A stretch of 64,000 nucleotides of DNA from the NCBI RefSeq assembly GCF_030867095.1, contig NC_081824.1, positions 175,158,933 to 175,222,932 on the forward strand, given 5' to 3'. Position 1 is the stretch's first letter; each line of letters opens with the position of its first letter. Source of the stretch: Alligator mississippiensis. Taxonomy: Eukaryota > Chordata > Crocodylia > Alligatoridae. The translations under genes were made by a program, and so were the position numbers. The notes beneath the pieces are model-generated. The model did no database searches. It was not told the DNA's origin and saw nothing but the letters and a program-made list of their open reading frames with translations. Of the stretch, positions 1-64,000 are shown in pieces.

Positions 1-424
1 GCTGAGTAAACTTGGGCAAACTAGTTCTCTGTGTCTCTGCTCTGCCATGCTGGTTTCACCCATCCTGGGTAGGTCTACCCCACAAACATAGCAATCCAGA
101 TTGTAGTGCCATGCACTCAGCATACCCCAGCTCTAGCTTTGCTGCCTCTCAGAACACAAGCAGAGTAGCTGCGTCCTGTAGGTACAGTGGGCTGACTCAT
201 TGGTATTGCCTCTCCACCACACTGCTTCTGGTGCAGACCAATACAGCATGTTGGAACGTGCCAAGCACAGTAAATTTATGGTGTGGACGTGCCCTTGATG
301 CATTGCCTTTGTGGGACAGGCTCTGTGCATGTGTACAATGCCCAGCTCAATAGCGTTTCACTCTCAGGTGGGGCCAGTAAATATTAGTAGAGTACAGTAA
401 AACTTTTTGTCTCCATATGGTGGG

Positions 425-625
425 GAGTGGGATATAGATCCCATGAAACTCCACTCCATGCATGCATCAAAGCAAGGCTGGATATCCTTCTAAAGGAGTT
501 GCTCTAGCCCAGTCAGAAGTTACGGGCTTGAGGCTGAAAAAACTGAGTAAGAGTCTATGGCCTGTGTTGTGCAGGAGGTCAGAAGAAATCAAAACGGTTC
601 TCTCTCACCTAAAAATCAATGACCA
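425..625 (+). mobile_element. Ancient CR1/L3-like LINE 3' end
   Basis: The stretch reads like the 3' tail of an old L3/CR1 LINE. It has 'aaggctggatatccttct', then 'gctctagcccagtcagaa', then 'ggcctgtgttgtgcagga' and 'ggtcagaagaaatc', in the order seen at the end of such elements. No coding sequence is left and the terminal repeat has decayed. The call rests on remembered consensus phrases, not on an alignment. Confidence 0.55.
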
Positions 626-2694
626 CTAATGGGAGTTCATTTCTTCGACATACATTGAGTTGACAACTTTCCTCCAGTCCAAGGGGCTATGGGAAAGAAA
701 TACTTGGAGGGTACTGAAGATGTATCTTCATTAACAAAAGCAAAGCAGATTGGCTGCTAGTGAGTTTTCCTGACTAAAACCCATGCCTGGATAATCTCAG
801 TTTCTAGCTATAAAATGGCAGGCCTGGAGGGACACACAGGGAAACAAAGCCATAAGTCTTTGGCTCAGGAGAATGAATGTAAGCAGGGAAGGGAGGGAAG
901 CTGCCACAACAGGACACAAACAATGCACAAATTCTCATAAACCAGCTCGTGCAACCGCTCCTATATTTATTCAGCAATTTCCATCCCTGGCTCCCTCCCT
1001 TAATTCATCCATTGTTAATCTCCTACAAATATCTCGGATCTGTGCCGAGACAGTAAATCTGGGCCCCTTTGAAGATACTGGCTGCAATACAGCAACAAAT
1101 ACACTTTTTAAAATAAACATGCTAAGGATTCATTCTCCCTTTGATGTGCAGCATCGCACCTCCACCCTTCCCACTATAATTAACACACTACAGTCCATTG
1201 ACGCGTTCACGCTGGTAAGGGACCCAGCATGACCTAAATAGATGACATGGAAAAAAGCTCTCATGAGAAATATGAAGGGAGCAAAGCCAAGCACTCAACA
1301 GTTAGGAAATGCCAGAATGAAGGTTGCCTTAAGAAAATGAACCTTTTGTTGTGCAATTTCCCAGGCTTTTTAAAAAACAAAAAGTCATTACACAGCATTG
1401 TATCTGACACCCCACAGGTCACTAGCAGGGCCAGGTTCTTCAGATACATCACCCACACCTCTAAACAAATGGAGTAACTGATAGCGGTAGGAGGTTGCCA
1501 TCTCCTTGGTGGATCAGCACTTGAAGGGAGTGGGACATTTTTCCAGCAGGTTTCAGGGCTGTTTCCTGACAGGAAGGAACAGGAAGGTTTAGGAAACTTT
1601 GGTTCCACTCCAGGCTCTGGAGCCGAATACAGCGCACTAGTGAGCAAAGTCTCTTCTGCCTGTCCTTCACCCCTGAATCCTTATCACTTCAGCCTCATCC
1701 ACTACACCCTGTCTCTAAGGCTAAAAACAGATGTCAGATTTCTGCAGAGACCAAGCTTTTTTTTCTGGGATCCTACAGGTGCACAAGCCCATTGTCCCAC
1801 TTCAAGTACCTGTAGAGTACAGAGACAACACATTTCCTGGGACAATTGGGGTTGATTCCAGTTAGTTGCCATTCCAGTTGTGTGTTTAAACAACTGCCCT
1901 GTGCCTGTTTTGATTAACGTTAGGGACCATCATGCCCAGGATAAACCCAAGGTCTTTTTTTAACCTAACTCTTCTGTCTCCTTCCCCACCACTGCCTCTT
2001 TCTCTTTGTTTAGCTAGTCCCAGTCCTACTTTTTCATCTTTACATTCTAGCCCCAGACTTCTTTCCCAGCTAGTCCTAGTTTCTCCCTCTGGACTCCTCC
2101 TCTGAGTCCCTGACTCATCCCTTTGCTTGCCCCTACCCCTTTCCCTAAATGGAGGAAGAGTCTGCAGCAGGGATCTCAGTACTTTGAAACCACACAGCAA
2201 CAACAGGAGATGGAAAAGTGGGATTGGCAGAAACAGCGTGTCGTGCCACCCACTCCACATGGAAACACACGTCTGTTGATCCCAGATAGGCCTCATCAGA
2301 CATCTTCAGTTACACAGATAAGACAGTCATGGAAGACAGTCATCCTTGACTGCAAGGAATTTGCCAAAGACCCCTTTCCCAGCCAGTCCCAGTTCCTCAT
2401 CTGTTCTGATTCCTTGTCCCTCATCTTCTTGCCCAGTTGTTCTGAGTTCCTCACCTTTGGTTCTTCATCCAAGGTCTCTTTCTGACCCAGGTATTCCCAC
2501 AAATCCTGTTTCCCCAGCAAGGAGGAGGACCCACTCACCTCTTCCATTAAGCTTTTCAGAGGCTTCAGCAGGTTGGAAAAGAATCACACTTATGGGCTTA
2601 AATCCACTTACACCCCAGCAGGTGGAGCACAGACAAGGATTTTCAAAGGTTTAGAATTCATCCACATATAAGTAGATGAATAGGTTTATTATAG

Positions 2695-2730
2695 GTTTAG
2701 CCAGACCTATTTTTATAGGTCTAGCTAAAC
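2695..2730. repeat. 16-bp imperfect hairpin
   Basis: The arms at 2695-2710 and 2715-2730 are reverse complements at 15 of 16 positions, separated by TTTT. This may be the core of a small palindromic DNA transposon, but no outer terminal repeats or target duplication could be defined. Confidence 0.6.
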
Positions 2731-3744
2731 AATGGCATATCCCTGACAGGGAGGTAGCGCCCAATTCACCTACCTCAACCAAAGCCCAGGACACTAAAGC
2801 TCCTCCAAAGAACAGTTAGTCAGAATTATTATTTAAACAGCAAAAGAAGATGATTTTTATAAGCCTTGTTCTTGGAAACACCTGAGCAGCCTGAGGCAGA
2901 CACTTTCCAAAAAAGAAATTCAGCTTGAGACAAGTACATGGCATTGATAGAAAATTTTAACCAAAACAGATATAATTTGGTAAAGTTATAAGAAACTGAA
3001 AACAGGGTCTTGGAGTGAGATATGTCAGGCAACCTTCATACTAGGCTATTGATTTCACCTAACAATCTCATGTTCTGATACACTGATGCTATGAAATGAT
3101 GACCATGGACTAAGATGTCTACAGGGGTTTGAGATTAGTGAACCATGATCAATGCTTAGAACAGACTGAAGCAGGAAGGAAGCTCTTAGAAAGAGGGACA
3201 GGGATTAAGGAGTCTTTGCTGTGTATAAACAGAATCCTGAAAGAAGAACGGGAGTTGTGCCTATGTTTTTAACAGAGGAGTGGCACTACACCCTACAGAA
3301 CAGTGTCATTTCATGCATCATAGCTACTGCCCAACCACCCACAGGCCTTTACAACCCTATATCATACACTGGAATAAGCATGGTAGTAAATGAGCACTAA
3401 TCAATATCAGTTCTGGTCTCACACTCAGAAAATGTCTTTTTATCAGAAGGGATTATAGAGCACTTTACAAACTGCAAATGCAAGGGAGCATTCATCCGCC
3501 TGAGAAATGGAGTCTCCTTTGTTCTGAAATGTAGCTGCTGCTTAGCAGCAAAGCAAAACCACCATTTAGGATAGGAAGTGAAGATGTCTCACATCCAAAA
3601 GAAAGAGAGAATGGAATCTAGTGCTGGAAAACTCTGATTTTCCAAGTTAGACATTGAGTAGGACAGCCGGGCTACACCTCCAGTTCTCGCAATCAGTACC
3701 TGGAATCTTTACAAGAGTTATATCTCATAAAAACATGGTAGCAT

Positions 3745-3776
3745 GTCTGGCTACACATAGGTCTGGCTACACATGG
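3745..3776 (+). repeat. 16-bp tandem duplication
   Basis: The unit gtctggctacacatag at 3745-3760 is followed directly by gtctggctacacatgg at 3761-3776, differing at one base. It is a simple local duplication with no sign of function. Confidence 0.8.
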
Positions 3777-6500
3777 GTTTGGACAGGGATGATCCTGCTT
3801 CAAGAGCTGCCTTCTAGCTCTACTTTTATATCACCCCTGGCACTGTGCAACAGCCAGACCTAATTCAGACAGAGGAGTGCCACATCTGAACCTCCATCAC
3901 ACAGTATTCCAGGTTTTCTTTTATGGACTCTCATTCATATACTAATTCTGCTTAATTTGTATAAACTGATAGGATCTCAGCTGATGGTAGGAGGGCTTCA
4001 AGTTTATTGGCTGAGCTGCAGTTGAATGGACTAAGACCCAGTTTGACCTGACACTGAGAGCATGAAGTTACATCCAAGGGAAGGGAGAAGGAATTTCTTG
4101 AAGTATTGTGTGAAGGAAGGTCGCTGCTTCTCAATTATCAATCATATTCTTAATGGTCTAGCCTCCATGAACACAGTCGTTCTTTAGCCACAGTATTAAG
4201 CTTTGGAGTCCTAATATTAATTTCCTTTTTTTCAAAAAAAGATTTCTAGCCCTTATGTTCATTTAAAACCATCCTGAAAACATGATATGAGTGTGACAGA
4301 AGCAGTATTGTCTGCCTGAGTCTGCAGAAAGTCTGATGCAAGAGCTCTAGGAACTTTGTCATTCTCAACATGTTTACTAACCCTGGAAAGAGAAGGTGGT
4401 AATGTAAGTAGTAATATGGGTAAGTCTTTGGCTGCAGGGCATTTTAAAGCAAAAGGATCCTGCCATGGTACTAGTGTCATAGCCACAGCCAGCTTCCCAC
4501 ACACTCCTTGCCACCAAAAGCCCCACCCACCCTTTGCTCAAGTGCCAAAAGCTCTAACTTCTCCTCTGCCACTCTCAGTGTGCATATACATCATCAAACC
4601 AGAAATCTTTGCCATGGCAAAAACTAAACCTCCGGACACAGTGAACCAATGCCTGTTATCAAGAACATAAGAGGGGCTCTGTCACAGGGATGCTTCCTGG
4701 GGACTCTCTCTGCCACCTATCTGCTTATGGCATAAAGGGTGGATCACCAAGGAGAATAAGGCTCAAACTAAGATCCCCCTCTCTGACTTCCACAGTACAT
4801 TTGCCCCAGGTTGCGGGAGTCCTGGCCATTTCCCAGAGAAGATGCTTAATAGAGGAAGCCCTTCATGCTTCGGTGAGACCATCATGGCTTTGAGCAGTTG
4901 ATCCAGTGGGAAATCTAAGCACTATGGAACAAGCCATGTTAAAATATCAGTGGCCTGTTGATTTGCCATCTTCCCTCATCCTCCTTCCTCCGCTCCTGCC
5001 AAAAACAGAAAAGCAGAGGCAGGACCAAAGAAATCATCTGACACAAGTTAATTTCCTGTAAATATTGCTGAATGAGTTTAAAAAATACTCCAAGTCCTAG
5101 GGAGACAGCTTGACAAGAGGGATCCAGAGAGCTCTATAGACCTTAGTGTGAGCTGGAAACAAACTGCTCGGGTCTGTTGTTGATTCATCTTAAGGAAGCA
5201 GAGGAAAGGGCTGGTGTTTAGACAGATGTAGGCTGTATATCACAGCCAGAAGGGATGAGAAGAATGCAAAGTTCCCCATTGTCTGTTATGGATTTTTCTT
5301 TTCCATGACAGTTTTCCAGGCTCCTGTTAACCATCTCGAAGGGACTTTCACTCCAGCTGTTTCTCAGCTAAGCACTCTGAGCCATAGAAGGCTGCACTGA
5401 TTGAGGTTCATGGGTGTAAGGCTGTCTGCTGAGAAGCATACGCTGCTTTTCTGTCAAGTGCAGATTGCTAAGTAATATTCCATTGTGAGTTAAGGCTCTT
5501 CCAGTCCGACTTCCATAGGGATGATTTTTTAAAGGGGGGTCTCAGCCGAGGCTCTACCTTTGCCACCTGCAAGTGAGTCCAGGTATAAATAATGACATCT
5601 GACTGAGCTGACCAAAGTCCTCCTGAACCTAGTAATCCCACCACTGTTAAGATAAAGTAGTTTTGTAGCCAAGAGAATGATATGGCTGCCATGTTGTTTG
5701 GGTGATTTTGACTCCTCACCCCAAATGGGCTTGTTTTGACTCCTTGGCTCCAACTGGGCCAAGCATATTTAGGCTCCTAAAAGCAACCCTCCTATTCCAC
5801 CTTCTTACTCTAAAAGGTGTGTGGATCTTCCTCCTCTTTGCTATTTCTTTCGGACTTAGTCTTAAGGGTAAGATAGCAATGTGTTACAAAATCAGATGCC
5901 TTAAATGGATCTCCAGGAACTCAAACAAAGTAGAATAGGAATGCACCTAGGTGCCTATTAGGTGCAAAAGGATCTGGCCCTAAATGTCTTCCTTCATGGT
6001 GGGTGTTTGTCAGTTCATGACAGAGGGCTCTGCATTGGATGCAAGAATCCTGGGCCCTGGGCTATTGTTCTAAATGGCTGTTTTCCATTCCCTCCTTAAC
6101 CAAATCCTGTTTGCTTCTGTCTCTGGCATCTTGGGATTTTAGACTTCATGATCCACTAAAGCTTATCTCAGAGAGGGTTGACTTCAGTGGTGTTTCTTTT
6201 GATAGACAATAAACATGTAAGTGAAAAGCAGATCCTATGTGGTCACATTTTGTGGAGCAGGCTAGGACACAGCTCTGACCAAATGCTCCCATAACTAAAC
6301 AGAGGCTGGAAAGAATTTGTGGGAAGAGGCGCAGACACCCTGGGTGCCTATACATGAGCAGCTAGGCTACTCTGACAAGCTGTAATTACAGCACATCAGA
6401 GCAGACTCGATTGATTGAGTTTGCTGGAGCGTGGTAATTATGTTCCAGCAGACTCCAGCATCTCATGTATCAGCATCCACAAGCTAAATGGTGGCAGGGG

Positions 6501-6541
6501 CACTTTAAGTAAAGCTTGTCAAACGAGCTTTAGTTAAAGTG
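6501..6541. repeat. 16-bp hairpin upstream of the first CR1
   Basis: The arms at 6501-6516 (cactttaagtaaagct) and 6526-6541 match as reverse complements at 15 of 16 positions around a 9-nt loop. It lies just before the GC-richer leader of the old CR1. It could be a MITE core or part of that element's flank; neither can be settled from one copy. Confidence 0.6.
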
Positions 6542-6963
6542 ACCTGGCCGCCATTGTTAAGCGTGGGCATACCCATGCCTGCTGCACCCCCGGTCAGCTG
6601 AAGCCCCGCCACGCCAAGGGACAGTCCCCCAGTGCTGGACCTCAGGTAAAGGGGACAAGGGATCCCCTTCCAGGGAGGGATCTGGAGACCCAGGGAATCC
6701 CCCACCTGCTTGGTAAGCCAGAGGATCCCCCTGCAGGCAGCTGCTCGAAACTGCCTGCCAAGTCGCAGCAGCAGAGCAACTGGCAGGGACTACGTGGGGG
6801 TAACAACACCCACCTGGTCTCCTTCTTAAACACCACCTAAAGAGCCACGCTACTGGGGTTAGCCCTACGTTATGGTGATAGGTATGCACCACACCCCTAG
6901 GCTTTCCAATCTGGATGGACCTCCCCCTCTTGGTACCTTGGAGACCTCTACCAGACAGAGCCT

Positions 6964-7931
6964 ATGGTCCCAGCCTCCACGCAGACAGAGCCCTTGCCTC
7001 CAAGCTGCAGGGGCTACCTGGCATGCCTGATGCATACTGGGACCAGGGGCAAAAGCGTTCCCACTTGTGGGAGGTGCTCATTGGTGGAGACTTTGGAGGG
7101 CTGGGTGAGGGAGCTCCAAGAGGAGGTGAACAGGCTGCGAATCATCAAGGAACGCAAGGCGGAGATTGACGCTTACTGCCAGGCCCTGCACCTGGAAAAG
7201 GATGCCATGGAGACTGGGCAGATGAATGGGCTCAAACAAGATACCCCAACTGATAGTATGTGGAAATTGGTGACATCAGGCCTGAAGTCACGACGTGCAT
7301 CAGTTACCCCGCCAATAACCCTGCACAACAGCTACGAAGCTCTTACACCATCAACGGAAGACACATCCAAGCACACCATACTGAAGACAGGACAGGATCA
7401 GATGACCCCAGAAAGCAAACAATGAAGGGTCATCATTGTGGAAGACTCCAAGCTGCAAGGAACAAAAAGAGCCATCTGTTGTCCAGACCCCTTTGCTCAA
7501 GAGTTCTGCTGCCTTCCAGGAGCCACGATTAGAGACGTTATGATGAGGATCCCTAAACTGGTCTACCCTACTGACCAGAACCCCATGCTCCTTGTCCATG
7601 TGGGCACCGATGACATGGCAAGAAATAGCACTGGGAGAATCACGAGAGACTACAAGACCATGGGGGTGTAGCTCAAAGAACTAGGAGCACAAGTGGTCTT
7701 CTCCTCAATCCTCCCAGTCAGAGGTCGTGGTCGTCGGAGAGAGGAGTGCATCAAGGAGGAAAACCACAGGCTTAGGAGATGGTGTCACCACATGGGCTTT
7801 GGATACCTTGGCATTGGTATGCCAAGGTTTAGTTTCAGTGGTCTACATGCAAGGGTATTCATCTCATAACCAGAGGGAAGAAGTTCTTCGTTAAAAGAAT
7901 TGCTGACTTATTGAGGAGGGTTTTAAACTAG
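6964..7931 (+). pseudogene. CR1 ORF1 pseudogene (coiled coil + SGNH esterase)
   Basis: This is the remains of the CR1 ORF1 protein, thought to bind nucleic acid and carry an esterase fold. The N-terminal part keeps STQTEPL, a cysteine pair (CGRC) and a heptad-rich stretch (LEGWVRELQEEVNRLRII) matching the intact copy. The esterase part keeps FCCLPGATIRDV and LLVHVGTDDMAR, but the GDS serine motif reads EDS. In-frame stops lie at 7423-7425 and 7669-7671, and at least one indel near 7.82-7.87 kb changes frame. The C-terminus (RIADLLRRVLN then TAG) is intact and ends in the same T_TTA_AAC plus stop as the young copy. The protein is surely not functional. Confidence 0.85.
7922..7928 (+). promoter_or_regulatory. 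TTTAAAC heptamer at the ORF1 end (old copy)
   Basis: The heptamer is read T_TTA_AAC in the ORF1 frame and is followed at once by the TAG stop at 7929-7931. A G-rich tract (GGGGG at 7940-7944, GGGG at 7946-7949) follows. The -1 frame is open from here into the ORF2 endonuclease domain without an ATG. This matches the layout of the young CR1 and suggests a conserved -1 frameshift site. Confidence 0.55.
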
Positions 7932-10398
7932 GCACCTCCGGGGGCGGGGAAAAAGGTCCCACTACTGTACACAAATCCTCTAACCACAATGACACATGGG
8001 AGGGTACCCAAGCAACAGACATCCAGATAAGTACTGGCATCTTGAGACATTGGCAGCATGACAGAAAATCTGAGGCAACTAGTGGAGAACTCAGGTGTCT
8101 TTATGGGAATGCCAGAAGCATGGGAAATAAACAAGAGGAACCGGCACTCCTTCTGGTAGATGAGGAATTTGATTTAATTGGGTTGACGGAGACCTGGTTG
8201 GATGACACACACGACTGGGTAGTGAATATTGAAGTCTACAGGGTTTACAGGAAGGATTGGGTTAGGAAGAAGGGAGGAGGTGTGGCTCTCTATGTGAAAG
8301 AGCTGTACCCCTCCCTGCAGGTCATGTTTAACAGCAGGGAAGGGACCCTTGAGACCCTCTGGTTCAGGATACAAGGAGAACCAGGAGAGGGAGATCTGAT
8401 GATGGGAGTCTACTGCAGGCCTTCCTCCCAAGAAGAGAAGAGCAATCAGGCATTCTCCATAGATCTGACTGAGGCAGCTAGCACTAGAAACACGATTGTC
8501 ATGGGTGACTTCAACTACCCTGACATCTGTTGGGACCATTCAGCACCTCCAACAGGTCAGCCAACTTCTTGGCAACAAAAAACAATCTGTTCTTGATGCA
8601 TGTTGTGGAAGGGCCTTCTAGGGGTAAGACTGGGAAATCAATCAGCAGAACAGAAGTCTTAGATTTCAGAAAGGCAGACTTTGCCAAACTCAGGAGGCTA
8701 GTTGGAGAGGCCCTCTGTGACCAGCGACTGGATGGCTTGGGAGTTCAGGAACAGTGGTGCTTCCTTAAGGAAAAAATTCTCACTGCCCTAAAAACAGCCC
8801 ATCCCTATGTGGACAAAAAACAGGAAAGGAGCCAAGACACCCACTTGGCTCAACAGGGATGTTAGGGAACTATTGAAAAAGAAAGAAGCAGCATACAAGC
8901 AATGGAAAAAATGGTTCAGCAACAAGAGAGGAATATACCCATATCACCAGGGCCTACAGATATGAGACATGAAAAGCCAAGGCAGGCAAGGAGATCAAGC
9001 TGGCAACCGGAATAAAGGACAACAAAAAGCCCTTTCTATAGATACATAGGGAGCAAGAAAAAAATCAGGCTCCACTGTGGGACCCTTACTGAATACTCAG
9101 GGTCATCCCACAGTCAATCCCTGCAAAAAAGGCAGAATTCCTAAATATCTACTTCACATCAGTATTCCTTAAATCAAATGGGGGGTGTTCACCTGACCAG
9201 AGGCACAGGGAATATGGGGAAGGTAACAGACTACATGAAATCAGTCCTGAACAGATGAGGGTTCTCCTACAACACTTGGGTGTTTTCAAGTCTGCCAGGC
9301 CAGATGACCTGCATCCAAGAGTCCTGAAAGAACTGACTGAGCTTATAGCAGCACCACTGGCAAAGTTGTTCAAAGAGCCGTGGAACTCAGGAGTGGTCCC
9401 TGATGACTGGAAGAGGGCCAATGTGGTGCCCATCTGCAAGAAAGGGAAGAGGGATGACCCTGCAAACTACTGACTGGCCAGTCCTGGGTAAAATTTTTGA
9501 AAAAATTGTTAAGGAGGCCATCAATTACAATCTGGTAACTGATGGAGTGTTAAGAAGCAACCAGCATGGCTTTGTTGAGGGTAGATCATGCTTGACAAAC
9601 CTGGTGCCGTTCTATGACCAGGTAACTAAACATCTGGACAAGGGACACGAAGTTGATGTCATTTACCCACACTTCAGTAAAGCCTTTCATTCTGTTTCCC
9701 ATGGGATTCCCTCAACCAAACTGGAGGGTACTGGGCTGAACCAGTCTACAGTGAGGTGGGTAGACAACTGGCTTAGAGGTTGATCCCAAAGAGTGGTAAT
9801 TGATGGGATGGCCTCATCCTGGAGGGCTGTCTCCAGTGGTGTCCCCCACGGATAGGCGCTTGGACCCATGCTCTTTAACATATTTATTAATGACTTGGAT
9901 AAGGGGGTGGAAATCTCAATGATTAAGTTTGCGGATGATATCAAGCTGTGGGGAGATGCGGGCACTTCCAAGGATAGAGCAAAGATCCAGGATGACTTTG
10001 ACAGACTATATTTATGGGTGGAACAGAACCAGATGAGGTTTAACAGGAAATAGTACAGGGTTCTTCATCTAGGTAGGAAGAACCTTCACCATAACTACAC
10101 AATGGGTGGTGGTCCACTGGCTGGCACAGCATCTGAACGGGACCTGAGGGTCACGATAGACCAGAAGATGAACTTGAGCCAACAGTGCAGCGAGGTTGCC
10201 GGAAGGGCAAATAGAGCTCTGGTGTGCATCAGCCGATGTGTGGCCAATAGATTCAGGGAGGTGCTCCTCCCTCTCTACTTGGCACTGGTGAGGCCACAGC
10301 TGTAGTACTGTGTCCAGTTTTGGGCACCGCACTTCAAGAAGGATGTGGATAAGCTTGAGAAGGCACAAAGAAGGGCCACCCACATGATTAGAGGCATG

Positions 10399-10706
10399 GA
10401 TTCATAGATTCATAGATGTTAGGGTCGGAAGGGACCTCAATAGATCATCGAGTCCGACCCCCTGCATAAGCAGGAAAGAGTGCTGGGTCTAGATGACCCC
10501 AGCTAGATACTCATCTAACCTCCTCTTGAAGACCCCCAGGGTAGGGGAGAGCACCACCTCCCTTGGGAGCCCGTTCCAGACCCTGGCCACTCGAACTGTG
10601 AAGAAGTTCTTCCTAATGTCCAGTCTAAATCTGCTCTCTGCTAGCTTGTGGCCATTATTTCTTGTAACCCCCGGGATTAGGGGGTTACAAGAAATAAGGA
10701 GGATAG
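10399..10706 (-). mobile_element. Antisense CR1 3' fragment nested in copy 1
   Basis: The host CR1 reads as far as 'gattagaggcatg', is interrupted, and resumes at about 'aggccctatgagg'. The insert begins with attcatagattcatag, the reverse complement of a CR1 3' terminal repeat, then runs backwards through a CR1 3' untranslated end (gggtcggaagggacctca) and the coding C-terminus (gaagaagttcttcctaatgt). It is therefore a 5'-truncated CR1 of another subfamily in the opposite orientation. Its distal end is an 18-bp inverted duplication. CR1 insertion usually leaves no clear target duplication, and none was found. Confidence 0.85.
10655..10697. repeat. Perfect 18-bp inverted repeat at the nested junction
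   Basis: The arms at 10655-10672 and 10680-10697 are exact reverse complements around a 7-nt loop (gggatta). The left arm belongs to the antisense CR1 body and the right arm is its inverted copy at the insertion junction. This fits fold-back priming or twin-priming during LINE integration. Confidence 0.85.
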
Positions 10707-11106
10707 GCCCTATGAGGAAAGACTCTGGGAAATGGGCCTGTTCAGTCTCAATAAGAGAAGGCTGAGAGGTGACTTAATAGCCGCCTACAAGTATGTCAGG
10801 GGTGAGCATCAAGATCTAGGGGAGTAACTCTTCAGGAAGGCATCTCAAGGGAGGACAAGGACCAATGGGCATAAGCTAATTGAAGGTAAATTGAACATAA
10901 GAAAAAACTTTTTCTCTGAAAGGGTGACCAGAATCTGGAACACACTCCCAGCAGATGTGGTGCAGTCACCATCCTTGGAGGTGTTCAAGATGAGACTGGA
11001 CAAGCACCTTGCTGAGCTCATCTGAGCCCAATAACTTCCTGCTCATGGCAGGGAACCGGACTTGATGATCTTGCAGGTCCCTTCTGGTCCTATGATTCTA
11101 TGATTC

Positions 11107-11280
11107 GACATCATTATAGCCGTGTTAGTCTGAAGTCAGGCAGAAGGTAGGGCAAGGTGGGATGAGAGACATGAACTTTTCTTGCCAACAACCAACTTCA
11201 CCAGATGTTAGCATCTAATGAAATCGTATGTTGCCAATGAAAGCTCATGCCTCTCTGAACCAGTCAGTCTCTAAGGTAGC
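11107..11280 (+). repeat. Dispersed repeat fragment, SINE-like
   Basis: Directly after the CR1 tail comes 'tatagccgtgttagtctgaa', later 'aatgaaagctcatgcctctc' and 'cagtctctaaggtagc'. These phrases recur in that order in interspersed repeats of turtles, crocodilians and mammals. I recognise the signature but cannot assign the family with certainty. There is no coding content. Confidence 0.45.
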
Positions 11281-14200
11281 ATCCTGCCCAACCTTTTTCC
11301 AACACATCATTATGATCCCAAAGAACACAAAGCAGACACCAGGACATGATAAGGTGTGGGAACTCAAGATATTTCAGGAACTTTTCGATGTCCTGCATGC
11401 AGTTTCCAGGCATAAGACTGGCCTGAAAAAATACCTCACCAAGTCAGGAGGGAGCACTGGGCAAGCTTTGCTTCCAGACAAGAGGAAACAAAGTGGATGA
11501 GTCAAGGACACAGACAGAGAAACCGCAAGATGGGAAGACTGAGGGGAGGAAGGGATAGAGCTGTAGATATCTGTCTTTTTTCAAACTCCAAAAGCTGCAT
11601 ACCACACAACTCTTTTCTCATCACATTTGGAGTCTCAAGGGGCATCTGTATGGTCTGTAGGTGAAGATTCACATCCATCTCTGCACTCTAAGAAGTGCCG
11701 TCACCACTGGGAGCCTTAGCAGGGGAAACACCAGAGAATTTGATTATACAACTCAAATCCTTGTCAAAAATCTGAATTGATATAAGCAAGTGGGAGATTC
11801 TGCTGGGAATCTAGGTCAGTAACCTGTGACATCATCCCATCTTGTTGGAAGAGCCCGATTCTCCCAGGTCCTCAGATGATGAGAAGGTTTCTCTCATTTC
11901 TATCCCTTTCAGCAGTGCCAATGACTGGATTGCCCACCGCAGCTCTCTAGTTTTATGCTAGTACAAATCTAGAGATTCCAAATGAGTTGCATTGGTATAA
12001 ATCTGGAAAAACTTAGTTGAGTCAACTCTAATATTACTATTAATATAGGTCTTGATTTACTAATTAACCATATTTTCAGAGCTGAGATTGCTTCCTGGAT
12101 TCACGATGTTGGTTTATAACTAAACTCTTTGGAGTTAGATTGGAAAGCCTTCAAGGCAGGGATTTTGTCTCCCATTAAATGCCATGCACATTTATGATGC
12201 TTCTACAAAATACTATCTTCCCAGATGATATTGCAAGAAAGCTGACACAACCTGGGACTTTGCAATTATTGCAGTGCTGCTCTCCAGTCATTTGGAAACT
12301 TGCCACAAACCACAAGGATAAAACTCAGGATCACCTGCCCCCAAAAACACTGGCTGCTATAATGTGAGTGGGAGGAGAATCCCCATTAGCGGCTTGTAAA
12401 CTAGTGCTTGTGGCATATAGTGGAGCCTTTCTGATTTTTCCCCCACAGAGGTCAGCCATGCATGGGTACACTTACAAATTTATTCCAGTGCCTTGATACC
12501 CAGGTTATCTTTATCTTCAACTATTCCAATATTTCCTACAGGTTACCTCTAAAGGTTCAGCTATCTACTGTGGATCTTGCTTAACAAGCATCTAAAGCTC
12601 AGGCAGGAACATGAGGCCTGCTTTATACACTTGCAAGCTTGCCCCTTAGAGCTCTGACAGGGCCACAATGGTCCGCGTCTATAGCTTTCACTGATTACCT
12701 CAGGAAGCTCTTTGACAGCTGATGACAGCTCAGCTCCAACACAGGTGGTTTGGGTTCTCATCCTAGCATTTCATGCTTCCAGCCTTATGGAGGAAAGGAG
12801 GAGTACTGGACCTTTGCTAGTAGCCTTTGTGAGTCCCTTTTAATTTGATTTTGTAAACTGGAGCAGTGCTTTCAAACACAGCTTGCCTTAACTCAGAGAA
12901 ATCCCTTGAGTGCACCATGAAAAGAGAGGCACATATGGGCTGGATTATAGGGTGGTGCAGTTACTTTTATAGCTACAGATTCCTGCATATGTTTCAGAAG
13001 GGGACATATCTGCATATGTCAACATGCAAAGAGCCTCCAGGGCCTTATTTTTTTTTAATCAGCAAGTCTGGGTCCCTCTGTTACTGGATGTCCAGCTTGA
13101 GATCTGCAAGAGAGCGAATTGGCAAAGGCAGCACTTTTGAAAATGAGGGCTTTTTAAGCTGTCGTCAATCAGGTGTCCAATATCACTCTAGTGACTTTTA
13201 AAAATAGAAGCCAAATGGTAGGAATCATTTACCTAGGTGTGACATCAGTGTAATACCAGCTGCATGCAGATTTTCTAGCATTTTACACACTGCCTTTATA
13301 CTGATATAAATGACCATAGGATTTATCCGGCCAGATAGAATATGAATCTGAAAGTAACATCATAGGATTCAGTGGTGTCATACTGGCTTCAAATCGGGTC
13401 AGTAGCCCAGGGACTATAGTCTATTCTCTGTTGCACTACTTTTATCACTGTTATTTCAACACTTACTCTGGAGTTATACCATTGCAACTGAGATCAGACT
13501 TTGCCTCTTGGCCTTTTACTAATAGTCCCCGTTTCTCATACATTCAAAACAGCCTTTCTTTGATTGCCCTAGAGTTAAAAAAAAAGAAGAAGATGGTGGC
13601 ATGTGGCTGGAAATGGGGAAAAAATAAATAAATTCAAAAGCAGCAGGGATCCAAAGAATTTACAGATGTCCCTCTTCTCCACCCCCTCCCCTGGTCAGCT
13701 GTAAATATTTATCTGGCAGGCTGTAATGAAAGACATGGACCAAAACACTTAATCATAATTTCAACATGGCTGCCCTCCAGGGCTCTGAACTCAGAGGATT
13801 GTATTTTTCACCGTGATTTGTTAGCGGATGGTGCCATGGGTCCTGATGCTAGCAAATGAATTCTTTGAAGAGATGTGTAACATCACAAACATTTTTTTTT
13901 TTTTTAAATCCTGAGTGTGGGAATGCAAGCTCGCCCTGCCACACTGCAGTTAACAAGCTTTTGCTGTGTTTGAACAGAAATGCTGAAGGAGGAAATGTGA
14001 AGTCAGATTGGATTAGTTAGGGACTTTTGTAAAATTTTCCCAAAGCACTGGAGTCATTAAAATGATCCTGCATTTCTATAGTTCATCCAAAAGTGCTTAA
14101 CGAACGGCACAGAGAGGAGATGGCTTCACCCACAATTGGAGCGCAGCCACCTCTAGGATGGAACGTGGCATCTGTTCTGCAGCACAGAGCAGACAGCAAT

Positions 14201-16240
14201 TTAAGACCAATGAAGAAGAATACTAGAGATCAGCAATTTTGGGCCCCTCAGTGTTGCAGTACCAAATTTGAGACTGCTACGGCCCCAGAGATACATGTGC
14301 AGACCTCACTCTGGACTGTGCCAAAGGTTGTTTTTGGTTAATCCCATTGTAAATGGGCATCTGGTCATTCAGGGTGGGGAGTCTTATAGGTGCTGGATAT
14401 GTGCTAGCCACGCCATTCTCTTGTGTGCCATGAGCTATAGGACCCACACTCCCCTGAGGGGCTGTCAGGAATGGGTGGGCTTGCTGACTTTGGCTTTGAC
14501 AGACCTCACTTCTAAGGATCCTGTTTTTCAGAAAATTCTTCTAAAGGTCAGGCTAATTTAAGATGTGTGTTGTGAATGTAATGGATGTAACAGTAGGACG
14601 AACTGGTGGGCAGTCTGCAGAGCTATGCTGACTTGTAATTTGGACTGCAACTCCCAGAAATCCCCAGAAGCTGGGAGGCAAGGAAAAAAGGATAAGGAAT
14701 CTTAAGGCTGAAATAAGGGGAAGAGAGAGCAGTGGGCACAGGGGGCCTGGGCAGCCCCACGCAGAGGAGTGCACAGTGGAGCTGGAGATCTCACTGCCTC
14801 AGGCAGCCAGGACTGCACTGAAGGAGCTGGGCTCAGACTTTGGGGAAGCTGCAAGCTGCTCTTTGAACTCTCTAGGGACTACAGGCTTATTTGGGGACAC
14901 CTCTGGAGTTGTGTGGGGGAAATTAAAGCGCTGAATATATGTGGCCATAGTGTTGGTGTTTCTTTACCTTTTACCTATGCCCTCCCTTTGGCCAGTTGGC
15001 TTATGACCCTAAACCCTGTGATTATGTGTATAGAAGTGGGAACTCCACTTTGCTTCTTGTGCCAGTCTCTGGGGCTGCAGGGTTGGCACAGTTGTTTTGG
15101 GGTCAAAAACTGAGGCATTCAAAAATCATTGGCCACTTGAAAAAGTAGGCTGCTTTCTCCATTTGACACTGCCTGGGGAGTTTTAGAAAACCAGACTGAC
15201 ACACCTGAGTTAGATTTCACCCAGGAGAGGGATATTAATAATCCTGAATTTGTTGGGGACTTTTAAGTAGTGGAGACTTTTTAACCCAATGGTGTGTTAA
15301 CACCTCATTTTAACATTGCAACTGCATGCATGAAAGAAGTCTGAACCAGTGATTAGAGCATTATTCTGATACATGGTAGATCTGAGCTGACTTTCCTGGT
15401 CTGCAAGGTTGCTTACAAGATCTTGGATATGTCAGTTAGGCCTAGATCCAATGAAAGGCTTAGGCGTGTACACATTAGACACTGCAATGTTTAACTTTGG
15501 GGCATCTGGCCTTCAGAGTGGGATCCAAAATAGACTCCCTATGCAGGGCATGAGGATTGGTCTCAGAAGGGCAAACCAAAGGTCAAAGGGAAATGCTGAA
15601 TGCAGAGGTGCATCTAAACTCCCACCCCCACCTCTCCACAGCTGAGGTGCCTCAACCCTCTGGAGTCCCTGGGCTTGGGGTGCCTACAAGTAAGCTTTTA
15701 AGGAATTAATTAAGGCTCACTCCTCTTTTAAAGCATGGCTAGTGAGGGTGTCATCATCTACCTTTTACACCAGAGCCTTGCCTAACAGGTGGGAAACCTG
15801 AGTTTTATTTTGCCTCTCTTCGCTTGAGAGGATTAACCTCCAAGCTGAAGGGTGGGCTTGGATGAGACGGGGGGGTCAAGCCCCTAAACCTTTAGGCTGA
15901 AGCCTGATCGCTGTGCAGAAAGGAATACAAGTTTCATAGGGCAAAGCCACAACTTTTCCCTGTAGTCTTGGGATTAGGATGCTCAGCTTGGTTTAGAAAA
16001 GCCTGAGTTCTAGTCCTTACTCCCATCACCCCTTGTACATTTTACCAGAGACCAGGGGTGGGGAGGTTCAAATGCACTACTTAAAATACTGCTGCCATAG
16101 TGAAAAGGAGGTTGGTATGATTTCCTAGCTTCTGGTGAGTTCACACCCGCCCCTCCTTTCTACAAGCTGCTGACCCTGGGGCTGAAGAAAAAAAAATGTT
16201 CTGCATTGGGAATGGACAACTGATGATATTTTTTAAAAGC
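11281..16240. other. Non-coding DNA, no gene seen
   Basis: No recognisable coding domain appears on either strand. A run of 14 T lies near 13.89 kb. The stretch at 14.57-14.94 kb has CTCCCAGAA-type sequence, a GC-rich middle and 'gggggaaattaaagcgct' near its end. It resembles a solo LTR, but no paired ends or target duplication could be identified. Confidence 0.55.
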
Positions 16241-16241
16241 T

Positions 16242-16256
16242 TCCTCCCTCCCTCCC

Positions 16257-16300
<44 letters not shown>
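16242..16300 (+). repeat. Microsatellite: short (CTCC)n then (AC)21
   Basis: A pyrimidine tract with CTCC units up to 16256 leads into an uninterrupted (AC)21 run at 16259-16300. It should be length-variable between individuals. No coding role. Confidence 0.95.
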
Positions 16301-16302
<2 letters not shown>

Positions 16303-17042
16303 CCAGTGGCCTTGCAGAGCACTGTGCTGTTCTCCCGTTATGCTCGGTATTCTTCTCAGAAGCAAAGTCTAAACATTTCCAGCAAGTGCACTTACTGTGA
16401 TTTTGCTTGCCAAACACCGCCACCTCCTTCTTTGGTTGTGGTTAGAAGAAAGCATTTTTGTTTAAATGGGAAAACAAACGAAGAGCTTCCCATATCTCTC
16501 ACAGCTTCCCTCTGCAAACACACACACCCGCCTGGAAGGCAGGATTGATTGTCAGTGAAGGTGGAGGCTATTTCTATGGGAGCTGCCTTGTTAAAATATT
16601 GACAACAGGCCACCATACTGAGTCGCCTATGACATCATTGCCAGGGGTAGAAGCACCATTTTCATCCAGTCTATGCTATATAAACAGTTCTCACTCTGTC
16701 CTGTCTTAACCACCGTTCCTTTTTACCTTCTCCTCTCCCTCTTTCCTCATTTCCATTTCCTCTTCTTTGTATTTCTTTTTGTTCATAATTAAGCTGCTAA
16801 GGCCCTGCCATCTGGCCCTTATTCACTGCTGTGGCTGCATGTAGGGCCATAGCAGCTAGCAAGGCATGGATGATAAATTTTTCCAGAGAAGGTACCACAC
16901 TGGATCTCTGGAGAGGAGCTGCAAGCCCCACTGTTAGCTTTGAAAGTGGGAGGATACTGGAGGCAGGAACAAGAGGCATGTTATGGGGGTTTTTGGCCAT
17001 AGCATATAAAGCTAGGGCCACTGAAGCTTGTATGCAAACCAT
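16301..17042. other. Non-coding DNA, nothing recognised
   Basis: Short frames on both strands and a pyrimidine-rich run near 16.69-16.78 kb. No domain, repeat family or splice-bounded exon could be supported. Confidence 0.55.
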
Positions 17043-17112
17043 AGAAAAATAGGACTGGAAAAGACATCAAAAGGGCATCTACAGCCTAGCCCCTTGCCCA
17101 AGGCCATCATCC

Positions 17113-19330
17113 TTATCTAAACCATTCCAAACAAGCATTTGTGTAATCAGCACCTAGCCTCTTCCAGTGACGGAGATTCCACTGTCTGAGTGACCTGTTC
17201 CAGCCATTACTTACCCTCAGGGCTAAAAAGTTCTTCCTAATGTCCAGCTTAAATCTCTTTTCTTGCAAAATCCATGCTGGCTCTTCCTGATGACATTGGT
17301 TTTCCTTTAGGTGTTTTAAACTAGATTCCTTGAAGAACTGCTCCATCCTCTTTCCAGGTATTGAGGTCAAACTGACTGGTCTACACTTCCCCAGATCCTG
17401 CTTCTTCCCATTCTTAAAGATGGGCATTATATTTGCCCTTTCCCAGTCACCCGCAGACCCATGCAATCTCCACAAGTTCTCATGATAACCAATGGCTCTG
17501 AAATCACCAGGGGTGTGTGAAGCGGGTCCTATTCAATTTGGATTCAGCCCACATCAGGGACAGTGATTCAATTTGTTGATTCAGATCACTGTCCCTGATT
17601 TGATTTGGACATAGACACAGCTTCAAAAGTTTTTTCTACATACCTTGAGGTAGTAGCATGGTTCATGAACTTTGAGATGCTGGGGTGCTTGGAGCGTCCC
17701 ACAGGAGTGCGGGGGGCCCTCCACATGCTTGGCAGCAGGCCTGGAAGTAGACCACAAGTACTTCCGGTCCACTTCCAGGTCTGCCAGGGAGCGTGCTGAG
17801 GGCCCCGCCCCACACACCTCCCCAGCTCGGCGATCGGCTACTGGGGGACATCAGGTGCCCCTCCAGACCCAGGAGGCACCAGTCACCAAGCCGGGAGGGA
17901 GTGCAGGGGGGTCCTCTGCATGCTCCCCGGTGGACCTGGAAGTGGACCATAAGTGCTTCTGGTCCACTTCCAGGTCTGCTGCCGAGTGCACTGGGGAGCC
18001 CCCCACGCTGCTGTGAGACACTCCGTGCGCCCCACCATCACAGTATTCACAAGCCCCTGCTACCTAGAGGGATGTAGAAAAAACATTTAAAGCTGTCTCT
18101 ATGTCCAGACCTCCAAATCTTTCTGAATCTCTCCGAATTGATTCAGAGGGTTCCACTTTGATTCAGAGAGATTAAAGAGTCTCCTGATTCGATTTGTATT
18201 CAGAGATTTGGCCACCGAATCAAGCTGAATCTCTGCCGAATCAAATCAGGGACCAAAACTTCACACAGCCCTAGAAATTACCTCAGCCAATTCCTTCAGT
18301 GCTCTAGGTATATCCCATCCAGCCCTGTTTGAAAGTAATTTCAAGTAACTGACTAAGCAATCCCTAACCTGCTCTACCACTACTCTAGGCTGTTTGCCTC
18401 CTTCCCTATCTTTGCTGCCAACATGACTCATCGTCTGGTATCAAACTTTATTCCTGAAGACTGAATTTAAAAAGGCATTAAACACTTCAGCCTTCTCTGC
18501 ATCCTCCATAACTAGATTGCTTTCGCATACTGTAAGAGACCTACACTTTCTTGGGTCTTCCTCTTACATCTGATATACTTGTAGAATCCCTTGTTATTGC
18601 CTTTTACAACCCTTGCCAGTTACATTTCAAACCATGCCTTGGCCTTCTTGATTTTCAATCTGCATGCCTGTGCAATACTCTTATACTCTTCTCTAGTACT
18701 ATGACATAATTTCCACTTCTTGTAGGAATCCTTTTTTAATTTCAACTCATTGAAGAGATTGTTGTTTATCCAGGCCAGTCTCCTCTTGCACTTCTTTTTC
18801 TTTAGTTGCATTGGGATAGCTTGCTCCTGAACTTTAATATGGCCTCTTTAAAGTACAGCCAACTCTCCTGAACTCCTTTCCTGACCAGACCTGCTTTCCA
18901 GGGGATCCTGCCCCCCCGCCCTCCCCCCAGTTCCTTGAGTTTGTTAAAATCTGCTTTTCTGAAGTCCAGTGTTTTTATTCTGCTGCTATCCTTCCATCCT
19001 TTCCTTAGGGTTTTGAATAGTATCATTTCATGGTCACTGTCACCCAGGATTACTTCCTCCTTCACATTCTCAATTAATACCTGCCTGTTTGTGAGTGGCA
19101 AGTCGAAAGGAGCTTCCTGCCTAGGTGGCCTCCTCACCACCTGTACCAAAAAGTTATCCCCAACACAATCCAAGAACTTGCTGGACTGCCTGCGCACTGC
19201 TGAGTTTCCCTCATAGCAGGTGTCATGAGACCCAGGTTCTGTGATTTGGAAACTTCTGTTAGCTGTTTAAAGAAAGCATCATCCACCTCTTCCTCCTCAT
19301 TTGGTTACTGATAGCAGATGCCCACTGTGT
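17113..19330 (-). pseudogene. CR1 ORF2 pseudogene, antisense
   Basis: On the minus strand, from high to low coordinate, are the endonuclease end (AFFKQLTEVSKS near 19.27 kb, then SSKFLDCVGDNFLVQVVRRP and GDSDHEMILF near 19.1 kb), the linker (KTLDFRKADFNKLKEL), a basic stretch (RRLAWINNNLFNELKLKKDS near 18.75 kb) and 'MEDAEKAEVFNAF' near 18.5 kb. Beyond the hAT insertion are RT motif RANIMPIFKNGKKQ and SLTSIPGKRMEQF near 17.4 kb, then KRFKLDIRKNFLALR near 17.25 kb. The FADD block is absent. Stops, frameshifts, the internal deletion and the hAT insertion make it non-functional. Confidence 0.85.
17508..18273. mobile_element. Non-autonomous hAT element with 8-bp TSD (family H, copy 1)
   Basis: The ends are 15-bp terminal inverted repeats: caggggtgtgtgaag at 17508-17522 and the complement of tagggctgtgtgaag at 18259-18273. 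They are flanked by the 8-bp repeat gaaatcac (17500-17507) and gaaattac (18274-18281), one mismatch apart. YAGGG ends and an 8-bp target duplication are hAT hallmarks. Near the left end is a perfect 15-bp inverted repeat (17553-17567 with 17585-17599), and AATC/GATT-rich sequence marks both ends. No transposase frame is present. The insertion splits the antisense CR1, so it is younger than that LINE. Confidence 0.88.
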
Positions 19331-22300
19331 CATCACCCCTCCTGGTTTCCCTTCTGCCCTTTACTCAAGAGCTTTCAACAGGCCTATTCCTTGCTTCAGA
19401 CTACCCTTCAGAATACATGTACCACATACAGTGCCACAGACTCTGGTGCAGAGTAAGAAACAAAGCCCATTAACCTCAACAGGAGCCTTCCCATGAACTT
19501 GAAGACACAGAGTTAACCTAGCCCTGCCTACTTGAATGATAGGAAGGCAGTCTGCATTTATTTGTGCCTTTGCCTCGTATCACAGACCAACCTATTGCAG
19601 AGCCTTCCTTTAAAGATTTACTGAGAGAACTAATCAAGAACTCTGTTTCCACATCATCTTTATCATCCTAACCTTGTTCTCCAACAGTAGATTCACACAA
19701 CTATTCTGTTTTTATAATACGGTGTTATTTTGCGCTAAGAGCAACACACACTTGGAAAACAGTTGCCTGCAGGACACTGCACTTCTGATGTTGGACACCT
19801 TTGTGTTGTATGGCAATTGCCTGTACATTTATTACAAGCAAGTCTGGACTCTGCCCTGAATTTACCAGTACATTCTGTCTTTATGACTCTATTGTTAACT
19901 GGATGCATACCCATCCTTTTACCACTTGCCAACTCTTAGAGTAGAAAATAGAGTTGTCACTTGACTTGAAAATATCCAGATTTCTAAGTCGTCTCTTTTT
20001 AAAAGGAACCTCTCTTGGACTGTATTATCGGTTACATTTAACAAATAAATTAATCCCTAAATAATCTATCTACATCGTTGCCAACACTTGCAAGTGTGTC
20101 ATATCTCTCAACATCTGGAGTATTTCTTAGAGGAAGAATCTCAGTTTTCATGAAAAAGTAAGTTTCTGGCCCACAAGGTTGCGGAGAAAAACTTGAAAAC
20201 ACGACTCAAGTGTACTCTAACCTAAAAAGAAAATAAGATGACTAAATAGACCCCAAAGTGCATTATTTTATACAATCCCTTGATTTGTACACCAATTTAA
20301 TGACATTTTGGGTCTTGCTCAGGATTTTTGAATGTGTGGGCTTGGCAAGGCTGTATTCCTTAAACTGCCCAAACTGTCACAGCTCTTGGCTTTGCTACCT
20401 CTGACTGTATGGTGATGGTTAGTGGTCTCATGTGGTAGCCAGCAGTGAGAATGTGCCTTTCCTAACAGGTAGTTTTTTCTGGACCAATGGAATCTGGACA
20501 TGTTGGTGTATGTTATGGGACATCCTGCTGGTTTCCAGTACTCCTGGCTCTGTCACATGTAGTCTAGAAGATTTTACCTGCTTTCTCTGTAGTATAATTC
20601 ACTCCCAGAAATAGTCAAAAGCAGTGTGACTATTTCTTCTGGATTAAATTTAATTCTGATACCACATAATAAAAGAGGATACACACTGGGAAAAGACTGT
20701 TTGTATTGCCTGTTGCCAATCACATGACATGGGTTAGGCATACAAAAGGTCATTTAACCATCATGGGGCAGGGTTAGGCACTGAGTCCAGCAGCTGCTAG
20801 GGCCACAAGTCACCTTATCAGAGAAGGGCCCAAGCCAATTGGCATTTGTCCGCCCAGCAGGACTGGATCCTGTTTGTACCCCGTAGGGTTAAAGCAGCAC
20901 ACAGCTTACTCAGCTGTAATTCTAGTTATCTGTTTTGTAAATGGTCCCCAGGTCCTGCAGGCAAGAGCAGGAGGTAGCCAGCTCATCTATCATTCCAGTG
21001 TCCTTCAAGGCTGACTGTTACCACAGCAATCTTGAAGGCAGACCACAGCAAGCCTGGGGGCTATTATTTCACTGCAATATTGAAACTGCAGCTGATCTGC
21101 CAGCAGCCAGGCTGAGTCTCATTTTCTCACGATCCCTTCACCTTTCCTTCAGCTGAGTGGGTGATATGCCAGTTCGGACCATGGCTGCTGGCTGCCTGGC
21201 TGGCAGGGCATGGGGAAGGAAGCTGAAGAGCAGCTGGGCCTAACTCGCAGCTCCTCTAACTCAGAGGTTGAGCCTGATGCCATCTCTGGGATGTTCTCCA
21301 GCCACCTACTTGCCACAGTCAACAGTTTTAAAGTACAGGGAGGAAAAAACTTTGCATAGAAACATCTCCCTTTATCTCCACCTCTGCTGGGGCCTTGACT
21401 TTAATCGATGCCCCATTGGAGTCTGGGTTTACTGAATGGAGCTGAGTTCTCCAAAGCTATTTGCATTTTTAACCAGTTCTGTGTCTTTTGTTTTTATTCT
21501 CCACAAACTGATTACACAATGGGAAATCCTTTGGGTACAGTCTATGTTAACACCAGATGGCCTCCATCTTCCTCCCCCACCCCATCTTGCCCCCTTGGCA
21601 AAACAATCGCACAATAAGGGCCTACATGCTACGGCAAGGGAAATCTCAGAAAAGTGAGACACATACATACAGGGTGCACTTAAAAGTTTCTCTGGGCTGT
21701 TCATTGTATATATAGCACAACACACTAGACACCTTCTGGAGTGTATTGTTTCTGTACAGTATATGCTGCACACCCTTTAACACAGTCAAAACAGACAAAA
21801 TAGGGTAATTTTGTCTGACCTTGTCAGTTGGGATTTTGCTTTGCAAACCCAGTGGTAATTGTGCCCCAGGTCTCATTTTCTGATTCCTTGAAGTTGGTGG
21901 CATCTGGGAGAGTGGGCTGTCAGAGAAAGTAATCCTGTTTTGTCCCAGCAATGTTTTCTCATGTCTATGCTAGAGTGTGTATACCGAGAGGCTTAGCTAA
22001 GCTGAGTTCACAACATGAAAGGACAATTTAGGTTACATCTTACATGTTTTTATCTTCACTCTTCTGGCCTGATTCCAAGATTATTTACCAGATATGGAAG
22101 GAGGAGATGGGAAATGACGTCAAGATGAAAAAACTTCTGGTTTGAAAGGGCAAGAAATATGACCCACTTTTTTGCATTATATAAACTATCCAGCTAACCC
22201 AGCAATGAGAGGAAATGCTCTGCCTCAGATCAAGTCTCAGCAAAAAGCATCCAGCCTAAGCCACCAAAAGGCTGGCTTTAGAAGATGCAGCAATTGGCCA

Positions 22301-22904
22301 AAATCAATCCCATCCAACATGTCTGGAAAGGAAAGGTTATGGCTACAATTTCTTGAAGGCGCAATGCCAAGATGGAGGCATTCTCTTGTGAATACACAGA
22401 GCAAAGCTAAGCCACAAATGAAAGGAAAAGGTTAAATTCTGTCCCCAGCATCACTGGCAAAACAAAAGCAAAATAACCATTGGCTTCTGGAGGCCAAGGT
22501 TTTCACCCAGAGGATGAGACCAGCAGGATATACCAGCACAATTCTGTGCTCCTGGATGCCACTGGATGCCACCATCATTCTGCACGAGTTGAAGACCTGA
22601 CCCAAATGGTCAAATATTTCAGTTCTTATTGAGGTAAAAGCCACCTTCATTTTCATTGGTGCAGCACCTATAGACCTGGTGCCAAAGACAGAGGACAGTG
22701 GGAGTTGCACCTAGGTAATAGCCAAATTTTCCTCTAGTGCAACTCTGAAAAGCTGATAAACTTACACCAAGAACATGGCTGTACCTTTGAGGAACTTAGC
22801 ATGACTAAGGCCTAAAAGATCCATCTCTACCTGATTGTTTCCAGGAAAGAATTTAGTTTTGGCAGGCAATTGCTGGCTCTCCTGTAATCTAACTGGTCTG
22901 TGCA

Positions 22905-23090
22905 GAGAGGTAATATTATTTGCCAGAGCCCAGATCTGGGAGAAGAAGACCTGGCTCCTGTTCCCAGATCTGCCACTGACTTGGGGTATGATCATCACTT
23001 ACACTTCCCTCCATCTCAGCCTCTCCATCTGTTAAACGGTAATAATGGCACTTTTCGCCATGTACCCTTAGATCTTTGGAGATACAATAC
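22905..23090 (+). mobile_element. MIR-type SINE relic
   Basis: The order 'gacctggctcctgttcc', 'gatctgccactgacttgggg', 'ctccatctcagcctctccat' and 'ctgttaaacggtaataat' follows the MIR core (tRNA-derived middle, then the CTCAGTTTCC...TGTAAAATGGGGATAATAAT block). It is well decayed. Confidence 0.7.
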
Positions 23091-23721
23091 TACCAGTGCA
23101 CAAGTGCCAAGTATGGTTATTACGCTGCTAGTATTAATACATCTAGACTGTAGTGCCCCAAGCCAAAAATTCATAAACAAAAGCACAAGAAGGCAAGATT
23201 CCCATGACCCAGGCACTATAATACATATTTATATTTTAATCTAACTCCAGCTGGGGATGTTGCCAGTTATCTGGAAGTCATTTGGATGGTTAATCATCTA
23301 GCAGTATCTGTCTAGAGCTTCCTGGATAGAACGCACACTTTACCCACTCGACTCAATTTCCATTTCTGCCACAGTTGTAAATTCCAAGTCAGCCACCAGA
23401 GGAAATTCAGTATAAAAACAACAGTCCTGGATGTCTTGGTTTTGGCCAGGCCTGCCCAGCCTGCAGCCAGCACTGCATCTCTTCATGTAAATTCCTTTCA
23501 CGTGTCAGGAAAAACGTGATTTCCTCTCCAGCCATTCAAGATTCTTTCCTCCATCTGCTGTCTGTTAACATCTGCGGGCAGCGTGGGATGATTCTCATCT
23601 GAAATGGCCTACTCTTGAAGGCTGGTCAGCTGATGTGCAGGTCTCAGTTCCAGATACCTTCTGTTGCTGCGCAAAGCAAAAGGAAGAGGAATGAAAAGGA
23701 GGAAATTTGTTTGCTAGTTAG

Positions 23722-23880
23722 AGCAGGAGGCCTGGGCAGCAGATTGACTGTTTTCTTTATCTAACATTGCCACTAACTTGCTATGTCACCTTGAGTGGGT
23801 CATCTGTGTTCTCTGAAGCTCTGTTTGTTCACATGTAGAAAGGACAAAATACTACTCGAAATATTTTGAGGTCTTCACTG
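23722..23880 (+). mobile_element. MIR-type SINE relic
   Basis: 'gcaggaggcctgggcagca', 'attgccactaacttgctatg', 'tcaccttgagtgggtcat' and 'gtagaaaggacaaaatac' match the MIR core order. It is diverged and lacks a clear tail. Confidence 0.65.
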
Positions 23881-25225
23881 AAAGCGTAAACTTTTAGTCT
23901 TAACATGACTGGATAATTCTCTATAGTCAGGTATATAACCAAGATGGTATATAGAGAAGGTAATGCTAGGAAGGAGTTAAAAAAGCATTTCTGTTTGCTG
24001 AATTCTCATCACTTGCCATAGCTGGTGCCCTAGAGACTAATTCTTCCAGAGCTGCTGAAGTTGTCAGTAGAAATGGTCCTGAGTCAAAATCCTGGAACTT
24101 TGTTGGGGGAGGACTTAAGCTTTGCAAATGGTCCCTGATTTGATAAACTGAGTTATAGCTACAGAAGTGAATATCACCAAGCCCCAGTTCACATACCATA
24201 GTTTAAGTCTATCTTGGAGCTTTCAAGGATTTATGTGGTTCTGGTTATGAACCTAGTTTGGTGAAATTGAACAAATATCAGACTGATACATAGATGAGAT
24301 TGATAAACATTGGTCTTTCCTGATACAGAGTCTCACAGTATCCCTCTGGAAACTGAAGGCATTGTCTGTGTCTATGCTGCTTCATTGCAAAACCCAGAGA
24401 AGCAAGCTTGGTCCATTTACTCCCACTCTGCCACACCACACCCTGACCTTTTGGCAGGATTGAGAGTTTAGAGGTATCCTAAGCACATGGCCAAGCGTTG
24501 ATCTCAGGCTTTCCCTCTCACAAGATAGAGCCTTGAGGACCAACAGTTTCACCTTGAATGGCTCCCAGAAAGACAGCCAGTGGCCAAGGGGCACACCTTC
24601 CGTTGGAGGTAGCATGTCTGCAATGTTAAATGGATCTGTGCTAATAGAGGGTGAAGGCAGAGCCACTGACTGAGCTGCTCCAGTGTATGCAAGTTCATAA
24701 GTTTTTCCTGGTGAGCATTTAGGCTTTCACATACTTGGGGAAAGTATCAGTCTGAGTAAGTACCCACAAGGAGAGCAGAAGTACACACCTCAAGGTCACA
24801 CCTTGCATTTCCTCACATTGAAAGGGGAGCAATCATGTCCAGCTCCTGGGATCAGAGGGACTACTCGTTCAGAGAGGCTGAATACTCCCAGCTCCTCTTT
24901 ATGTCTTTGTGTTTGTTCAACACTTCTGAGAATCAGGCCCAATCCAGGTTGCTGGCTGGAGGGCTTTGTTATTGAATGACAAATGATTCATCATAACAGA
25001 AGAGCAATATGAGCTGAGTAGACCAGAGACCCTCTGCTGATTAAATATAACGGCTAGGTACAGACATACATAAAGCCCAAGGCAGAATCGATCTAAGTTA
25101 TGCAGTTTTCTGTAAGCGGCATAGTTTAGATCGATAGCAAACAGAACACACATTCACCCTTTGATGGGGCGGGAGGGAGACCAAATCTTAGACTGGGTTC
25201 CACCATTTTTAAAGCAATATGTGGC

Positions 25226-25507
25226 CAGGGCACATCTACACATTGCTGTAAGACAAGTGCTACAGCACTGTGCTTTAGTACTTCCTTCAGTACTTTTCCA
25301 AAACGAAGTACTAAGGCACGGCACAGTATGGGTGGTTACTGTGCCGTATACACGGCACATGGGTAAATTTTGCCAATACGTCACCAAAGCAGAGCACTAT
25401 ACCCAGGGAGTGCGTCACTACAACAATATAGCTGGCGATCACATGCAGACATATGTAATCACTATGTCAACGTAGCACACCATACAGCGACGTGTAGATG
25501 CACCCTG
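25226..25507. mobile_element. MITE with cagggNNcatctacac ends (family M, copy 1)
   Basis: A 282-bp element with terminal inverted repeats cagggcacatctacac at the left and the complement of cagggtgcatctacac at the right. Its flanks are tatgtggc and tgtgtgcc, an 8-bp direct repeat with two mismatches, so it is probably hAT-like. Inside is a hairpin around AGTACTTC/GAAGTACT (about 25269-25283 with 25303-25317), shared with other copies in the window. It has no coding capacity. Confidence 0.75.
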
Positions 25508-25515
25508 TGTGTGCC

Positions 25516-25592
25516 AAACTTCTGTTCTGTTACAGGTTTAGACTGGTTTCTGATCACTTATACCCATAAAAGTGTAATGTCTGTACCTGACC
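25516..25592 (+). mobile_element. Fragment of the TAGGGACAGA DNA-transposon family (family T)
   Basis: The run ttctgttctgttacaggttt followed by 'gactggtttctgatcactta' and 'gtaatgtctgtacct' matches the right end of the element at 53177-54029 base for base over long stretches. Only this end is present. It sits directly against the target duplication of the neighbouring MITE. Confidence 0.75.
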
Positions 25593-25841
25593 AAGATGCC
25601 TGGGCTTCTGCTGAGACCAGTAGATTAGGACTCTGAAGATCTCAGTTGAATGACTCATTATACCTAAGATTTCTTTAGGCAAGTGGCTTACTCTATCCTG
25701 TGAAATGTGTCACCATGCAGGGGAACCAAAAGTCTATAAAATCGTTTAATGATTCTAGGGCTCCATGGTAATAAAGGCCACATGAGTACTGATATGGTTG
25801 GACAAGGTATGAAGCATAATACAAGTTATGTTTGCTACAAA

Positions 25842-26100
25842 GAGGGTGCGTCTACACATTAATTAATGCACTCTAGGTACTGCACATTAAGTTTAGTACT
25901 TGGTTAACCAAGTACTAATTGAATACATAGTAACTTGCACTACTGCACAGTAGCACCAGTGCACAGGGGTTTTTTGATGCTTACTGCACAGTAGCCTAAC
26001 AACACTGTGCAGTAATGTATTAGCACAGTTTTTGACCGGCATGCTACTGTGCAATGTTATTAGGATACTGCACAGTAAGCATCCTGTGTAGACGCGCCTA
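25842..26100. mobile_element. MITE of family M, copy 2
   Basis: The left end gggtgcgtctacac and the right end gtgtagacgcgcc are inverted repeats. The interior has a perfect 26-bp palindrome (25893-25918, arms ttagtacttggtt and its complement) and several copies of the box TACTGCACAGTA or its complement. No convincing target duplication was found, so the outer boundaries are good to a few bases only. Confidence 0.75.
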
Positions 26101-26439
26101 GAGAAATGTACTGGGAAACTCTTGATCTCACATAGCATTGGTGTCTAACTGCCTTGCTACAGTTATTGCCATGTCACCTCTCTTTCTAGGCTTTGTAAAG
26201 GAAGAAGCAGCTCACCTTGGAGCTTGATAGCTCTGAAGCAGCTTGCAGGCAGTTCACTGGTCAGTTTGCAAACCAGTTTACCCCCTCCTCCCACTTTCAG
26301 CTTGGTGTCAGGAAGGCGGGAAAAAGGAACTCTTTGGGGCCAAGGAACAGTATACAGGTCAGCTTTCAGGTGAGTTGGCTAGGGAAAGTGTGCTTGGAAG
26401 AAGGGTAGTAAGAAAGAAGAGGCAGATTAAGAAACCCAG

Positions 26440-27623
26440 GGAAATGGCTGGAGGATGTCACAATGCTAGACCCACTGCCACTGCCTCTGCTTACACCTGT
26501 GAGGTTCCTGTCCATGAAGGACCACTCACCATCAAGACTTCCACCCAGGTCCAGATTTGGTGCTGTGAAGATGGCAGCTTGCAGGTTCCTTCCAGTGACA
26601 GCCAGGTGGAGCACTGCCTGTGATGTGAGTGCTGCCTCCTGGTGGTGTCTCTCAGGAAACAGGCAAGAGAGCTAGAAGAGGAGGTGGTGAGGCTCCGAAG
26701 CATCCTCTGTTATGAGGAGTTAATTGATTCAATGCTGATGGAGACCTCCAGGACTGTGAAGGAAGAACTGCAAGAGGCAGCGCTAGAGAAGGGAGAGGAC
26801 ATGGACTCCCAGGAAGGTGGAAGCTGGAAGCTTGTGGTCTCTCTGGCAGCAAGCTTCATCTCCACTAGCGGCATTTCATCTGGAGGATGGATATGGAGCC
26901 TTAGCAACAGAGGGAGAGGAGCATGTTCCATCAGTGCAAAAGGACAGGCCAAGCCTCCCCAAGGTGGGAAAGATCGAGACCACCACCACCAAGAGGAAGC
27001 AATGGGTGGTGGTGGTTGGAGACTCCATTCTGCGGGGGATGGAGGGATCCATCTGCTGACCTGACATGTTGTCTCAGGAAGTCTTCTGCTTGCCAGGAGC
27101 CCAGATTCAAGATGTTATGGAGGGATTGCCAAGATTCATCCAGCCCTCTGACTACTACCCCATGCTGCTTATCCATGTGGGCACCAATGACACTGCCAGG
27201 GAAGACCCTGAGCAGATCAAAAATGACTACAGGGCTCTGGGTGAAGGGTTTGGGGGCTCAGGTGGCTCTTCAATCCTTCTGGTCAAGGGAAAGGGATCAG
27301 GCAGGAGCAGGTGCATCCTGAAGTTCATTGCCTGGATGTTCAGGTGGTGTCACCAGCAGGGCTTTGGCTTCTTTGACCACAAGATGATAGTCCAAGAAGA
27401 AGGATTGCTAGAAAGAAATGGGATCCACCTGATGAAGAAAGAGAAGAGCATCTTCACAGACAGGCTCGCTTACCTAGTGAGGGGCTTAAAGGAGGTTCAC
27501 TGGAGAATGGAGATCAAAGCCCTGAGGCAAGTAGGGAAGTGGGTGACCTGGAGGAAGAGCAAGCAGGAGCGGGCAGCAGAGGAGATGTTCTCATTCTTCC
27601 TGAGAAATCCGGGAATTGACTAG
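26440..27623 (+). pseudogene. CR1 ORF1 pseudogene, copy 3
   Basis: The frame beginning near 26443 contains TIKTSTQVQ, equivalent to the STQTEPL block of the other copies. After a stop near 26620 come CECCLLVVSLRKQ and RELEEEVVRLRSILCYEE, the cysteine pair and coiled coil. The esterase part follows after frame changes: VVVVGDSILRGMEGS near 27.02 kb carries the GDS serine motif, LLIHVGTNDTARE near 27.18 kb carries the GTND block, and NGIHLMKKEKSIF near 27.43 kb replaces the usual DGLHLS. The frame runs past the usual C-terminus to TAG at 27621-27623. The TTTAAAC heptamer is not intact here; the matching place reads GGC TTA AAG near 27484. Confidence 0.8.
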
Positions 27624-28614
27624 CTACCTTAGGTGCCTGAACACAAATGCACAGAGCCTGGGAAACAAACAGGAAGAATTGGAAGTCCTTGCACAGTCAC
27701 AAGATAATGACATGATTGGAATAACAGAGACTTGGTGGAATAGCTCACATGTCTGGAGCACTGTCATGGATGGGTACAAACTGTTTAGGAAGGACAGGCA
27801 GGGGAGAAGAGGAGAAGGAGTTGCACTTTATGTAAAAGAGCCATATGATTGCTCAGAGCTCCAGTATGAAACTGGAGACAGACCTGTCAAAAGTCTCTAG
27901 GTTAGTGTCAGAGGAGAGAGTAACAAGGGTGATGTTGTGGTGGGGGTTTGCTGTAGACCACCAGACCAGGAGGAAGTGGTGGATGAAGCTTTCTTCAAAC
28001 AACTAGCAGAAGTTTCTCAATCGTAGGCCCTGGTTCTCATGGGGTACTTCAGTCACCCTGACATCTGCTGGGAGGGCAATACAGCAGTGCACAGGCAATC
28101 CAGGAAGTTTTTGGAGAGTACTGGGGACAACTTCCTGGTGCGACTGCTGGAGCGGCCAACTAGGGGTCGTGCTCTTCTTGACCTGCTGATCACAAACAGG
28201 AATGAACTGGTGGGGAATGTAGTAGTAGATAGCAACTTGTGCAGCAGTGACCACAAGATGACTGAGTTCAGGATCCTAAGGAAAAGAAGGATGGAGAGCA
28301 GCAGAGTAAGGATCCCAGACTTCAGAAAAGCAGACTTGGACTTGCTCAGGGAACTCATGGGCAGGATCCCCTGGGAAGACAGTCTGGGGAAGAAAGGAGT
28401 ACAAGAAAGCTGGCTGTACTTGAAAGAAGTCTTACTGAGAGTGCAGGAACAAACCATCCTGATGTGCAAGAAGAATAGCAAGTGTGGCAAAAGACCAGCA
28501 TGGCTTAACAAGGAACTCTTTAGTAAATTAAATCACAAAAAGGAAGCTTATAAGAAGTGGAAATTTGGACAAATACTAGGGAGGAGTATAAGAGCATTGA
28601 TCAGGCATGTAGGG

Positions 28615-29692
28615 TAGGGCTGTGCAAAGCTTTGGGTGCTGATTCGAGTCGGAGGAGATTCAGCCCAATTCAGTGGCTGAATCTCCAAATCCAGATCAAA
28701 TCAGGGGACCAACCAAATGGTCCAAATTGATTCGAAACTCTCCGAATTGATGCAGAAAAGATTCAGAGAGCTTCGATGATTCTGGCAGTCCCCGCTTGCT
28801 GCAGCAGGGAGCTAGACCCGGACTCCATGCTGGTATGTAGGGGCCAGGGGAGCAGGGACTGGAGGAGTGGGGAGGGGACCATGGGGGACCCGTGCCAGGC
28901 CCCATCCCCTGCCTGCTCCCCAGCCCCCCCCGACCTCCACCCACTTCTCCAGCCCTCCCATGGCTGCCCCAGTTCCTGGTGCTTTAAAAAAAGTCCCTCA
29001 CCAGCTTCTGCCCAGTGTGGGGGATGATCCCTGCTGCCCCCCACCCACACTGCCCCACACCATGTGGGGGGCTCTGCCACAAGCCTTCTGACCCCCCCGC
29101 TGTCTCAGCCCACCCCCCCCCAAGGCTGCCCCGCCTGCCCCAGCTCCAGCCCTTCAAGAAAAAAAAAACCCAAATCCCTGCACTCACCAGCTCCTGCAGC
29201 GGCTTCAGGGCTTCTGGGTGCTCATGCAAAGCCCCCCACACAGTGCAGGGCAGTGGGGGGCAGCGGGGATCACCCCCCACCAGGCAGGAGCCGGTGAGTC
29301 AGGCTTTTTTTTATTACTTTTTTTCTTAAAGGGCCAGGAGCTGGAGCACCCGGGGCAGCCATGGGCAGGGGGGACCGGGGGAGTGGGGGGGTTGGGGGCT
29401 CGTGGCAGAGCCCCCCATGCAGCATGGGAAAGCAGGGAGCAGTGGGGATCGCCCCGCACTGCCTGGAAGAGCTGGGAGCTGGGCCAGGAAGGGCAGCCAT
29501 TGCCGGGGCTGGGACAGCGGGCGGGCGATGGGCCTGCCTGATTTGGAGAGTCAGCTGATTCAGCAGCAGTTGAATCTCCAAATCAGATTCAGCCAAATTG
29601 ATTTGGGACAGTGATTCAAATCACCAAATCAAATCACTGTCCCCTGAATTGGCCGAATCTGAATCCAAAGCAAGTACTAGCCTCTTCACACA
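28615..29692. mobile_element. Non-autonomous hAT element (family H, copy 2, reverse orientation)
   Basis: The left end tagggctgtgcaaag matches the right end of family H copy 1. The right end carries cttcacaca and a 12-bp perfect inverted repeat around GGGACAGTGATT (29605-29616 with 29632-29643), equal to the left subterminal hairpin of copy 1. The element is therefore inverted relative to copy 1. It interrupts CR1 copy 3 between 'gcatgtaggg' and 'gcagggatg', which look like an eroded target duplication. The middle is unusually G/C-rich with partial internal repeats. There is no transposase. Confidence 0.82.
28790..29560. repeat. GC-rich internal repeats in the hAT element
   Basis: Long C or G runs and recurring phrases make up the core of the hAT copy. 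GGGGCTCTGCCAC-type sequence occurs near 29.07 kb and, inverted, near 29.40 kb. AGGGCCAGGAGCTGG-type sequence near 29.33 kb faces CCAGCTCCTG-type sequence near 29.19 kb. Poly-A or poly-T tracts at 28.985, 29.158 and 29.305 kb separate units of roughly 150 bp, some inverted. Overlapping frames on all strands here are composition artefacts. Confidence 0.6.
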
Positions 29693-31215
29693 GGCAGGGA
29701 TGAAGATGGGAAGGCCAAAGCATAATTGGAGTTGCAGCTAGCAAGGGATGTGAAGGGTAACAAGAAGAGTTTCTATAAGTATGTCAGTAGCAAGAGGAGG
29801 ATCAGGGAAAGTGTGGGTTCCTTACTGAATGGGGGAGGCAACCTAGTGACAGAGGATGCAGAAAAGGTTGAAGTACTCAATGCCTTTTTCACCTCAGTCT
29901 TCACAGGCAAGGTCAGCTCTCAGACTACTGCACCAGGAAGCACAGTTTGGGGGAAAGGTGAGCAACTAACAGTAGTGAAAGAACAGGCTAGGGACTGTTT
30001 AGAAAAGTTGGATGTGTACAAGTCCATGGGACTGGACATGATGCACCTAAGGGTGCTGAGGGAGTTGGCTGATGTGATTGCAGAGCCATTGGCTATCATC
30101 TTTGAAAACTCATGACGATCAGGAGACATCCTGGATGATTGGAAAAGGGCAAATATATTGCCCATATTTAAGAAAGAGAAAAAGGAGGATCCAGGGAACT
30201 ACAGACCAGTCAGCCTCACCTCAGTCCCTGGAAAAATCATGGAGCAGATCCTCAAGGAATCCATTTGTAAGCCCTTGGACTGAAAGAAGGTGATTAGGGA
30301 CAGTCAGCATGGATTCACAAAAGGCAAGTCATGCCTGACCAACCTGATTGCCTTGACAGATGACTGGCTCTGTGGATGTGGGGAGATGGGTGAATGTGGT
30401 GTACCTTGATTTTAGCAAGGCTATTGATAGTCTCCTGCAACATTCTCACAGGTAAACAAAGGACGTATGGGCTGGATAATTGGACTGTAAGATGGATAGA
30501 AAACTACCTGGATTGTCGGGCTCAATGGGTAGTAATCTAGTTGGCTCAATATCTAGTTTGCACCTGGTATCAAGTGGAGTACTCCAGGGCGAGTTTTGTT
30601 CAATATGTTCACCAAAGACCTAGAAGATGGCATAGAGTGTGCTCTCAGCAAGTTTTCAGATGACACCAAGCTGTGGGGAGTAAGATACACTGGAGAGTAG
30701 GGCTAGGATTCAGAGTGACCTAGACAAATTGGAGGATTGGGCCAAAATAAATCTCATGAGGTTCAATAAGATCAAGTGCCAAGTGCTGCACTTAGGACAG
30801 AACAATCCCATGCATGAGTACAGGCTGGGAGCTGACTGGCTGGGCAGCAGCTCTGCAGAAAAGGATCTGGGGGTTACAGTGGACAATAAGCAGAATATGA
30901 GCCAGCAGTGTGCCCTTCCTGCCAAGAAGGCTAACGGCATACTGGGCTGCATTGGTAGGTGTGTTGACAGCAAGGTCAAGGGAAGTGATTCTTCCCCACT
31001 ATTCAGCACTGGTGAGGCCACATCTGGAGTACTGTGTCCAGTTTTGGGGCCCCCACTACAGAAAGGATGTGGACAAACTGGAGAGAGTGCAGCAGAGGGC
31101 AATGGAAAAGGTGAAGGAGCTGGGGCACATGACTTATGAGGAGAGGTTGAGGGAACTGGATGTATTTAGTCTAGAGAAGAGAATACTGAGAGGGGATTTA
31201 ATAGTAGCTGTTTAA

Positions 31216-31318
31216 TGGGGCTGTTCCTGCTTCCCTGCACCAGAGAGGGAAATGCGTCCCTCGACAGTTTGCCAAAACTCGGTAAGCGGCCCTCTGCCCA
31301 AAATAATTGCCCGCCCCT
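31216..31318. mobile_element. Short insertion in CR1 copy 3, possibly a MITE
   Basis: CR1 sequence expected to run from 'ttaatagtagc' to 'actacatg' is interrupted by about 105 bp. It begins near ggggctgttcctgc and ends near aattgcccgcccctg, and the ends are weakly inverted. The right end resembles a hAT terminus. No target duplication is visible. Confidence 0.4.
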
Positions 31319-31624
31319 GAACTACATGTAGGGGGGTTCAAAGGAGGATGAAGCTAAACTGTGCTCTGTGGTGGCAGATGACAGAACAAGGGGCAAGGTC
31401 TCAAGTTGCAACAAGGGAAGTTTAGGTTAGATATTAGGAAACATTTTCTCACTAGGAGGGCAAGGTAGTAGACTCTTTATCCTTGGAGGTTTTTAAGACC
31501 CAGCTAGATAAAGCCTTGGTTGGGGTGACCCAGTTGGGGATGGTCCTGCTTTGATCAAAGGGTTGAACTAGGTGACCTCCTGAGGTCCCTTCCAACCCTA
31601 ATTTTCCTCGATTCTATGATTCTA

Positions 31625-32254
31625 ATACTTTTTCTGTTCTATATGTATTCAGTTTTACTGAGTGATCTCAGGCGGTTGTAATATTGAATTACTGTTGACC
31701 TGGCTCTGTGTCTTTCCTCTCTTTTGTTTAATGTCTGCTTTGAAAGAGATATTGTGGGTACGTTTTAATAACATTATATAGGCCACAAATGATTGGGCTT
31801 TTCCATTAAATGCTTTATAATGACCCAGTCGATACAATATTTATCATCATAAATGGTAACATGTAGGTTTTATGTATATGGGCCAGATGTAAATCCACCT
31901 GAAGTTTTGCATTGACTCTGTCTTTGTATTGACCTTCAGGGACTTTGAATTAGGCTGTGAGGCCTCAATTCTTCCCTTGGTTTAATCAGTACAATTCTCT
32001 GTTGTAACACTGAGTCACCCCTGTACAATTCTGGGCAGGGTATACTTAGGCCCAAATTCTGGCATGGCCACCCACCTGAGAAACCTTGATGTAGCTCCTG
32101 TCAGGCCATAGAATAGCAGAGAAGCTGATCTACATCCAGTCCCTCAGTATGAAGCTATTGCATAGACCCTATTCCTTTTTTCTGCTTTGAGGAATGGATA
32201 ATGGATCCAGGTAGTTTTGATGGATTGACTTATCTGGTCTGTTTTTCATGAATC
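31625..32254. other. Non-coding DNA, nothing recognised
   Basis: A low-GC stretch between the old CR1 tail and a MIR relic. No coding domain, tandem repeat or clear transposon end was identified. Confidence 0.55.
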
Positions 32255-32445
32255 ATTTGTCATGTTGCTTGCTCTCAAGCAATGTGACATGGTAGTTGCA
32301 GGTTCTAGCCCTGCCTGTGCCCCAGACATCCTACACGGCCTTGGGCAGGTCTTGAACCTTTCTGATCCTGCGTTGCTTCATCAGTAATATTGAAACAACA
32401 CTTCCTGGCCTTTCCCAAAATGCTTTGAGGCTGAGTTCCTTAATG
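32255..32445 (+). mobile_element. MIR-type SINE relic
   Basis: 'gttgcaggttctagccctgc', 'cggccttgggcaggtcttga', 'acctttctgatcctgcgttg', 'cttcatcagtaatattg' and 'aaaatgctttgaggctg' follow the MIR core and downstream order. It lies just 5' of the young CR1 leader. Confidence 0.65.
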
Positions 32446-32449
32446 CCTG

Positions 32450-32964
32450 TGGAGTCCTTCTCAGTCCTTGGGCTCCAGCAGCCGCAGAGCCCCCCGCTGA
32501 CCCCCAGCACAGCCGGGGTAAGCAGGGCCCGTGGAGAGAGGGGGTTAACCCCTTAGTGTGTGTGTGGGAGGCGGTGGCTGAGTGGAGCCGGGCCGGGTCA
32601 AGCCCCGCCCAGGCCCCTACTTCGCCCAGCCCCCCAGGGAGCCGCGCGAACAGGCTGCGCAAACAGGCGCGCTTCTCTGGCAGCGCGTGAGTTAGCGCGG
32701 GAGGGTGTGTGGGAGGGCGCCGGACCCTGCCTGCGCACTCCCCAGGGTAGACAGCCCCAGCCGTAGCCAGCCTACCAGAGGCATGACACGGACGGGCACG
32801 CGCCGCACCCCGAGGGTCCCCTTGGGCTCCGCGGCCCCCCCCCCGGCACCTCAGAGACGGCCACCCAGACGGAGCCCCTGGTTCCGGGCTCCACGCAGAC
32901 GGAGCCCCTGGCTCTCGGCTGCGGGGGCTGCCTGTCCCTTTTTCAGGCTCTGGGGCCTGGGAGC
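32450..32964 (+). promoter_or_regulatory. CR1 leader and probable internal promoter, CpG-rich
   Basis: The sequence turns abruptly GC- and CpG-rich at about 32.47 kb, with gagccgggccgggtcaagcc, gccgcgcgaacaggctgcgc and similar runs. It has no TATA element, as expected of a LINE internal promoter and 5' untranslated region. An ORF1-frame stop (TAG 32764-32766) bounds the open frame, which then runs without an ATG to 32965. A run of ten C at 32835-32844 separates an upstream ATG (32783) from the ORF1 frame. Confidence 0.55.
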
Positions 32965-33879
32965 ATGGCGACCTCCCCTTGCGGGGTCTGCTCCCTTTTG
33001 GGGTCTCTGGCACGCCAGCTGGAGGAGCTCCAGGCCACAGTCCACAGACTGCGTGCCATCAGGGACTGCGAGCAGGAGATAGACTCCTACTGCCAGGCCC
33101 TTCTCCCCTGGGAGGCAGAGGGTAGATCACAGTCTCCCTCCACGCCAAAGGAGGACTCTGGGACCTCCTGCTGTGTCCAGCCAGGGGCATGGAGCAAGGA
33201 GGTCAAGGGCCCTAAGGCCCGCCGCACCAAGGCCCCTCCCCCACCAGAACTGAGCAACAGGTACACACCTCTTGCTGCCCCAGCAGAGCCTGCTGAGTTG
33301 CAGTTAGGCCCATGTTGCCTGTGGGGGCCGGCAACTCCCACCCCTGCTCTCCCCAAGACAAAACGTAAGGTGTTTGTTGTGGGAGACTCCCTCCTGAGGG
33401 GGACAGAGGGGCCAATCTGCCACCCCGACCCCTTAGCCCGGCAAGTCTGCTGCTTCCCAGGGGCCCGCATCCGGGACATTGCGGAGAGGATCCCCAAGCT
33501 CCTCAAACCCACAGACCACTATCCCATGCTCCTTATTCATGTGGGCACCAATGACACGGCTCGGAGCACTCCCAGCCGGGTCATGAGGCGCTACAGGGAT
33601 TTGGGAGCGGGGCTTAAGGGTCTGGGGGCAAAGGTGGTGTTCTCGTCAATCCTCCCAGTCTCAGGCTATGGGCTGAGAAGGGACAGGAGGATCTATGTGG
33701 TCAACCAAAGACTGCGGCGCTGGTGTCATCAGGAAGGCTTTGGCTTTCATGACCACAGCCCGCTCTTTGGCGAGAGAGGCAGTGAGCTGCTGGGAAGAGA
33801 TGGTCTCCACCTCTCTCCCCTAGGAAGGAGGCTCTTCTCAGCCAGACTGGCTGACCTGCTCCACCAGGCTTTAAACTAA
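32965..33879 (+). CDS. CR1 ORF1 protein, open (zinc-knuckle/coiled coil + SGNH esterase)
   Basis: This encodes 304 aa from the first in-frame ATG; the frame is open from 32767. Conserved sequence upstream of this ATG (TQTEPL repeats and a cysteine pair CGGC at 32920-32931) shows that the true start is probably farther 5'. Residues 6-9 give a second cysteine pair (CGVC), followed by a heptad-rich segment at about 11-33. Residues 136-300 form the SGNH/GDSL-like esterase domain known in CR1 ORF1: serine in GDSLLRG (S142), GTND at 194-197, and the Asp/His pair in DGLHLS (D279, H282). The ending QALN-TAA contains the T_TTA_AAC heptamer. It acts as the element's RNA-associated protein by family knowledge; the role of the esterase is unsettled. 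Confidence 0.9.
   Translation: MATSPCGVCSLLGSLARQLEELQATVHRLRAIRDCEQEIDSYCQALLPWEAEGRSQSPSTPKEDSGTSCCVQPGAWSKEVKGPKARRTKAPPPPELSNRYTPLAAPAEPAELQLGPCCLWGPATPTPALPKTKRKVFVVGDSLLRGTEGPICHPDPLARQVCCFPGARIRDIAERIPKLLKPTDHYPMLLIHVGTNDTARSTPSRVMRRYRDLGAGLKGLGAKVVFSSILPVSGYGLRRDRRIYVVNQRLRRWCHQEGFGFHDHSPLFGERGSELLGRDGLHLSPLGRRLFSARLADLLHQALN
33870..33876 (+). promoter_or_regulatory. Candidate -1 frameshift heptamer U_UUA_AAC
   Basis: In the ORF1 frame the codons are GCT TTA AAC TAA, so the heptamer T_TTA_AAC has the X_XXY_YYZ form and phase needed for tandem -1 slippage. ORF1 stops immediately after it (33877-33879). Slippage would continue in the ORF2 frame, which has no stop between here and the ORF2 stop at 36789-36791. 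Possible stimulators downstream are G runs at 33887-33891 and 33894-33899 and a short stem AGTCC (33879-33883) with GGACT (33898-33902). This heptamer is a well-known efficient slippery site in other systems. Its use here is inferred. Confidence 0.6.
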
Positions 33880-33884
33880 GTCCG

Positions 33885-36791
33885 TTGGGGGACGGGGGGA
33901 CTACCGCCACTGCTGGCCCGCTGAGCAATCCTTGCAAAGCCAGCGGATCACAGCACTCAAGGGAGCCCACCCCAGCCCCAGCCCTGGTAAAATCTGTGGG
34001 CAAGGAAGGAGCCCCCCAGGGGGCACTTGCCTGCCTCTACACTAATGCCAGGAGCTTGGGGAATAAGCAGGAGGAACTCATCCTCCTGCTCAGTGCAAAC
34101 AATTACCATGTCATAGGGATAACGGAGACCTGGTGGGACTCCACCCATGACTGGACCACGGGGATAGATGGCTATACCCTGTACAGGAGGGATCGTGTAG
34201 AGAAAAGGGGCAGGGGTGTAGCTGTCTATGTTAAGGAAAGCTACACGTCCCTGCAAGCCGATATTGGCGACCAGGGTGGACGGCTGGAGACCCTCTGGGT
34301 TAAAATCCATGGGGAACACGGCACAGGGGACACAATGGTGGGAGTCTATTACAGACCTCCCACCCAAAGTCCTGAGCTAGACCAGGAGTTTGCCCAGGAA
34401 CTGGCTGAGGCAGCTTGCTCCAGGACCATGGTTGTCATGGGTGACTTCAATTACCCGGACATCTCGTGGGAGGATCGCTCAGCAAAATCTGAGCGGTCAC
34501 AGAGCTTCCTCTCGTGCGTGGATGACCTCTACCTGACTCAAGAAGTCTATGGGCCAACGAGAGGCAAAGCGCTGCTTGACCTGGTACTGGCTACTGGGGA
34601 TGACCTAGTCGGCGACCAACTGATCGATGGGAAGCTGGGTGACAGCGACCACGAGCTGATCACCTTCACCATCCGCCGAAAAGCTGGCAAGTCAGTCAGC
34701 AACACGCAAGTCCTTGACTTCAGGAAAGCCGACTTTGACAAGCTCAGGAGGCTTGTCAGTGAGGCCCTAAGGGACCATGACCATGGGGAGAGGGGAGTTC
34801 AAGAAGAGTGGTTGTTCCTCAAGGGAGCGATCCTCAATGCACAAACTAAGTCTATTCCATCTCGGAGGAAAGGCAGCAAGAGGGCACAGCAGCTCCCCTG
34901 GCTCTCCAGGGACCTAGCAGACCTCCTGAGGCTAAAAAGAAAGGCCTACAAAGGATGGAGGATGGGAGTCACCTCCAAGGAGGATTATTCTGCACTGGTC
35001 CGGTCCTGTAGGGAGCAGACCAGGAAAGCCAAGGCTGCAACTGAACTCCAGCTAGCTTTGAGCATCAAGGACAATAAAAAGTCCTTTTTCAGATATGTGG
35101 GGAGCCGGAGGAAAAGCAGGGGCAACGTTGGACCCCTGCTGAACCAGATGGGGCAACTGACAACTGACGCCCAGGAAAAAGCCAACCTATTAAATAGGTA
35201 CTTTGCGTCGGTCTTTCATCAGCCCCATGGGACGCCCGTGCCCGCTACAGGGCCGGGAAGTCCGGGTGAGGGTGATCCCCTGCCCTCCATTAATGCTGAC
35301 TTTGTGAAGGAACATCTTGAGAAGCTGGATACCTTCAAGTCAGCTGGCCCTGACAATCTTCACCCCAGGGTACTCAAGGAGCTGGCGAGCATCATAGCCC
35401 AGCCTCTAGCGCGGATCTTTGAAAACTCTTGGCGCTCTGGTGTAGTGCCCGAAGACTGGAAGAAGGCCAACGTGGTGCCTATCTTCAAGAAAGGGAGGAA
35501 AGTGGATCCGGCTAACTATAGGCCCATCAGCCTGACTTCTATCCCGGGGAAGATCTTAGAAAAGTTTATTAAGGAGGCCATCCTTAATGGACTGGCCGAC
35601 GCCAACATCTTAAGGGATAGCCAGCACGGGTTTGTTGCGGGTAGGTCTTGCTTGACCAATCTCATTTCCTTCTATGACCAGGTGACCTATCACCTGGACA
35701 AGGGAGATGAGATTGATGTCATATATCTTGACTTCAAAAAAGCCTTCGATCTGGTGTCCCACGATCGTCTCTTGGAGAAACTGGCCAATTGTCGCCTTGG
35801 GTCCTCCACGATCCGCTGGCTGGAAAATTGGCTCCGGGGTCGGACCCAGAGGGTAGTAACTGATGGAAGTCACTCATCGTGGTGTCCTGTGACCAGTGGG
35901 GTCCCCCAGGGCTCTGTCCTTGGACCCATACTGTTCAACATCTTCATTAATGATGTGGACACTGGAGTCAGAAGCGGACTGGCCAAGTTCGCAGATGACA
36001 CCAAACTTTGGGGCAAAGCATCCACACCAGAAGACAGGCGGATGATCCAGGCTGACCTGGACAGGCTCAGCAAGTGGGCAGACGAGAATCTGATGGTGTT
36101 CAACGCCGATAAATGCAAGGTTCTCCACCTTGGGAAAAAAACCCTGCAGCATCCTTATAGGCTCGGCAGTGCTATGTTGGCTAGCACTATGGAAGAAAGA
36201 GACTTGGGGGTCATCATTGACCACAAGATGAACATGAGCCTGCAATGCGATGCTGCGGCTAGTAAAGCGACCAAAACGCTGGCTTGCATCCATAGATGCT
36301 TCTCAAGCAAATCCCGGGACGTCATTCTCCCCCTGTACTCGGCCTTGGTGAGGCAGCAGCTGGAGTACTGCGTCCAGTTTTGGGCTCCACAATTCAAAAA
36401 GGATGTGGAGAAGCTCGAGAGAGTCCAGAGAAGAGCCACGCGCATGATCAGAGGTCAGGGAAGCAGACCCTACGATGACAGGCTGAGAGCCCTGGGACTC
36501 TTTAGCCTGGAAAAGCGCAGGCTCAGGGGTGATCTGATGGCCATCTACAAGTTTATCAGGGGTGACCACCAGTATCTAGGGGAACGTTTGTTCACCAGAG
36601 CGGCCCAAGGGATGACGAGGTCGAATGGTCACAAACTACTACAAGACCGTTTCAGGCTGGACATAAGGAAGAATTTCTTTACTGTCCGAGCCCCCAAGGT
36701 CTGGAACAGCCTGCCACCGGAGGTCGTTCAAGCGCCTTCATTGAACACCTTCAAGATGAAACTGGATGCTTATCTTGCTGGGATCCTATGA
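33885..36791 (+). CDS. CR1 ORF2 replicase, open (AP endonuclease + reverse transcriptase)
   Basis: About 968 codons counted from TTG at 33885, a conventional marker and not a proven start. There is no ATG before the endonuclease domain, so a -1 fusion to ORF1 or another non-standard start is likely. Counting from that TTG, the AP-endonuclease motifs are N54 (TNARSL), E81 (ITETWW), Y155-156 (VYYRPP), D187/N189 (GDFN) and D255/H256 (SDHE). Reverse-transcriptase motifs are NVVPIFKKG near 529, PANYRPISL, QHGFVAGRSCLTNL, catalytic D616 (YLDFKKAFD), GVPQGSVLGP near 672 and FADD at 702-705. The C-terminal CR1 block has RQQLEYC and WAPQF where other copies here have RPQLEYC and WAPHF. Full family length. 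Catalytic residues are intact, but activity is not shown. Confidence 0.92.
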   Translation: MGDGGTTATAGPLSNPCKASGSQHSREPTPAPALVKSVGKEGAPQGALACLYTNARSLGNKQEELILLLSANNYHVIGITETWWDSTHDWTTGIDGYTLYRRDRVEKRGRGVAVYVKESYTSLQADIGDQGGRLETLWVKIHGEHGTGDTMVGVYYRPPTQSPELDQEFAQELAEAACSRTMVVMGDFNYPDISWEDRSAKSERSQSFLSCVDDLYLTQEVYGPTRGKALLDLVLATGDDLVGDQLIDGKLGDSDHELITFTIRRKAGKSVSNTQVLDFRKADFDKLRRLVSEALRDHDHGERGVQEEWLFLKGAILNAQTKSIPSRRKGSKRAQQLPWLSRDLADLLRLKRKAYKGWRMGVTSKEDYSALVRSCREQTRKAKAATELQLALSIKDNKKSFFRYVGSRRKSRGNVGPLLNQMGQLTTDAQEKANLLNRYFASVFHQPHGTPVPATGPGSPGEGDPLPSINADFVKEHLEKLDTFKSAGPDNLHPRVLKELASIIAQPLARIFENSWRSGVVPEDWKKANVVPIFKKGRKVDPANYRPISLTSIPGKILEKFIKEAILNGLADANILRDSQHGFVAGRSCLTNLISFYDQVTYHLDKGDEIDVIYLDFKKAFDLVSHDRLLEKLANCRLGSSTIRWLENWLRGRTQRVVTDGSHSSWCPVTSGVPQGSVLGPILFNIFINDVDTGVRSGLAKFADDTKLWGKASTPEDRRMIQADLDRLSKWADENLMVFNADKCKVLHLGKKTLQHPYRLGSAMLASTMEERDLGVIIDHKMNMSLQCDAAASKATKTLACIHRCFSSKSRDVILPLYSALVRQQLEYCVQFWAPQFKKDVEKLERVQRRATRMIRGQGSRPYDDRLRALGLFSLEKRRLRGDLMAIYKFIRGDHQYLGERLFTRAAQGMTRSNGHKLLQDRFRLDIRKNFFTVRAPKVWNSLPPEVVQAPSLNTFKMKLDAYLAGIL

Positions 36792-36865
36792 CCCCAGCTG
36801 ACTTCCTGCCCTTTGGGCGGGGGGCTGGACTCGATGATCTTCCAAGGTCCCTTCCAGCCCTAATG

Positions 36866-36889
36866 TCTATGAAATCTATGAAATCTATG
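36866..36889 (+). repeat. CR1 3' terminal repeat (tctatgaaa)n
   Basis: Two and two-thirds units of the 9-bp repeat close the element, as the truncated copy at 59941-59967 does with three units. This short tandem end is the characteristic CR1 3' terminus, thought to help prime reverse transcription. Confidence 0.9.
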
Positions 36890-36944
36890 TTAGTGCTAGA
36901 CGTCTGACTAGCAATTTTGGCAACCTGGGATAGCGATGACATTA

Positions 36945-37343
36945 CAGTAGACCCCCGATTTACATGAGTATTGCATTCTGGGGGAATTTTGTGCAAGTTG
37001 GGACAACTTTCCCCATAGGAAATAATAGAATGGTGAGTGGTTGTGTACCCCAGACATACCCTAGTCATAGCTTTTTTTCCCCCTTTTCTTGGCAGAATCG
37101 CTTTTAGGAGGCACATCTAGCGTCTCACCTATGCATCTTGAGATGCCACTACCACAATGGCGGCACAGCTCCGCTTGATTCTGCCAAGTCTTGTGAGGTG
37201 TTTATGTATATATGCAAATCTCACGAGAGTTTGTGTATATACGCGAATGACACGCATCTGAAGGGGCATTTTCCAGTCTGGGCCCTAATAAAAAAAATTG
37301 TATAAACGCGAGACATGCATAAGTCAGAATCAGGGGTCTATTG
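36945..37343. mobile_element. Tigger/pogo-like non-autonomous element with TA duplication
   Basis: A 399-bp element flanked by TA on both sides (36943-36944 and 37344-37345). Its inverted ends are cagtagacccccgattta and the complement of caatagacccctgattct, typical of Tigger-type Tc1/mariner elements. Inside, cttggcagaatc and gattctgccaag form a 12-bp inverted pair. It begins 55 bp after the young CR1 ends. No transposase frame is present. Confidence 0.75.
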
Positions 37344-39154
37344 TAAACACCAGGTGAGAGGGGTTCCAAGTACCAGAATGGGACAAGGAGCCATGAGCTC
37401 ATTGTGGGATTTCAAAGCCCCTGGCTGCTGCTACCACCACAGGCTCCCCACGAGCTGCCATTCTGGCCCCATTTCTAAAGCAGCACCCAGGGCTAGTGTG
37501 CAGGTCCAGCCCTACTCTAGTTATGCTACTGGCAGTTGCTATAGAAATACTATTATCACTGCAGCAATAAACCATGACTGGCTGGTGACAAGTTGTCTGA
37601 AGCCAATATCAGACACAAAGAACCAGAGACCTGAAAAAAGCAAAAGATGCCTCTTGAGCCTGTGGATAACTGTTTTGAAAGGCAACTGGGGAAAAAGGTT
37701 AATACAGAACAGGATGTCATGGCAGGGTTTAATTGTGGAAATAGAGAACTTCTACCTGCACATAACCGGGTCTGATCCAGGTTTAGGTGGGCAGAAGCTT
37801 AAAGTGATCGTCATCTGACAGCCTAGCCAGTGCCCTGCACGGAAAGAACGGCTTGGTCCCTGATGGAAACGCAGCCAGAAAGCACCATCGCTGGCAACCT
37901 TGCTGGCAGTCACAACATCAGGAGGACACTGATGCAAAAGAGTCCTGATGCATTTCTTGCCATTCCAGAGCACTGCAGGGAGGGATGTAGCAACAACCTT
38001 TGCATCCAGTGTACTGAGGACCATAACTGAGGTGAGACTCTCTTCTTTCTGCCCCAAAGGCACAACTATTATTCTCTGTATGTGCTGGTTGGGGGAGGGA
38101 GGACAGAAGATTTATGTAAAGCAGACAGATGGCTACACAGCCAGCTCCATTATTATCAGAGTAAATTAGGTAAATCACAACCTAAACAGTCGCTCCCCCT
38201 GTGGTAGAAGTGCATCTGATGCCTTACTGAAAATTAACCACATCTCAGAGGAGGCGGAGGTAATCACAGCTGGGAAGCTGGCTGTGCAGGGAAGTTGCAT
38301 TGAAAAGGGTGTTGCACTTGGACTATGTTATTACTGCACTTTAAACCACAAGAACAAAATGTTTGGGACATGCTAATGACACTAGGAGAAACAGCAGCAT
38401 TTTAATTGGGTGGTAATTGTTGTAATTATTTTCCACCAGAGTAGGTAATGAATATAATATAATTGCCTTGATTATTTATCAGTGTTGAATATGAGAAAGA
38501 AAGCACAGCCAGTAAGTAGTGGTGGGTTTATTTTGGGACTTAAGGATGGAAAAGGGCAAGGCCTTTTTCTCAAAAAAGGGACCAATAACCTGCTTTCCAT
38601 CTGGAGAAGATCTTATAAAGGCATTTTGGACAAAAGGGAACTTTTATACTTGGAATTCTCCTCTGTGAGAGCTGAATTTGTAGCACCGCTTCAAGCTAAG
38701 GTTGACCCACACGTCTCATTTTAAAACCTAATTCTCAGCTGTCAAGAACTTTGCCCAACTTTATCTGTTAAGAATGAAGTCATCCTTGGAGAGTTTTTAA
38801 CTCCAGCTGAATTATTTTTGAAAGGGGCAGCAAAAATGGCTCAGCTATTGGAAAGTGAGATTAGAGAAGCGTGCATTATTTTGCCCATGTTAAAACTTTA
38901 CTACAGCTAAGACAGGAGGCAAACCCATAGAGAGGGACTAGTATGAAAGTATGGAGAGGAGAGTAGAAGTAGGAAACTGTCATTTCTTCTGGATTATGAT
39001 GTACACATGAAAGGTCACCAGGACCATCAATACATGCACCTAGACAGGAGCATAGAGGAGCAGAGGCTGCCCAGATCTTCCACCCTCACCTTTTGACATT
39101 ATCCAAAGGCCAGACCAAGTCCCGCTGTTCAGTGCCTCGATGACTGTAGCTTTA

Positions 39155-39218
39155 TGCCCATCTGGGAATCAAACCTGGCTCTCTCACATGGCAGACAAGG
39201 AAACTACCACTGAAACAC
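39155..39218 (-). pseudogene. tRNA-Gly(GCC)-like relic or SINE head
   Basis: Read on the minus strand this has an A-box-like ttcagtggtag, an anticodon-like cttgtctgccatgtgag with GCC in loop position, and a B box ggtttgattcc, in tRNA order and spacing. It resembles tRNA-Gly(GCC) with several changes and mismatched stems. A tRNA-derived SINE head or a retropseudogene is more likely than a working tRNA. Confidence 0.5.
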
Positions 39219-40849
39219 AACAGGAGGTGGAGAGGAAAGGCGGAGCTCAGAAAAAGATTTTTCCATTGAAGACAGACTCCCTGGGAAGCGTGCCTACGGT
39301 GAGAATGGGACCAAGAGCCAAGGGAGAGCGAAGTCTGGGACTCAGATGAAGGGGAACATTTTGAAAACCTCCAAAAGGAAAATTTGATTGATTGAGCAGA
39401 GACTGGGAAATGGAGCCAGAGGGGACACTGGGATGAGGAGCTAAAGGGGAGGAGAGATAAAACTGGGCTGGGTTGGAGGAGACACAAGTAGAAGCGGTCA
39501 GGTTTGGGAAGAGAGAAACAGGAACAGAAAGGTCTATGGCCAGTAGACCACCCCCTTACAGAATATGGACTTGAACTCAAGAGTCTCACCACCCCTCTCT
39601 TACACAGCACAATGGAGTCTGTCCTATCCTCCTCTGCTGCTGGCCTACAAAGCTTGGTGGCAACCTAGGGCGTAGAATTAAACTCCCTGAGGACCACTCT
39701 GTAGAAAACAAAATTTTCTCTGATGGCAAATGCCAAATGTTTTGCTAACAGAAGGGGTTTCTCTTCTTCTTTGTCTTTAAGAGTCTTTCAGAAAACACTT
39801 TCTTTGTCTTGTTTCTCCACTCGGTGTTCGGTCCTCATGGCAGTTTCAGTTCCTCCAGTCATTTGACTTCAGAGCTACTAGGCTGTGAACGTGGTGGATA
39901 GGGATAGGCTATCAATACTGGCTAACCCACTAACAGACAAAGCTATTATTATAGCGGGCAATGATATGCTGAAGCCACAAAAAGGAAAACAGATTTTTGG
40001 GCTCCTCATATGTCCGGAGCTATCTGCACATCCTGTCCCGGGCTAACTGAAAACATGTGGTCAAGAGCCATCAGTCTAACTTATAGCTATACCATTAGCT
40101 TGCTCTCAAAATCTCATTCTCTATTATTTCCTTGTTCTTGCCCCTTGAAAAAGTCTATTACAATCTTACTAAATATTTGCCCATAATCCTGTTGTTTAAA
40201 TTAATTTCTTCTCTTCCTTGATGTTATGTCTCTTTCTGAGTGTGAGATAGCATCTGTAGATTTTCTCTCTGCAACTTGTATGATGGGGGAGTGAATTAAC
40301 ATTGAGGGATACCCTTCCTTCTTTGCCAAAGTGCTAGACAAGCAGGTCCTTGTTCAGATGCACCAGGTTCACATATATACCTCCTAGCTGATACACAAAA
40401 TACACTGATTTCTTGCCATTTCTAAGCCAAGATTCAAGAGCAGTCACTAGTGAGGCCCTAACTTACTAAGACATCCTAACTGTGACAAAACAGAGCTTTG
40501 GAAACTAGCCTTCACACCTTTAATGAAAGCAGGATCAAGCCTTGAACAGATCATGTTAGCTGGCTGTGATCTATGCAAATTGCTTTGGTCAGAAGACACA
40601 AAAAAGTACATTTTGTGATGTGGTACCCTTGTTTTTAATCAGTTTTCCATTAAGGGCCTGATCTTGTTTCCCCCAGAGTCAAGGGCAAAGGTTTCCATTG
40701 ACTTCAAAAGTGTAGAGTCAAGCATTCAAAAGTAATTATTTTTCTATTGATTCAGTTTGATGTTTAGTGACAAGTGGTAAATCTTGCCAAAGTCTGCCAG
40801 CTAGTACTACAAACTGTTGGTGCCAGAAAATAATAAAAAAGAATTTCTA

Positions 40850-41260
40850 TTACTGTTGCCCCATCACCTACCAAAACACCAAATGCACCCCACTACATCC
40901 ATAGCCTGTCAGTATTTTGCATCCACATATACACCCTATGGACCTATACTCCATGGACCCCATGGACCTCCACCTATAAACACACCTACTTCATCTACTC
41001 ACTCTACAACACTTCTATACACCTGTCCTCTAAAAACACACCCACCACATGTACACAAACCTCACTAGGTATACCCTTTTATATAAGCTCCACCTACAAA
41101 CACACTCTTTACCAATACATAACCTACACACATCCTACACTTGTGCAAACCCAGTATGAACACACTTGCTCCTCCACCTACACACCTGCCCTTCACAAGC
41201 ATGTATCCTACACACAACATACCCTACCCTCAGCCCTAAAACACACTCTTTAACTCTGTA
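40850..41260. repeat. CA-rich, G-poor low-complexity stretch
   Basis: Roughly 400 bp dominated by A and C with CACCTA, ACACAC and CCTACA motifs and very few G on this strand. It looks like a decayed CA-rich satellite. No regular unit length is clear. Confidence 0.5.
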
Positions 41261-41660
41261 CTTGGTTGTGACACTATGCAAGTGTTGGTTGGAGGGGTAG
41301 TCCTGGTGGAAGGAAATTTTGTTGTTAGTGGGTGCATCTACATAAGATGCTTTACTGCACACTAAACTAATCTAATGCACAGTGAAGTGTCACTGTCTAC
41401 ACACGCGCAGCAATTACTGCATAGTAGGTTAGTCTAATGTGCCATTTTCTGGTACCTGTAGATACAGGTATTAGAAAAATGATGCATTAACTAATGTACC
41501 GTACCACACGTGTTGTTGCTGATCAGGAGCAAATTCTTCCCAATCAGTCCAGGCAGCAGGGGGCTACACTGCTGCCTGGCTAAGCTGGGTTTTTCTCAGG
41601 GCAGGCGAGACCTGTCCCAGCTCGGCCAACAGCCCTGCCCCAGCCAGGGGGAGATCAGGT

Positions 41661-41755
41661 GGGGTGGGGGAGAGCTGTCCCAGCCTGGCTGGCCCCAATC
41701 TGCATGCAGCTAGCAGGAAACTGCCCACTGAACCAGGACAGCTCTCCCCCACCCC
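41661..41755. repeat. Perfect 20-bp inverted repeat
   Basis: The arm 41661-41680 (ggggtgggggagagctgtcc) is the exact reverse complement of 41736-41755, with a 55-bp spacer. It lies inside the 2-kb TIR element and could form a stable hairpin. Confidence 0.85.
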
Positions 41756-41896
41756 GTGCAGATCATATATACCCAGCACATCAGGGTGGGTTTAATTCAT
41801 AATGGCTCAGGCTCACAGGAGGGGTCACTGCTACACAACAAGGAGAAACAGGGAGGAAGGCACAGACTGGGTCAGGGGTCAGCACATCACTATCCT

Positions 41897-41912
41897 CCCC
41901 CCCCCCCCCCCC
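41897..41912 (+). repeat. C16 homopolymer in a C-rich tract
   Basis: Sixteen consecutive C, then an interrupted C-rich run to about 41935, then ACACAC. It is prone to length error in sequencing and replication. Confidence 0.95.
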
Positions 41913-43410
41913 AACCACACCACCCCCCCCCACCCATACACATACACACACTGTTACCAGAGCTATCTCCAAGGTGGAGGGGGTATAAAAGAGGGTCCTG
42001 ATCCTGAAAGGGGCTGAAGCTTCCAGGCAAGTCACCAATTCAGCCCCTCTAGAAAGGATCCCACAGCCCTTCTGCAAGGCCCTTTACAAGCAAAAACATG
42101 CTTCAGAGCAGAGGCCAGGCAGGACATGAAGCAGACTCCATGCTTCTCCTCCCCAGCCCACCCCAGCGAGTGGTCTCACATGTTTGTGGAGCTCCGTGGG
42201 TTGCTCAAACTCTGGGCGTGGGTGAGGGGGAGTTTCCCTCTGTGCCTTGCAGCCTCAGGTGCATTTGCATTGCCCGGTGGTGTGGGGCTCAGGATGCCAC
42301 ACTGACCCCCTCCTAATCCATGGCTGGAGCAAGCGAGCTGCAGGCTTGGCATTGCCCCCTGAGCCATTTGGATGGATCTCTTCTTGGCCAGGAGCCTGTC
42401 CAAGCAGTGGCAGAGCCCTGGCGCTCCACTCCCTGCCCATGATCCCCCTTGCAGCCCAGTGCGCTGTGTGGCCTGCCCCAGGGAAGGTGGCAAGGCTAGC
42501 CAGGAGCTGCTGGAGCCCAGTCCTGAGCATTGTCTCTGCAGCAGTAGGGAGCTCCCTACCCAGAGAGCAATCCTCTGCTCCCCTCATGGGAGGGCAGACC
42601 CACTCCCTGCCCCTCTGAAGCCCCCTGCCCTGGGGCTTCCTAGGCCCACAAGTGCCCAGCCCCCAGGACCAGGTCTGTCTGCTCTTGCTTTGCTGCTGGC
42701 AGGATCCAAGTGCCTTGCCTTTCCCCTGCTGGAGGCTGCCTATTTGTCCCCAGTGCACTGCCCGGGCCAGAGCATGCCTGGCTCAGCAAGGAGTGGAGCT
42801 ACTGGGACTCCAGGTGGGTTTTTTAATTACATTAAATTAAATTAATTAAAAATCACTCTTGTACCTGAGCAGGATCCAACCCCTTCAGTGCAACCCAGCT
42901 GGCTTCTTGCACAGCGCTGCAGAGAGATCAAGCCACACCCTGCACCTGGGAAGCCCTACATAGCAATGCTCTCCAGCTCTGGGCAGGGCCTGATCTCCCA
43001 GCAAGTCTCCCAAGGACTTTTGCAGGCATTTTTCCCCACCATGGGGATGGTTAATTTCATACCCCTGCTCCCCCACTACTATCCTGCTGCAGCTTTTTAC
43101 TCCAAAGCATTGCACGTGTAGATGCTGCCCTAGCTGACTGGGGCACAAGGGTGTTTCAGTACAGGAGCTTCCTGCCAGCTAGCTCCTCACTGGAGCACCA
43201 TCATGCCCCAGCCAGCTCCTCCGCAACATACTGAGCTGGGGAAGAGCAGCCCTGGACTGGCAGGCTTACCCCTGGGCTCCCTGTCAGCTGGGGCTGCTCC
43301 AACCTGGCTCAGTGTGCTGCAGTCCCAGGCACATGTTCAAATGGCAGGCCCAGGAGCAATAAGCTCCAGAGTTTATTGCTTCACATTAATTGCATGTGTA
43401 GACACACCCA

Positions 43411-44384
43411 GTTAGTTGTACTGGATCTGATTCAGATTTCAGTGACATGCTGGCTTCCATGGAGTTACTTTGGATGTACATGAGTATTTTTCCTAACTGA
43501 TAGGAAGATAAGACAGCCAGGTGATACTCAGAAATGCCAGGTAGAGTTGAAACCTGTTTTTAAAGCTCAGTACACTTCCTAGTGTGCTGCTATTGTAAAA
43601 GGTATATCTCTTGCCATCATGATTCACATCACTCATATTAAGGTGATCTGTGGACAGAGCTCAGATTTAGGGAAGCCAATGGACAGTCAAACAGAGAGTA
43701 AGCAGATTTTTGTACGAATGAATGAAACTTAAGAGGCTGGGCAGTCTGGATGCACATCCGTAAGGCCAGATGTTCACCTCAAGCAGTTTGCCCTGGCAGT
43801 GGGGCTAGTTAAAAGGTTTCTGGGCAGGCTGCATATATAACAGCTCGGTTTGGCAGGTCTCTGGGCTTGATTCTCCTCTTTCATGCTAGTAAAAGTCAGG
43901 AGTACCTCCACCCAAATCCATACAGAACCTGGTTCCCCAGTCATTTAAAAAACCCTTCTCTGCAACTACTTCCCCACAAGTTAGTTAGTGCAGCAGTGCC
44001 AAGTTTCTGGGACACAGCATGAGACTCTAGGCCATAACATTGCTTTCTCTACAGAGCCCCAGTGATCTGTTTTCTGCTTTGAGGGGAAACACCTGCAGGT
44101 CCCTAGTTAGAGACAATAGTAGCAGGGTGAAAGCTCAGAGTAGAAGTTATAGGAATCACCCGGCTACTCAACCACAAACAAAACCTCCATGCAGTTGTGT
44201 GCAATGCGGGGAAGGTCTTACTCTGAAGCAGGGAGTACCCAGGAGTTTGTGCCCAAAGGGAGCTGTGCAGAGCTGGTTACAGCCATAAAATGCTTAACTT
44301 ACACATTTAAAACTACCTTTCCAGCACTGGGTGAAGTGTGCAATTAGGCACTGTAAAATGAACCAAGCTACAGAAATGCAAAAT
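43411..44384. other. Non-coding DNA, nothing recognised
   Basis: No domain, exon or repeat family could be supported between the 2-kb TIR element and the next MIR. Confidence 0.5.
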
Positions 44385-44610
44385 GTAGGAGAGTGTAGTG
44401 TAATGGACAGAGCATCAGACCAGGGTTCAGAAGGCCTCTGTTCAATTCTAGGGTCTGCTACTGGCCTGCTTTGGACAAGGCACTTTGCCTCCCTGTGCCT
44501 CAGTTTCTCTACCTGTCCCAAGAATAATGCTGAACTCTTGAGATCTGCAGATGAAAAGTGCTGTACAAGAACCATCCAATATCATCACTATTATTATTAT
44601 TACTATTAGA
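44385..44610 (+). mobile_element. MIR-type SINE, well preserved
   Basis: It has a tRNA-like head (gtaatggacagagcatcaga, ctctgttcaattctagg), the core (ctgtgcctcagtttctct), a downstream block (gagatctgcagatgaaaag, tgctgtacaaga) and an ATT-repeat tail at about 44585-44608. This is the fullest MIR-class copy in the window. Confidence 0.8.
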
Positions 44611-44929
44611 GCTTAGTGTATTGTTATTTTATTTAATCCAGGTAATAAATTAATATGCCAGCACTGCCAGCTGTCTTGATGTCTCCACCACAATACCAAT
44701 ATTTGGTATTTAACTTAAATCCCCAGCTCCTCAAAGCTTAGCAATCAGCCAAGGTGCTCAGCTTTCACATTTGAAGCATTACCTTCTAGCTTTCGTGGCT
44801 GCAGGAAGCATAAGAACAGGACCCAGGTGTGTGTTAAATCTCTCTTCCCCTCTGAACCCAAGCATGAGAAATTGGAGGCCTGGTAAAGAGACAACTCAAC
44901 AACCAGGGTGAACAGAGCAGCTGTTAAAC

Positions 44930-44935
44930 TTTATT
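44930..44935 (-). promoter_or_regulatory. Possible polyadenylation signal AATAAA, minus strand
   Basis: TTTATT on the plus strand gives AATAAA on the minus strand. In the stretch scanned it is the only exact signal between here and the candidate terminal exon at 48.34 kb. If used, the 3' untranslated region would be about 3.4 kb and would contain a hAT element. A chance match is quite possible. Confidence 0.3.
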
Positions 44936-45495
44936 TTTTTTCTGATTGACAAAGAAGAGAGAGAAAAGTTACAAAAGTACTAAAAGGCAACAATATTGAC
45001 AGGTATCCTCTGCTCTCCATTTCTACTCTTGGAAACTCTACTCCAAACTCTTGGAATATCACATGGGACAGTAGCACATAGCACCTCTTAGGCCAATGAG
45101 AACAGCTTCCTCAGCACTAGGCACAGTGCCTTCCTAGGTCTGATTCCAGTAGCATTGCCTGAAGCCTTAGCATAAAGGGCCACTGTGGCATCTGATTAGC
45201 AGAAGAGAGAGCCAGGGCATAGCTACCTTTGTCTTTAATACGGAGGTGTGGCCTAAGGAGGCTATAGTTCTCACCATGCATTGCTCCAGTTGGAATGACT
45301 GTGATTAAAGCTCATATGTATCATGGAAATGGAATAAGCCAAGTACCCCTGCTGGAGGGAGGAGGAGAAATAAGAAAGAGCATCTTCTTTGAAACACCAA
45401 AGAGGTGCTGGCGGTCAGCAAAGCTTTCCCTCTCAACAGAAGCCCCCAGCAAATAAATGAGAACTACTTCCTTCAGTTAATGCTGGTGAAGGAGG
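44936..45495. other. Non-coding DNA, possible distal 3' untranslated region
   Basis: No protein domain or repeat family was recognised. If the minus-strand gene whose last coding exon is at 48.34 kb ends at 44.93 kb, this stretch belongs to its 3' untranslated region. Otherwise it is intergenic. Confidence 0.35.
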
Positions 45496-45503
45496 CCTTA
45501 GAT

Positions 45504-46497
45504 AAGGGGTGAGCAAAATACAGCCCATGGGCCAGATCCATCCACCAATTGATTTTATCTGGCCTGAGGGCAGGTGGTGGTACTGTGCAGCAGTCTCTGG
45601 GTGAGCTGAGTTGGGGCTCTGGTGACTCCCGCCACTGCACAGTATGGCAGCTGGGCAGGGCTGCTTCTACCCAGGATCCCCTGCGGCACCAGCAGAACCT
45701 AGCATCTGCCCACAGGGGATGGAGCCTGACTGCAGGCCTGGGCACTGTCCTGTCCTGCCTTGCCATCAGGGCTCCTGGGAGCCACAGGGTCGGGGGCAGA
45801 GGGTGTACACGCCAGGAGCCCTGATGGCAGGGTGGGAGAGTGCGGAGGCCCATGCCCAGGCTCCACTGCTGCATCCCCAGCTGTGGACACAGCTGGCAGG
45901 TGCTGGGAGGGGGGAGGAGGGAGCGGGAGGGTGGGCTTATGCTCCCACTCCTGCTGCTGCTCTGGCCCCAGCCCCGGCCCGGCTGTGAGGAGCACACGTG
46001 CATATGTGTATGTGCATGTGTGCACGTTTGTGTGTGCAGCCCTCAACAGCTCACAAAAAATTCACTGGCTGTGTCCAGGTGAGCACGGCCCTGCATTACA
46101 TTTAGCTGTTCTCCGTGCTGCAAAGGAAAAGCACTTGGGGGGAAGGGGAGTTAACCCCTAGATATCCAGGGGTCAAAAAAATCTGTACCAAAAAAAAAAA
46201 GCAGAGTGGTGTATGCAGGGGCAGTGCACGCTGCTCAAAAGCGAAGCCTGGTCAGCTGGAGCCACACTCCAGCTGTCAGCCAGGCTCCAAGCAGCAGGAT
46301 CACCACTGCTTCACCCTAGGATGCCCCAGGAACCCAGGGTAACTTGCCTGAGGGCGTGTGGCACAGGCATTCCCCAGGGACAACTAGCAGCGGCACAAGG
46401 TGTCCCACTGCTAGTTGTTTCCAGGGAACCAAATATCCATGCTCACGTGGATGTGGCCATTAAGTGGCCCTCCAGCCCAAATAGTTGCCCATCCCTG
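45504..46497. mobile_element. hAT element with 8-bp TSD (Charlie-like ends)
   Basis: The ends are aaggggtgagcaaaatacag and gttgcccatccctg, the familiar CAGGGGTGGGCAA-type hAT termini followed by GGCCAGATCC. The 8-bp flanks ccttagat (45496-45503) and ctttagat (46498-46505) differ at one base. The 994-bp body is GC-rich, has TG-rich sequence near 46.0 kb, and shows no intact transposase. Confidence 0.85.
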
Positions 46498-46505
46498 CTT
46501 TAGAT

Positions 46506-48341
46506 ACTGCCATGAAGTCTCCTATCCACAGAACAGGTAGGAAGAAGGCAAAAGTAATACAAGTTTCCCCATCGCTGCCCTCCCCTAACTGTGTGTCTCG
46601 GCTCCAACCTGAGCAGGTGGCAACCAGCCTCAGGGCTGAAAGGAGAGATTAGGCTCCCTTGAGCTACTTGGTCTCTGGCCTCTCTACTGAAATTCCCAGT
46701 GCAGCGCCCCAGTTGGTGCCACCTGTGATACTGGTTTATGAGGTGGGCTCTGTCTCCTGGGCACTGGGTAAAGAGATATCAAAGATCTCCACACTAGAAC
46801 TAGAAGAAGTGCTTCAGAAAGTTGCAATCCTTCCAGTTCACTCCTCTTCCTGCAGGGAAGTAGTAGGCTGTCTCAGTTCTCAGGTGGATGCAGCTTATTG
46901 CCCCTTCCCCATTTGGCCAGGCCTCTTGCTCACAGTGCAAAGTGTCTGCTCTTGGCACCAGACTGAGAAGCAAGATCAGATCTTAGCTGAACACAGGGAG
47001 GTTCCTTACATCCCTTCCCAGCCAAGTAAGACAAGGACATCCCCAAATTAGTTGTACCATGGTAGCACAAAACCACACCGCCACCCAATGGATGGCAAAA
47101 ACTGCTGCAAGTCTCAGTAGTGCTGAGGCCCAGTATGGTTCAAACAGCACATGATACATCTACCTTAGAGAAACTGCTGGATTTCAACAAAGGAGGTTAA
47201 CAACAAGTCACCTGATCCATGGTTCCCCTGCCAGTGTGGGAAAGATTTGCTCTGTTCATGTGACCAGAATTCAGTGAGTTCAGCATCCATATGAGGAAGG
47301 GAGGCAAAGCAGGACAAGGGCTCAGCAGGCTTCCCAGGACACTGGACTTGATCGAGTTGCATGACACCAGCTATATTGCATGACATCTTTGATCAGCATT
47401 GGAGTTGAAGGGGGAGAGTGGGGAAACTGAAGGGGAAATACCTGATTCAAGCATTGCATTTCCTCTAGTGTAGATGTAGTCGTTGAGGAGAGGAACCCTT
47501 TGCGTGTACAACCCCACTAGCTTGTCCGCTCTTGCCATGTTGTGTGAAGACTGGAAGCAGATGCCTGAGCCTCCTTGAGTGGCTGAGCACACAGACCCTC
47601 CAAATCCACAGCAAAGCCCAGCAGAGCCCATGAGGATGCCCCCTAACCCTGCTGCTCTTTGCTTCCCTGTTTTAACCACCTTTAGATTAAACCAACGCCT
47701 CCAATGGAGAACACTTACAGCAAGCACCTACAGTCTCTACCATGACAATCCCCATCTCCTATTCCAACGGGACACCTCCTTGATTGTAGTAGAACTTAGA
47801 ATAATCCTAATTCTGACGACATTGTAGCAGGGCCCAGTTCACTTCATGAGAAGCCCTCCATAACTTTTATCTCCAGCCTTAGAATGCTTCAGCCTGGGAG
47901 ATGTAGCTTGTCCAAAAGCAAGACATTATAAGGCAGAGCATCTGGAAAAAAATCTACCAGATTTGAAGGTAGTTGTCATCCACATGCCTTTTTGCCATTG
48001 TTGCCATCTAACACAGTGACTATCTATCTGCTAACCCTTTAGGGCTACATATTCCTAGCATGTCCTCATGCCTCTCGCAGTCTTCCAGATTTCCCTGTAG
48101 TTCATGAAGCTGATGTGCTCTTTTCACTCCAAACAGCAACTCTCCCCTTCCGCCACCCTTCAGATGTGGTGATGATATGAAACCAGGCACTGCTGCCAAG
48201 CCACCTGTTTCCTGCTGCCAGAGAGATTGTTATTGCAAAGATGTCCCCCCCACACACACCCTCCCTCCGCCCCCTTACCCTCCCCACCCCTGCCAGGCAG
48301 GTAGTTGGTACAACAGTTCCTGAGGTTTTGGAGAATCTCCT
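46506..48341. other. Non-coding DNA downstream of a candidate exon
   Basis: This lies 3' of the candidate minus-strand terminal exon and may be its 3' untranslated region. It has a CCCCCCCACACACACCC tract near 48.25 kb. No repeat family or other exon was recognised. Confidence 0.4.
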
Positions 48342-48470
48342 TTAGTAGGCACATGACGGTTCTTCTACCGGAGCGATTGGGCTCAGAGGCTTCAAGGTGC
48401 TGAGGGACCGGAAGGCAAAGTTCGATGGATCATATACAAAGTGGGGTGGTGGGCGGTTCCCATTGATACT
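48342..48470 (-). CDS. Candidate terminal coding exon of an unidentified host gene
   Basis: On the minus strand a pyrimidine-rich run and ccatgcag give a strong splice acceptor at 48471-48472. The exon then reads 42 codons to a TAA at 48342-48344, starting in phase 0. The peptide includes NGNRPPPHFVYDPSNFAF, then KPLSPIAPVEEP, and ends SCAY. It is proline-rich and polar, like the cytoplasmic tail or C-terminus of a larger protein. The 129 bp keep about six CpGs while flanking DNA is nearly free of them, which suggests constraint. I do not recognise the protein. A second frame is open for about 25 codons, so the phase rests on the full-length open frame and the acceptor. No matching upstream exon was found in the window. 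Confidence 0.55.
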   Translation of the reverse strand, partial: SINGNRPPPHFVYDPSNFAFRSLSTLKPLSPIAPVEEPSCAY

Positions 48471-48797
48471 CTGCATGGAAAGTAAAACAAAGAAGATGTC
48501 ATTGCTTGGGCACCTGCAAGCAGTGAACTGGCCAGTAGATGCATGGCCCACCGCCCTCTGCTGGGCAGAATCATGCCTGCACAATAGGTATCATAGGCCC
48601 CATACAACTAATGGCATAAGCAGTGCAGTTTTTCCCCCATTTGTTTCAAAACCATGTCACCCTCACAAGACTGAAACTGCCCGAGCCCCTATGTGATTAG
48701 GAACTTTGGCCACTGGTAGGAATTAACAAATGCAGCAGCAAGAAAGAGCGGTGGGATGCACAGAGGTACATTTAGAGTTATGGGGTCAGAACAGAAG

Positions 48798-48852
48798 GCA
48801 TCACAATTAGGGTAAATCACAATTAGGCATCACAATTAGGCATCACAATTAG
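48798..48852 (+). repeat. 13-bp minisatellite, about four units
   Basis: The unit gcatcacaattag occurs at 48798-48810, 48827-48839 and 48840-48852, with a diverged 16-bp unit between the first two. It is a short local tandem array. Confidence 0.85.
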
Positions 48853-50169
48853 CTAAATGCAGGTTCACCTGACCTGACATGGGCACTGAGCTGGCAGGTC
48901 AAATTTAATCATAGCCCCTGCTAATCCTGTAAAATCCCAGTCACTCGCTGCATACCAGATCGTATCACAACATGGAAATAGCATCTACTACGCAGTCAGT
49001 GTTTTCTAGAGATACAGGCCCACTCAAAATACCCCATCCAGACGCATCAAAATACTAGAGACCTGGCTCCAGACTCTGCAGAGTGGGCTCATCTTTATCT
49101 CCTTACTCTCAAATCTCTCAGACTCTCTCAGTTCCTATATAATCTGTTTTAAATTTCTCTGGAACTGTTACTTCATTTGTTCTAAAACTTTCTTTAGTCT
49201 TCCTAGCTCTCTAATCCAGCCCCTCTTGCTCTCAGGTTCTCTCTGTAACGTGTCTCACCTCACTCATTATGTCATCTGGTTTGTCAAATCTGTATTATGC
49301 TCAGCCATGCATCAAACTCTTTTTATACTGATGTTACTACTTCTACACTCTCTGGGAAGGCTCGACTCTAACCAAGGGATTAAACAGGATGATGCATTGC
49401 AATCCTTGTGTATTTTCACAATAGAGGGATTTGGGTTATATCAGTTCACTACAAACAGGTTCCTATGGCCAGCCCTGATTTTCAGAAACTCAAGGTATAG
49501 CAACTCCCATGGAAAATCTGTTGAAGAGGTGGGTGGTCAGCACTTCTGAAAATCAAGCCTTTCCTTATTTTAAGCCTGCCACAGAGATACCCAGCATGCC
49601 CTCCCTTCTGAACTCCTAAACAGAGTCTCCAGTCTTGGACACAAGCGCATGTTCCAGGGAATGAGTCTGCTTGGTTTATAAATGGGTGGATGTGGACAAC
49701 AAAGCAACAGAGATGTCAAAGACAGCCCAGGCATAGGCATGGCTGGAGGGGATGACGTAAACTCAACAGCTGAGCTTATCTGCAGAGCTTGGAGAGAGTC
49801 TGTTTTCAGAGAAGGACCCCAGAGCCTGGCTGGAGCTCACTGCTCTCTATGGACCCCTATTATGACCTCATAGCCCAGTCTCTACAGACTTATCTCTCTT
49901 GTCACTGAAGCCCCAACAGTATGGCAAGACCAAGAACACAGTAAGAGATCCAGGAGGGGTACCATATTGCAATGTAGGATGAACACAGCTTCCTGGGAGA
50001 TCCTCTGGGGTGCAGCGTGGGAACCTGCTCTTCCACCAACTCTTCTTCTGGCCATGACTGAAACAGGGATTTTAATGCTAAAATAAGGCTTCCTCCATCT
50101 TATGGAGGTGCAGTCTCCTCCAATCATCTCTCGGGCTTTGGTTTGGGTTTTTGGTTTGTTTGGGTTTTT

Positions 50170-50418
50170 TTAAGGTCTACATAAATTATCCCCTAAAAGC
50201 AGGTACCAAATTTAGGCATGAATAGCTAAAGAGCCTTAACTCATGTGAAATGTGCTCAGGTGCATTAACGCTGTGTATGTCGACTAACTTGGGACTAACT
50301 TTAGTCCCAAGTCAGTCTGCATACTGCATTAATGTGCCTTAGCACATGTACATGTAGATGTGCACCTATATCACCTAAATTTAGGTGCGCATAAAAGCAC
50401 ACATAGACATGCCCACAG
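50170..50418. mobile_element. MITE-like patch with nested palindromes
   Basis: A 17-bp inverted repeat (50282-50298 with 50301-50317, one mismatch) and a self-complementary 16-mer cacctaaatttaggtg at 50372-50387 sit in about 250 bp. The outer sequences ggtctacataaatta and cacatagacatgccc are weakly inverted, as in MITE ends. No target duplication was found. Confidence 0.45.
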
Positions 50419-53176
50419 TGAAATATTGAAGGACTGGCAAGATACTCAAGAAGGCTAGATTTTGTTTTATGAATCTGAATAAGAGACATATATTTAACTA
50501 TAATGACTGCAAGACTCATGACACAATATCTTTGGTCTATTTTGACTATTTTTACCTAGGTTGTTGTTTTGGTTTGGTTTTTTTTTAAAAGCTTCTAGTT
50601 TCTCTTTAACTGGAAAAAAAACTGCTGTATCATACATGATGATGTGTCACAGCATCTGCACCCCCCCCTTTTCAAAATCCAAGATCCACCCATGACCAAT
50701 GGAGCATGCATCTTGGACTCTGGAACAGCCTCACAAGGATTTGTGTGGCACCTCTGAGTGCCAAAGTCTCAGCATGTTTGAGTTCCCCTGGACATAAACC
50801 CATGCAAATATTCATCCTACATCTTCTCTTGCTCTCCCATTCTTCTCCCACTGACATCAAGGGGAGTTTGGATATTGTCCTGAGCATCAGGCGCAGAAAG
50901 AAGGTAACACCAGTCCGCTCCCTAGCTCTCCATGAGCCTGATGGGTCAAACAGGCTCCAGTCTCCCTGCAGTTTCCTCTGCGTACCCTCTAACAAGGGCT
51001 TGTAATTTTCCTGAATGCAAGTGTTTCTCACCCAGCCTGGATGGAAGACCCTTTTGTCCAGGGATTAGGGCTTTTAGAAACAATTAGCAGCTCTTTTGTC
51101 TCCTGGTACAGAGATGTGACCTCTGACACTTCAAGGTCATGTCTAACATGTGGCTGTCCCGGCATGTGACCACAATCTTTGATCCCCCCATGCCCTCCAC
51201 CCTGCAGATTTTAATTTGTAATCAGCACTGAAAGGTCAGAAACATGCAACCTTTCCTTGCAAGCTTTCCGGCCAGCTGAACTAGCCAATGTGGTCATTAC
51301 AGCTTAGAGAAGGAAAAGACCAGTTAGACCATTCAGGCTGTTCCCCAGCTGCGGCAGCAATTAGAGCTGGGGCCCATGGGGCTGTTCCTGGCTTTGCCAC
51401 TGAGAGACAATGCTTATTTTACAGGAAGACCACACAAATGTGTGTGCACACTGCGTTGCGTGCACAGCTGCCCCGTCCACAAATGGAGGTGGCACTTCAG
51501 GACTGAAGATGCCAATGTTGTGCCTGGCAGCTCTATCCAAAGCTCCAGCCAGCCAGAAAATCATGCCCTGCTCCATCCCCCCTGACACCTTGGCTGCCAG
51601 CACAAGAAACAAGAGAGGCAGATTTAAGGGCCTCTGCTCAACAGACGCCTGCTGTGGGTTATATATGGTGTGTGCTCTGGCAGCCCTCGGAGCTGGAGGG
51701 TAACATAGCAACCCCTATTCAGAGTTAAGGGGCAGAATAAATCAGCACGTTTGTCCCTCTCCTGAGCAGAGAAACGGCCTGTCAATGCCAAGAGGGAAAA
51801 GGAACAAAGGGCCTGGCAGTGCCCTCCATTTTGAAATGTCAGATGGGATTAAGGGAGATGTCTGAATGAGATGATTTCTGGTGGGTGCCAAAGAACAAGG
51901 AAGCAGGAGAAGACACTGGAAAGAGGGGCCCCGGGGACATGTAAAAGTCACCCATAAAACTCTTCACATGTTAGGGCATACAGGAGCCCTGGGGTAGCGC
52001 TCTCGGTTCTCCGTGCAGGGCAAGGCAGCCTTCACAGCACAGCCAGAGGAGCACAGCACTAGACAGGGGCAGAGGTGGGGTGGAAATCCTGGAAAATGTT
52101 GGCATTGGGGGGAATCACAGGGTGGCTGCTGCTCGTAACCAATCTGTTGCTACTCTGTCCCTCCCCAGCACACTGCCATTGTTTCTCACCATGCTCAGGT
52201 GGGTAGCAGTTTTTGCAGGGTAGGAGCTGCCTTTTTTTTTTATGCATAGCACCTTATACACTTGGACTATCATTGCAGATTTTTGCCTGGTAGGCCCGGG
52301 AAATAAAAATGAAAAAACGTACGTTTATGTTGCACCTGTGAGACAAAGACACTTCACAGACTGTACCGCATGAACTGTTTCCCCCGCGACTGAAGTGCAG
52401 CCAGCTCTGAAGTGGATTGCAAGTACCCTAACTGGAACATCCTCGGGACACCTGTGTCAGTGCAGAAACAGCTCTGCAACTATTCATAACCTCCAGCAGT
52501 CAGGATCTCTCGCTTGTGCCCATTCTCAAGACTACCGCTAGGGCACGAGGGGTATCCTCAACTGAATTGCTCATGTTTCCTGCGGAGCTGGAGTCTTCTT
52601 TGGCACTCAGTCTCCCAACCCTAGCTCTGACCAGGCCAAGCTGACCCCTGCTTCATCTGTGAGATCATTTGGGAAGCACAGCATGCAATGGTCTGCCTTA
52701 ATGCTCAGCATGATGTGAAGTGCTAGAAATCTCCTCCCAGAAGGATGAGAGATTGGGAGGATTGCCAGAGAAGCGAACCTAGTCACCTCCTGGTTCTGCC
52801 TGCTGCCCTCCTCTGCTCAGAGAGCTTTCCTTACAAAGCTGTCCCTCCCACAGGCACCCTCCAGCACACCACAAGGAAGGTGAGGTGAGACTGAACGAAG
52901 GAGAGCTGAGTCATTCCTGCCTTGGCAAGCCTGGGTAGGGCTTGCCATAAACTTGTTTGGCAGCCCTTGCTGTGCAACCTCTAGACTTATTCTTGTGGAG
53001 GATCCCTGCAAAGCAGACACTCTGCACTTGATGTGAAAGGGCAGTGCTTTCACTCTCATGGTACTGTGGGCAGCTGGGAGATTCTCACAGAGCTCAGCCT
53101 CCTACAGGCTGCCCACTAATAGCAATCATTAACCAGGGACCTAAACTGGTTAAGCAATTTATTTAAGCAGCTGGGC

Positions 53177-54029
53177 TAGGGACAGACATTCAAAAAGCCT
53201 GATTCTGAATTGATTCAATTTTTGCAGGTTAGTATAACCTGAAAAGCCTGAACTGATTTGGAGGTAGATAGACATTCCCTTTTCATTTCAGAAATGCAGA
53301 CACATGCCTGCAGTGGCTCAGGCTAGAAGCCAGGGGGTGCTAGAGCAGCCCTCCCTTCCCTTCTACAGAGCTGAGCTGAGGGGGGCTTGGGCAGGCCCCA
53401 GGTAGACACTTATTATTTTCACACACACACCCCTCCCCCCCAAGTAGCCCAGCAGGGAATGTTTATCACCAGTAACTCAGTGCTTATCAACCCATTAAGA
53501 AAACAAAGCCTTTCTCCAAGCTCTTCCTAAACAGGAAGGACATTAAGCTACCTGTTGATTAGCTCCAAAAAGCGTGTCTGACTTTGTCCTCTCCCACACC
53601 ATGGACCATAGCCAGCGTGTGGTCTGCTAGCTGATGCTGAAATGTCTGTGTAAGGCAGAGAGGTAGGGGGAATAATCCCTGCTTAGCAGGGAGAAGCCAA
53701 ACAGATGCTCTGTGCCTGCAAGTCTCTGCCAGAGCTCCAGCCAGGAAGTGGAGGGGAGGGCCAGCCCTGCTGTGAAGCAAAGAGCCCCACCCAACCAAGA
53801 GTGCTGGCAGAGCCTGATTTATCTTAAACCAGCAAGGGGTCTGGGACAGACATTGCATATACCGGTTTGAGCCAAATCAGTTAAGTCTGATACTACATTC
53901 AACCGGATTTATCTCCAACTGGTTTCAGCCATTTTCAAACTGGTTTATGTGCATTGAATGTCTGTTCTGTTACAGGTTTAAACCAGTTTCTGATCACTTA
54001 AACTGGTTTATGTGTATTGTCTGTCCCTA
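53177..54029. mobile_element. TAGGGACAGA-ended DNA transposon (family T, copy A)
   Basis: It begins tagggacagacatt and ends with the complement (gtctgtcccta), giving 12-bp inverted repeats. The right 190 bp, rich in AAACTGGTTT, recurs inverted at the left of copy B and as a fragment at 25.5 kb. The left 120 bp matches the right end of copy B. The centre has CTCAGGCTAGAAGCCAGGG-type sequence shared with copy B and a stretch that copy B lacks. TAGGG ends suggest hAT, but no 8-bp target duplication is visible. No transposase. Confidence 0.75.
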
Positions 54030-55043
54030 CCCCTGGAGTGCAGGCTGAGATGCAACAAGTTTGCTCTTGGCAGAAGGGCAACATGCTTGTTCCAACACTT
54101 ACATATCCACTTGCACACATGCACCAGCTGGCAAGGATGTTTGCTTCTAGCTGCACACATGTGTGTGCTTACCCACAACTGTACACTGTACGTACACTGG
54201 CATAGGCATGCCTACTCACATGGTCACATGGATAGACACACCTTCCTGCACATAGGTGTCCTGATCACTACTACTTGCCACTTCCCTCCACCCCCCCACC
54301 CCCACACACACAGGGATGCACATGCTGTCACAGGGTTTGTCTCTACTGTGTTGCCCTTGAGTCCTGTCCATACCCATGCACAACCTTAACCTTAACTCAA
54401 GTCCAGTTCACACAACTCATCAGCTGCTCGTGTAATCACTCTGCACTAATCTAATCAGTCTTGTGCAGCTGGCTGGTTACCTCTGCGTGCCCCTCACATG
54501 AACTGAGCTAACTCAAAAGGCAAATCACTTGAATTAACTGCAGAGAAGTCACAGCCTCAGTTGGGCATTTATACACACTTGAGCACTTACTTTTTCACTC
54601 ACAAGCACACGTGCTTGCCCTTGTTTATATATATTCTCTCAGACATTTTTCCTCTCACATGCACATACTTGCAAATTGCTAGCAGCATTGAAGAAATGCA
54701 GCAGATAACAACCCAGCTTGAAACATTAACAGTGAAGTTCAACTTAAGATACCCTGGATAACAACTACACATATTAGCTCCAAAGCAAACCAGTATCACC
54801 ACACCAATTAAAGATTACAGAACATTTCCAAAATTGATGTAAATCAGATTTGCAGCTCTCTAAAAGCAGAGGAATTTCCAATCACAGCCCAAGTTCACTT
54901 CCTGACCATACTCTACTTTAGGCATCAATAATGTTCTCCATGGGAAAGAATAAACGAGTGGGGGGGAAGCGTCTGGAGTTCAGGGCTGCAGCACTCACCC
55001 CAGGTAGAGTTAAATGGGAAATTACTCAAAAGGATGAAAAAAC
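54030..55043. other. Non-coding DNA between inverted family T copies
   Basis: A CA/TG-rich degenerate stretch at 54.10-54.35 kb, including CCCCCCCACCCCCACACACAC near 54.29 kb. No coding domain was recognised. Confidence 0.5.
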
Positions 55044-55051
55044 CCTAAGGC

Positions 55052-55548
55052 TAGGGACAGAAATTACACATAAACCAGTATAAGTGATTGTAAACCAGTT
55101 CAAATCTGTAAAACAACAGAAGTTCAGTGCACATAAAACGCTTTCAAAATGGCTGAAACCGATTTAAGATAATCCTGGAGGAATGTAGTATCAGACTTAA
55201 CTGATTTAGGTTAAATCAGTTTATTGAATTTCTGTTCCAGAACCCCTCCAGATTTCAAGTAAACTCTCAGTCCCCCAGCATCCCAGGATGCTTTGCACCT
55301 CCCCCACAATGTTCCCTCCCCCTTGCAGGGTGGGTGGGCTAGCCTTGACCCAAGCTGCCTGCCCCAGCTGAGCAGGAAACCATGCTCTAGCACCCTCCAG
55401 CTTCTGGCCTGAGACACTGCCGGCACGTAGCTGCATTTCTGGAATCAAAAGTGAATGTTGGTTCACTTGCTTGTCGGTTCAATCTATGCAGTTTAACCTA
55501 CAAAGATTGAATCGATTCAGCCTCAAGTTTTTGGACTGTCTGTACTTA
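55052..55548. mobile_element. TAGGGACAGA-ended DNA transposon (family T, copy B, inverted)
   Basis: The left end is ctagggacagaaatt and the right end is gactgtctgtactta. Inverted similarity extends outward to cctaaggc and gccttaag, so the true termini may lie at about 55044-55556. The content is the reverse complement of copy A in matching order, with a shorter centre of 497 bp. The A-rich flanks gaaaaaac and gaaaaaag could be an eroded target duplication. Confidence 0.72.
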
Positions 55549-55556
55549 GCCTTAAG

Positions 55557-57402
55557 AGAAAAAAGCATGAACCCACTTTTCATCTAATGCCATAGCATAT
55601 TGATAGGAGGAGCTGTACTGGAGATTTTCACTTTTGGAAGTGATGTAAAACTGAGGTCCTTGGTGCTTTCCATAAAACTGAGGGAGTTAGCCCTGTTATT
55701 CTGGCCAGATCACAACTCAATCCACACAACCTGCCAAAGCTCCCTTGGCAGTTTTACTTGGACACAGGAGTCTCTCACTCCTTGACTTATGTGGTTCTGA
55801 AGTATCCTGTGCTCTGTTAAACAGATTCATTTGTAAAGGCCTTTGGAACAAAAGGTGAATGCAATCTGTAAAGGTTTGCCAGATATCACCCATGCTCTGT
55901 AGAAAGGCCCTAGTGAGACTTTGCAAAGGAGGAAATAACTGTGCATGATGCCCTCCATAGAAAGTGGCAGGGGTGGGGAGAAGGCCCCCCTCTGTTTGCA
56001 GATGAGTCTCACGTAAGGCTGCCTAGATCCACACAGCAGTGTTTGTGGGTGTAGTGGTTTTAACACAAATTCTCTCTCCTGTCTGTCCCCCCTGCCAGGT
56101 TGACAGAAAACAACAGGGACACTTCAGCTTTGAGTATAAAATCAGAAATCATGGGCCAGGAGTTAAGACACCTGGGCCTCAGCCCAGTTCTCACACAGAC
56201 TTAACATGAAGCCCTGGGCAAGCTGCTTTTCCTTTCCTGTGCCTCAGTTTCTCATCTGTAACCTAGGGAAATAATGTCTCTTCCACAGGCACACAGTGAG
56301 GATTGATGGATGGGTGTTCATGCACTGCGACACTCAGATGAAAGGCAGTTCCTTCTCAATTCCTTTCCCACTTCAGCGGCAATAGCTTACATATGGGACC
56401 AGATCCTCCACCAGTGTAAACAGCTGCAGCTCCCTTCACTGCCATGAGGCTCTGGCCATTTACACCAGCTGGGGATCTGGAGATCAAAGACCATGAGTCT
56501 TTACAAACACAAGCCCCAACCTCCTTTCCATCACCCCCACACATGCTTAACTTAGTCTGGGACAACATCCAAAATGCAGCTCATGAAAGAACTTAACTTC
56601 GGGCCCCTGGTTATATGTAAACAATATGTTTTCTACTAACCCCAGAAAAAGATATTCTGTATATAACACTCTCTCACTTGAAAGAGTTCAAATCCAAATC
56701 AGGCATTGTCAGCTCTGACCCAGTTCTGCTGTTCTCAGACATAGCACTGACTTTCCTTCTCTCTGCACCCTTCCCTAAGCCCATGGTAAGGAAGAGACCT
56801 GGACTACTCCACCATATGAGGGCTGCCTGCTGCCCACCACTCACTTCACACTGCACTGCAGTATTGCTAAGGTCAGTTCAGCTTTCTAAGGTCATATAAA
56901 CACATCAGTGTCCTTGATAAATTCCACCCCCCGCCCCCAACCACCACCAAATGTTTGCAAACGTATTTGCAGAGTTGTCAGGTGGCAACTGGCAGCCCTA
57001 CAGACTAGCAACTGGACAATATACAAATTTCTTTGGAGACCTTCAAAGAGTGTGAATAGGTCTTTTATGCACAGTTACCCCTGACCAAGCAGACTGAGAA
57101 ATATGCCAGATCTAGGGCTTTTCCTTTGCTGATGCCAACCTAAGAGACAGGTCTTCTCCCCTCTTTCTGTTACACTTCCATGCCTATGAGAAAGCTCACT
57201 GTAAGCTCTGATTCAGCCTGCCTATTCATCCTAGAGCCAGAAGAAATGTGATGAAAGGAGAGGCAATGCATCTAGAAAGGTGTACTTTTAGGGCAACATA
57301 ATGTGCCTGCGAAACTCTGTGCTCTGAGGTTTAAATGAAAAGTTGTGTTCTGGACCCTATGCTTTCTTTAGAAAGAGAATGCATTTGGTAGGAAAACAGA
57401 AT
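55557..57402. other. Non-coding DNA with one MIR relic
   Basis: Apart from the MIR-type piece at 56.14-56.30 kb nothing was recognised. Frames are short and show no domain. Confidence 0.5.
56140..56300 (+). mobile_element. MIR-type SINE relic
   Basis: 'gacacctgggcctcagccca', 'gaagccctgggcaagctgct', 'cctgtgcctcagtttctcat' and 'ctgtaacctagggaaataat' are the MIR core in order. Confidence 0.75.
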
Positions 57403-57656
57403 CACACTGGATGCATCTACATGAGACACTACTGTGCAGTGGTTACTGTGCATTTATTTAGTACTTGTATAAGAAAGTACTAAATAAATGCACAGTAACT
57501 GGAGCAGCACTACCGAACACCTTTTTAGTGATGCTACTGTGCAGTAGCTTAATGTTGTGCAGTAGCATATTAGCCCTCTTTGCGCTGTGACGAGTTACTG
57601 CACAGTATTATTTGGCTACTGTGCAGCTAGCGTCTGATGTAGATATCCCCAGTGTG
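57403..57656. mobile_element. MITE of family M, copy 3, with 20-bp TIRs
   Basis: The terminal inverted repeat is cacactggatgcatctacat at the left and the complement of cacactggggatatctacat at the right (57637-57656), 17 of 20 identical. The interior has a perfect 25-bp inverted repeat with an 8-nt loop and repeated ACTGTGCAGT boxes like copy 2. No clear target duplication. Confidence 0.8.
57442..57499. repeat. Perfect 25-bp inverted repeat
   Basis: Arms 57442-57466 and 57475-57499 are exact reverse complements centred on AGTACTT/AAGTACT, with loop gtataaga. Being perfect over 25 bp while the terminal repeats have decayed, it may be kept by gene conversion or be a recent change. Confidence 0.9.
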
Positions 57657-59200
57657 TCTCTTTCTTATACAGCAAGCCCTGTATTCTCACAGCACCGAGA
57701 CTGAGAGAACACAAGATGAGAGTTTCTGGACTCATACCTGGACAAGATACAATGCAGCCCATATTCTCCCTCTTACAGCTTCATAGGATCATCCCTGCTT
57801 GTTGCAACAACACCTCCGCCCCCCTTGCCCCCCAGCCACTTCCTCTGGTAAGGACATCCAGTAAGAACACAGTCTGGGCCTGACCCTTTCAGTCTCTTTT
57901 AGTTTAGCTCAGAGACCAACCCTGGAACCTGAAGTACAATGGGGTCAATTATCTTGCCTAGTTAACCAATGGTGTGTACTCCTGAATAACCCATTCTCCC
58001 ATCTGTGTTAGCCTAGCATAGCACCACTCCATGCAATCAGGCAGCCTGGCACAATCCTTTTTCACTTAGAAAGAATCAAAATTAAAATTGTCAAGTGAAT
58101 ATACATTCTCCTGAAATAACCAAGCTGTTGGCACAGGCTGTCACAGTGCACTTGCCTCTGGGCAAACTACCTCTGTCATGGCAGCCAAGTGTGGTAAATG
58201 GACAGATTATGGCAAGAAGTATGAGAAAGGAGGATTACACCACTGTGGGTTCTGGCTATGAATGGCAGCCAGGTTCCCACATCCTCCTGAACAAAGGGGA
58301 GCCTGGGTGCAACTACAGCAGCTGTGGATGTAGTGATGGAGTGTGCTCTCTCACCTTTGATGTAGACCTCTACAGCTCCTGGCACCAAACAATGCAGTGA
58401 CAAAGTAACACAGTACCACAGGTCATGGAAAAACACATGATTTCAGCAAAGGAGCCACAAAAGCTCCATTCCTAGTAGTGTGACCCCTGTCCTCTTCCAT
58501 TTTCCTCTATCGAACTCTACAGGTCTTTGCCCCCAGCCCACTTGTGATCCCATCAGACCCCAGACCCTTTCCATTCTTGCTCCCTCACCTGCATTCCCCC
58601 TGTCCTAGGCTCTGTGATTCTTTGGCACCACTCCCACTTCCTCAGTCTTGTACCTTTGCAAACCTTTGCAAGCTTCAACAATGGCACCTTATGAGTGGTT
58701 TGCTTTGAAAGAGCAGCTAGTCATCTGGATGCCTCTGTCCACCATCTCAATCACTGAGGCTTACAAACCTGGGCCAGATAATACAGAGACTCCTTGACAG
58801 AGCTGAGAATAGGACCCAGGGCTTCCACCTTCCCATCCTTTCATTAGTGTATGCGCTGTACTTCATAATAGAGCAGAGTAAGTAATACAGAGCTCTGAAT
58901 TACTCCACAACAGGCTTTAGTTAGTGGGAGCAAATGCATAGGCAGAAAGAATGTATATAGAGTGGATTGCAATAAAATTATTTTTGTCAATGACGCAGAA
59001 GAAAGGAGATGTGATTGTCCTTCCCCTGGCCATCAGAGACAGGAATAAAGCTGGTTGAACTTTGCTAGCAGCCAACTGTACAATGAAATCCAATAAAAAA
59101 CAACACTAAATAAAACAATGTCTGAGCTCTCCATTTGGATATTTTAATGGATGCAGCATTCTGTCTTCAGCTAATTTTGAACTTTGCAAGGAGGGCATTG
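57657..59200. other. Non-coding DNA, nothing recognised
   Basis: No coding domain or repeat family was supported. A possible 24-bp exon-like patch on the minus strand near 58.36 kb was examined and set aside. Confidence 0.5.
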
Positions 59201-59206
59201 AGGGCA

Positions 59207-59967
59207 AAAAAAAAAAACCCGCAGCATCCTTATAGGCTCGGCAGTGCTATGTTGGTTAGCACTATGGAAGAAAGAGACTTGGGGGTCATCATTGACCACA
59301 AGATGAACATGAGCCTGCAATGCGATGCTGCGGCTAGTAAAGCGACCAAAACTCTGGCTTGCATCCATAGATGCTTCTCAAGCAAATCCCGGGACGTCAT
59401 TCTCCCCCTGTACTCGGCCTTAGTGAGGCCGCAGCTGGAGTACTGCGTCCAGTTTTGGGCTCCACATTTCAAAAAGGATGTGGAGAAGCTTGAGAGAGTC
59501 CAGAGAAGAGCCACACGCATGATCAGAGGTCAGGGAAGCAGACCCTACGATGACAGGCTGAGAGCCCTGGGGCTCTTTAGCCTGGAAAAGCGCAGGCTCA
59601 GGGGTGATCTGATGGCCACCTACAAGTTTATCAGGGGTGACCACCAGTATCTGGGGGAACGTTTGTTCACCAGAGAGCCCCAAGGGATGACGAGGACGAA
59701 TGGTCACAAACTACTACAAGATCGTTTCAGGCTGGACATAAGGAAGAATTTCTTTACTGTCCGAGCCCCCAAGGTCTGGAACAGCCTGCCACTGGAGGTC
59801 GTTCAAGCGCCTTCATTGAACACCTTCAAGATGAAACTGGATGCTTATCTTGCTGGGATCCTATGACCCCAGCTGACGTCCTGCCCTTTGGGCGGGGGGC
59901 TGGACTCGATGATCTTCCGAGGTCCCTTCCAGCCCTAATGTCTATGAAATCTATGAAATCTATGAAA
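59207..59967 (+). mobile_element. Young 5'-truncated CR1 3' end
   Basis: From an A-rich run at 59207 the sequence matches the last 745 bp or so of the full-length CR1 (from about 36142), with about 17 mismatches, roughly 2.3%. It ends with three exact tctatgaaa units (59941-59967). This is a typical truncated insertion of the same young subfamily. It directly abuts the Gypsy LTR region. Confidence 0.93.
59219..59866 (+). pseudogene. CR1 ORF2 C-terminal remnant, frame open
   Basis: The last 210 or so codons of ORF2 are open to the stop at 59864-59866. They include [38 protein letters not shown] and [19 protein letters not shown]. The endonuclease and RT domains are absent, so it cannot function. 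The open frame runs on 5' into flanking DNA by chance. It keeps the RPQLEYC and WAPHF residues that differ in the full-length copy. Confidence 0.9.
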
Positions 59968-59984
59968 CGGGCAGGGATCTCAGG

Positions 59985-60246
59985 GAATAGTAACATTGTA
60001 CCGATGCTTTCAGTGAGTGTAATAACATGCATGGTTCTCAGAAGCAAAACCAGCAGCGGCAGAAAGGAGGAGTCCGAAGGAGGAGCAGGAAGTGAGGGGG
60101 AAGAGACAGGAAAAACAAGAGAGGTAGAGAGGCTGGGAGAGAAGAGCGGGCCCTTTAACAGCTCTGTAAGAAACTGGTAATAATAAAGACACTGTTTATA
60201 TTAAGTAGGGAGCTGTTCCTTGAGTACCCATACAGGGTCACATGAA
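59985..60246 (+). mobile_element. Probable 5' LTR of the Gypsy element
   Basis: The stretch before the gag leader has a purine-rich body and AATAAA at 60182-60187. It ends near gggtcaca just before a likely primer-binding region (tggtggcagcag at about 60250). Both boundaries are estimates because the partner LTR is not in the window. The 5' side may be trimmed by the adjacent CR1. Confidence 0.55.
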
Positions 60247-60439
60247 ACATGGTGGCAGCAGAAAGTCTGCAAGGAAGCCCAAGAGAAGAGAGGGCAGGTG
60301 GCCCCAAGAGTGATTCAAACAGATTGCGAGAAGCATGGAGGGACTGAAGCCCCCAGGACAGCTGGATTTCAACACAAAGAGCCTGGCATAGACATGGACA
60401 CAATGGAAGCAAGAATTCAGTGTGTAGAAAAAGTTAACC

Positions 60440-61085
60440 ATGGCTAATAAAGAGGAGAAAATGAAGGTAAAGATGTTTTACGATCTAGTGGGGGGAAAAG
60501 GCCGTGAAGTAAGTGCGACACTGGTGCCAGGGACCCCTGACACACTAAAACAGTTAATAGAAGCGTGTGATGCATACTGTGACCCAAGGAAAAATGAGAC
60601 TGTAGAGAGATACCAGTTTTTCACCCAAAACCAAGAAGAAGGAATAGAGGCCTATATCAGAGCACTGAAAACTCTGGCATCCTCATGTAACTTTGGAGAC
60701 ATAAAAGACTCCCTAATCAGGGATAGGATTGTGTATGGCACACGGGACTCTGCCCTGAGGGAGAGACTACTATGAGAGGTAGATCTAACCCTGGAAAAAT
60801 GTCACCACATTGCAAAGGGCAGCAGAATTGTCTAAACAAAGGATCAAAATGATATCAACAGCCATATGTACGGAGCAGGTTCACAGGCTCAACGTAAAGG
60901 ACTCTGGAAAGCAGGAACCTGACAGGCCAACTGAAACGCCAACAATATGATTCAGTGTGTGTACTGTGGGAAGCTACATGGAAGGCAGAAGGACAAATGC
61001 CCAACCTATGGAAAAGAGTGCAAAAAACGTGGAAAACAGAATCATTTCAGGGGTCAGTGTCGTAGCCACCCAAATAGAAAAAAAA
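60440..61085 (+). pseudogene. Gypsy gag pseudogene with zinc knuckles
   Basis: The frame from ATG 60440 encodes a capsid-like region (LKQLIEACDAYCDPRKNE, ERYQFFTQNQEEGIEAYIRA, SCNFGDIKDSLIRDRIVYG) and stops at TGA 60773-60775, probably a decayed Arg codon. Gag-like sequence continues (EVDLTLEKCHHIAK) with more stops. Near 60956-61070 two cysteine/histidine knuckles remain (CVYCGKLHGRQKDKC, then CKKRGKQNHFRGQC). In the family these bind the element's RNA. Not functional here. Confidence 0.82.
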
Positions 61086-61216
61086 AACAGTCCAGGCAGT
61101 GATGAGGGATCAGGAGACTATAGATGAGGAGGAAGCTTTCAGTGTAAATTTGACAGATTCACAGGATATACACATCACAGAAAAAAGCAGGCAACAACCC
61201 AGCCATATTTGCAACA

Positions 61217-63896
61217 ATGATGCTAAAGCAAAGACCTACAAGATTCCAGGTGGATTGTGGAGCCGCTTGCAATGTCCTTCCTGTGAATCTGTTGAGTAGC
61301 AGCATCAGAATGGAAAAATGTCACGAAGTGCTGTTAATGTATAACAAAACAACTGTAAGGCCACTGGGAAAGTACCAGCTGACTATAAGAAATCCACACA
61401 ACAAGAAACAGTACCGCCTGGAATTTATAATGATTGACAGGGTGGACACCCACCCACTGCTAGGCAGTTGGGCAGCACGGGCCATGGATTTAATTATAGT
61501 GCAACACCACAACATCCTCCAGGTCACAGAAGAGCAAGAATGGTTATTAAGTTCACTACCTAACATTCTGTTAAGATATGGAGACATATTCCAGGGCATT
61601 GGACTCTTTGAAGGCAAACTGAAAGCAAACTGAAGTTAGAAATAGATCCACAGGTGCAACCAAAATGCAGAATTCTGCTAGCCCTGCTGGAGCCACTGAA
61701 GAAAGAATTGGCAAGCCTGCAGAAAAAAGGCATCATCACATCAGTTGAAAAAAGCACTGACTGAATCACCAGCCTAGTAGTAGTAGTAGTAAGGAAGCTG
61801 TCAGGCAAACTGAGACTCTGCATTGATCTGAAACCACTTAACAGGGCACTCAAAAGAAGCCACTACCCACTGCCAATGATTGAGGATGTACTACCTGACC
61901 TGTCTAGGGCAAAAGTGTTCACAGTTTGCAATGTCAAGAATGGATTTTGGCATGTGGAGCTAGACAAATGGTCCAGCCACCTGACAGCCTTTAGTACGCT
62001 CTTTGGCAGATATTACTGGTTAAGGAAGCCCATGGGGATCAGTCCAGCTCTGGAAGTTTTCCAGCAGAAGCTGAACCAGGGTTGGAAGGTCTTCCGGGTA
62101 TCAAGATTGTGGCTGATGATATTCTTGTCACAGGAGAAGGGGATGATAAGGAAGAGGCAATCTGCGACCATGACGCCAAACCCCAACAGCTCCTTAACAG
62201 ATGCTGGGAAAGGAACATTAAACTGAATGCCAACAAAATACAGCTGAGAAGAACAGAAGTACTCTACATTGGACATCTGCTGACTTTGGAAGGACTATGG
62301 CCAGACCCAGAGAAGGTGAGAGCCATTATGGAGATGCCCAGGCCACAGGATGTCAAAGGAGTCCAGCGCCTTATTGGGATGGTTAACTATCTGTCCAAAT
62401 GTTGTGTGTGCTTGTCTAATGCTTGTGAGCCATTCAGGGTGCTAACACACAATGATGCAGCCTGGGAATGGGCACAGATCCAAGAGGAGGCATTCAAACA
62501 ATTTAAAAACTCATCAGCGAGGCCCCAACACTGAACTACTACAACACAGCTGAGCAACTAGTACTACAGTGTGATGCATCAGAAGGCGGTCTGGGAACAG
62601 TACTGATGCAGAACCAGCAGCCCGTAGCTTTTGCTAGCAGAGCAATGACTGAAATCAAAGGAGATATGCACAGAAAGAAAAGGAGTTACCAGCGGTATTT
62701 TTTGGACTGGAACAGTTCCATCAGTTCGCCTTCAGACAGAGAGTAGGTGTGCAATCGGATCACAAACCATTAGAGATCATAATGAAAAAGCCTTTGCTGA
62801 GTGCTCCTAAGTGACTTCAGCGCATGCTGCTGAGACTCCAGGCCTATGATGTCAGTATAAAGTACTACCCAGGGAAGTCCCTGCAAGTGGCAGATGTACT
62901 AAGTAGAGCATACCTTCCAGAGTGCAGCACAGATGGATCTGTAGAACAGGAGATAGAGTCTATTAATATGGTACAAGACTTACCCATCTCCAAAGCAATC
63001 TCAAAGCAATACAATGGAGTATGGAACAGGATGGTGTGCTACAAGCAGTTAAACAAATCATCCTAGAGGGTTGGCCACAGCACAAGGCACAAGTACCACC
63101 AGAAGTTGCCACATACTACCAATGGAGGGATGAACTATGTATACAGGATGTAATTCTGTTCAAGGGAGTAGGGTAGTGATCCCAGCAGCTCTGCGGCGAG
63201 ACATCATGAACCAACTCCATGCTTCACACAAAGGAATAGAGTCATGCTTGAGGAGAGCACGGGAGTGCATCTACTGGCCAGGCATGAATGCTCACTTGAA
63301 AACATACATGGAGCAGTGTGAGGTGTGCAAGGAATATAGTGACAAACAGCAAAAAGAGACATTGAACCCTCACGACATCCCCTCTTGGCCCTGGGAGAAG
63401 GTAGGGACTGACTTGTTCAATGTCAATGACAGAAACTATATGGTCACCATAGACTACTATTCCAATTTTTGGGAGGTGGATTACTTTGAAGATACTCAAG
63501 CAGAAATGGTGATCAGAAAGCTGAAGGCTCATTTTGCATGGCATGGGATACCTAACACTATTCTCAGACAATGGCCCACAATACACCTCAAGAGAATTCA
63601 AGCAGCTCTGCACTAGATGGGAAGTCCAGCACAAAACACCATCCCCTGGGTACCCACAAAGCAATGGGAAGGCTGAATCAGTGGTAAAGACAGCCAAGAG
63701 ACTCTTGTTGAAGGCAAATAAGACTGCAGGGGATCCCTACCTGGCTCTATTGGACCATCGCAACACACCCTCCCAAGGAATGGACAGTATCCCAGCCCAA
63801 AGATTAATGGGCTGGAGTACTAAGACATTACTCCCCATGAGAGACTGTTTGCTACAACCCCGGGGGGAAGGGGTGAGAGTACATGGAAGCAGCTAA
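61217..63896 (+). pseudogene. Gypsy pol pseudogene (PR-RT-RNase H-IN)
   Basis: Protease: VDCGAACNVLP with the catalytic Asp at 61253-61255 and Cys where Ser or Thr is more usual. RT: KGIITSVEKSTD then a stop, SLVVVVVRKL (expanded GTA repeat), YPLPMIEDVLPDL, then FTVCNVKNGFWHVELD, in which the first catalytic Asp is Asn (61930-61932). The VADD block at 62109-62120 is intact but in another frame. RNase H: CDASEGGLGTVLMQ near 62.57 kb, SDHKPLEIIM near 62.76 kb and YPGKSLQVADVLSRAYLPE near 62.87-62.93 kb. Integrase: HASHKGIESCLRR...CEVC zinc motif near 63.22-63.34 kb, D at 63410-63412, D at 63567-63569 after a frameshift, and E at 63675-63677, 35 residues on. Non-functional. Confidence 0.87.
61777..61794 (+). 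repeat. (AGT)n expansion inside RT
   Basis: About five AGT/GTA units encode a run of five Val where related elements usually have two or three. A short in-frame trinucleotide expansion in dead coding sequence. Confidence 0.7.
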
Positions 63897-64000
63897 AAAA
63901 GCAACAGTCTCAGCAAGTATCACAGTATAACAAAGGAGCCAGGGACCTGAGACCATGGGGAAGAGGGGAAAAGGTTTGGGTACAACCAGTAAGTCCACAT

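Follow-up and report, generated by a model that had tools for sequence, protein, structure and literature searches.

How does a LINE express its second gene? The question is raised by a CR1 element in a 64,000-nucleotide stretch of the Alligator mississippiensis genome (hereafter the window; NC_081824.1, positions 175,158,933 to 175,222,932), whose two long reading frames, ORF1 and ORF2, meet at a slippery heptamer. On the basis of the sequence comparisons described here, we consider it very probable that -1 programmed ribosomal frameshifting at this junction makes the CR1 replicase as an ORF1-ORF2 fusion. This reading was put forward in a preliminary description of the same DNA, and it has since come through most of the sequence-level tests that could have refuted it. 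The accompanying view of U_UUA_AAC as an efficient slippery heptamer is backed by excerpts of PMC5009743, which count it among the heptamers on which mammalian ribosomes shift most readily.

A search of the open-access literature, which did not cover the original CR1 papers, returned no report of frameshifting in CR1. Frameshifting in these elements would offer a new solution to second-gene expression in LINEs and, if conserved, would give a defined protein product together with a short testable signal.

Results

The ORF1-ORF2 junction in the window

The window element is a young CR1, a name that we take from the preliminary description and from its relatives in turtles, birds and lizards. Its ORF1 carries the GDSL/SGNH esterase domain characteristic of the CR1 clade (PF13472, E 1.4e-11), and its ORF2 combines an APE-type endonuclease with a reverse transcriptase (PF03372, PF14529, PF00078) and matches LINE-1 ORF2p in the PDB (E 3.9e-43). 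As had been described, ORF1 ends GCT TTA AAC TAA (GCT at 33868-33870), which places a heptamer of the form X_XXY_YYZ in 0-frame phase directly before the stop (Table 1). The accompanying statement that ORF2 lies in the -1 frame, runs open to its end and has no ATG ahead of the endonuclease (EN) also proved correct: the frame is free of stops from 33855 to 34340, where the other two frames have 8 and 6, and its first in-frame ATG is at 34335, residue 161 of the open frame and inside EN, whose first strand is placed at residues 57-64 by a structure model. ORF2 is thus open from the slip site and lacks a start of its own in this copy; its linker, modelled with low confidence, is probably disordered.

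Given the residues A-L-N, the chance of finding GCT TTA AAC is p 0.0055 under the element's own codon use, in which TTA makes up 6 of 150 Leu codons. Within the window TTTAAACTA was observed three times against 0.5 expected, two of these occurrences being CR1 junctions and the third, at 17315, not.

Table 1. Coordinates of CR1 junction features in the window; the first six rows belong to the family A copy.
Feature	Position	Strand	Remarks
CR1 ORF1	32767..33879	+	Measured from stop to stop; contains a GDSL/SGNH esterase domain; A-L-N directly before the stop
Slippery heptamer T_TTA_AAC	33870..33876	+	In ORF1 phase; common to the five sampled alligator CR1 families
ORF1 stop TAA	33877..33879	+	Adjoins the heptamer
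CR1 ORF2 open frame	33855..36791	+	Measured from stop to stop, in -1 relative to ORF1; bears endonuclease and reverse transcriptase
Linker in the -1 frame, ahead of EN	33877..34019	+	Without in-frame ATG
G-rich element G5-AC-G6	33887..33899	+	From 10 nt past the heptamer; candidate stimulator
Family B copy	7922..7931	+	Heptamer TTTAAAC, stop TAG, phase as in the family A copy
Family C copy	27480..27500	+	Decayed junction, GGCTTAAAGGAG

Conservation of the junction in alligator and other vertebrates

Junctions were compared across five CR1 families (A-E), with copies fetched from the alligator genome; the 22 family A rows include the window's own copy. Because scans of viral contigs and of other genome contig sets found no CR1, the DNA comparison is one within the alligator genome, and other species enter through their proteins. 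A sample of 21 random 10-kb alligator stretches contained one CR1 (L012), truncated and without a junction.

The heptamer, its phase, the adjacent stop (TAA or TAG) and an ORF2 in -1 were common to all five families, the site conservation expected of -1 frameshifting and implied by the preliminary reading. The exact heptamer was present in 22/22 rows of family A, 15/21 of B, 44/45 of D and 20/21 of E, and TTTAAAC was kept in 15/20 fetched relatives of the window's family C copy; the stop that follows is TAA in family A and TAG in the majority rows of B-E. All nine columns of the heptamer and the following TA are invariant among the five families, compared with 17 of 54 in the 54 nt upstream, where the families are 44-78% identical to one another. 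All five families encode the Leu at the shift site as TTA, whereas an aligned Leu position five codons earlier is CTG, TTG, CTA, CTC and CTC, four different codons in five families. Family E had been considered an exception on account of one copy that reads TCTAAAC (L059), a view rejected when 20 further copies showed L059 to be decayed. A strict open-frame test was passed by only 6/21 family E copies.

Outside alligator, where the evidence consists of proteins only, Leu-Asn-stop is also how ORF1 ends in turtles, birds, lizards and frogs. LN forms the C-terminal end in 59 of 94 ORF1 homologues and is kept in a further four that read through a lost stop; it has been lost at the ORF1 end in three (P0198, P0199, P0206). 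Five distant ORF1s, 31-34% identical (P0058, P0059, P0189-P0191), end in LN-stop. On the ORF2 side, seven of the 120 proteins listed, six from storks and one from a lizard, have F-K-L in the open frame 57-91 residues before EN, and only T_TTA_AA(C/T)_stop fits these seven if the 0-frame there reads LN-stop, which is assumed rather than seen. Taken together, the proteins support the same slip site for the CR1 of turtles, birds, lizards and frogs.

The linker and alternative explanations of the junction

Conservation of the trans-frame peptide was found between alligator family C and turtle. When translated in the -1 frame, the linker of one family C copy (L042) scored 107 against the turtle ORF2 linker, the best of 1000 shuffles reaching 56 and the other two frames 20 and 29, and -1 was the best-scoring frame against the turtle linker in 15/20 family C copies. 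The sequence PG[D/E]GDQSPEVSG is common to both linkers, shortly past FKL and ahead of the turtle ATG. In turtle, moreover, nine observed residues of a 0-frame read-through (P0017) and nine of an ORF2 linker (P0095) were compatible with a single DNA sequence only when set in register at offset -1, which gave 16 solutions; 20 alternative frame-and-slide combinations gave none. Six pairs of linkers from lizard, stork, turtle and families A and D gave no mutual alignment above shuffles, and a within-family test of the family D linker in the -1 frame (shared N:S 14:7 versus singletons 37:6) is only suggestive of selection on that frame.

These linkers also bear on whether ORF2 starts at an in-frame ATG past the ORF1 stop, since a conserved ATG of this kind had been named in advance as evidence against frameshifting. 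Linker ATGs do occur: turtle ORF2s are annotated from MSVRGG, at an ATG 26 residues before EN that is the only linker ATG of the turtle protein aligned with family C, and in family B two places in the linker carry an ATG (in 8/21 and 12/21 copies). The family B ATG just past the stop may be a product of CpG decay, since the 21 copies include both GCATGTC (7) and GCACATC (5); the second (12/21) may be genuine. No conserved ATG was found in families A, C, D or E, however. There is none before EN in the window copy, in 20/21 readable copies of family A or in the majority rows of C and E, and none in the linker of 35/36 readable family D copies. At the place of the turtle ATG, the family C majority row has no ATG, and 11 of the 120 ORF2 proteins listed are annotated from MGNKQ, inside EN, so that a linker ATG as the start of ORF2 appears extremely unlikely. 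Separate production of ORF2 by termination-reinitiation, or by internal entry at a non-AUG linker codon, would sit well with the closeness of the ORF1 stop to ORF2 and with the dependence of ORF2 translation on ORF1 translation in LINE-1 and SART1 (excerpts of PMC2881922). Such a route would need neither the heptamer, nor the TTA codon, nor -1-frame conservation from the slip point, and the first few linker codons contain no near-cognate start common to families A-E; we regard it as quite improbable.

A further explanation is that Leu-Asn-stop is kept for a function of the ORF1 C-terminus and that the heptamer is its by-product, and in an alignment of 16 ORF1 rows, which share 30-48% identity with the window ORF1, LN is indeed invariant. 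With six Leu codons and a free preceding base available, however, T_TTA_AAC is nevertheless used in 5/5 families, and the nearby Leu column varies in codon across the same five. These families also have ORF2 in -1, with the family C linker conserved in that frame, and we find a by-product origin very hard to credit.

Sequences downstream of the heptamer

Two G runs and a possible AGTCC/GGACT stem had been proposed to follow the slip site. The runs are real (33887-33891 and 33894-33899), and in most copies of families A-E the G-tract starts 10-12 nt past the heptamer, beyond the usual spacer of 5-9 nt after a slippery site. The stem can be drawn but was rejected as a stimulator, since the 124 nt past the heptamer in the window fold no better than shuffles (z -0.68). 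Across eight copies and three lengths, nested folds were mostly not beyond shuffles (z -2.5 to +2.2), and among nested folds no convincing RNA fold was found after the heptamer. A G-quadruplex was rejected as a general stimulator, four runs of at least three G being present only in two family D copies among the eight examined. At its distance of some 10-12 nt, the G-tract itself is a candidate stimulator that may aid slippage.

Discussion

In the mechanism we propose for the CR1 junction, most ribosomes on CR1 RNA would end at the TAA or TAG past the heptamer and release the ORF1 product, a zinc-finger-like and esterase protein, while a minority would slip from TTA_AAC to TTT_AAA and continue as F-K-L. 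The slipped ribosomes would make an ORF1-ORF2 fusion bearing the endonuclease and reverse transcriptase, CR1's replicase, in a scheme that would amount to gag/gag-pol logic within a LINE. The occurrence and rate of slippage are predictions, as is a fusion that works uncleaved. Annotation would change, with ORF2 beginning as an ORF1 fusion and not at a Met, and this kind of non-LTR retrotransposon would join the genomes that make their replicase by -1 frameshifting. We lean slightly towards a broader proposal, in which the CR1 lineage of vertebrates as a whole, and probably the CR1 of other animals, would make its replicase solely as a -1 frameshift fusion at U_UUA_AAC, helped by a G-rich element (possibly quadruplex-forming or protein-bound) about 10-12 nt downstream. 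If this is true of the whole lineage, LINEs have converged on the gag-pol solution.

The arterivirus -1 site, like the one proposed for CR1, has a stop right after the slip site. Coronaviruses use the same U_UUA_AAC between ORF1a and ORF1b (SARS-CoV-2; excerpts of PMC8915115). Unlike these viral sites, the CR1 site belongs to a cellular LINE and is followed by a G-tract at about 10-12 nt in place of a recognised pseudoknot, the folds examined being nested ones. In retroviral and LTR-retrotransposon gag-pol, as in CR1, the replicase lies in -1 after a structural or RNA-binding protein, although CR1 ORF1 is an esterase protein and, unlike gag-pol elements, the CR1 family has to our knowledge no LTR, protease or integrase. 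A 2003 survey of 51 animal LTR elements placed pol in -1 in 28 of them (excerpts of PMC5009743). LINE-1 and SART1 share a bicistronic RNA with CR1 (excerpts of PMC2881922), but there ORF2 is believed to be a separate product, whereas for CR1 we infer a frameshift fusion. For HeT-A and TART, the Drosophila telomeric non-LTR elements, frameshifting or other recoding is considered in excerpts of PMC5009743, according to which HeT-A frameshifting serves its Gag and a TART start codon lies 37 nt past the stop, both unlike CR1.

The ORF1/ORF2 junction of the window element

The CR1-type LINE in the window, part of a genome of 2.35 Gb, has an ORF1 that closes with the codons CAG GCT TTA AAC TAA. As the preliminary description had it, T_TTA_AAC stands in slippery phase next to the stop and ORF2 occupies the -1 frame; these features lie at 33870-33879 and 33855-36791. 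Its statement that no ATG precedes the ORF2 endonuclease likewise holds for this copy: the earliest ATG in this frame, at 34335, encodes residue 161 and falls well within an endonuclease whose first strand is placed at residues 57-64 by a structure model (mean pLDDT 72.8, 13 sequences) in which residues 1-55 have pLDDT below 50. Given the position of that ATG, initiation at a separate AUG would hardly yield a working endonuclease from the window copy.

Features of the CR1 junctions in the window
Feature	Position	Remarks
CR1-type LINE (family A)	32767-36791	ORF1 with GDSL/SGNH esterase; ORF2 with APE endonuclease and reverse transcriptase
Heptamer T_TTA_AAC	33870-33876	ORF1 phase
ORF1 stop TAA	33877-33879	
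ORF2 open frame	33855-36791	-1 frame relative to ORF1
Family B copy, junction	7922-7931	heptamer kept, with TAG in phase

In the stretch 32767-32965, the first ATG of ORF1 is residue 67, downstream of the first CxxC pair, and the Met start of P0001, an alligator ORF1 protein 90% identical to it, lies further upstream; the window copy may therefore be without a normal ORF1 start.

Conservation of the heptamer in five alligator CR1 families

The preliminary description had proposed aligning the junction across CR1 subfamilies, and in the five alligator families compared (A, that of the window element, to E) heptamer, phase and stop are all kept. Two diverged copies, of families B and C, also lie in the window, the latter with a decayed junction. 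The exact heptamer is found in 22/22 rows of family A and 15/21 of family B (window copies included), 15/20 of family C (decayed window copy left out) and 20/21 of family E, in DNA-search samples that favour well-kept copies because each list holds the best-scoring 40 of 4775 (A), 449 (B), 4734 (C) or 2733 (E) candidates, with 13, 20, 20 and 20, respectively, fetched of the 39 further places listed for each. It is also found in 44 of 45 rows of family D, which came from an ORF1 protein search of the genome (121 matches from 19,786 candidates; 54 fetched, of which 45 are the D rows, 8 belong to A and one is the first copy of E) biased toward copies with an intact ORF1 end.

Across the families, the heptamer and the following TA are invariant in 9/9 columns, against 17/54 columns in the 54 nt upstream, where identity between families is 44-78%. 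Every family uses TTA for the shift-site Leu; in another Leu column, five codons further 5', the codons are CTG, TTG, CTA, CTC and CTC. Family A is young and large, since its first-look candidates are so numerous and since, apart from the window's own match (100%), the scored places are 97-98% identical over the junction. A 5'-truncated 3'-end piece of the same family, 97.6% identical, lies at 59211-59964.

The linker read in the -1 frame

To judge from its sequence, the linker between heptamer and endonuclease is translated in the -1 frame. The majority row of family C reads FKLGSPGDGDQSPEVSG... in this frame, and the turtle ORF2 protein P0095 (Lepidochelys kempii) has SPGEGDQSPEVSG... An unaltered family C copy (L042) scores 107 against the P0095 linker in the -1 frame versus 20 and 29 in the others, and none of 1000 shuffles exceeds 56. 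Of 20 family C copies, 15 have their highest score in the -1 frame, including L037 and L049 with lower scores, and the exceptions (L031, L033, L036, L040, L046) start in another frame or switch frame midway. For P0017, a Caretta 0-frame read-through, and the Lepidochelys linker, one common DNA is possible only at offset -1 and in register. With nine observed residues from either protein, this arrangement has 16 solutions; when the three frame offsets are combined with slides of as many as 3 residues, the 20 remaining combinations have none. P0066 (Natator) is compatible with the turtle linker only if one linker residue is changed. Stork and crane linkers, compared as protein without reference to the frame of the crane ORF1, align with a score of 111 (maximum 59 in 2000 shuffles).

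The frame is open to the endonuclease in 21/22 family A and 35/45 family D copies, and only 6/21 family E copies pass the strict open-frame test. A weaker point comes from family D, where N:S in the -1 frame is 14:7 for polymorphisms in at least 3 copies versus 37:6 for singletons, a shift in the direction expected of purifying selection, albeit in small numbers; the other two frames go in the opposite direction (16:5 versus 27:14 and 18:1 versus 27:15).

Some lineages may also start ORF2 within the linker, because turtle ORF2s and family B have ATGs there. The turtle ATG (MSVRGG) lies 3' of the stretch conserved with family C and is a non-ATG codon in the alligator row. Among the family B copies (L110-L129 and the window copy), 8/21 have an ATG two bases past the ORF1 stop and 12/21 a second one further downstream; the former looks to be partly CpG decay.

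ORF1 ends and FKL in other vertebrates

Beyond alligator, the evidence consists of protein records. Leu-Asn (LN) is the C-terminal end of 59 of 94 ORF1 homologues, among them those of turtles, birds, lizards and frogs, and is preceded by A (51), Y (5), T (2) or L (1). Four have lost the stop but retain LN (P0017, P0051, P0054, P0066), three have lost LN at this place (P0198, P0199, P0206), and the remaining 28 end elsewhere, being truncated, spliced, deleted or fused. The site may predate the vertebrates, as distant ORF1-like proteins (P0058, P0059, P0189-P0191, P0207) likewise have LLN or YLN as their last residues ahead of a stop.

FKL, the -1-frame reading after a slip, followed by a G-E-G motif occurs in seven ORF2 proteins (wood stork, six; a wall lizard, one) among the 120 matches listed of 209; the endonuclease follows after 91 (stork) or 57 residues (lizard), with no stop between. 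If the 0 frame reads L-N-stop, the underlying DNA could only be T_TTA_AA(C/T) plus stop.

A candidate -1 frameshift and its downstream signal

The simplest account of the junction is programmed -1 frameshifting, favoured by the recurrent heptamer, its fixed phase, the adjacent stop and the -1 position of ORF2, as well as by a linker whose -1 frame is conserved from near the slip point and by the lack of a conserved ATG. Ribosomes would slip by -1 at T_TTA_AAC, an event that we infer together with its rate, and the product would be an ORF1-ORF2 fusion protein. On mammalian ribosomes, few heptamers are as slippery as U_UUA_AAC (PMC5009743, the available part of whose text does not name CR1). Among the titles and abstract openings listed from the open-access literature (in part the top 15-20 of 768, 21 or 101 matches), none reports frameshifting in CR1; the early descriptions (Haas 1997; Kajikawa 1997; as cited in PMC4316615) may contain a remark on it.

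A putative stimulator would lie downstream. In eight copies, segments of 50, 80 and 120 nt immediately 3' of the heptamer folded with z from -2.5 to +2.2 against shuffles. The first G run begins 10-11 nt past the heptamer in 21/22 family A and 20/21 family E rows, at 10-12 nt in 43/45 family D rows, and, among rows with exact site and stop, at 11-12 nt in 13/15 of family B and 10-12 nt in 10/13 of family C. The G fraction from +10 to +23 is 0.65 (B), 0.53 (C) and 0.76 (D), versus 0.22, 0.37 and 0.33 further on. Quadruplexes stimulate -1 frameshifting in some cases (Yu 2014, as cited in PMC8915115); among the eight copies examined, only those of family D have a canonical quadruplex motif. Family D loci such as L088 and L053 carry four runs of at least 3 G in about 27 nt, 10-37 nt after the heptamer.

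The CR1 ORF1 esterase was also met within annotated host-gene isoforms (NUBP1, shisa-4, HAUS7 and steryl-sulfatase) from turtles and a monitor lizard (P0022, P0052, P0053, P0192), reflecting either exonisation or an annotation artefact.
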